Positions 1-25,415 of a stretch of DNA of 25,415 nt are shown piece by piece (within the stretch, counting starts at the first letter, position 1; the number at the start of each line of letters is the position of its first letter). This stretch comes from a virus. Where the stretch lies: positions 1 through 25,415 of the IMG/VR virus record IMGVR_UViG_3300025030_000389; one strand, given 5' to 3'. Both the position numbers and the translations under genes were made by a program. Under the pieces are notes generated by a model. It ran no database searches, was not told the origin of the DNA, and saw only the letters and a list, made by a program, of their open reading frames with translations.

Positions 1-783
1 CTTTTCCCGCGGCTGGCCGGCATCTTCCGCCGCCTGCGGCTCCTCGGTGCCCTTCGCCTCTTCGGGCGCGACGGGCGGCTCGGAGTGCTCTGCGGCCTTC
101 TCGGCGAGTGCGGACAGGATCGAATGGATTCCCGCGTTCGAGTCCTTTTTCAGGATCTCCTGCAGGCGGAAGAAGTCGTCGACGGTCTTCATCTCCTTGA
201 GCGCGTCCAGGAGCCTGCCCAGGCGGTCGGAGTCCTGCTTCGCGGAATGGATGTCGGCCGCCTCGTTCATCGGGAAGGTCACGGGGCTGAACTCGTACAG
301 CTTGATCTCCGTCAGCTGGCGGACATCCGTTTCGCTGTTGTAGTTGCTCTTGATCACGAGGTAGCCGATGCTCATCTTGTCCACCACGAGATCGTTGATG
401 AGCGTCATCATGTCGCGGCCCATGGCCGTGTCGGAAATGCGGCCTTCCACGAAGAGGCCGATGTCGTCCTCCGCCATCTTCGTCGGGAGGCCGATCGGCC
501 ACCAGGGCATGTGCTGGCTCAGGACCTTGATCTTCGAACGGATCCGCCCGTCGGCTCCGACCTGCGGACCCCGCTCGGCGATCGTCTTCGAGAAGGCGCC
601 CCTCACGATGACGTCCCCGCCGAGGTCTATGTCCCAAGTGGACGCGTACCCCTGGAACAGCATGCCGTTCCCATCCTGGGCGGCCTTGAACTCCATCGAA
701 CCGGGAAGGGTCTTGAACTCCAGGCCGGCGCGGGCCTTCATCGCGGCCTCCATGTCCTTCACGCTGAAAGGGACCGGGAACAT
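1..783 (-). CDS. HK97-type prohead protease (3' end cut off)
   Basis: Serine protease that cleaves the scaffold or capsid N-terminus while the phage prohead matures. The 261 visible residues carry the family landmarks: a GYAS..D..GD.....GAF segment at about 45-64, the catalytic-histidine motif VLSQHMPW (His91), the catalytic-serine motif KMSIGY (Ser138), and the YEFSPVTFPMN segment at about 163-173 that follows it. The C-terminus is acidic and Pro/Ala-rich and runs off the left edge without a stop. The start ATG at 783 has AGGAGG about 8 bases upstream. It follows the portal gene after an 86-base gap, the usual portal-protease-capsid order, so the major capsid gene should lie just outside the window. 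Family assignment is firm; the full length is unknown. Confidence 0.93.
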   Translation of the reverse strand, partial: MFPVPFSVKDMEAAMKARAGLEFKTLPGSMEFKAAQDGNGMLFQGYASTWDIDLGGDVIVRGAFSKTIAERGPQVGADGRIRSKIKVLSQHMPWWPIGLPTKMAEDDIGLFVEGRISDTAMGRDMMTLINDLVVDKMSIGYLVIKSNYNSETDVRQLTEIKLYEFSPVTFPMNEAADIHSAKQDSDRLGRLLDALKEMKTVDDFFRLQEILKKDSNAGIHSILSALAEKAAEHSEPPVAPEEAKGTEEPQAAEDAGQPREK

Positions 784-869
784 TGGCTTCGCCTCCTAGA
801 TCGTCATTCGCTTGAATCGTTCGACGGTAGGGGCGCCCTTCCTGGAAGCGCCTTCAACCGCGGGCAAGA

Positions 870-3230
870 TCATGTCTCGTACACCTCGACGCAACGGCAT
901 TGGATCACGTCCGCCGCGTCCCCGGTCGGGTCGCCAGGAAACATCATCGGCTTGACCAGAGTCCCCGCGTAAGGGTCCGTCATGTTCGGGACGTGCTGGC
1001 CATCCATCCCGACGTGGTTCGTCTTGTCGCTCGGCTGCGTCCCGCGTACGCGGTCGTCACGCGAGGAGAGCCAGGTCCGGCCCTTCACGGCGCCGGACTG
1101 GATCGCGGCCTGCCGGCTTCCATAGTTGGACGCGCCGACGACCTCCGTCCTCGCAATGACATGCGAACGGTAGGTATCGAAACCGGAGTAGATCTGCTTG
1201 ATGAGGCCGGCCGTCTGCGGCACGCTCAGCCCGTCCTCGAACGCCTGGGAGACCACGGCTCGGACGCGCTCCTTCGTGGTGCGGGACACGCGAACGATCT
1301 TCCTCGCCACGAAAGAGCGGACGGCGGCTTGGACCTCGTCCGTCCACGGGTCGAAGATCCACCTCTCCGCGCCGGCCTTCTCCTCGAGGCCCTCGCCTTC
1401 GTCCTTCTTCGTCCGTCCGCCGAGCGTCGTCGCGGTCGCGCCTCCGAAGACCTTGATCATCTCCCGCCAGGACGCGAGGAAGAGGGCCTCCCAGGCGCGG
1501 GCGCTCGAATCGACCTTCGCCTCCCAATCCTCACCGTGGAGGAACGCGTCGACCACGGCGTCGCCCTCGTCGGAGAAGACCGCCCGCGCGCGGCCCTGCA
1601 GCGCGCGCTCATGGCCCTGGCGGCGGCGGTCGAACGCCTTCCAATACCGGACCTTCCGCTCCTCGGTCGTGACGCCCACGGCCTTGAGCTCCTCGGCCAC
1701 CTCAGCGAGGTCCTCGGCTGCCTCCTCGCGTTCCTCATGCGGCGGCAGCGCCTTTCGGCCGGACGCGAGGGAAAGGACCTTCTCCCACTTCGACTCCACG
1801 GCGCCCAGCTCCACGCTGAACGTAGCGTCGATCGGCTTCCCGCCAGGCAGGCCCTTCGCCCCGGACTCCTCTGCCGCGGGGGCCGCCATGGCGTCGGCGG
1901 CCGGCAGGAGGTTGGCCCCGATCCAGGCGACGTCCCAGCCCTTGAACTCCTTGAAGCCGAGCTTGAGCCGCTCGTTGATGACGTTGAACGGGACGGCCAT
2001 CCCGAAGAGCTTCTCGGCGACGTCCACCAGCGCGCCGAGGTCCTCCTGCAGGGCCTCCACGTTGGAGACGTCGTACCTCAGCCGGAACAGGGGACGGCCC
2101 ACCTGGTCGACGCCCCATTCAGTCGCCAGGCCGAGGTTGATCGCGTCCATCAGATCGGACAGCATCGGCAGGACCGTGTCGAGCCAGAAGATCTTCCGTG
2201 CGGTCTGGATGTTCGCGAGGGTAGCATCGTCGTAGATCCCGACGATGGGCGGCGGCACTCGGAACAGCGCGCATATGTCGATCCGCGTCATGCGGCGGCT
2301 TTCGATGAAGTCCAGCTCGGCGGGGGTGAGGGACATCCGCGTGAACTTCGCGTCATTGCCGAGCAGCATGATGTTCCTGGCGTTGTCGGAGCCCATCTTC
2401 TGGGATCGGATGAGCTCCATCGCCTCGTCGTACTGCTCTTGCGAGAGGGACTGCGGGAAGGTGAACGCGCCGTCGGGGACCACGCGGTTTTGCAGGCTGA
2501 CGCGCCACCAGTTGACCGAGTCGACCTCGGTCTCGATGATCTTCTCGCCGGCCTGCATCGGGGACATCCCCCAATACGGGTTCGCCGGGTCCGTGAACTG
2601 TACATGGAGCAGGTCGGCCGGGGCGATCTTCGCCGTCTTCGAGCCCACCTTGTGCTCGTAGTAGGTGATGAAGTCGATCGTGTTCGGGACGGGCTTGATC
2701 TGGTCGGGGTTGAGGGGCCACATCTCCGCGATGCCGCCCTTCAACGCCCCGACGCGGATCTTCGTGGTCGTCGAGTTGCCCGCGAGGTACAGGTGCGCGA
2801 TCATCCGCTGGCGCAGGTCCTGCCCCGTCATGAACGGGTTCGGCCGATCCCACAGGACGCCGAGGGGATGGTCCTGCTCTACGCGGACGTACTCCGCGCC
2901 CTTCTGCAGCTGCTCCACCACCCACGGCACGGACGACCCCGTGTCCATCAGGGCCTTGATGCAGGCGTACACCCAATGCGAGGACTTGAACCCGCCGGAC
3001 ACGGCTTCGGAGGCAGTCCACTCCTTCGCCTGGGGCTTGTTCGCTTGAGTCGTCGGAAGCGCTTGCGCGATGGTGATCGACTTGCGCGCAAGGTCGGCCA
3101 TGTACCGCCGGCCGAGGCTGGTCGCAGCTTCATTCGCGGATGCCACAGGGGCCGGCGGCGCGCCCACCAGGAAACGGCGAAGGAGGCCGACGAGGCCTCC
3201 CGCTTCAGACCATCCCGATCTTGATGGCAT
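870..3230 (-). CDS. Portal protein fused to a MuF-like head morphogenesis domain
   Basis: The portal is the dodecameric ring at one capsid vertex through which DNA is packaged. At 786 residues it is roughly twice a normal HK97-type portal. Residues about 40-500 show portal features: SHWVYACIKALMDTGSSVPW near 85-104, a MTGQDLRQRMIAHLYLAGNS segment, and a RVPPPIVGIYDDATLANI segment typical of the family. After a charged linker, the last ~105 residues match the Mu gpF (minor head protein) pattern: IARTEVVGASNYG, W..S.DDRVR, H..MDGQ, and the final IQCRCVEV. The chosen ATG at 3230 has GGGAGG just upstream and overlaps the terminase gene by 26 bases; the frame is open further upstream, but that part is the terminase gene in another frame. 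Portal-MuF fusions are known in some phages; here it is one uninterrupted frame. Confidence 0.92.
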   Translation of the reverse strand: MPSRSGWSEAGGLVGLLRRFLVGAPPAPVASANEAATSLGRRYMADLARKSITIAQALPTTQANKPQAKEWTASEAVSGGFKSSHWVYACIKALMDTGSSVPWVVEQLQKGAEYVRVEQDHPLGVLWDRPNPFMTGQDLRQRMIAHLYLAGNSTTTKIRVGALKGGIAEMWPLNPDQIKPVPNTIDFITYYEHKVGSKTAKIAPADLLHVQFTDPANPYWGMSPMQAGEKIIETEVDSVNWWRVSLQNRVVPDGAFTFPQSLSQEQYDEAMELIRSQKMGSDNARNIMLLGNDAKFTRMSLTPAELDFIESRRMTRIDICALFRVPPPIVGIYDDATLANIQTARKIFWLDTVLPMLSDLMDAINLGLATEWGVDQVGRPLFRLRYDVSNVEALQEDLGALVDVAEKLFGMAVPFNVINERLKLGFKEFKGWDVAWIGANLLPAADAMAAPAAEESGAKGLPGGKPIDATFSVELGAVESKWEKVLSLASGRKALPPHEEREEAAEDLAEVAEELKAVGVTTEERKVRYWKAFDRRRQGHERALQGRARAVFSDEGDAVVDAFLHGEDWEAKVDSSARAWEALFLASWREMIKVFGGATATTLGGRTKKDEGEGLEEKAGAERWIFDPWTDEVQAAVRSFVARKIVRVSRTTKERVRAVVSQAFEDGLSVPQTAGLIKQIYSGFDTYRSHVIARTEVVGASNYGSRQAAIQSGAVKGRTWLSSRDDRVRGTQPSDKTNHVGMDGQHVPNMTDPYAGTLVKPMMFPGDPTGDAADVIQCRCVEVYET

Positions 3231-4653
3231 CCATTCCCTCCCGCTTTTTCGCCAGCCAGGCCATCGCTCCGGCCGCGATCGTGTCGGGCAAGTGGCCGCT
3301 CCCGTAAATCTCGTTCCACGTCGCGAACTTGTGCTCGCCTTCGACGTAGTCGATCGCCGGGTAGACGATGTCCCTCCGCTCGATCGCCGCGATGTACGAG
3401 GAGAGCATGTCGGCACGAGCCTTCGCGGCGCTGAAGTCGAACCCCTGCGAAGGAACTTCGAGGTAGTCCGCGCACACGCTCCCGACCCCGGTCGCGTCGT
3501 GCACGGACGGCCCCCCGTACCTCTTCACCCTGGCGTTGTGGAAGCCGATCATTTGATCCCACGGACGGCGGCCGGTGCGCGTCCACGCCGCGAGGACGTC
3601 CTGCCCATCCGCGTTCCGCCACATGGAATGAATGACCGTCCAATCGCGGGTCTTCGCCCAATCCGAGCCGTGGTAGAATTTACGCCCGGGGCCCGGGCGG
3701 ATGAAGGTGAGCTCCACGTTCTCCACGCCGGGATGGCGAACTCCCTTGCTCAGCCGCAGGTCGAACAGGTCGCGGACCGCCTCGCGGTCGATCGCCAGGC
3801 CCTCCGGGTTCGGCTCCTGCAGCTCATACTCGGTTTCCCACATCGCCTTGGTGACCTGCTGGCGCTTGCGCTCCACCTCGAGCGGATCGAGCCATCCGCC
3901 CTCGGCGGCCATGCTCTCGCGGTAGCACCAGCGGTAGACCGGCCACCCCTTCTCCGCGGCTCGCTTCAGGATCTCCGTCATGGTTCCATTCGGGTTCTGC
4001 CAGGTCGAGGAGCACACGGTCTGCGACGGGATCCCGGGCCGGCCCATCGTCTGGCCCATCGCCGCATCGAAGATTTCGAGGTCCATCTCATCCGTTTCGT
4101 CGAGCCGCAACCGTTGGGGGTGGGGACCGCGGACGGACTTCTGCGACGCCATCAGCGCCTTGAGGTAGCCCCCGTTGATCAGGTTGGTTTCCGTCTGGGT
4201 CGGATCCGACGCGAGGAGCCAGCGCGGCGCATTCGGGGCCTGCCAGAATTGCCCCTTCGCGTTCGGGTCCTCGCCCGTCATGTACCTGTGGACGCGCTTC
4301 GACTGCTCGCCGGAGCCGCCCAGGAGGTTGACGCTCGCGCCCAGGAGGACTTGCTCGGTGAGGGAGAGCAACGCGAGGAGGAAGGACTTGCCGCCGAAGC
4401 CTCTAGACGCGTGCCACACGCTGATCGGCTGGTGGGCGAAGAAGGCGTCGGAGAAGGCCTCGAACGGCGCCTTATGATGCGGGCAGCACCTCGCGAACGG
4501 GATCCGCACGCCGAAGAGGACGTAGACCAGCTGCCACAGGTGGCGCGGCGACCTCGGGACCACCCGCTGGACGTTGAGGAGCGCGTTGAGGTCCCGCCTT
4601 ACGTCGGACTCCGGCGGTTGCTCAGGATGGCTGCGGATCGGTCCGGTCAACAT
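3205..4653 (-). CDS. terL: Terminase large subunit
   Basis: ATP-driven motor and nuclease that packages phage DNA through the portal. The 482 residues show the ATPase half with a Walker A-type loop HASRGFGGKS (81-90) and a Walker B with catalytic acid LRLDETDE (182-189), then an RNase H-fold nuclease half with acidic residues in YHGSDWAKTRDW (Asp331), SVHDATGVG (Asp386) and LPDTIAAGAMAW (Asp457). Length is normal for the family. The start ATG at 4653 overlaps the small-subunit gene by 32 bases; the ribosome site there is weak (GGCGGGCGG), consistent with coupling to the upstream gene. Downstream it overlaps the portal start. Assignment is firm; the packaging strategy (cos or pac) cannot be read from it. 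Confidence 0.95.
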   Translation of the reverse strand: MLTGPIRSHPEQPPESDVRRDLNALLNVQRVVPRSPRHLWQLVYVLFGVRIPFARCCPHHKAPFEAFSDAFFAHQPISVWHASRGFGGKSFLLALLSLTEQVLLGASVNLLGGSGEQSKRVHRYMTGEDPNAKGQFWQAPNAPRWLLASDPTQTETNLINGGYLKALMASQKSVRGPHPQRLRLDETDEMDLEIFDAAMGQTMGRPGIPSQTVCSSTWQNPNGTMTEILKRAAEKGWPVYRWCYRESMAAEGGWLDPLEVERKRQQVTKAMWETEYELQEPNPEGLAIDREAVRDLFDLRLSKGVRHPGVENVELTFIRPGPGRKFYHGSDWAKTRDWTVIHSMWRNADGQDVLAAWTRTGRRPWDQMIGFHNARVKRYGGPSVHDATGVGSVCADYLEVPSQGFDFSAAKARADMLSSYIAAIERRDIVYPAIDYVEGEHKFATWNEIYGSGHLPDTIAAGAMAWLAKKREGMDAIKIGMV

Positions 4654-5317
4654 AGCCGCCCGCCGGGGGGCCTTCCCCTCCCGCCAGGGACTCCAGCATC
4701 GAGAGGCGGTCCTTGAGGGTGAGGTTCTCCACCTGGATCGGCCGCCCGTCCTCGCCCGCCAGCTCCAGCGTCCTCGGGTCGAACAGGCGGATCTTCGTGA
4801 GTTCGCACAGGCGCTTGTCGAGCTCCAACATCTTCGTGACGGCGTTCATGTCGCCAGCCAGGACGGCGGGATACACGGCCTGCATGGCGCCGAGGCACCT
4901 GTCGATCATCCGCTCCTTGAGCTTGCCCGCCTCCACCACGATCTCCACGGCTCGCCTGGCTTGCGCGCGCGCCACCAGCCGCCGCGCGCCGCCGTCCCCG
5001 ATCTTGGTCCCGTACTTCTTGTTCACCTGAACAGCGATTTCGATGAAGGTCAGTTCGGCGCGGCGGCACTCCAACGCGAACCGCTCCCGCTCGAGCGATT
5101 CCACGTCGGCATCGGTCAGGAGGTCGTCGGGGGGGATCGCCTTCTTGAGCGCCCGCTGGATCGCCTTGCTGGCGGCCTGCTTCGTGTACGGCCGCCCGAA
5201 CTTCTTCTCGACGGCCGCCACGATCTCCGCAAGCGACGCGCCATCGTTGCGCATCTTCGTGCAGAAGTTCTCCATCGTTTCCCCGTCGAGCTTCCGCCTG
5301 CTGCTCTTGCTCTCCAT
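4622..5317 (-). CDS. terS: Probable terminase small subunit
   Basis: The small terminase recognises phage DNA and hands it to the large subunit. The call rests on position directly upstream of TerL and on the 231-residue protein itself: a basic N-terminus, an HTH-like stretch around 25-55 (ASLAEIVAAVEKKFG then YTKQAASKAIQRALKK), a second HTH-like part at about 95-115 (FIEIAVQVNKKYG), a helical middle and a Pro/Gly-rich tail, as expected for a TerS-like oligomer. The ATG at 5317 has GGAGG 7 bases upstream and starts right after the TGA of the cytosine methyltransferase, so the modification and packaging genes form one transcript. No single motif proves the family. Confidence 0.75.
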   Translation of the reverse strand: MESKSSRRKLDGETMENFCTKMRNDGASLAEIVAAVEKKFGRPYTKQAASKAIQRALKKAIPPDDLLTDADVESLERERFALECRRAELTFIEIAVQVNKKYGTKIGDGGARRLVARAQARRAVEIVVEAGKLKERMIDRCLGAMQAVYPAVLAGDMNAVTKMLELDKRLCELTKIRLFDPRTLELAGEDGRPIQVENLTLKDRLSMLESLAGGEGPPAGGYVDRTDPQPS

Positions 5318-5318
5318 G

Positions 5319-6392
5319 TCAGGCCTCCAGGATCTTCCGCAGGTTGCAGGCGACCGCGCGCATCAGCAGCGGCGGCACGCTGTTCCCGATGCGGCTCATC
5401 CGGTCCTTGTACTCGCCGGTCAAGATGAAGTCGTCGGGGAACGAGGCGAACCGCATGGCCTCCGCGACGTGGATGAACCGCGGCTCGGCCCAATGCACGA
5501 ACGAGGAGAAGGAGTGGTCGCTGGCGCTCTTGACGATGGTCGGGCACGGCCGCTCCGGGTCGAGCTTCGCCAGGACGTTGAAGTGCGTCCCGCTCTCGTG
5601 CAGTGCGCTGGCGTTGTCGCCCGGCGGGATGGACTTCCACCACTCGACATACTTCTCCGCGATGTCCTTCTGCGGCACGGCCTCCCGCTGCTCGCGGGTG
5701 AGGCCGCGGACGGCCACCTTCGCGGGGATCGGCCAGGTCTTCGGCTCCGGGTGCGACGGCTCGAGCCCGAGGTCCTCCCGCACGCCGACGAAGATCACTC
5801 GCTCGCGGCTCTGCGGGACCCCGAAATACTTCGCGTTGAGGAGGCGCACGGCCACGCGATACCCGGCCTTCTTGAGCTCCTCCAGGATCTCCACGAAGAG
5901 CAGGCGCATCTTGCCTTTGACCATCCCGCTCACGTTCTCCATGACGAACGCCCGCGGCTTGAAGACGCCCAGGAGGCGGACGTATTCACGGAACAGGCCA
6001 TTGCGCGGATCGTCCGTCTGACGCCGGCCGGCGGTGCTGAAGCCCTGGCACGGCGGGGACCCGTCGAGGACGTCGAGCTGCCCGGGCACGAGGCCGGTGA
6101 GGTAAAGGGCCTCCTCGCCTTCGAGCTTGGTCACGTCGCCATGGTATACCTCGACGTCGGGGAAGTTGGCGCGCAGGCACTCCGCCGCGTTCGCGTCCCA
6201 TTCGACCGCCAGCAGCTCCCTGAAGCCCGCCATGGAGTAACCGAGGCTCGAGCCTCCGCACCCGGCGAACAGGGAGACCACGGTCGGCGCGTCGGCCTTC
6301 CGCGGCGCCACGTGGTCGGCCCACGCGGCCTCCAGATCGGCGGCATAGTCGCCGTGGTAGAAGAGGGCCGGGACCTCCATCGTCGCGCTCAT
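5319..6392 (-). CDS. DNA (cytosine-5) methyltransferase 1
   Basis: Transfers a methyl group from S-adenosylmethionine to C5 of cytosine in DNA. All main motifs are present in the 357 residues: motif I VVSLFAGCGGSSLGYSMAGF (about 38-57), motif IV DGSPPCQGFS with catalytic Cys115, motif VI FVMENVSG, motif VIII QSRERVIFVG (194-203) and motif X RIGNSVPP (334-341). The target-recognition region between VIII and X is short (about 130 residues). The start is placed at ATG 6392, which forms an ATGA overlap with the ParB-like gene upstream; an in-frame ATG at 6413 is less likely. It ends just before TerS. There is no restriction enzyme next to it, so protection of phage DNA from host enzymes, or marking it for packaging or gene control, is more likely than a restriction-modification pair. 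The recognition site is unknown. Confidence 0.95.
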   Translation of the reverse strand: MSATMEVPALFYHGDYAADLEAAWADHVAPRKADAPTVVSLFAGCGGSSLGYSMAGFRELLAVEWDANAAECLRANFPDVEVYHGDVTKLEGEEALYLTGLVPGQLDVLDGSPPCQGFSTAGRRQTDDPRNGLFREYVRLLGVFKPRAFVMENVSGMVKGKMRLLFVEILEELKKAGYRVAVRLLNAKYFGVPQSRERVIFVGVREDLGLEPSHPEPKTWPIPAKVAVRGLTREQREAVPQKDIAEKYVEWWKSIPPGDNASALHESGTHFNVLAKLDPERPCPTIVKSASDHSFSSFVHWAEPRFIHVAEAMRFASFPDDFILTGEYKDRMSRIGNSVPPLLMRAVACNLRKILEA

Positions 6393-6940
6393 CTCGGGAA
6401 CTCGAATCCGCACTCAGGGCACTTCGCCATGACCACGCCCTCCGCCAGGGTTTCATCGAGGAGCTTGAACTCCACGCGCGGCGGGGCGATCTGCGCCGCC
6501 AGGCCGGACAGGAGGCTCCCCACGGCCGCGCTCCGGTTGCGGAATGACGCGAGGAGGGAGGCCAGGCGCTCGCGGCGCACGCCGGCCAGCTGGCCCACGC
6601 GGTCGAAGGTCGCCACCACGACGCGGCCCTCCTCCTCCGACAGGTCCGTGACCAGGCACGGGACCTTCCGCTTCCCGGCCTGCTTCGCCCTCGCGTGGCC
6701 GTCGAGGATCTGGAACAGGCCGTCGCCGAGCGGGCGCACGATGACGGCCCCTGCGAAGCCGACCTTCTCCAGGATCCAGGCCAGCGCCGAGGTCTGCTCC
6801 TCCGGGTGCTCCCGCCAGTTCTCCGGGTGCGGCACGAGCTTGTCCGCTCGGATGCGGTCGAACCCGACGATCCGGTTCCGGAAGACCTTCTCGATCGTCT
6901 TCTCTACTGCCGCGGGAACTTCGCGCTGCATTGCGGGCAT
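6389..6940 (-). CDS. ParB/Srx-like protein A with Cys-pair tail
   Basis: The 183-residue protein shows the ParB N-terminal fold pattern: DKLVPHPENWREHP (about 32-45), a predicted helix, GAVIVRPLGDGLFQILDGHA (the GHxR-like box), then KVPCLVTDLSEEEGRVV. ParB/Srx-fold proteins bind nucleotide and often DNA; phage copies commonly sit beside DNA methyltransferases. The C-terminus ends in CPECGFEFPR, half a zinc ribbon. Its ATG at 6940 is preceded by a run of GGGAGG motifs at about 10 bases; GTG 6949 is an alternative but lies too close to that site. It overlaps the paralogue upstream by 37 bases and the methyltransferase downstream by an ATGA. There is no ParA partner, so plasmid-type partitioning is unlikely. 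Role not known. Confidence 0.82.
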   Translation of the reverse strand: MPAMQREVPAAVEKTIEKVFRNRIVGFDRIRADKLVPHPENWREHPEEQTSALAWILEKVGFAGAVIVRPLGDGLFQILDGHARAKQAGKRKVPCLVTDLSEEEGRVVVATFDRVGQLAGVRRERLASLLASFRNRSAAVGSLLSGLAAQIAPPRVEFKLLDETLAEGVVMAKCPECGFEFPR

Positions 6941-7485
6941 GTCAGGCACGCCTCCCTCCCCCCGCCCTTCGCGGGGATCTTGGCCCGGTCCACGACCTCG
7001 GCCACGGCCTCCAGCCGCATGTCCGCCAGCGCCTTGTCCACGGCGTCGACGCCGGTCGCGATCGAGCCAGCCAGGCCGGCCATCTTCGCGTGGTTCGTCT
7101 TCGCCATCGCGCTGATCGGGTCGTAGACCGTGAGGAGCTCGTCGGCCTCCTCGATCGACTCGATGTCCGTCAGGAGGATCGGCACCTCCTGATCCGGGTG
7201 ATGGGACTCCGCGATCTCCTGGCGCATGTGGCCGTCGACCAGCATCGGACGGTCCCTGTCGAGGACCAGCGTCGAGCCGTCCTCCAGCTCCACCGTCGCG
7301 CCAGCCTTCACCGTGATCGTGAGCGCGGCTCCGACGAATCCAATCGCATTGAGCAGCCCTTCCATCAGGTCCCGCTGGGCCGGCGGATGATCACGCCAAT
7401 TCCGCGGATTGGGGAGGAGCTCTCCCGCCTTCACGTTGATGAGACCGAGTATCCGGTCCCGGACCTCTCCCGACGCCTTCGCCAT
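6904..7485 (-). CDS. ParB/Srx-like protein B, paralogue of its neighbour
   Basis: 193 residues with the same layout as the next gene downstream: GELLPNPRNWRDHP near 20-33 matches DKLVPHPENWREHP in the neighbour, LVDGHMRQEIA is the GHxR box, EVPILLTDIESIEEADELL follows, and the tail CPQCSAKFPRQ mirrors CPECGFEFPR. An insertion (GATVELEDGSTLVLDRDRP) lengthens the middle. The two genes are therefore probably a tandem duplication that has diverged. The start ATG at 7485 has GGAGG 5 bases upstream, better than the longer frame starting at 7527. The stop is TAG. Function is unknown; the shared Cys-pair tails suggest that zinc binding or pairing of the two proteins matters. Confidence 0.82.
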   Translation of the reverse strand: MAKASGEVRDRILGLINVKAGELLPNPRNWRDHPPAQRDLMEGLLNAIGFVGAALTITVKAGATVELEDGSTLVLDRDRPMLVDGHMRQEIAESHHPDQEVPILLTDIESIEEADELLTVYDPISAMAKTNHAKMAGLAGSIATGVDAVDKALADMRLEAVAEVVDRAKIPAKGGGREACLTCPQCSAKFPRQ

Positions 7486-7652
7486 GACGCCTCCACGTTC
7501 GCGCCCGACCGCCCCGCCCTCCTGCACGGAAGACCGAAGCCTCCCGCATCCGCCGGGGTCGAGTCCGGCGCGGGAGGCTTCGGCGGAGGCTCCCGCAGAG
7601 AGATGGAGCCTCCTTCCACGGGAGTGCCATGGAGATTCGGGGCGCGCATCAT
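7431..7652 (-). CDS. Possible small Pro-rich ORF overlapping ParB-like B
   Basis: A 73-codon frame starts at ATG 7652, with GAGGGGG about 4 bases upstream, and overlaps the start of the ParB-like gene by 55 bases. The product would be Pro/Gly-rich (SLREPPPKPPAPDS) and basic at the end, with no known domain. Third-position GC is high in the first two thirds, which favours coding, but the same stretch contains two strong hairpins that could explain the base composition. If it is not a gene, the 210 bases between 7486 and 7696 are a structured leader for the ParB-methyltransferase genes. I do not recognise it. Confidence 0.35.
   Translation of the reverse strand: MMRAPNLHGTPVEGGSISLREPPPKPPAPDSTPADAGGFGLPCRRAGRSGANVEASWRRRRERSGTGYSVSST
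7534..7583 (-). repeat. Perfect 14-base inverted repeat hairpin
   Basis: Arms 7534-7547 and 7570-7583 (CCGAAGCCTCCCGC and its exact complement) enclose 22 bases that can pair further (CGCCGG with CCGGCG). There is no T tract, so it is not a classical terminator. It lies some 50-100 bases upstream of the ParB-like B start in the minus-strand transcript and could be an RNA structure, a protein-binding operator or a processing site. Confidence 0.6.
7585..7613 (-). repeat. Second hairpin, 9-base arms
   Basis: Arms GGAGGCTCC (7585-7593) and GGAGCCTCC (7605-7613) are exact complements with an 11-base loop. It sits two bases from the larger hairpin, giving two stacked stem-loops in the leader upstream of ParB-like B. 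The arms contain GGAGG, which in the minus-strand RNA would hide ribosome-site-like sequence. Confidence 0.5.
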
Positions 7653-7696
7653 GCTGCCCCCTCGGCGCACAACGGCCTCGCGGCCCGCGCAGAATA

Positions 7697-7876
7697 CTAG
7701 TTGGCCAGGTCCTTCACGTCAATGGCCCCGCCGGAAGTCACGGTCGCATGGGTGACGGTGTGGCCGTTGTTCCGCAGCTCCTCCACCGCCACGGCCGCGA
7801 TGGCCTCGGCGTTGTACTCCACCTCCGGATCCCCATGGGGTCCGACGCCTTCGATGTTGATCGTCCAGTTGCCCAT
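7697..7876 (-). CDS. Small conserved-type phage protein, 59 aa
   Basis: The sequence begins MGNWTINIEGVGPHG and continues with an acidic segment and a predicted alpha-beta fold (AEAIAAVAVEELRNNGHTVTHATVTSGG). Small proteins that begin like this are seen in phage genomes, from memory, but have no assigned function. The ATG at 7876 has GGAGG only 2 bases upstream, a short spacing; the frame is open further upstream but that part lacks coding character and crosses a terminator-like hairpin. The stop is TAG. It is separated from the genes on both sides by about 200 bases with hairpins, so it may be its own transcription unit. Confidence 0.7.
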   Translation of the reverse strand: MGNWTINIEGVGPHGDPEVEYNAEAIAAVAVEELRNNGHTVTHATVTSGGAIDVKDLAN

Positions 7877-7925
7877 GCCCTCCAGTTCGCGCCGCCAGCC
7901 GGCCTCCCTCCTCGCGTTTGAACGG

Positions 7926-7966
7926 AAAGAAAACGGCCCGCGGCGGGTGGTACTCCGACACGGGCC
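7926..7966 (-). terminator. Probable intrinsic terminator
   Basis: On the minus strand GGCCCG (7961-7966 side) pairs with CGGGCC (7935-7940 side) across a 20-base loop, followed by GTTTTCTTT, a T tract that is rare in this GC-rich DNA. It follows the gene ending at 8072 and precedes the 59-aa gene. A weak TATAGT -10-like hexamer (complement at 7979-7984) lies just upstream with no clear -35. Apart from these, nothing else is seen in the 195-base gap 7877-8071. Confidence 0.5.
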
Positions 7967-8071
7967 GGCGCCCAAGGCACTATAGGATACCGAACGAAGT
8001 TGCTTGCTTCTCGCGAGAGATCGGACTTCCCTCCATCCACCCGAAGCCGCCCGTGGACCGTGGCGGACGTC

Positions 8072-8323
8072 CTAGCCGCCCTGGAGCTCGAATCTGCCGA
8101 GGACCTTCCGCCCCTCCCTCACCTCGACGTACCCGGCCGGCACGGACTCATCCAGTTCCACGGGATAGCCCCCAAGGTCGATGGACGCGCACTCCTTCGC
8201 GTACGGCGGCAAGTCGGCCGGGTTGATGTGGATCTTCCTGGCCGGCAGGCTTACCACGACGTCGCCCGAGACATCCCCGGCAGGCTCACCATTGATCGAC
8301 AGGCGTCCCGGACCGGCATCCAC
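8072..8323 (-). CDS. Hypothetical protein, 83 aa
   Basis: I do not recognise this protein. It is rich in beta-type residues (DVVVSLPARKIHINPADLPP, then VEVREGRKVLGRFELQGG) and mildly acidic, suggesting a small soluble beta-strand protein. The start is placed at GTG 8323, three bases after the TGA of the upstream gene and with AAGG upstream; the open frame extends farther but there it is the shadow of the neighbour. The stop is TAG. It is the last gene before the terminator at 7926-7966. Confidence 0.6.
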   Translation of the reverse strand: MDAGPGRLSINGEPAGDVSGDVVVSLPARKIHINPADLPPYAKECASIDLGGYPVELDESVPAGYVEVREGRKVLGRFELQGG

Positions 8324-8325
8324 CG

Positions 8326-8622
8326 TCAGGCCTTCCCGCCGCCGGCGTACCGCGCGCCGAGGGCCTCGCGGATCGTCTTGTCGATCTCCAGCAGGAGCTT
8401 CACGGCCTGCTCCGGTTGCCAGTCCGCCCGGACCTTGATGGTCGGCTGGACCTCGCCCTTCGCGTTGGTCGTCAGGGTCAGACTGTACTGCCATTCGCGG
8501 GGCCGCTCGGCCTCCTCCACCTTCTCCGCGATGAGCTTCTTCAGGCGGGCCTCCAGGTCTTGGACTCCCGCCTCAGTCGTTGGAGATGTCGCCGAAGTCG
8601 GCGTGGCCGTCGCTTCCGTCAT
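8326..8622 (-). CDS. Hypothetical helical protein, 98 aa
   Basis: Starts at ATG 8622 with GGGAGG 9 bases upstream. The N-terminus is Thr/Ala/Ser-rich and disordered-looking; residues 20-45 are a charged helix (LEARLKKLIAEKVEEAERP); then a beta segment (WQYSLTLTTNAKGEVQPTIKVRA) and a helix (EQAVKLLLEIDKTIREAL). No known domain. The same frame stays open upstream to 8913 through a membrane-type segment; base usage in 8623-8746 argues that this is read-through of a non-coding frame, so the internal start is preferred. Confidence 0.6.
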   Translation of the reverse strand: MTEATATPTSATSPTTEAGVQDLEARLKKLIAEKVEEAERPREWQYSLTLTTNAKGEVQPTIKVRADWQPEQAVKLLLEIDKTIREALGARYAGGGKA

Positions 8623-8913
8623 GCTTGCGTTCCTCCCGATTCGGGCCCTTCTTGGAGGCGAGGTCGCGCTCCCTGAAGTCCCGGTTTCTCCGGTCCCATT
8701 CGGGAACCAGAATGCCCTTGTTCTCGTACCCCTCTTGAGCGGCCATCGTCGTCGTTCCTCCCATCCGTACTCGGAAAGGACCTCCCGCTCCACCCGCGCC
8801 GCCCGCTCGAGGAACCCCTCGTCGCAGGCCCGCCTGCACAGGCGCCGGACCGCCGCCGCGACCAGCACGGCGAGGGCGAATGACGCGAGGAGGGCGGGGA
8901 GCGCTTCGGACAT
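8326..8913 (-). CDS. Long frame beginning with a membrane segment
   Basis: ATG 8913 has AGGAGG 9 bases upstream. The first ~55 codons look genuine: a membrane helix (EALPALLASFALAVLVAAAV) followed by a basic, charged helix with G/C-rich third positions. The frame then continues without a stop through 8746-8623, where codon use is poor and a different frame encodes the 57-aa protein, and finally runs in frame into the 98-aa protein. Either a short membrane protein has lost its stop codon, or there is a real 195-aa fusion, or both products are made from two starts. The ribosome site is also inside a small GGAGG-TGG-CCTCC hairpin that could hide it. Membrane segment seen; gene limits uncertain. 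Confidence 0.4.
   Translation of the reverse strand: MSEALPALLASFALAVLVAAAVRRLCRRACDEGFLERAARVEREVLSEYGWEERRRWPLKRGTRTRAFWFPNGTGETGTSGSATSPPRRARIGRNASMTEATATPTSATSPTTEAGVQDLEARLKKLIAEKVEEAERPREWQYSLTLTTNAKGEVQPTIKVRADWQPEQAVKLLLEIDKTIREALGARYAGGGKA
8573..8746 (-). CDS. Small charged protein, 57 aa, nested overlap
   Basis: Starts at ATG 8746 with GGGAGG 10 bases upstream and overlaps the next gene by 50 bases in another frame. The product is very hydrophilic (ENKGILVPEWDRRNRDFRER, ending DFGDISND). Third codon positions are almost all G or C in this frame but not in the overlapping frame, which is the main evidence that this is the coding one. Short proteins with an N-K-G-x-L-x-x near the start are common in phages and of unknown function. 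Confidence 0.6.
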   Translation of the reverse strand: MAAQEGYENKGILVPEWDRRNRDFRERDLASKKGPNREERKHDGSDGHADFGDISND

Positions 8914-8962
8914 CGGAGGCCACCTCCTGATCGTCCGGGTTCGCGGCCAGGACGGGTCCTCC

Positions 8963-9622
8963 CTACGGCGCACCGGCCATGAAAGACCGTACGCGGCCAC
9001 GCGGCCGTTGGAACACCCAGAAGGTGGAGTCGTACCGCCGCGAGTGGACCTGCCGATCGTGGTTGTGGCCCTTGATGCGGTTCTTCGAAACCAGGGTGAA
9101 CCGGTCCACGTCCACCCATCCGACCTTCACGGCCATGCCGAGCACGGCGCAGTCCGTCGCGACGAACTTCCCGGCTTCGATGAGGGCCTGGCACTTAAAG
9201 GCCAGGATCCCCGCCGGCGCGGCCACCCGCCACAGTTCCCGCAGCGCGTCGGCGTACATCGCATGGAGCTCCCGCTGGTTGAAATACGAGGCATACAGGG
9301 CGCCCATGCGCGACCCCTCGCCGGCGTGGTGGAGGAACGGCGGGTCGAACATCGTCGAGGCCACGATCCCGGACTCGAGGGGGAGGCTCCGCACGTCGGC
9401 TTTCTCGACGCCCGGGATCGACGGCGCCAGGTCGAACTTCCATCGCGGCTGGGGGATGTCGCCGCCGCGGTACATCGCCCCCCTCGCGTAGGTCGGATCG
9501 AGCTCGAACCCGTCGGGCGCCCAGAGGTCCATGATCCACCGGAGGATCCGCTTCTGGGAGAAGGACACGCTCCGCGCCGGCTCCTTCGTGCCCGGCAGCT
9601 CCTCCTGGATCGCGATGGTCAC
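8963..9622 (-). CDS. DNA amino-methyltransferase (N6-adenine or N4-cytosine), DPPF type
   Basis: SAM-dependent methylation of an exocyclic amino group in DNA. Motif IV is MFDPPFLHH near residues 87-95; an N-terminal ELDPTYARGAMYRGG at about 38-52 is typical of phage members of the family, and LRELWRVAAPAGILAFKCQ is the usual helix-strand after motif IV. At 219 residues it lacks room for a large target-recognition domain. The GTG start at 9622 has GGGGAGG 6 bases upstream and a GTGA overlap with the HTH gene; the long open frame upstream of it is that gene read in another frame. The stop is TAG. DPPF alone does not decide between adenine and cytosine as the target. Confidence 0.85.
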   Translation of the reverse strand: MTIAIQEELPGTKEPARSVSFSQKRILRWIMDLWAPDGFELDPTYARGAMYRGGDIPQPRWKFDLAPSIPGVEKADVRSLPLESGIVASTMFDPPFLHHAGEGSRMGALYASYFNQRELHAMYADALRELWRVAAPAGILAFKCQALIEAGKFVATDCAVLGMAVKVGWVDVDRFTLVSKNRIKGHNHDRQVHSRRYDSTFWVFQRPRGRVRSFMAGAP

Positions 9623-10047
9623 GGCCGGCCTCCCCTGTGCAGGTCGAGGTTCTCGGCCTCCTCCAGGAGCTTCTCCGCGTCGTCCCGCAGCAGGCCCGCG
9701 AACCGCTCGAGGATCGCATCCATCGAAACGAACTCGCCCTCCGGCAGGCCCTCCATCAAGATCCGCACGTTCTCCCGCACGATCCGCCGGAACAGACCGT
9801 CGCAGTAATCGAGGAGGTCCGTCCTGCCCTCGATCTGTTCCACGATCTCCGCCGACGTCCACGGCCTCCGGACCGGCTCGCCCCTCCGCTGGTCGCGCCG
9901 GTAGAGGACCATCAGTTGGTGGACGTAGGACGGGCTGAAGCCCATCTCCCTCGCGGCCGCGGCCTGCGACCCGAGCTTCTCCACCAGGCGGGCCACCTCC
10001 GCCCGTCGCTCGTACGCCTTCTGCCGAACCTCCCTCGTCGCTCCCAT
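9619..10047 (-). CDS. Small HTH protein, 142 aa
   Basis: Residues about 12-45 (RRAEVARLVEKLGSQAAAAR, then EMGFSPSYVHQLMVLYRR) fit a helix-turn-helix of the sigma or transposase type, with basic residues after the second helix. The C-terminal half is acidic and helical. It probably binds DNA. The ATG at 10047 shares its A with the TGA of the upstream gene, and the gene ends in a GTGA overlap with the amino-methyltransferase, so the two are translated together; it may act as a regulator or specificity partner of that enzyme, which is inference from position. Confidence 0.65.
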   Translation of the reverse strand: MGATREVRQKAYERRAEVARLVEKLGSQAAAAREMGFSPSYVHQLMVLYRRDQRRGEPVRRPWTSAEIVEQIEGRTDLLDYCDGLFRRIVRENVRILMEGLPEGEFVSMDAILERFAGLLRDDAEKLLEEAENLDLHRGGRP

Positions 10048-10262
10048 CAGGACGCGCTCCGGTTCGGATTGCAGTAGGGGCACAACATCGCATTGTGATG
10101 GTTGTCCCCGCTCGGGCGGAACTGCAAGTCGAACAGGCTGTCCACCCGGTAGGCCAGCGCGAGGAGGAGCGCCTTCTCGCGCTCCGTCGTCGAGGATGTC
10201 CGTGCGAACGTCCTCGCCTCCTCTGCCAGCTCCCTCGAGTCCATCGTCATGAAATCCGTCAC
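10047..10262 (-). CDS. Small CPYC-tailed protein, 71 aa
   Basis: Starts at GTG 10262 in a GTGA overlap with the methyltransferase upstream, with GGAGG 7 bases before it. The body is a charged helix (SRELAEEARTFARTSSTTER) followed by ALLLALAYRVDSLFDLQF, and the end is HHNAMLCPYCNPNR, a histidine-cysteine cluster that could bind a metal. It resembles a half zinc ribbon that would need a partner. No known family. It ends in a TGATG overlap with the HTH gene. Confidence 0.6.
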   Translation of the reverse strand: MTDFMTMDSRELAEEARTFARTSSTTEREKALLLALAYRVDSLFDLQFRPSGDNHHNAMLCPYCNPNRSAS

Positions 10263-11683
10263 GCCGCGGCCTCCATCTCCATCGCAAAGTTGGCGCGGAC
10301 CAGCGCGGCCGCGAAATGCGGCGGCACGCTGTTCCCCGCCAGGCGGACCATCGTCTTCCTGGTCATCGGCTTCCCGTCGACGTCCGTCGCGATGACGTAG
10401 TCCTCCGGGAAGCCCTGGGCACGGTAGAGCTCGCGCGGCTCCAGCATCCGCATGCCGATGTCGGCGACCTCGTGCGCGACCCCGTCCACCATCACGAGGT
10501 TGAACCTGTCCTTCGTCGTGACGGTCGGCAGCGGCAGGTCGAGCCGGAGGTTCTGGTCGGTCCCATAGTAGGCCGTCAGGAAGGCCGCGGACTCCTCCTC
10601 CCGCCCGCCCGTCAGGCCCACCTCGACGAGCGCGTGATGGTCGATCGCGGTCACGGTGTCCATCGGCAGGTCGAGCTGCTTCCCGCTCCCCTCGTGGCCC
10701 CCGTAGTGCTTGACCAGCAGGGCGGCCGCGACGGCGAACTTCTCCCCACCGGAGACCACGGTCCCGAGCGGCCTGTGCAGGTCGGGCACCCGCGGCGCCT
10801 GCCCCTCGCGTTCCCCGTACCCTACTTGGACCAGGGTCGGCCCCACGACGCCCCCGGCTCCGCGCACGAGGAACGGCTTCTCCGCGAGGAGGACGTGCTT
10901 CCACACGCCACGAGCGATCCGCCGGAGGGTCTTCTCCGCGAGGGGCCTGTTCACATCGAACCCGAGGCTCTTCGCCTGCGCCCGGGTCAGGAAGATCGAC
11001 GGGCACGGCAGACTCCAATCGATGCACTCCGCCGCGGTGCGGTACGCGAGGAGGGAAGGGCCGTGGGTCGGCGCCGGCCACGCGATCGGCAGGCCGTCGC
11101 GGCGCGCCACCACGAACAGGCGCTTGCGCATCGTCGGCGCCCCGTAGTCGCAGGCGGACAAGAGGCGCCACTCGACCGCGTACCCGAAGGCCCGCAGGGC
11201 GGCGACCCACTTGCGGAAAGTCTCGCCCTTCCGCTCCGGGATCGGCCTGTCGTCGGCGTCGAGCGGGCCCCAATCCCGGAACTCCGCGACGTTCTCCAGG
11301 ACGATCACGCGCGGCCCCACGTCCCGCGCCCACCTGACCACGACCCAGGCCAGCGCGCGGACCCGCTTCGAGACAGGCGCGGCACCCTTCGCCCGCGAGA
11401 AGTGCCGGCAGTCCGGGGACGCCCACAGAAGGCCGACACGCCGGCCGCACACGGCGCAACGCGGGGCCACCTCCAGCACGTCGGAGCGGTAATGGATCGT
11501 GTCCGGGTGGTTGCGCTCGTGGAGGGACACGGCTGCGGCGTCGTGGTTCACGGCCACGTCGGGCCCGCGCCCGAGCGCCCACTTGATCCCCTCGCTGGCG
11601 CCGCCTCCGCCCGCGAACAGGTCCACGACGATCTCCCCCGGCTCGAGCTCCACCGGCGGCGGGAACACGATCGGCGCGCTCAT
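10259..11683 (-). CDS. DNA (cytosine-5) methyltransferase 2, SPDC variant
   Basis: C5-cytosine methyltransferase of 474 residues. Motif I VVDLFAGGGGASEG (19-32), motif VI VLENVAEF (128-135), motif VIII APTMRKRLFVVARRDG (about 182-197) and motif X LAGNSVPPHF near 448-457 are clear. The catalytic loop reads WASPDCRHFSRAKG, so the usual Pro-Cys is Asp-Cys (Cys92); phage enzymes with SPDC are known, from memory, so it is probably active. A CAVC pair stands just before the loop. The region between VIII and X is about 250 residues, far larger than in the first enzyme, so its target differs. The ATG at 11683 forms an ATGA overlap with the zinc finger gene. Confidence 0.93.
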   Translation of the reverse strand: MSAPIVFPPPVELEPGEIVVDLFAGGGGASEGIKWALGRGPDVAVNHDAAAVSLHERNHPDTIHYRSDVLEVAPRCAVCGRRVGLLWASPDCRHFSRAKGAAPVSKRVRALAWVVVRWARDVGPRVIVLENVAEFRDWGPLDADDRPIPERKGETFRKWVAALRAFGYAVEWRLLSACDYGAPTMRKRLFVVARRDGLPIAWPAPTHGPSLLAYRTAAECIDWSLPCPSIFLTRAQAKSLGFDVNRPLAEKTLRRIARGVWKHVLLAEKPFLVRGAGGVVGPTLVQVGYGEREGQAPRVPDLHRPLGTVVSGGEKFAVAAALLVKHYGGHEGSGKQLDLPMDTVTAIDHHALVEVGLTGGREEESAAFLTAYYGTDQNLRLDLPLPTVTTKDRFNLVMVDGVAHEVADIGMRMLEPRELYRAQGFPEDYVIATDVDGKPMTRKTMVRLAGNSVPPHFAAALVRANFAMEMEAAA

Positions 11684-12255
11684 CGGAGGTTCTCCGCGGC
11701 GGCTGGCGGGTCGAACAAGCCGTCCCCCGCGGCGGCCGCGATCGCCTCCACGGCGCACCCGCCCAGGCACAAGACGCGGACCTCCTGCGCCTCGAACCCC
11801 CATCGGACGGCGAGGCGCTTCTCCCCGCCGCACGCCGGGCACCTGTAGAGCGCGTCGGCATCGAGGCCCTCCAGCGGCAGGACGCGAGGAGCGGGCCTCT
11901 TGCAGCCGTCGTGCTCCTCGTCCGATCGGTTCAGGCAGTCCGGATCGCCCACGGGACATCCGGGATCCCCCTCGCCGCCGGTCAGGAGATGCTCCACGAG
12001 GCCGGCCTGATCATCGAGCGCGTCGGCCTTCTCGTGCAGCACCAGCTCGTCGACCGGCCACCCCTCTTCGAGGCCTGTCCTGACGGCGTCCGCCATCTCC
12101 CTGGCCATGTCCACGAGGCGCCCGCCCTCGCGGAACAACGGCGTCCGCGTGAAGTCATGGTCCGCGGCCATCTCCATTCCACAGCGCCCGCATGTGTTCC
12201 GGTACAGCGCCCGTTCATGCTCATGCCCATCGTCCGGCGAAGCCTGGAATGACAT
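11680..12255 (-). CDS. CHC2-like zinc finger protein, 191 aa
   Basis: Two metal-binding regions are visible: CGRCGMEMAADH near the N-terminus (about 22-33) and a C-terminal YRCPACGGEKRLAV then VLCLGGCAVEAIAAA, ending GDGLFDPP. The second has the C..C (about 20 residues) C...C spacing and the following helix seen in primase-type CHC2 zinc fingers of phage and plasmid replication proteins. There is no TOPRIM or helicase domain, so it is not a full primase; a nucleic-acid-binding accessory is more likely. A middle part has a further four Cys (CPVGDPDC, C..). ATG 12255 has GAGG about 9 bases upstream. It opens the methyltransferase operon, behind the conserved leader element. Confidence 0.65.
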   Translation of the reverse strand: MSFQASPDDGHEHERALYRNTCGRCGMEMAADHDFTRTPLFREGGRLVDMAREMADAVRTGLEEGWPVDELVLHEKADALDDQAGLVEHLLTGGEGDPGCPVGDPDCLNRSDEEHDGCKRPAPRVLPLEGLDADALYRCPACGGEKRLAVRWGFEAQEVRVLCLGGCAVEAIAAAAGDGLFDPPAAAENLR

Positions 12256-12318
12256 CGGTTCCGTTCCTCATCGCAGCGTCCGGACGGCGGCTCCCGACGC
12301 GCGCCCGGCCTCCCCTGT

Positions 12319-12348
12319 TTCAGCGCCCGCCCCGGCAGGTTCCTTCAG
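12319..12348 (-). promoter_or_regulatory. Leader element, copy A
   Basis: On the minus strand this reads CTGAAGGAAC, ten variable bases, then GGGCGCTGAA, followed by ACAGG. The same two 10-mers with the same 10-base spacing occur at 17344-17373. It lies in the 230-base gap 12256-12485, between a terminator-like hairpin and the start of the CHC2-like gene. Could be an operator, a promoter for a phage-encoded factor or an RNA element. Confidence 0.6.
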
Positions 12349-12379
12349 GGATTTTCAACGGCCCCGGACGGAAATGGAA

Positions 12380-12408
12380 GGGCCGGCCACAATGCGGATG
12401 GCCGGCCC
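12380..12408 (-). terminator. Probable terminator hairpin
   Basis: A perfect 10-base inverted repeat (GGGCCGGCCA, 9-base loop, TGGCCGGCCC) followed on the minus strand by TTCCATTT, a weak T-rich tail. It sits downstream of the gene ending at 12486 and just upstream of leader element A, so it would end the preceding transcript. The stem is nearly symmetric and could also act from the plus strand, but no plus-strand gene needs it. A smaller CCCCG-CGGGG hairpin lies at about 12449-12462. Confidence 0.6.
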
Positions 12409-12485
12409 CGATCGGGTCTGAAGTTCCGTTGTCGGAGAAGAGACATGGCCCCGGCTTCGGGGTCGCGCGGGTACGTTCGGCGGCC

Positions 12486-13100
12486 CTACTTCGCGTCCCT
12501 CTTCGGCCACGCCGGCAGCCCGACGTCCTTCACGACCATCGCGGCCATGAAGGCTTCCACGCCGCCCCACGGCTCAGGATCGTTACCCTTCACCGCCGCC
12601 GCGGCCGCGACGGCTTCGACCAGGCCGTTCCCCACGGACGGCAGCTGGCCCAGGAGGGAGGCCACGCACGAGGCGGCCGTCGAAGGCCGGATCCCGCCGC
12701 GGGTCAGGGCGGCGAAGGCGCGCAGGGCGTCCCCCGCGGGAAACCCGAACTTGGACGCGAGGGGAGGGAGGACCCGCATCGCACCGGCCACCTCGCCAGC
12801 GTCGGCCACCGACAGCGCCAGCAGCGCGGCATGCAGTTGGGTCCCGACCAGAGGGGCGGCGAGGTCGGCCACCTTTCCGAGGAGCATAGCCGCCCGTTCC
12901 AGCGCCTCCGCGTCCGCGGCTCCCGCATTGTCGAGGCCCTCATTCATCTCGTTCTCGTCGAAGAAACCGCCCGCCATCCTGATCGCCCTCCTCGCCAGCT
13001 CCATCGGGTCGTCCACCTTCAACAGGTAGCACTCGGAACAGTATACCATGCCACAGTCTGTCTCCATCGAGAGGCTACGGCAGAAGTCGCAAAAAATCAT
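12486..13100 (-). CDS. Cys-rich N-terminus, Ala-rich helical protein, 204 aa
   Basis: Begins MIFCDFCRSLSMETDCGMVY then CSECYLLK, giving Cys at 4, 7, 16, 21 and 24: a compact zinc-binding knuckle. The rest is a mostly alpha-helical Ala/Leu-rich domain (ALERAAMLLGKVADLAAPLV and similar). No family recognised; a small DNA- or protein-binding factor is possible. The chosen ATG at 13100 lies inside the 3' arm of a 19-bp perfect hairpin, with only GGGG upstream as ribosome site, so its translation is probably low or controlled. The next in-frame ATG (13067) would remove the first Cys pair and has no ribosome site. It is the last gene before the terminator at 12380. Confidence 0.7.
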   Translation of the reverse strand: MIFCDFCRSLSMETDCGMVYCSECYLLKVDDPMELARRAIRMAGGFFDENEMNEGLDNAGAADAEALERAAMLLGKVADLAAPLVGTQLHAALLALSVADAGEVAGAMRVLPPLASKFGFPAGDALRAFAALTRGGIRPSTAASCVASLLGQLPSVGNGLVEAVAAAAAVKGNDPEPWGGVEAFMAAMVVKDVGLPAWPKRDAK

Positions 13101-13218
13101 CGTCCCCACCATATGGCAACGGGGACGATGATTTTTTGCATTCTTGAGCGACCAGCCCGACACGGACCCGCCTCAGGATCTCCTCAGTCAGACCACAGTC
13201 TGGGCAGGCCTTCGGCAC
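13075..13218 (-). CDS. Possible 47-aa zinc knuckle ORF spanning the hairpin
   Basis: GTG 13218 starts two bases after the TGA of the upstream gene; the frame gives VPKACPDCGLTEEILRRVRV and continues through the whole 13089-13139 hairpin to a TAG at 13075-13077. CPDCG is a good half zinc knuckle and the first 25 residues look natural, but there is no clear ribosome site and the end is low-quality. If real, ribosomes translating it would melt the hairpin and expose the start of the next gene, like a leader peptide. Confidence 0.35.
   Translation of the reverse strand: MPKACPDCGLTEEILRRVRVGLVAQECKKSSSPLPYGGDDDFLRLLP
13089..13139. repeat. 19-bp perfect inverted repeat, bidirectional terminator-like
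   Basis: Arms 13089-13107 and 13121-13139 (GCAAAAAATCATCGTCCCC and its exact complement) with a 13-base loop containing CATATG. Each strand has an A6 tract, a GC-rich stem and a T6 tract, the layout of an intrinsic terminator working both ways. On the minus strand the ATG of the 204-aa gene lies in the 3' arm just before the T tract. It is by far the most AT-rich short stretch in the neighbourhood. Confidence 0.85.
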
Positions 13219-13219
13219 C

Positions 13220-13711
13220 TCAGTCCGGCGTCCAGATCGGCGCGCCAGCCCCGGCCACCAGGAGGCTCGCCGCGGCCGACGGTTTCCGCCGGAAGAGCAT
13301 GTTCCCGAGCTTCACGCCCTCGTCCCCGTACCGCTCAGCGAAGACGATCCGCATCATCGGCTCGAACTGCTCAGGCGGCAGCACGGACAGCACCGTGGCC
13401 ACCGTTTCGAACTCGTCACGGGTCAGCGCGCGGGCGGCCTTCGTCTTCGGCTTCTCCGCCACGGGCTCGGCGCGCTTGGACCACGCGACCTTCCGCTCCT
13501 CGCGTCCCTTCGCCCTGGCGGCGGCGCGCCGGGCGGCACGGCTCATCGGCGGCTTCTCGATCTCGGCCCGCAGCTGGCCGGCCTTCCCGCGCACGGCCTC
13601 CGCGGCGGCGTCCTCCTCCGGCACGTCCACGGGCGGCTCCGCCAGCGCGGCCGCACCGCCTCCGACCAGGATGATCCCGCTGTCCGTCTTCCGTTCCATC
13701 GTCTCGTTCAC
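13220..13711 (-). CDS. Hypothetical protein, 163 aa
   Basis: No family recognised. The first ~60 residues are Gly/Ala/Glu-rich and probably disordered; residues 55-95 are strongly basic (RAARRAAARAKGREERKVAW) and may bind nucleic acid; the C-terminal ~65 residues look folded (LTRDEFETVATVLSVLPPEQ). Start is GTG 13711, with GGGAGG 11 bases upstream; ATG 13699 is an alternative without a close ribosome site. It is followed closely by the small zinc-knuckle frame and the hairpin. Confidence 0.6.
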   Translation of the reverse strand: MNETMERKTDSGIILVGGGAAALAEPPVDVPEEDAAAEAVRGKAGQLRAEIEKPPMSRAARRAAARAKGREERKVAWSKRAEPVAEKPKTKAARALTRDEFETVATVLSVLPPEQFEPMMRIVFAERYGDEGVKLGNMLFRRKPSAAASLLVAGAGAPIWTPD

Positions 13712-13753
13712 GTCGTTTCTTTCCTCCCGTCGTCGTCGTTTCGCGGTTCCCGC

Positions 13754-14290
13754 TCAGGACCCCTCCGCCGGCCTCTCCGCCGCGCCTGCAAGCCCGACCT
13801 GGCCGCGGGCGAAGGACACGAACCCGCGGACGTCGCGGCTCCCGTCCAGCCTCGGCGGCTCGAGCCACGCGGCAACCGCCCCATGCCCGGCGGACCAGAG
13901 GAGGCTGTTGACCAGGGACAGGACGGACATGCGCCCGTCGTCGGAATGCAGCGACCGCACGCCGTCGAGGGTGAAGTCCATGATCTTCCCCTTCGGCCAC
14001 GGCACTTCGTGGTTGACCAGCGCGATCGTCGCCTCGGCGTCTTCCTCGTACAGGACATTGAGGACGCGGGCCGCCTTCCGCTCGTCGAGGCCGTACCCGT
14101 TCCGCGCCCTCGCCATGGCCTTCTGGACGGCGTCCAGGGCCGCCAGTTCCGCCTGCCTCGCGTCAGGCCATCGCGGGCCTTCGCTCAGGCCGAAGAGGGG
14201 GATGGTCCACCCCCACCCCTCGAGGTACTCCACCAGGTCGACGGCGATGGCCTGCGCCTGCCGGACCTGCTCGAACTCCTCGGCGCTCAC
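13754..14290 (-). CDS. Hypothetical protein, 178 aa
   Basis: GTG 14290 has AAGGAGG 7 bases upstream. The protein is mixed alpha-beta with many aromatic residues (VEYLEGWGWTIPLFGLSEGP) and a middle part VLYEEDAEATIALVNHEVPW. No motif I can name. It lies 13 bases after the DUF4406-like gene and looks like part of the same transcript. Probably soluble; no membrane segment or signal peptide is seen. Confidence 0.65.
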   Translation of the reverse strand: MSAEEFEQVRQAQAIAVDLVEYLEGWGWTIPLFGLSEGPRWPDARQAELAALDAVQKAMARARNGYGLDERKAARVLNVLYEEDAEATIALVNHEVPWPKGKIMDFTLDGVRSLHSDDGRMSVLSLVNSLLWSAGHGAVAAWLEPPRLDGSRDVRGFVSFARGQVGLAGAAERPAEGS

Positions 14291-14303
14291 GGCTTGTCCT
14301 CCT

Positions 14304-14696
14304 TCACAATCCAAGTTCCATGAGGAGCCCAGGCAACGCCCGAACCCACTTGTCGTCGAACGGCCCGTCCCACACGGAGCCCATGTAGTACACCGGGATC
14401 GGAATGTCCAGCGCCAGGTTCTTCTCGACATCCGCCCCGGGCGATGACGCGAGGAAGAGGAGGCCATCGCTCCGCTCCACCCACGCCAGATCGGCGCGCA
14501 TCCACGCCTCGTACGGGAGGCGCTCCCCGTAGGCCTCCTCCGCGGCGACGTCGAGGAAGTGGTACAGGTGCGGCACGAACGGATCGTGGCCGCGGCGCGC
14601 CAGCTCCATGCCGACGATGGCGGCCGTCGCCACGTTCGCGTTCCGCTCGCGCTCGGTCGGGGCCGTGTAGGGTCCGCTCACGAAGATCCTGCTCAT
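14304..14696 (-). CDS. DUF4406 / nucleoside 2-deoxyribosyltransferase-like protein
   Basis: 130 residues starting MSRIFVSGPYTAPTERERN, the opening strand and loop of the family, then ARRGHDPFVPHLYHF, a region YEAWMRADLAWVERSDGLLF, and SPGADVEKNLA, where the Glu corresponds to the catalytic residue of deoxyribosyltransferases. Relatives exchange or cleave the base of nucleotides; phage copies may adjust nucleotide pools or handle modified bases, which fits beside several DNA-modifying enzymes. ATG 14696 forms an ATGA overlap with the winged-helix gene, with GGGAGG 4 bases upstream. The fold assignment is good; the substrate is unknown. Confidence 0.8.
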   Translation of the reverse strand: MSRIFVSGPYTAPTERERNANVATAAIVGMELARRGHDPFVPHLYHFLDVAAEEAYGERLPYEAWMRADLAWVERSDGLLFLASSPGADVEKNLALDIPIPVYYMGSVWDGPFDDKWVRALPGLLMELGL

Positions 14697-14923
14697 ACGG
14701 CCTCCCACACGCACCCGCCGCGGTTCCACCGGGCGAACCCGTCCCGCTCGAGGGCCTTCAGCGCGGCGGCCACCTCGGACAACGCCCAGGCCGGCCGGGA
14801 CGGACACAAGCGCTTCGCAATGGCCGGCGCGCCCAACGGCTCGACGGCGATGATGCCCAGGATCTCCTCCTGCAGCTCCTGGGACGCCACGGCCAGGGTG
14901 AACTCATCGCGAAGGCCGCTCAT
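14693..14923 (-). CDS. Small winged-helix protein, 76 aa
   Basis: The pattern QEEILGIIAVEPLGAPAIAK, a linker, LSEVAAALKALERDGFARWN, and the wing RGGCVWEAV is typical of a MarR/ArsR-like winged helix. It probably binds DNA as a dimer and regulates a nearby promoter. It starts at ATG 14923 in an ATGA overlap with the ASCH gene and ends in another ATGA overlap. The short length leaves no room for an effector domain. Confidence 0.7.
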   Translation of the reverse strand: MSGLRDEFTLAVASQELQEEILGIIAVEPLGAPAIAKRLCPSRPAWALSEVAAALKALERDGFARWNRGGCVWEAV

Positions 14924-15486
14924 CGCAAGCCTCCGCATCCTCGGAGGACGATCGCCTTCAGGCTGTCTCTCGCCTTCACGAAGTCCAAGTCGGCCTGGGT
15001 CGGCTCGCCCCAAGCCCGGGCCTCCAGCATCGTCCCGAACCGCTCGGCCTCCACGACGGCCCGTTCGGCCTCGTCGGACAGCGTCCACAGGCCCTGTCTG
15101 CCCGGCGACGGAACCGACGCGATCGGGACCACGTCCGCCAACACCCATCCGATCGGCCCGGTGAACCACCAGCTGTCACGCTCCGCGGCGACCAGCCTGG
15201 AATACTCGGGACGTTGCCCGCAGGCCGGGAACGGCAACGTCCCGACGAGCGTCGCCACGGCCACGACGGCCCCTCGCGGGAACGCGGCCTCCAGCTCCTT
15301 CGTCCACCTGAACCCGAACCGTTCGGCGAGGAGCCTCGCCCCTTCACGGTCCCATGTCTTCCCCGCATGAATCGCGAGGCGCCGGCCCACCAGCGACGGC
15401 GGCGGCGCCCATGTCCTGTTCTCCACGCGCTTTCCGAAGTTCGCGACCGCCGTCGCCCACGGCTGATGCAGCGTCAGCGCCTTCAT
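14920..15486 (-). CDS. ASCH-domain protein
   Basis: 188 residues with the ASCH signature at the start: MKALTLHQPWATAVANFGKR, VENRTWAPPP, RRLAIHAGK (residues 1-43). ASCH domains bind RNA or modified nucleosides; some bacterial members hydrolyse N4-acetylcytidine, and phages often carry one. The ATG at 15486 has AGGAGG 8 bases upstream and overlaps the stop of the small membrane gene. Its place beside the deoxyribosyltransferase-like gene hints at nucleotide or modified-base metabolism, which is inference. Confidence 0.85.
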   Translation of the reverse strand: MKALTLHQPWATAVANFGKRVENRTWAPPPSLVGRRLAIHAGKTWDREGARLLAERFGFRWTKELEAAFPRGAVVAVATLVGTLPFPACGQRPEYSRLVAAERDSWWFTGPIGWVLADVVPIASVPSPGRQGLWTLSDEAERAVVEAERFGTMLEARAWGEPTQADLDFVKARDSLKAIVLRGCGGLR

Positions 15487-15641
15487 TCTCCGGACCTCCT
15501 CGCGTCGAGCACGGCGACCGCCAGGCCGGCACCGTTGAGGCCGATGATGGCGCGCGTCCCCCACCCGCCGAAGACGAAGGCAACAAGCAGGACGCCTCCC
15601 ACCATTCCGAACACGATCGAGACACGCATGCGATTCGTCAT
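15483..15641 (-). CDS. Small membrane protein, 52 aa
   Basis: Starts at ATG 15641, with GGGAGG 6 bases upstream. Residues 7-25 (VSIVFGMVGGVLLVAFVFGG) form one membrane helix and GLNGAGLAVAVLDARR may form a second, short one. The TGA overlaps the ATG of the ASCH gene. No function known; small membrane proteins like this fill phage early regions. Confidence 0.65.
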   Translation of the reverse strand: MTNRMRVSIVFGMVGGVLLVAFVFGGWGTRAIIGLNGAGLAVAVLDARRSGE

Positions 15642-15642
15642 C

Positions 15643-17271
15643 TCAGGCCTCCCCGTTGTCGTGGCCGAGGAGCGCGAAGAAGTAGGCGGCCTCCGCGCAC
15701 GGCTTCGGACGTTCGGCCTGCGGCGGCTGCGCCAGTTCCACGCCCATGGCGGCCGCCCATTCCGCTTCGGGCCCGCCCATGAACGGCTCGGCCTGCGGCG
15801 GCTGGTCGGACTCCACGTCTGCGACGGCCTCCGCCAATTCTTCAGGGACCTGCGGCTCGCTCAGCGCGATGTGCCCGAGCTCGGACGCCGCCAGGATACC
15901 GCGCAGATCCTCCTCCTGCTCCTTCGCGGCCGCTTCGTACAGGCGGACGGCATGGACGTGGACGTTGTGCAGGGCGTTCTTCGCGGCCTGGATCTCGTTG
16001 TCGGACGGACGCCACGCCTGCGGCGGCTGACCGAGATGCTTCTCCACGGTTATCCGCAAGTCGTGCACGTTCAGGACCGCCTTCTCCGTGGCCCACACGC
16101 GCTGCGCCCGATGGAACTCCTTGTCGATACCCATGGCGATCATGCGATGCTGCCCGACGTTCTCCTCGATCTTCTCCAGCAGGTCGCCGAGCACGTCCAC
16201 CAGCAGGCGCACCGCCGCCTTCCGATGCCCGGCGCTGTCCTTCGCAATGCGGATCACGTCCGCCAGGTCGTCGCCCTCTTCCAGGCTCAGGCCGCCCTCC
16301 ATCGCCCACTCGGTCACGGCCTCCCAAGCCCGGGCGAGGGCCTTCCCCAGCTTGTCGGCGACGGCCCGCTGCTCCTCGAGCTCGTCCTCGCACACCTTCC
16401 ACTGGGCGCACGCTTCCTTGATCCGCTGCTCCATCCCTTCGACGGCGACGCGCAGAGCCTTCAGGCTTCCCTCGGCCTCCTCGGCCCGCTTCTGCCACTT
16501 CTCGGCGAGCTCGACGTTCCCATCGTTCACCCACGCCGGAACGTCCGTCGGCAACCACTCCGGGACGGGGATCCTGTGGCAGGCCCACGCCCGGCGCTCC
16601 ACGCCACGCCTCACGCCGACCTCGGTAGGGTGGTCCCACTTCCATCCGGTCGGGACCCACGCGCCGGGCTGGTCGCATCGGAACTCGTACGCGACGAATC
16701 CCTTCTCCTCGCGTCGCAGGTCATAGGCAATCCTCGTGGCTGGTCGCATCGACGCGACACGGACAGCCTCCGCACCGGCGATGGCGTTCGCCACGTCGCA
16801 CACCTCGGCTTCCGTCACGGCGATCCCGACATTGTCCGCCCATCGAACGTCGTGCCACGTCGCGATACCTCTGGCCTCAGCCCGCTCGAGGACAGCGACG
16901 ATCGCCAGTTGCTTGCTCGCGTAGGACGACCCCTCGCCCTGGCTCCACCCGGTCGAGGTCCACTCGCGGCCGCCGGCCGTACCCTTCTCGTACTCGTGGA
17001 CCCGGTACCTCGTCGCTAACTGTTCGGCCTCCTGCACGGCCTCCACGGCGTACCTGAAGCGGAGCCTCGGCTCCCTCTGCGGCAACCCGTCGGCCGCGTA
17101 CTCCACGACCTCTGCGCCATCCGCGAACGGTGCGCCGGCCTCCGTCAATGCTCTGAGCGTGGCCTCGGCCGGCCCCCTGTCCGTGAACTCGATGGGGAAC
17201 GGGTATCCGCCCCCCGCCTCCTCCGACAGCCACGCGCTCCGCTCGTCGTTCCACAACCCGAATGCAGGCAT
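15643..17271 (-). CDS. Large hypothetical protein with coiled coil and QPPQA repeats, 542 aa
   Basis: No family recognised. The first ~250 residues are a mixed globular part with many aromatics. From about 255 to 345 a long charged coiled coil follows (KWQKRAEEAEGSLKALRVAV and onward), then a helical region to about 460. The last ~120 residues include three copies of QPPQA followed by W or E (GQPPQAWRP, DQPPQAEPF, AQPPQAERP), separated by about 60-75 and 25 residues, which may be short binding peptides. ATG 17271 has GGGAGG 10 bases upstream. It is the first gene after leader element B, so it heads the middle operon. A scaffold or assembly platform is possible, but nothing proves it. Confidence 0.7.
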   Translation of the reverse strand: MPAFGLWNDERSAWLSEEAGGGYPFPIEFTDRGPAEATLRALTEAGAPFADGAEVVEYAADGLPQREPRLRFRYAVEAVQEAEQLATRYRVHEYEKGTAGGREWTSTGWSQGEGSSYASKQLAIVAVLERAEARGIATWHDVRWADNVGIAVTEAEVCDVANAIAGAEAVRVASMRPATRIAYDLRREEKGFVAYEFRCDQPGAWVPTGWKWDHPTEVGVRRGVERRAWACHRIPVPEWLPTDVPAWVNDGNVELAEKWQKRAEEAEGSLKALRVAVEGMEQRIKEACAQWKVCEDELEEQRAVADKLGKALARAWEAVTEWAMEGGLSLEEGDDLADVIRIAKDSAGHRKAAVRLLVDVLGDLLEKIEENVGQHRMIAMGIDKEFHRAQRVWATEKAVLNVHDLRITVEKHLGQPPQAWRPSDNEIQAAKNALHNVHVHAVRLYEAAAKEQEEDLRGILAASELGHIALSEPQVPEELAEAVADVESDQPPQAEPFMGGPEAEWAAAMGVELAQPPQAERPKPCAEAAYFFALLGHDNGEA

Positions 17272-17343
17272 TTTCGTTCGGCCTCCCGTCCGTCTATCGG
17301 GTGGCCGAAGGCGGACTCCGCCCAGGACCTCCCGCCCCTCCTG

Positions 17344-17373
17344 TTCAGCGCCCTACGCTGGAAGTTCCTTCAG
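17344..17373 (-). promoter_or_regulatory. Leader element, copy B
   Basis: Minus-strand CTGAAGGAAC, 10 bases, GGGCGCTGAA, then CAGGAGG. It matches copy A at 12319-12348 in both 10-mers and spacing. The TGA of the DnaA-like gene is inside the first 10-mer. Here part of the element can fold (CAGCG, 5-base loop, CGCTG at 17346-17360); copy A lacks that pairing. It opens the ~100-base leader of the 542-aa gene. Confidence 0.6.
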
Positions 17374-17687
17374 CCCAATCGACCCATCCGCCGCTCGGCC
17401 GCGGCCACCAGGCCGGACGCGAGGGAAGGGGCTCCCGCTCGGCGCGCTGACCGCTCCCACCACTCGCGGGTTCGGACGGCACCCCCGAACCATCGGGCGA
17501 CGGCGCGCGGCTCGAGGCCGAACCGGCGGACGGCGATCCACGCCGCCACGGCCCGCGCCTCGGCCACCCGGCTCCCGGGCCTGGCGCGCGTCTCCCCGTC
17601 GCCCTGGCGCACCCGCACGGGCGACACGTCGAGGGCCTCGGCCACGGCCGCCACGATCGCGTTCATCGTGCGCTGGTGGGCGGTCAC
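17370..17687 (-). CDS. Free-standing DnaA domain IV-like protein, 105 aa
   Basis: The order of elements matches the DNA-binding domain of the replication initiator DnaA: an N-terminal helix with IVAAVAEALDVSPVRVRQGD, the basic helix RVAEARAVAAWIAVRRFG (about 40-57), and LEPRAVARWFGG followed by VRTREWW, corresponding to the HTH that reads DnaA boxes. No ATPase domain is present. It could bind the phage origin or compete with host DnaA. GTG 17687 is part of a GTGA overlap with the upstream gene and has GGAAGG 7 bases before it. The THT-type signature at the end of the DnaA motif is not conserved (RTRE), so the site recognised may differ. Confidence 0.65.
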   Translation of the reverse strand: MTAHQRTMNAIVAAVAEALDVSPVRVRQGDGETRARPGSRVAEARAVAAWIAVRRFGLEPRAVARWFGGAVRTREWWERSARRAGAPSLASGLVAAAERRMGRLG

Positions 17688-17959
17688 GGCCACACCTTCC
17701 CATCCCGCGACAGACGCACAGCGAAGACCATCCCCGGGTTGTACTCCTCCAGGATCGCCTTCGCCTTATGGCGGATTCGATCGGCCATCCACGCGAACCC
17801 ATGGTCGAACGTCATCCCGGACGGCGCGGCTTCCCATCCGGAGTACATCTTCGACGGGCTTCCGAATCGATGCTCCCACATGAAGAACCGTAGACCATTG
17901 TCGGTCGTCTCCTCCCGCCCGTCAAGCAGGACCTCGACGGGCATCGGCTTCTCCTTCAC
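17684..17959 (-). CDS. Hypothetical protein, 91 aa
   Basis: Starts at GTG 17959, in a GTGA overlap with GGGAGG 6 bases upstream; ATG 17944 with AAGGAG is an alternative. Sequence features are a short beta segment (PVEVLLDGREETTDNGLRFF), several Trp/Met residues and a helix AWMADRIRHKAKAILEEYNP. Not recognised. It is coupled to genes on both sides. Confidence 0.6.
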   Translation of the reverse strand: MKEKPMPVEVLLDGREETTDNGLRFFMWEHRFGSPSKMYSGWEAAPSGMTFDHGFAWMADRIRHKAKAILEEYNPGMVFAVRLSRDGKVWP

Positions 17960-18234
17960 GGCGCACCTCCCACGCCGGCAGCCTCAGCATCGGCTACCTC
18001 CACGGCCTTGACCATCCCGGGCAGCAGGCAGGCGCCGACCCGCTTGAAGCCCGTCACCTTCCCGCGCCGCCACCAGGAGCCGCGGGTCGTCGCGCCTCCG
18101 AACTTGGTCAGCGCCACGTTGTAGTTCCCCACGTCGGGCGACCCCGTCGCGTCGTTGGCGATGTGGGCGACCCCGAGGGTCTTCTTGTTCACCTCGCTGC
18201 CGAACGGCAGCAGCTCCACGGTCACACGGATCAC
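17956..18234 (-). CDS. Conserved-type hypothetical phage protein, 92 aa
   Basis: Begins VIRVTVELLPFGSEVNKKTL and continues GVAHIANDATG, GNYNVAL, and WWRRGKVTGFKR. Proteins starting IRVTVELLP...G.AEIAND..G are frequent in phages of many hosts, from memory, and have no known function; the pattern suggests a small beta-barrel. GTG 18234 makes a GTGA overlap with the membrane gene upstream, with AAGGA 3-4 bases before it. The tail is Ala/Gly/Glu-rich. Confidence 0.75.
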   Translation of the reverse strand: MIRVTVELLPFGSEVNKKTLGVAHIANDATGSPDVGNYNVALTKFGGATTRGSWWRRGKVTGFKRVGACLLPGMVKAVEVADAEAAGVGGAP

Positions 18235-18506
18235 AGGTCCTTCTCCCAATCCGGCCGCGGGACGTTCCTCGTGAAGGTGAGCTCGTACTCGGCCCACTTC
18301 TTGCGCGGCCATTCGTTGTGAATCGTGATGCGCGCCTCCGCGAACTCCGGGCCATCGAGCACGACCACGTCGGACAGGTACACACCCATCGCCTCCATCT
18401 TCCGCTCGAGCGCCTCGACGCGGGCCTCCGCCCGGCCGGCACGGTACTCCATCAGCGAGGCCGCCACGACGGCGGCCAGCAGGATCAGCCACTCCATCGG
18501 CGTCAT
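18231..18506 (-). CDS. Small membrane-anchored protein, 91 aa
   Basis: ATG 18506 has AAGGAG 8 bases upstream and an ATGA overlap. Residues 3-20 (PMEWLILLAAVVAASLMEYR) are one membrane helix, followed by a short coiled coil (GRAEARVEALERKMEAMG) and a soluble beta-type domain. It probably sits in the inner membrane with the C-terminal part on one side. No lysis-gene signature is visible, so I do not call it holin or spanin. Confidence 0.65.
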   Translation of the reverse strand: MTPMEWLILLAAVVAASLMEYRAGRAEARVEALERKMEAMGVYLSDVVVLDGPEFAEARITIHNEWPRKKWAEYELTFTRNVPRPDWEKDL

Positions 18507-18724
18507 GGACGGCGCTCCTTCACGGGCATCGCCATCAGCATCGCGGCGACCTCGGCCCCGGTCGGCAGGCCCAGGCTCCTCGCGATCTCCTCGCCCGACA
18601 TCGGCTTCCTCGCGAAGCGGACGTACGCCTCATGGGCCGCCTCTTCACGCGCCTCGGCCTCGCGGATCTCGGCGCCCTCGCCAAGTCCGAAGACCCCGCC
18701 CTTCGTCACGCTGTCCCCGCTCAT
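18503..18724 (-). CDS. Hypothetical protein, 73 aa
   Basis: ATG 18724 with GAGGAG 6 bases upstream and ATGA overlaps on both sides. A charged helix (AEIREAEAREEAAHEAYVRF) is followed by PMSGEEIARSLGLPTGAEVA, which could be a small HTH-like turn. No known family; DNA binding is possible but weakly supported. Confidence 0.55.
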   Translation of the reverse strand: MSGDSVTKGGVFGLGEGAEIREAEAREEAAHEAYVRFARKPMSGEEIARSLGLPTGAEVAAMLMAMPVKERRP

Positions 18725-19074
18725 CGCCGGCTCCTCGCCCGGGCGCCCTTGCGCCACGTCGATTCGATCTCGGGGTCCTCGTGGTTGCCGTAGTCCACCA
18801 CGACCAGGACGCCCGTCGATTCCCTCGACAGGGCCTCCGCGCACGTTTCCGCGGTCGGCCGGTTCGCCGCGCAGGCGACCGGCTTCGCTTCGCCTTCCAC
18901 CTCGCCGCCAACGTCGGCGGAGAAGATCCTGAACCTCATCAGCATGCTCGCTGCTCCCATCCGTTCGTTCCTCCTGCAGTCGGAGCACAAGGCCTTCCCG
19001 CCCCGGCTCCACATGAACCCGTTCCATCCGCAGCGCGGGCATGTCCCCGCGCCCTCGAACGCCCAGCCCTCCAT
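18721..19074 (-). CDS. Zinc-ribbon protein, 117 aa
   Basis: The N-terminus has CPRCGWNGFMWSRGGKALCSDC (residues 12-33), a four-Cys zinc ribbon typical of small phage nucleic-acid-binding proteins. The second half (from about residue 44) has RFRIFSADVGGEVEGEAKPV and VLVVVDYGNHEDPEIES and may be a separate domain. ATG 19074 is used because GGGAGG lies 11 bases upstream; an inner ATG at 18945 with GGGAG could start a second, shorter product without the ribbon. It overlaps the next gene by ATGA. Confidence 0.65.
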   Translation of the reverse strand: MEGWAFEGAGTCPRCGWNGFMWSRGGKALCSDCRRNERMGAASMLMRFRIFSADVGGEVEGEAKPVACAANRPTAETCAEALSRESTGVLVVVDYGNHEDPEIESTWRKGARARSRR

Positions 19075-19111
19075 GGCCTCCCGTTCCTCCCTGCGCTTGC
19101 TTCCGGACCTC

Positions 19112-19489
19112 CTACGCCCCGTGCACCTCCTCCCGCAGCTGGCGCTCCACGTCCCGCCGCTCCCGCTTCTCGACGCGCTCCACGAGGGCGCGCTTGATTC
19201 GCCTCCTGTACGGGTTATCTGACCGGCCCTCGTCGCGCGGCGGCTTCTCCAGCCACGGCGGCAGCGCCGTCACGATCCGTTCGTTCACGCGGTCCCATAC
19301 GACGCGGACCTCCGCGTCATACAGCGGGACGATCCACTCCTCTTGTCCGCGGTGTCCAGGCTTGAGGTACCGGAAGCCGGTCCACTTCCCGGCGATCCCG
19401 GCGCAGACCGTGACGAGGTCTTCCTCGTCCACCTCCAGGCCGTACCTATCGCGGATCCTCTCGACGGCGTGCCCCATCGAACGCGGCAT
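19112..19489 (-). CDS. Hypothetical protein, 125 aa
   Basis: ATG 19489 is chosen because AGGAGG lies 10 bases upstream; GTG 19513 is possible but lacks a ribosome site. The protein begins MPRSMGHAVERIRDRYGLEV and has a beta-rich middle (EEWIVPLYDAEVRVVWDRVN) and a strongly basic charged end (RRRIKRALVERVEKRERRDV). Not recognised. The ribosome site coincides with one of the scattered ACGCGAGG words. Confidence 0.6.
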   Translation of the reverse strand: MPRSMGHAVERIRDRYGLEVDEEDLVTVCAGIAGKWTGFRYLKPGHRGQEEWIVPLYDAEVRVVWDRVNERIVTALPPWLEKPPRDEGRSDNPYRRRIKRALVERVEKRERRDVERQLREEVHGA

Positions 19490-19513
19490 CGGCTCCCGTC
19501 CTCCTCGCGTCAC

Positions 19514-21064
19514 TCAGTCGCCTCGCACGAACCCGACGATCGTCGCGACGGCGTGGCGTACCTCCGCCGGCAGGGACAGGAATTCCCAGAGGTCGGCAGA
19601 CGCGAGGAGGGCGCCCACGCGGTTCGCGCGGCTGGCTCCAACCATCGCGTCGACCCTGGCGCTCCCGACGCCGGCCGAACTGGAATCCTCTTCAGCGGAG
19701 CCGCCCCGTTCCTCCTCCATCGGCGGACGGATGATCAGGTCGGCGGCGAGGCCGTCCCGGAACCGCCGGATCTCCTCGTACCGCTCGAGCTGGTCGACGG
19801 GCCCCACCAGGTCCACCGAGGCTGCGGCAGTCGGGTCCACGGGGACGCCGTCACCAGCCATCGCCCTCTCGCCGAAGGGCGTCCTTGGGAACCCGTCCGC
19901 GCCGAGGTCGGGCGCGGACGGCCCGTAGGCCTCCAGGCTTCCCGCCGGGAGTTCGGCAGGCAAAGGCGCGGCCGCCGGCGGTCCCGCCTCGTGGCGGTCG
20001 TTTCCGACGGGCTGGGGCTCGTCCTGGACTCGAGGAGGGGGAGGGGGCTCGATGGCCGCGACCGGCTCCACCCCCTCCCGCCCGCAGTCCGGGCACCAGG
20101 ACCCGCGGACCAGCGCCACGCCCTCGCAGGCGGGACACGTCGGCTCCGCGTCTTCGTCAGGCTCGTTGCGCATGCGCTCGGCGGCCTCGGCCCACCCACC
20201 GGCCTTCCCGTTCGGCGGCGGCGCGACCGCGGACGGCATCGGCAGGGCGACGGCCGTCCGCATGCCGCAGGCGGCGGCCTTCAGTTGCGCCAGCTCGTCG
20301 GCGCCCTTCTCCTTCTCCATCGCCTTCTGCGGGGCATGGGCGAGCAGGGCTTTGAACTCCTCGACGCCCATGTGCCGCAGGTCGGAGACAATGCCCTCGA
20401 CGTCGTACTCCTCCGCGCCCAGGCGGCCGGCGATGGCTGCGATCGGCATCTTGTCCCGCATGGCCCACGCGATCCAAGCGTAGACCTCGGTCGCGGTCAC
20501 GAACGGGACGGCCTTCTTGTCGGGCGTCGCGTACGTCCATCCGCGGGCCCGCTCCGCCAGGCCGGCGTCTAGGAACTCCACGGGCTCCGGCAGGTCGTCG
20601 GCCGGCGGCGGTTCAACGCGAAGATGGGCGGCGGCCCTCAACGCGGCGGCCTCCTCCGGCGTGGCCGAGTAGACCGCCTCCAGCGCCGCAGCCTCGGCCA
20701 GGGTCGGCCGGCCAGGCTTCGCGTCCTTCGCCGGCTCCACGGCACGGCGCCCGCTCACGGCGGCCCCTGGCTTGCGGCCGGAGGTCACGCGAGGAGCGAC
20801 GATGCCGTTCGCCTTGTCGACCTCGCGCTGCCGCCGCGTTTCCCATCCACGCTTGGTCACCTCGGACCAGCATCCGGAGCAGTACCCCTTCGCCACGGCC
20901 ACGCCGTGATCCGCGGCCACCTTGCACTTCGGCTTCGCCATCATCTTCCTCCAAGTCGGACTGATCAGGATCACGTCGGCCAGCTGGTCAGGAGTCGGCC
21001 CCTCGTACGTCCCGCTCCGCACTTCGCGGAACAGGCGCTCGAAGTCGGGCGGAACCCTTCCCAC
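19514..21064 (-). CDS. Large hypothetical multidomain protein with zinc ribbon, 516 aa
   Basis: No family recognised. Layout: a short N-terminal helical part, KCKVAADHGVAVAKGYCSGC (about 47-66, a likely zinc site), a basic linker, an Ala/Glu-rich helix region, a domain around 180-235 with EVYAWIAWAMRDKMPIAAIA then GRLGAEEYDVEGIVSDLR that looks like an HTH pair, a zinc ribbon CPACEGVALVRGSWCPDCG (about 318-336), a long Pro/Ala/Gly-rich disordered part and a helical end. GTG 21064 has GAGGGG 6 bases upstream; an inner ATG at 20941 with GGAGG is a strong alternative start. Zinc sites plus an HTH-like part suggest a regulator or DNA-handling protein. Confidence 0.6.
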   Translation of the reverse strand: MGRVPPDFERLFREVRSGTYEGPTPDQLADVILISPTWRKMMAKPKCKVAADHGVAVAKGYCSGCWSEVTKRGWETRRQREVDKANGIVAPRVTSGRKPGAAVSGRRAVEPAKDAKPGRPTLAEAAALEAVYSATPEEAAALRAAAHLRVEPPPADDLPEPVEFLDAGLAERARGWTYATPDKKAVPFVTATEVYAWIAWAMRDKMPIAAIAGRLGAEEYDVEGIVSDLRHMGVEEFKALLAHAPQKAMEKEKGADELAQLKAAACGMRTAVALPMPSAVAPPPNGKAGGWAEAAERMRNEPDEDAEPTCPACEGVALVRGSWCPDCGREGVEPVAAIEPPPPPRVQDEPQPVGNDRHEAGPPAAAPLPAELPAGSLEAYGPSAPDLGADGFPRTPFGERAMAGDGVPVDPTAAASVDLVGPVDQLERYEEIRRFRDGLAADLIIRPPMEEERGGSAEEDSSSAGVGSARVDAMVGASRANRVGALLASADLWEFLSLPAEVRHAVATIVGFVRGD

Positions 21065-21067
21065 GGC

Positions 21068-21781
21068 TCACCCCTCATCGGGACGCGAGGGAGGGGTTTG
21101 GACAGGGCACAGCGTCCCGACCTCGCCGCCCGGATCGACGATGTGCTCGGACGGCAGGCAACCGCACCAGGCGCACGGCCCCAGGATCGCATCGTCCTCG
21201 GCGTCGTCGCCGAGCACGGGACGCGAGGGAGGGGAAGATTCGCACCCGAGCAGCAGCGGCGTCCCATCGGGTGCCCGTTCGTGGTACCTCATGGGCACGG
21301 GCTCGTCGAGCAGGTCGTCGCCCGTCCGCACCCGCCGGCCCGACAGGATCCGCAGCAGGTTCGTCTTCATCTCATGGTCAATGTCGAGCCGCTGGACGAC
21401 CTCGACGGCCTCGCTGACCTGCTCGAACCGCCGGGCCTCCCCGGAACCCCAGGCCGCCGCCTCCTCGCGGCTGTCGAACCCGCCCCGCTCGGCCAGGACC
21501 AGGAGCTTGCCGTCGCCGATGGGCAGTTGTACCTGGCACCGGAACCGACCGAAGCCGCCCTCGAGATCCTCCGCCGAAGCCCAGAAGGGCCCGACCACCT
21601 TCGGCCTGGGCTGGCCGTCAGCCCCGAACTCCTGGACCTCGGTTTGGTCGAACCGTCGATAGTCGCGCCCGAGCTGCGCGACCGCCGCTCCCCTAGCCGG
21701 GAATGCGAGGATCGTCCCCTTCTCGTCCACCGCCCACCGCTGCAGGCCGTACATCCACAGGCCCCACGCCTCGCCGTTCAT
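21068..21781 (-). CDS. Hypothetical protein, 237 aa
   Basis: ATG 21781 shares its A with the TGA of the upstream gene and has GGAGG 9 bases before it. The first ~120 residues are a beta-rich part with Trp, Arg and Gly (WMYGLQRWAVDEKGTILAFP); a helix region follows, and near the end CAWCGCLPSEH may bind a metal. Two ACGCGAGG words near its 3' end encode SPPSRP. Not recognised. Confidence 0.6.
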   Translation of the reverse strand: MNGEAWGLWMYGLQRWAVDEKGTILAFPARGAAVAQLGRDYRRFDQTEVQEFGADGQPRPKVVGPFWASAEDLEGGFGRFRCQVQLPIGDGKLLVLAERGGFDSREEAAAWGSGEARRFEQVSEAVEVVQRLDIDHEMKTNLLRILSGRRVRTGDDLLDEPVPMRYHERAPDGTPLLLGCESSPPSRPVLGDDAEDDAILGPCAWCGCLPSEHIVDPGGEVGTLCPVQTPPSRPDEG

Positions 21782-22257
21782 CAGCGTCGACCTCCGAACA
21801 GGATGCGCTTTGCGGCCTGCCAGATCGACTCCTGGACTGGCGGCAGCGGACGCGAAGGGGTGGCGAACCCGCGCGGCAGGACGTTCACCCCTTCGCGCAA
21901 TTCGACTTCGCGGGCCGCCTGCTTCAGTTCACGCCCCACGCCGGGCGCGCCCTTCACGGCCCACCTCATCCCGTCCGGCAGGTCTTCCGCCTTCGGCACG
22001 GCGCAGGCCGCCGGCGGGACGTGCGCCGGCTTGCTCGCGGCCACGTCCGCCCCGGGCACCCACCCGCTGAACGCGTCCACCACGTCGGCGGTGCAACCGG
22101 CGCACAGGTCCTTCCGCCCGCCGGTCGCGGCCCCGTGCGCTCCGTACATGAACTTGCCGCACTTGTCGCACCGCCACTTCGGAGGCAGGTCGCACGGCTT
22201 CAAGCACGACGTGCCATTCGAGATGAACGGGGTTCCATCCGTGCACTTGAGATTCAC
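21781..22257 (-). CDS. Zinc-ribbon protein, 158 aa
   Basis: GTG 22257 makes a GTGA overlap with the upstream gene and has GGAGG 6 bases before it. Cys pairs occur as CLKPC, CDKCG and CAGC within the first 60 residues, a treble or double zinc ribbon. The remaining part is Pro/Ala-rich with a basic end (IWQAAKRILFGGRR). Probably a nucleic-acid-binding accessory; no family named. Confidence 0.65.
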   Translation of the reverse strand: MNLKCTDGTPFISNGTSCLKPCDLPPKWRCDKCGKFMYGAHGAATGGRKDLCAGCTADVVDAFSGWVPGADVAASKPAHVPPAACAVPKAEDLPDGMRWAVKGAPGVGRELKQAAREVELREGVNVLPRGFATPSRPLPPVQESIWQAAKRILFGGRR

Positions 22258-22673
22258 AGGCCACCTCCGAGGTTAGCGGCTCCGACCTCCGCCATGACCT
22301 CCGCGCCGCTCCTTCTTCCCGCCAGCGAGCTCCTGCACAGGCGGGCATGCACGCCCTCCGGGTCTTCGAGCCACTCGAGGAAGACGCCCCGCCTGTCCTG
22401 CACGCCGTACTTCTCCGCCACCTCGTCGATCGGCTCCAGCACCTCCCACAGGTTCGGCCCCATGCGGATGTCGTTCGCCGCCTGCAGCACGCACCGCAGG
22501 TCATGCTTGACCTCGGCCAGCCGGACCACCAGCTCACGGATGATCCCGCCCGCCTCGTCCTCGCACCCGGCCACCTCACGGAGGTCCGCGTACTTCGTCG
22601 CCTTCTTCAGCAGCGCCCTGATGGCCGCCGCCTCGCCGTTCACGTCCCGTCGTTCCGTCGTCGCCGTCGTCAT
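22254..22673 (-). CDS. Hypothetical helical protein, 139 aa
   Basis: ATG 22673 overlaps the stop of the Arg-rich mini-gene by ATGA, with GGGAG upstream. Mostly alpha-helical: AAAIRALLKKATKYADLREV, GIIRELVVRLAEVKHDLRCV, then a domain with GVQDRRGVFLEWLEDPEGVH. A longer version from ATG 22769 is possible, but its first 32 codons have poor third-position GC. Not recognised. Confidence 0.6.
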   Translation of the reverse strand: MTTATTERRDVNGEAAAIRALLKKATKYADLREVAGCEDEAGGIIRELVVRLAEVKHDLRCVLQAANDIRMGPNLWEVLEPIDEVAEKYGVQDRRGVFLEWLEDPEGVHARLCRSSLAGRRSGAEVMAEVGAANLGGGL

Positions 22674-22792
22674 CGCTCTCCCTTTCGTATCAGGTCCTTC
22701 GGCCACCACTTGAGCACTCTGGCCAGCAGCCTTTCCCAACGCCTCCGGGCCGCCCGCCGAACCCGGCATCGGCGGCGTCGCGCCGCCCTCAC
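22670..22792 (-). CDS. Possible Arg-rich mini-protein, 40 aa
   Basis: GTG 22792 forms a GTGA overlap with the XRE-type gene and the TGA overlaps the ATG of the next gene, so it exactly fills the space between two genes. The product is nearly half Arg/Lys (RAARRRRCRVRRAARRRWER) with a Trp pair (VLKWWPKDL) near the end. Third-position GC is better in this frame than in the overlapping one. It could bind RNA or DNA. The weak ribosome site keeps confidence low. Confidence 0.4.
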   Translation of the reverse strand: MRAARRRRCRVRRAARRRWERLLARVLKWWPKDLIRKGER

Positions 22793-23412
22793 CCCTTCGC
22801 CCTCCCGCCGGCCTTCTTCGTCGGGACGGTGCTTCTGAACAGCGTCGTCGCGGCCTCGGTCGGCACCGCCCGATCCGTGTCCCGCCACGCCGCGCCCGGC
22901 CTGGGCTCCTTCGTCGTCGGCCTCTCGTACAGGTCCTCCACGCGGCACCCGAGCTCCGCGGCAAACGCCTCGGGCTCGCCCACGTCCGGCAGGCGCGAGC
23001 CCGCCTCGTACCTCGCGATGGCGCTGCCCGACTTGCCCACGCGCTCCCCGAGCTCCGCCTGCGTCATGCAGGCCCGGACCCGCATCGCCGACAGGCCGGG
23101 CACCAGCCGCCGCACGGGGTTGACCGCCGGCTCCTCCGCCGGCACGTCCCTGGCCAGGCTCGGCCACTCGCCCTCCGACGCGAGGCAGCGGAAGCCGCCC
23201 AGGGCCAGCACGCGCCGGGCCTGCTCCGGGTTGCGGAACACGACCCCGCGCGTCCCCGCCAGCATCCCCGTCACGATCCGGTCTTCCCACATCGTCAGCG
23301 CGAGGACCTCTTCACGCGCCGGATGCCTCCACGTCGAAAAGCCCACGGCTACGCGCTTTCCGCGTCCTTCCGAATCAACCGGTATGACGCACGTCCCGGC
23401 TCCATTCTTCAT
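22789..23412 (-). CDS. XRE-family HTH protein with N-terminal domain, 207 aa
   Basis: Residues about 107-163 are a classical XRE/Cro-type helix-turn-helix: LSAMRVRACMTQAELGERVG, KSGSAIARYEAGSRLPDVGE, FAAELGCRVEDLYE. The N-terminal ~100 residues are beta-rich (KRVAVGFSTWRHPAREEVLA) and not assigned. The end is basic. It is the only recognisable classical transcription regulator in the early block and could control the promoter at the right edge. ATG 23412 has GGAGG 7 bases upstream and an ATGA overlap. Confidence 0.8.
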   Translation of the reverse strand: MKNGAGTCVIPVDSEGRGKRVAVGFSTWRHPAREEVLALTMWEDRIVTGMLAGTRGVVFRNPEQARRVLALGGFRCLASEGEWPSLARDVPAEEPAVNPVRRLVPGLSAMRVRACMTQAELGERVGKSGSAIARYEAGSRLPDVGEPEAFAAELGCRVEDLYERPTTKEPRPGAAWRDTDRAVPTEAATTLFRSTVPTKKAGGRAKG

Positions 23413-23645
23413 TCCATCCCCTCCGTATTCCCGGAACGGCACAACCGCGCCGTTTCCGAATCTTCGCCGGCCGCGGCAGCCTGGCCGGCCTCCCGCTCCT
23501 CGCGGCGCCGGCGGGCCTCCTCGCGGATCGCCGATACGGCCATCCACGTCCACCGGCAGACGTTCGTCACGGGGGGCGCCCCCGTGCCCCCCATTCCCCG
23601 TTGCAGGAACCGCGTGGTTGTCGCGTTTCTGGCATCCGTCTTCAT
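23409..23645 (-). CDS. Hypothetical protein, 78 aa
   Basis: ATG 23645 has AAGGAGG 7 bases upstream and an ATGA overlap with the Cys-rich gene. The product has a Thr/Gly-rich beginning, VCRWTWMAVSAIREEARRRR and an acidic end. A short coiled coil (EEARRRREEREAGQ) is likely. Not recognised. Confidence 0.55.
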   Translation of the reverse strand: MKTDARNATTTRFLQRGMGGTGAPPVTNVCRWTWMAVSAIREEARRRREEREAGQAAAAGEDSETARLCRSGNTEGME

Positions 23646-24643
23646 CGGGCGACCTCCTTCAGCGTGGGTCTGCCGGAGGAAGGATCCCCTCCCGCTCCCC
23701 CGGGGGTTGAAGGGGCCCACCCCTTCAGGAACACGAGCTTCGCCTTTTCGGCAATGGCGGCCGCGGCGGGCCCGTGCGGCTCGAAGACGACTGTCTTCCG
23801 CGGGTACTTCACGCACACCGGACAGGTGGCGCAGGTGACGTCCTTCGACAGTTGCGCGGGACATTTCACCAGGTCGAGGCTGGTCATGCGGCGCAGGGTC
23901 GCGACCTCGGAGAAGGGGGCAACGACGGCGCCGCCGGGCTCCCACCTGTCGGACCGCCGCACGACGAACCCGACGTGCGCGAGGTCACGGATCAGGTCGG
24001 GGACATCCGGGGTCTCGAAGTGGGTGTAAGTCCACGCGAGGGGGACGTGCGCGCCGAACTCGTGCTGAAGCCGGGAACACAGGGCCTCGAGTCCGCGGAC
24101 GTAGCCCCAATCCACCGAGTCGGCGTCCTTCCCGAAGTCGCCCGCCACGTGCCCCCGGGACTGGAGCCAGTACCTCACGGCTCCGACCATTGCGACGGCG
24201 GCGGCCACGACGGACGCGGAGACGTCCACCAGGGCGGCGGCCTGGACCCATCCGACGAAGGAATGCAGCGCGTAACAGGAGCCCGGCCCGCGCGCCCCGG
24301 GGTCGTCCGGGTCGGCCCAGGCCGGCGGGTCCGCCCACCGGTACGGACACGAGCGATGGCAGGTCGTGCCGCCGTCCTTCTTCGACTCGATCGGGCGGTA
24401 CCAGCCCGGGACGGCGGTCTTTCCGTTCAGGCGGCTTACCGGGTTGCACCGGAGGCCGAGGTCCTCGACGCACCGCTGCAGCTTGCCGACGAAAGTCGGC
24501 ATCCCGATCGGCTTCTCCCACCCGCCCACGTCCAACAGGTGGCGCAGGAGGCGATCGAGCTTGCGCCCGTCGACCTCCCCGCTCGGCTTGCAGATCGTGC
24601 CCGTCCTGGTCGCCGGCACGAACGCTTCGGCCTTTCCCCGCAT
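23642..24643 (-). CDS. Cys-rich phage protein, possible metalloenzyme, 333 aa
   Basis: Cys cluster 1 is CHRSCPY (95-101) with GSCYAL (Cys123) following; cluster 2 is KCPAQLSKDVTCATCPVC (Cys261, 271, 274, 277) followed by VVFEPHG. Between them come YWLQSRGHVAGDFGKDADSV and LAWTYTH, a motif layout I remember from an uncharacterised but widespread phage family (perhaps DUF7227; not checked). The Cys sets could hold zinc or an iron-sulphur cluster. ATG 24643 has GAGG 6 bases upstream. Function unknown; it leads the early block after the DUF6011-like gene. Confidence 0.6.
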   Translation of the reverse strand: MRGKAEAFVPATRTGTICKPSGEVDGRKLDRLLRHLLDVGGWEKPIGMPTFVGKLQRCVEDLGLRCNPVSRLNGKTAVPGWYRPIESKKDGGTTCHRSCPYRWADPPAWADPDDPGARGPGSCYALHSFVGWVQAAALVDVSASVVAAAVAMVGAVRYWLQSRGHVAGDFGKDADSVDWGYVRGLEALCSRLQHEFGAHVPLAWTYTHFETPDVPDLIRDLAHVGFVVRRSDRWEPGGAVVAPFSEVATLRRMTSLDLVKCPAQLSKDVTCATCPVCVKYPRKTVVFEPHGPAAAAIAEKAKLVFLKGWAPSTPGGAGGDPSSGRPTLKEVAR

Positions 24644-24703
24644 TCGGTTCCTCTTCTCCCCGAGGCTGGACGCCCCGCGCCCGCCTCCGTGTGTGATGCC
24701 CGG

Positions 24704-25249
24704 CTATCCGCCGGCGGACTTCTTGGCGCACTCGGGGCCGATCCCCGAGTCGAGGCTGGTCGGGTTGGTCAGCAGGCGTCCACAGCGCATGCAGGTCTTC
24801 GCTAACATCAGGCGATATTCACGGATCTGCCCGTCGACCGCCGAGCGGAAACGGCGGATCCCGCGGCGCACCATGTCGTCGAACATCTCTGCGTAGACCT
24901 CCCACGCCGACCGCTCGACGCCGACCGTCCCGCGCTTGGACTTCCACACGTAGACACGCGGGAACGGGCGGCCGCTGGCGAGATCGGACGCCATCTTGAC
25001 GAAGGCGAACGGCGTCCACGAGCTGGAGTCGGCCGCGTTGTCAGGCCCGGTCAGCAGGTACAAGATCCGCTCTCCCGGCGCGAAGTCGGCGTCGGGCTTC
25101 TGGCGCTCGAGGGAGAAGGTCCGATGCCCGGCTCCATCCGCCCGCGCGATCGTGTAGAGCCCGTCGAAGTAGTCCCCGCCCGTGGTCAGGCACGGCGCGC
25201 CGGCCGGGACCTCCGCGCCCTCGCGCGGGTTCGCCGTTGCGGCGCTCAC
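24704..25249 (-). CDS. DUF6011-like protein, 181 aa
   Basis: The C-terminal ~28 residues, CMRCGRLLTNPTSLDSGIGP then ECAKK, match the DUF6011 pattern CxRCGRxLTxPxSxxxGIGPxC, a small zinc-binding module common in phage and actinobacterial proteins. The first ~115 residues form a separate part with GGDYFDGLYTIARADGAGHR and RVYVWKSKRGTVGVER; the region before the zinc module is basic (MVRRGIRRFRSAVDG). GTG 25249 is part of a GTGA overlap with the amber-interrupted mini-gene; the ribosome site (GGGGGCGG) is poor, as expected if translation is coupled. About 60 bases follow before the next gene. Confidence 0.75.
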   Translation of the reverse strand: MSAATANPREGAEVPAGAPCLTTGGDYFDGLYTIARADGAGHRTFSLERQKPDADFAPGERILYLLTGPDNAADSSSWTPFAFVKMASDLASGRPFPRVYVWKSKRGTVGVERSAWEVYAEMFDDMVRRGIRRFRSAVDGQIREYRLMLAKTCMRCGRLLTNPTSLDSGIGPECAKKSAGG

Positions 25250-25353
25250 AGGACCGCCCCCGCCAGCAGCGCGCCCATCGCCGCGATCTACAAGGCGGCC
25301 TGCAGGACCAGCAGCGCCACCTCGTTCGTCTTCCGATCCGTTCCGTTTGTCAT
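25246..25353 (-). pseudogene. Small membrane peptide gene with an in-frame amber codon
   Basis: ATG 25353 has GGGAGG 5 bases upstream, the first gene after the edge promoter. The frame gives MTNGTDRKTNEVALLVLQAA, one Leu, then TAG (25288-25290), and beyond it IAAMGALLAGAVL to a TGA that overlaps the GTG of the DUF6011-like gene. Without the amber codon the product is a 35-residue peptide with one membrane helix across the amber position. With it, a 21-residue peptide remains. The precise overlap at the far end argues that the full frame was coding until recently, or is read through. Confidence 0.5.
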
Positions 25354-25384
25354 AGCGACCTCCCGAGTCGTCTAGGATGAAAGC

Positions 25385-25413
25385 ATCATACCGCGTCGCG
25401 GCTCAGGCGTCAG
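25385..25413 (-). promoter_or_regulatory. Candidate sigma70-type early promoter
   Basis: On the minus strand CTGACG (25408-25413; four of six against TTGACA), a 17-base spacer, then TATGAT (25385-25390; five of six against TATAAT). Transcription would start near 25377 and run into the first gene at 25353. It is one of the few AT-containing stretches here and lies upstream of every gene in the window. The sequence stops at the promoter, so any operator further out is not visible. Confidence 0.6.
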
Positions 25414-25415
25414 CG

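Follow-up and report, generated by a model that had tools for sequence, protein, structure and literature searches.

ParB-type proteins are already known in phages as fusions to DNA methylases and, as ParBc-domain proteins, as neighbors of modification enzymes; the treatment of phage base-modification systems by Iyer et al. in 2013 may discuss ParB proteins in such operons. Chromosomal ParB has its own C-terminal domain, and the CTPase residues of canonical ParB/Noc proteins are the Gln of an NPxQPR box and the Glu of a GERR box. For the fusions (phrog_498), one report describes Bce_0392, in which a ParB domain with nicking activity is fused to an adenine methylase (PMC5512222). In a 2025 study of CmoX contigs, ParBc (PF02195) proteins are reported and their role there is stated to be unknown (PMC12783734). 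Finally, DpdB, called a ParB-like ATPase, acts together with DpdA in the insertion of dPreQ0 into DNA (PMC12839542).

Here, we analyzed a 25,415-base IMG/VR virus record (IMGVR_UViG_3300025030_000389), possibly a fragment, which in its whole length is called the window below. Two of its genes, A and B, encode ParB-like proteins and lie directly upstream of a C5-type methyltransferase gene. As in the phage ParB-methyltransferase fusions, a ParB-type core is found by a DNA methyltransferase domain. However, A and B stand alone, are doubled, and carry C-terminal tails with a Cys pair, and the enzyme is a separate protein of the C5 rather than the N6/N4 class. The CmoX contigs likewise combine a ParBc protein with a C5-type SPPC enzyme, an arrangement of which our relative L029 (ParB-CmoA-CmoX-like) is an example, and the available part of that study contains no account of tandem copies, Cys-pair tails, or tail matching. 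The DpdB/DpdA system also joins a ParB-like protein to a base-modifying enzyme, and TGT-like genes also follow ParB-like genes among our relatives, though the window enzyme is a different one. The chromosomal ParB, Noc, and PadC proteins share the predicted fold of B. In contrast to them, A and B have NPxNWR for NPxQPR and DGHxR for GERR, and carry the Cys-pair tail where ParB has its C-terminal domain, and no ParA was found in this possibly fragmentary record. The open-licence literature searched yielded no description of a C5 system split into separate proteins with Cys-pair tails, of its tandem version, or of a general match between tail and enzyme.

The genes are transcribed from the minus strand in the order A, B, C5 methyltransferase, TerS-like, TerL-like, portal-MuF protein, and head maturation protease (Table 1). 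An earlier note on this DNA had described A, B, the methyltransferase, and TerS as overlapping or abutting, and the coordinates confirm it: A extends past the start of B, an ATGA at 6392-6389 is shared by B and the methyltransferase, and the methyltransferase stop (5319) abuts the TerS-like ATG at 5317. The name TerS follows from the position of the gene and an HTH-like sequence; the protein has no Pfam terminase match. Its best PHROG bears an RNase E label (1e-8), and as a query it had no match in phages. The portal gene after the TerL-like gene is a clear match; the link of the A/B block to the terminase looks positional. The same note saw no ParA, and indeed no ParA-type ATPase (PF13614) was detected in the 25.4-kb record, which may be a fragment, with controls positive in 14 of 14 cases. 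A second C5 methyltransferase encoded in the window has no ParB adjoining. Searches of the record for Mom and TET/JBP genes gave no match, but as no positive control responded, they carry no weight.

Table 1. Coordinates of the A/B gene block and the features within it
Feature	Position	Strand	Remarks
Gene A: predicted ParB/Srx-fold protein, 193 aa	7485-6904	-	insertion ahead of DGHMR box; CPQC tail
A tail: predicted Cys-pair hairpin, residues 180-191	6913..6948	-	modeled strands E180-182 and E189-191 flank C183/C186
Gene B: predicted ParB/Srx-fold protein, 180-186 aa	6389..6949	-	start ATG 6931, ATG 6940, or GTG 6949
B tail: predicted Cys-pair hairpin, residues 168-179 (counted from M6931)	6395..6430	-	modeled strands E168-170 and E177-179
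Predicted C5 cytosine DNA methyltransferase	5319..6392	-	PF00145 E 4.1e-67; ATG at 6392; ORF opens with GTG at 6413
TerS-like gene	4622..5317	-	assigned by position and HTH-like sequence only
TerL-like gene (weak)	3205..4653	-	phrog_9 E 1.5e-4

A and B align by BLASTP over their full length, tails included, with 28% identity (E 1e-20), which identifies them as real but old paralogues. The P.NWR.HP motif and DGH box that had been proposed as common to the two are both present, as PNPRNWRDHP and DGHMR in A and as PHPENWREHP and DGHAR in B. Their tails, CLTCPQCSAKFPRQ in A and CPECGFEFPR in B, do have CPxC and FPR in common, but A contains a third Cys, and "near-identical" was a somewhat strong wording. 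B matched PF02195 below the Pfam cutoff (E 1.4e-4, 22.3 bits versus 26.3) and A had no Pfam match; in the PHROG search, phrog_498 was matched by B at 3e-11 and by A at 0.0086. AlphaFold2 single-chain models built on family alignments had mean pLDDT values of 85.3 for B (m09064794888c) and 85.0 for A (m75b666582e06). The B model best matched ParB-CDP 6sdk in the PDB (Z 14.4, rmsd 3.9, 130 aligned), with further matches to 7ng0 (Z 14.2) and 6ryk (Z 13.0) and the families Noc, PadC, and KorB represented; sulfiredoxin (Srx; 6ky4, Z 9.3, rmsd 2.8, 85 aligned) and free serine kinase ranked lower. ParB structures were also the best matches of the A model (7bm8, Z 11.7, rmsd 5.1, 146 aligned; 6sdk, Z 11.5, rmsd 3.6, 136 aligned). 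The structure-match listing (VIA-align) is incomplete for ParB/Srx relatives, and absence from it is uninformative. Together, these models predict the ParB/Srx superfamily fold for the N-terminal core of both proteins. Canonical ParB reads parS through an HTH domain; in the B model, the helices at residues 99-148 superpose loosely on ParB (rmsd about 4), and no HTH family was matched.

HMMER aligns NPKNWR with the NPxQPR-type box and DGHxR with GERR. Across the 258 listed relatives, N-x-R-x-H is found in 252 and [DG]GHxR in 250, whereas GERR and NPxQPR are found in none. The Gln and Glu of the canonical ParB/Noc CTPase thus appear, from the alignment, to be replaced throughout the A/B family: the change of NPxQPR to NPxNWR and of GERR to DGHxR would keep the outline of the pocket and lose the residues held to be catalytic in CTP hydrolysis, which makes nucleotide use by A and B uncertain. 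Q52A and E93A mutants are named in the PDB titles of matched structures.

Each tail is modeled as a short hairpin that brackets its Cys pair. Among 34 aligned proteins with such tails (29-40% identical to B), C171 and C174 of the B tail are invariant in 34 of 34, as are the columns A29, L32, N38, R40, H42, Q46, G58, D77, G78, H79, R81, D110, and A116. A match of B to PF13717 (15 bits) fell far under the cutoff of 30.3. A matching CxxC half was sought in neighboring methyltransferases and TerS proteins; of those inspected, a single one, at L041, has it, and that case is a chance one. With synonymous sites near saturation, dN/dS was about 0.25 for C5-linked tails and 0.24 for Mom-linked tails, compared with 0.13 and 0.10 for the respective cores; such purifying selection favors a role of the tail at the protein level. 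Since both copies in tandem loci bear Cys-pair tails, the half ribbons of A and B might pair with each other.

The window enzyme is predicted from its sequence to be a C5 cytosine DNA methyltransferase (PF00145): a catalytic Pro-Cys lies in an SPPC motif at the column of CmoX C98, and the ENV motif is present as ENVSG. At the position of CmoX R350, which corresponds to Asn-304 of HhaI, the window enzyme has Asn; Arg occurs in L029 only among 39 rows. The carboxymethyltransferase chemistry of CmoX is ruled out for the window enzyme by this Asn, and plain 5-methylcytosine would be the expected product.

Relatives were collected in scans with B, a three-row alignment, and relatives L041 and L028 as queries, together with phage matches; two of the scans contributed their best 80 of 125 and best 80 of 429 matching loci. 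Protein A as a query against genome contigs found no relative. Counting the window, the collection comprises at least 232 loci and at least 258 ParB-like ORFs. After 90% deduplication, 79 of the 184 listed relatives are fused to N6/N4 or other domains and 105 stand alone. The genome contigs encoding relatives are mostly Planctomycetota, which makes phages of that phylum likely carriers of the family. For the analysis of neighbors, 104 of the 258 ORFs were used (non-fused, complete, 700 bases downstream, 90% deduplicated), and representatives of the partner groups were named via Pfam or PHROGs. The partners of these 104 listed stand-alone relatives were ABC-GNAT (32), C5 (28), Mom (7), TET/JBP (6), TGT-like (6; phrog_887), TAGT (5), PAPS-reductase-like (3), a methyltransferase-like family (3; L056, named from its sequence, with no Pfam or PHROG match), FkbM (1), and radical SAM (1), with no label for 12. 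The Mom genes are identified by PF25680 (E 5.9e-42 in L019 and 1e-54 in L177), with Mom matches present also in L108 and L172. L081, L086, L027, and L043 were set by hand to TGT-like, and PHROG matches later backed L081, L027, and L043; later matches supplied four more labels (two TGT-like, one FkbM, one radical SAM).

The type of tail follows the neighboring enzyme. A Cys-pair tail is present in 34 of the 104 listed stand-alone relatives, 28 of them at C5 genes (9 of these 28 being distal tandem copies scored as C5), 4 at Mom genes, and 2 without an assigned enzyme (L035 and L043). All 28 C5 neighbors have the Cys pair, and none of the 70 listed relatives lacking it neighbors a C5 gene. By comparison, 31 of the 32 ABC-GNAT neighbors end near ...CRVLTL, and the TET/JBP, TAGT, and TGT-like groups likewise have tail types of their own. 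With 85% deduplication (n = 101 listed; complete ORFs, core of at least 125 aa, 1 kb downstream required), proteins with Cys-pair tails were C5-adjacent in 26 cases and not in 6, versus 0 of 69 for the others (Fisher 9.6e-19, kinship ignored). Most of the non-C5 Cys-pair proteins in this table precede a Mom gene, so the Cys pair alone is insufficient to name the enzyme.

Cores, by contrast with tails, are interchangeable between enzymes. For 88 labeled proteins (the 16 of the 104 unlabeled at that stage were left out, and L029 was set by hand to C5 despite an intervening CmoA-like gene), tail similarity depended on the enzyme in every bin of core identity. For cores 80%-100% identical, tails scored a median of 28 in pairs with different enzymes (46 pairs) versus 91 in pairs sharing an enzyme (35 pairs); for cores 50%-60% identical, the medians were 20 (1445 pairs) versus 78.5 (412 pairs). 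The bin-averaged difference in tail score was 55.9, whereas 500 label shuffles gave at most 19.7. Nearly identical cores carry different tails and enzymes in L145 and L149 (C5 and Mom, 96%), L013 and L065 (C5 and TAGT, 94%), and L041 and L111 (C5 and ABC-GNAT, 93%). Furthermore, some fusions to methyltransferase-type domains have cores 87-95% identical to those of Cys-pair members (L041/L091, L013/L062, and L013/L073; the two fused cores are 93% and 95% identical to that of L013). On a tree of the cores, which is poorly resolved (135 columns, 11 of 85 branches starred), explaining the enzyme labels takes at least 34 changes, and three starred sister pairs have different enzymes (L075/L108, L069/L058, and L054/L019). 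A test of independent pairs on supported branches had only 3 pairs, with significance unreachable: the enzyme followed the tail in about 0.9 of 3 for C5 alone and in 2.9 of 3, with none opposite, for C5 or Mom.

Whether the pair always accompanies the methyltransferase, as the earlier note had wondered, can be answered in the negative: among listed C5-linked loci, near-copies included, 17 of 34 are tandem and 17 of 34 have a single C5-linked ParB-like gene, so the pair is recurrent and not obligatory. In all 17 tandem C5 loci, both copies bear Cys-pair tails, and in L040 two ParBs before one enzyme both have TET-type tails. The match between tail and enzyme is a stronger rule than tandem pairing. 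Some contigs encode several ParBs, in the orders ParB-FkbM-ParB-TET-ParB-methyltransferase-like-TerS-TerL-portal (L030), ParB-radical SAM-ParB-ABC-GNAT (L201), and ParB-TET-ParB(Cys pair)-C5 (L181). In the core tree, the proximal copies of other tandem loci cluster; A and B form very long branches without close kin, and their duplication may therefore be independent or simply old.

We favor, at roughly even confidence, the reading in which A and B serve the adjoining C5 methyltransferase as partner subunits, with the ParB core on DNA and the tail as the coupling. The ParB/Srx core would handle DNA and probably bind nucleotide in the ParB/Srx pocket. The Cys-pair hairpin, which may hold a metal, would couple the core to the methyltransferase, or A to B, with both then working for one enzyme. 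The resulting complex could keep the enzyme on phage DNA, leaving much of the genome methylated, most simply as a defense against host restriction. Of the joint roles suggested previously, loading or guiding the methyltransferase is the best reading, since both the paralogues and the Cys-pair tails are genuine, recur among relatives, and go with the C5 methyltransferase; packaging is not supported. The fusions of near-identical cores to methyltransferases provide a Rosetta-stone argument for a partnership of core and enzyme, contigs with one ParB per enzyme (L030, L201, and L181) support it as well, and DpdB acting with DpdA is a precedent for a ParB-like partner of a modifying enzyme. Points against it are the second C5 methyltransferase of the window, which lacks a ParB neighbor, the sharing of the Cys-pair tail with Mom, and the chance that a tail encoded between the core and the enzyme gene could travel by simple linkage.

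Such linkage without contact is the strongest rival, though we regard it as unlikely. Recombination in the conserved ParB core would move tail and enzyme jointly, and their match would be historical. Cores of 93-96% identity with different tail-plus-enzyme blocks are what a breakpoint between core and tail would yield, and the minimum of 34 label changes on the core tree agrees with this. However, tails remain similar even below 50% core identity, their substitutions are mostly synonymous, and the distal tandem copy, one gene away from the enzyme, bears a like tail. We consider it quite improbable that the ParB-like proteins are instead nucleotide-regulated nickases or regulators beside modification, which would introduce nicks where DNA is unmodified or dampen its modification: by itself this leaves enzyme-matched tails and the use of one ParB per enzyme unexplained, even if the ParB domain of Bce_0392 is reported to nick nonspecifically (PMC5512222) and DndB is described as a proposed negative regulator (PMC12839542). 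That the A/B pair selects or marks DNA for packaging with the terminase, the other role raised in the earlier note, we judge very unlikely. In the window and in many relatives, the block does come directly ahead of the TerS, TerL, and portal genes, but a TerS-like gene was detected in the 4 kb downstream of only 52 of the 104 listed stand-alone relatives (with a limited detector and short contigs), TerS types vary between loci, and the partner that stays constant is an enzyme of base modification. Com of phage Mu controls translation of mom, and the Cys-pair tail might be a comparable small element that controls the overlapping enzyme gene at the level of RNA or translation, its codons lying directly ahead of or across the next gene's start and Mom being among the partners, but this is the least credible account, being unnecessary in fused N6/N4 proteins and at odds with the quite different tails of other partners.

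Extending the partner-subunit reading to the family, we tentatively suggest, with less than even confidence, that one ParB/Srx module is a universal DNA-loading platform of phages, many of them probably phages of Planctomycetota. Each enzyme would be plugged in via a specific tail or a fusion, with one ParB per enzyme, and the window would encode a metal-linked A-B heterodimer carrying the C5 methyltransferase. The enzymes concerned would be C5, N6/N4, CmoX, Mom, TET/JBP, TAGT, TGT-like, ABC-GNAT, PAPS-reductase-like, and radical SAM. Interchangeable cores with matched tails make the role of ParB proteins beside modification enzymes experimentally testable, and tail matching offers a handle for finding new phage DNA-modification enzymes, such as the ABC-GNAT group behind 32 of the 104 listed relatives. 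If the module is indeed such a platform, the tail of an uncharacterized ParB would predict the DNA modification of its phage, and uncharacterized genes that follow such ParBs would encode new modification enzymes.

The L029 genes, a ParB-like Cys-pair protein, a CmoA-like gene and a C5 enzyme that carries Arg at the position of Arg-350 in CmoX (a C5-type carboxymethyltransferase), are likely a carboxymethylcytosine set. The set found in L003, another locus of a relative with a ParB-like gene, is likely a base hypermodification set. PPCS replaces PPCQ, and Met occupies the same CmoX position (Asn-304 of HhaI), in 25 of 39 aligned C5 methyltransferase rows, including those of loci L041, L028, L046, L110, L153, and L183, and these residues suggest that such enzymes may have an unusual cofactor or product.

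Coordinates of ParB-associated features in relatives and of further genes in the window
Locus	Feature	Coordinates	Strand	Match
L029	ParB-like Cys-pair protein, CmoA-like gene, C5 enzyme	2919-5373		
L003	Stand-alone ParB-like protein, then TET/JBP, amino acid:DNA transferase, P-loop nucleotide kinase	4977-8563		
L035	Cys-pair ParB-like protein, no modification enzyme assigned downstream	764-1324		
L043	Cys-pair ParB-like protein, no modification enzyme assigned downstream	5050-5559		
Window	DNA methyltransferase	8963-10093	-	PHROGs phrog_24333, 9.4e-35
Window	Second C5 methyltransferase	10259-11959	-	PF00145, 7.6e-28
Window	Restriction alleviation protein Lar (very weak match)	11680-12255	-	0.0065
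Window	DUF7227 protein	23642-24643	-	3.2e-11

The Cys-pair ParB-like gene of L035 directly abuts TerS. In the window, the second C5 methyltransferase contains a CAVC insertion and has no ParB-like gene beside it; the other DNA methyltransferase in the table had no Pfam match.

Downstream of 32 of the 104 stand-alone ParB-like genes (L196, L075, L021, and L226 among these loci), we observed an ABC-ATPase plus GNAT protein, which in L196 matches phrog_11143 (labeled "function unknown" in PHROG). This protein is a candidate DNA-modification enzyme.

Follow-up and report, generated by a model that had tools for sequence, protein, structure and literature searches.

A perfect 19-bp hairpin near 13.1 kb of the phage record analysed here is best read as an intrinsic (Rho-independent) terminator inside an operon, a reading to which we give a probability of roughly 0.6. 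Such a terminator would be leaky, or overridden or antiterminated, and would lower or time expression downstream of 13.1 kb. The hairpin looks like a good example of an already known kind of signal, unusual mainly for covering a possible start codon. An earlier note on this DNA had called it terminator-like, a description that is well supported by its anatomy and by near-identical hairpins found at gene ends in other genomes.

The window comprises an entire IMG/VR virus record (25,415 bases), which is probably an incomplete genome, and has a GC content of 69.1%. Its predicted products include a portal protein, two C5-cytosine methylases, ParB-like proteins and a nucleoside 2-deoxyribosyltransferase-like protein, with a terminase as a probable further member. 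The two methylases are encoded at 5319-6413 and 10259-11959 in this one phage, and the first adjoins two ParB/methylase-like genes (6389-6949 and 6904-7527). Several small proteins, encoded at 18721-19074, 21781-22257 and 11680-12255, carry CxxC motifs that resemble zinc ribbons and match known families weakly or not at all. Eight clear genes were used to train a codon-bias map, which placed every convincing gene on the minus strand. Therefore, the hairpin lies inside one leftward operon. Plus-strand coding was rejected, the frames there scoring far lower for their length. The minus-strand genes are tightly packed, with frequent 4-nt ATGA/GTGA overlaps, and only about 7% of the window is free of genes. 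The hairpin sits at one of the few intergenic gaps, which is a gap only if the next gene starts at 13100. Near the high end of the contig, an HTH_3-type protein (22789-23553) is a candidate regulator of the operon. The features of the locus, in the order in which the minus strand is read, are these:

13220..13711, minus strand: upstream gene of 163 aa, whose stop codon lies 80 nt before the hairpin
13075..13218 (read from 13218 to 13075), minus strand: 47-codon CPDCG frame with a GTG start, one base past the stop codon of the 163-aa gene, and a TAG stop
13161..13163, minus strand: alternative in-frame GTG start (225 aa), upstream of the hairpin, with a Shine-Dalgarno sequence GAGG at a normal distance
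13097..13141, minus strand: 14-codon frame MQKIIVPVAIWWGR with its stop codon, spanning the hairpin, its end overlapping the 204-aa start as ATGA
13121..13139, minus strand: 5' arm in the minus-strand RNA, GCAAAAAATCATCGTCCCC, with the A6 tract
13108..13120, minus strand: loop of 13 nt, GTTGCCATATGGT, containing CCATATGG, which is able to form a small inner stem
13089..13107, minus strand: 3' arm, GGGGACGATGATTTTTTGC, made up of an 11-bp core GGGGACGATGA, the U6 tract and GC
13098..13100, minus strand: ATG of the 204-aa frame, with a weak, mostly paired Shine-Dalgarno sequence GGTGGGG just upstream
12486..13100, minus strand: 204-aa protein with the N-terminus MIFCDFC...YCSEC and a sub-threshold match to PhageMin_Tail as its only Pfam match
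12380..12408, minus strand: second hairpin, a perfect 10-bp stem followed by TTCCATTTCC, in the 230-nt gap (12256-12485) past the 204-aa gene

The geometry of the hairpin is as the earlier note described it. All 19 positions of the arms pair, across an intervening 13 nt, and the A6 (13091) and T6 (13132) tracts are unique, since the window contains no other run of A or T of at least six. Read along the minus strand, the hairpin runs A6, UCAUCGUCCCC, loop, GGGGACGAUGA, U6 and GCG. The loop also includes, at 13112, an in-frame ATG that has no Shine-Dalgarno sequence. This structure is far beyond chance. Among ten window-length sequences from a first-order Markov model, the maximum stem was 9-11 bp, compared with the 19 bp observed, and no match to an arm within 3 mismatches occurred in shuffled sequences. 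The minus-strand RNA has a predicted fold of -37.9 kcal/mol over 71 nt (z = -7.5), and the plus-strand RNA of the hairpin folds nearly as well. Within 959 kb of phage contigs (window included), this was the only perfect stem of at least 19 bp with a loop of at most 20 nt; the remaining stems of at least 12 bp with A/T tracts all came from contigs of 39-40% GC. No Rfam family was found at 13.1 kb, even at E = 1, and a tRNA search returned none.

The anatomy on the minus strand is that of a terminator, with an 11-bp core (7/11 G-C pairs) running directly into U6, a tract that also pairs with the upstream A6. The hairpin follows the stop codon of the 163-aa gene, and this same position falls inside the next gene if GTG 13163 is the start. 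Three of the six perfect stems in the window with at least 10 bp and loops of at most 40 nt are located at gaps (13089-13139, 12380-12408 and 7534-7583). The latter two have T-rich tails, which we counted in favour of termination.

The 204-aa gene thus has a hairpin at either end, an arrangement that an inserted cassette might show. At 7534-7613, two adjoining GC-rich hairpins with stems of 9 and 14 bp occupy the gap upstream of the gene starting at 7485. This pair folds at about -64 kcal/mol and is followed by TCTTCC, which also tails the 7534-7583 stem.

Further support came from a search of 257 Gb (257 billion bases) of genomes for ATCATCGTCCCC and GGGGACGATGAT separated by 3-30 nt. The exact arms were found at only 2 loci, where about 0.05 would be expected at random by our own estimate. 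Each forms an intergenic hairpin a short distance beyond a stop codon; one has A4/T5 tracts, and one is set between convergent genes. A plus-strand ORF in a Chloroflexi MAG ends about 30 nt ahead of the hairpin AAAATCATCGTCCCC...GGGGACGATGATTTTT. On a Prevotella contig, the hairpin follows one gene by about a dozen nt and precedes the end of a convergent gene.

If the hairpin is a terminator, polymerase leaving the 163-aa gene would pause on U6 while the GC-rich core folds, and a fraction would stop. Expression of the 204/225-aa gene and those beyond it would then be reduced, or would depend on the terminator being overridden, which could occur via phage antitermination or a close ribosome. 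Read-through RNA would start poorly at ATG 13100 because the stem contains that codon. Initiation may be at GTG 13163 instead, in which case the terminator would fall inside the opening ~75 nt of the coding sequence. In E. coli, terminators located up to 100 bp into a coding region are efficient, and lambda tR2, which in the construct of that study sits 30 bp past the start codon of the natural NinA site, works efficiently there (PMC4824070). Several points count against termination. The U tract is short, at 6 nt, and gives way to GCG, A-U pairs are frequent at the base of the core, and the 13-nt loop is long. A basic scan for terminators with loops of 3-8 nt did not pick up the hairpin. Neither a promoter nor an antitermination site was recognised in its vicinity, and the collections searched gave no relative in which the hairpin is conserved.

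The hairpin bears on where the downstream gene begins. As had been claimed, the ATG lies inside the 3' arm of the minus-strand RNA, the codon at 13100-13098 falling within 13089-13107. Its opening energy is 33.1 kcal/mol, compared with a mean of 12.4 (sd 4.8) and a maximum of 25.7 for 32 other starts. ATG 13100 is an outlier in this respect, and occlusion is strong if translation starts there. From this ATG the protein reads MIFCDFCRSLSMETDCGMVYCSEC..., with two CxxC pairs, and its N-terminus appears to resemble a zinc ribbon. If C4 and C7 of these zinc-ribbon-like pairs belong to the protein, the start would therefore be at or before 13100. The label Cys-rich that the protein had been given fits this N-terminus (C4, C7, C16, C21 and C24) but not the remainder. 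The AlphaFold model of the 204-aa protein is poor, with a mean pLDDT of 52 and values of about 33 over the first 30 residues.

Two elements of the locus had previously been missed, GTG 13163 and the 14-codon frame. GTG starts are common in this phage, and this one has the better Shine-Dalgarno energy (-8.1 versus -5.4 kcal/mol for ATG 13100) and opens at 18.0 kcal/mol. With GTG 13163 as the start, the hairpin falls inside the coding region, beginning 24 nt downstream. In codon bias, the eight codons of the 225-aa frame before the hairpin score 2.2, which is compatible with coding, and the 13 hairpin codons score -5.6, which is ambiguous to poor. Since GTG 13163 lies outside the hairpin and has the better Shine-Dalgarno sequence, a locked start is not established.

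These results also bear on the best-surviving alternative, that start-site occlusion is the main role of the hairpin, in the manner of T4 e, soc and I-TevI. ATG 13100 would be hidden in read-through RNA, and the only translated transcripts would be those beginning inside or past the 5' arm. The stem contains the ATG and part of its Shine-Dalgarno sequence, the opening energy given above is far from that of the 32 other starts, and there is precedent in T4 (PMC3014915, PMC2988022), where a start-site hairpin cuts lysozyme synthesis ~100-fold (PMC3014915). However, this scheme needs a promoter, and a scan limited to sigma-70-like promoters found none near 13.1 kb on the minus strand. Moreover, GTG 13163 offers a better ribosome site outside the stem, and occlusion does not require A6/U6 tracts. 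We consider occlusion as the main role unlikely. By analogy with T4, it may be a second effect of the terminator, if ATG 13100 is used.

Somewhat less likely still is a translation-coupled attenuator, in which translation of the 47-codon (or 14-codon) frame would open the hairpin, suppress termination and free the start, as in the pyrBI leader. The pyrBI terminator sits in a 135-bp leader gene (PMC4824070), and both small frames at the phage locus cross the hairpin. The path of the 47-codon frame through the stem is confirmed by its coordinates, and the proximity of its GTG to the upstream stop codon is in keeping with coupling. Its first 18 codons score 3.6 in codon bias, where real frames have a 5th percentile of 0.0 and a median of 12.3, and off frames a 95th percentile of about -2 to -4. 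This is borderline coding-like and near the low end of real frames, and the frame may be a real short gene. Conversely, its 21 hairpin codons have a log-odds score of -15.3, as in off or noncoding frames. Its ribosome site is poor at -3.2 kcal/mol (18/32 other starts reach -8 or better), and that of the 14-codon frame is weak at -5.0 kcal/mol, so that neither is a translated leader frame with a convincing ribosome site of its own. The 47-codon stop lies 23 nt past ATG 13100, from where re-initiation would have to step back by that distance, and neither frame has a codon run for obvious sensing. The ATGA overlap of the 14-codon frame is of a type that arises easily wherever genes begin with ATGA. 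Thus, the 47-codon frame does cross the stem, but its proposed role as the hairpin's opener finds little in its ribosome site, hairpin codons or stop position, and the attenuator as a whole is weak and not favoured.

An equally doubtful extension of the attenuator makes the hairpin both a terminator and a translation lock, where a coupled small frame must be translated for polymerase to pass and for ATG 13100 to be released. If this dual reading were true, it would mean that a phage zinc-ribbon gene is controlled at two levels in a high-GC host, and the double function would be a compact phage switch joining T4-type occlusion with pyrBI-type attenuation.

The hairpin could also be an RNase III site, where a long perfect duplex is cut and the upstream and downstream parts of the mRNA are separated. 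A 19-bp perfect RNA stem with a small inner stem, within an operon, is consistent with this. We regard it as improbable, as RNase III does not require A6/U6 tracts and the placement of the same arms at gene ends elsewhere points to termination.

Little more can be said for a template-switch by-product of replication, in which one arm was copied from the other without a selected role, or for an assembly error. No base of either arm is mismatched, one arm covers the gene's own first codons, and template switching is a documented origin of perfect RNA hairpins (PMC8794818). The hairpin also lacks relatives that would show age or conservation, none being found in viral, phage or genome collections. 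Relatives of the 204-aa protein were absent from viral contigs, phages and genomes, those of the 163-aa and 237-aa neighbours from viral contigs, a DNA match to the locus from phages, and the hairpin and its single arm from other viral contigs, in collections that may omit records very near the window. Nonetheless, a random event would be unlikely to yield tracts of the terminator type and a position at a gap, and further gaps have hairpins too, which makes this origin a poor explanation.

The methylase search returned 80 methylase loci, which were rejected as relatives of the locus, none sharing its neighbourhood. The terminase search returned one near-identical short contig that covers only the terminase-portal end and not the hairpin. 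This 4.6-kb virus contig (IMGVR_UViG_3300025121_000311) has a 100% terminase match and extends beyond the low end of the window into more head genes.

Finally, a DNA operator or cruciform bound by a phage protein is very improbable, and the earlier note's suggestion of a protein-bound site at the DNA level is unsupported: the palindrome is long and perfect and the phage encodes the HTH_3-type regulator, but the half-site has no further copy within 3 mismatches anywhere in the window, no promoter was recognised beside the hairpin, and 19-bp arms with a 13-bp spacer are unlike known HTH_3 operators.

An intrinsic terminator at 13.1 kb would probably act as a control point for the one long operon of this uncharacterised high-GC phage, and would present a clear clash of gene-start annotation with terminator prediction. 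If it is an ordinary in-operon terminator, it would have little importance past annotation.

Among known systems, the T4 e, soc, 49 and I-TevI hairpins hold the Shine-Dalgarno sequence and/or AUG within a helix that forms in a longer RNA (PMC3014915), a feature that the phage hairpin would share if translation starts at ATG 13100, but not if it starts at GTG 13163. Unlike T4 gene e and I-TevI, where a late promoter is found inside or adjoining the 5' strand, none was recognised at the phage hairpin, and its terminator-type A6/U6 tracts set it apart from the T4 start-site hairpins. Attenuators of the pyrBI type similarly have a small frame crossing a terminator ahead of a gene, whereas the phage locus has no good ribosome site, coding-like hairpin sequence, or identified sensing codons or pause site. 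Lambda tR2, like the proposed terminator, is located within a phage operon and close to a start codon. It differs in that no antitermination system or nut-like site was identified here and in that the candidate ATG is in the stem, and the phage is unrelated. The hairpins of the Chloroflexi MAG and the Prevotella contig have almost identical arms with adjoining A-rich and T-rich ends. They lie directly past stop codons, that of Prevotella between convergent genes, whereas the phage hairpin has co-directional genes on either side and covers part of one possible start. Considering that both loci are unrelated to the phage, the likeness of the arms shows the kind of signal and not descent.
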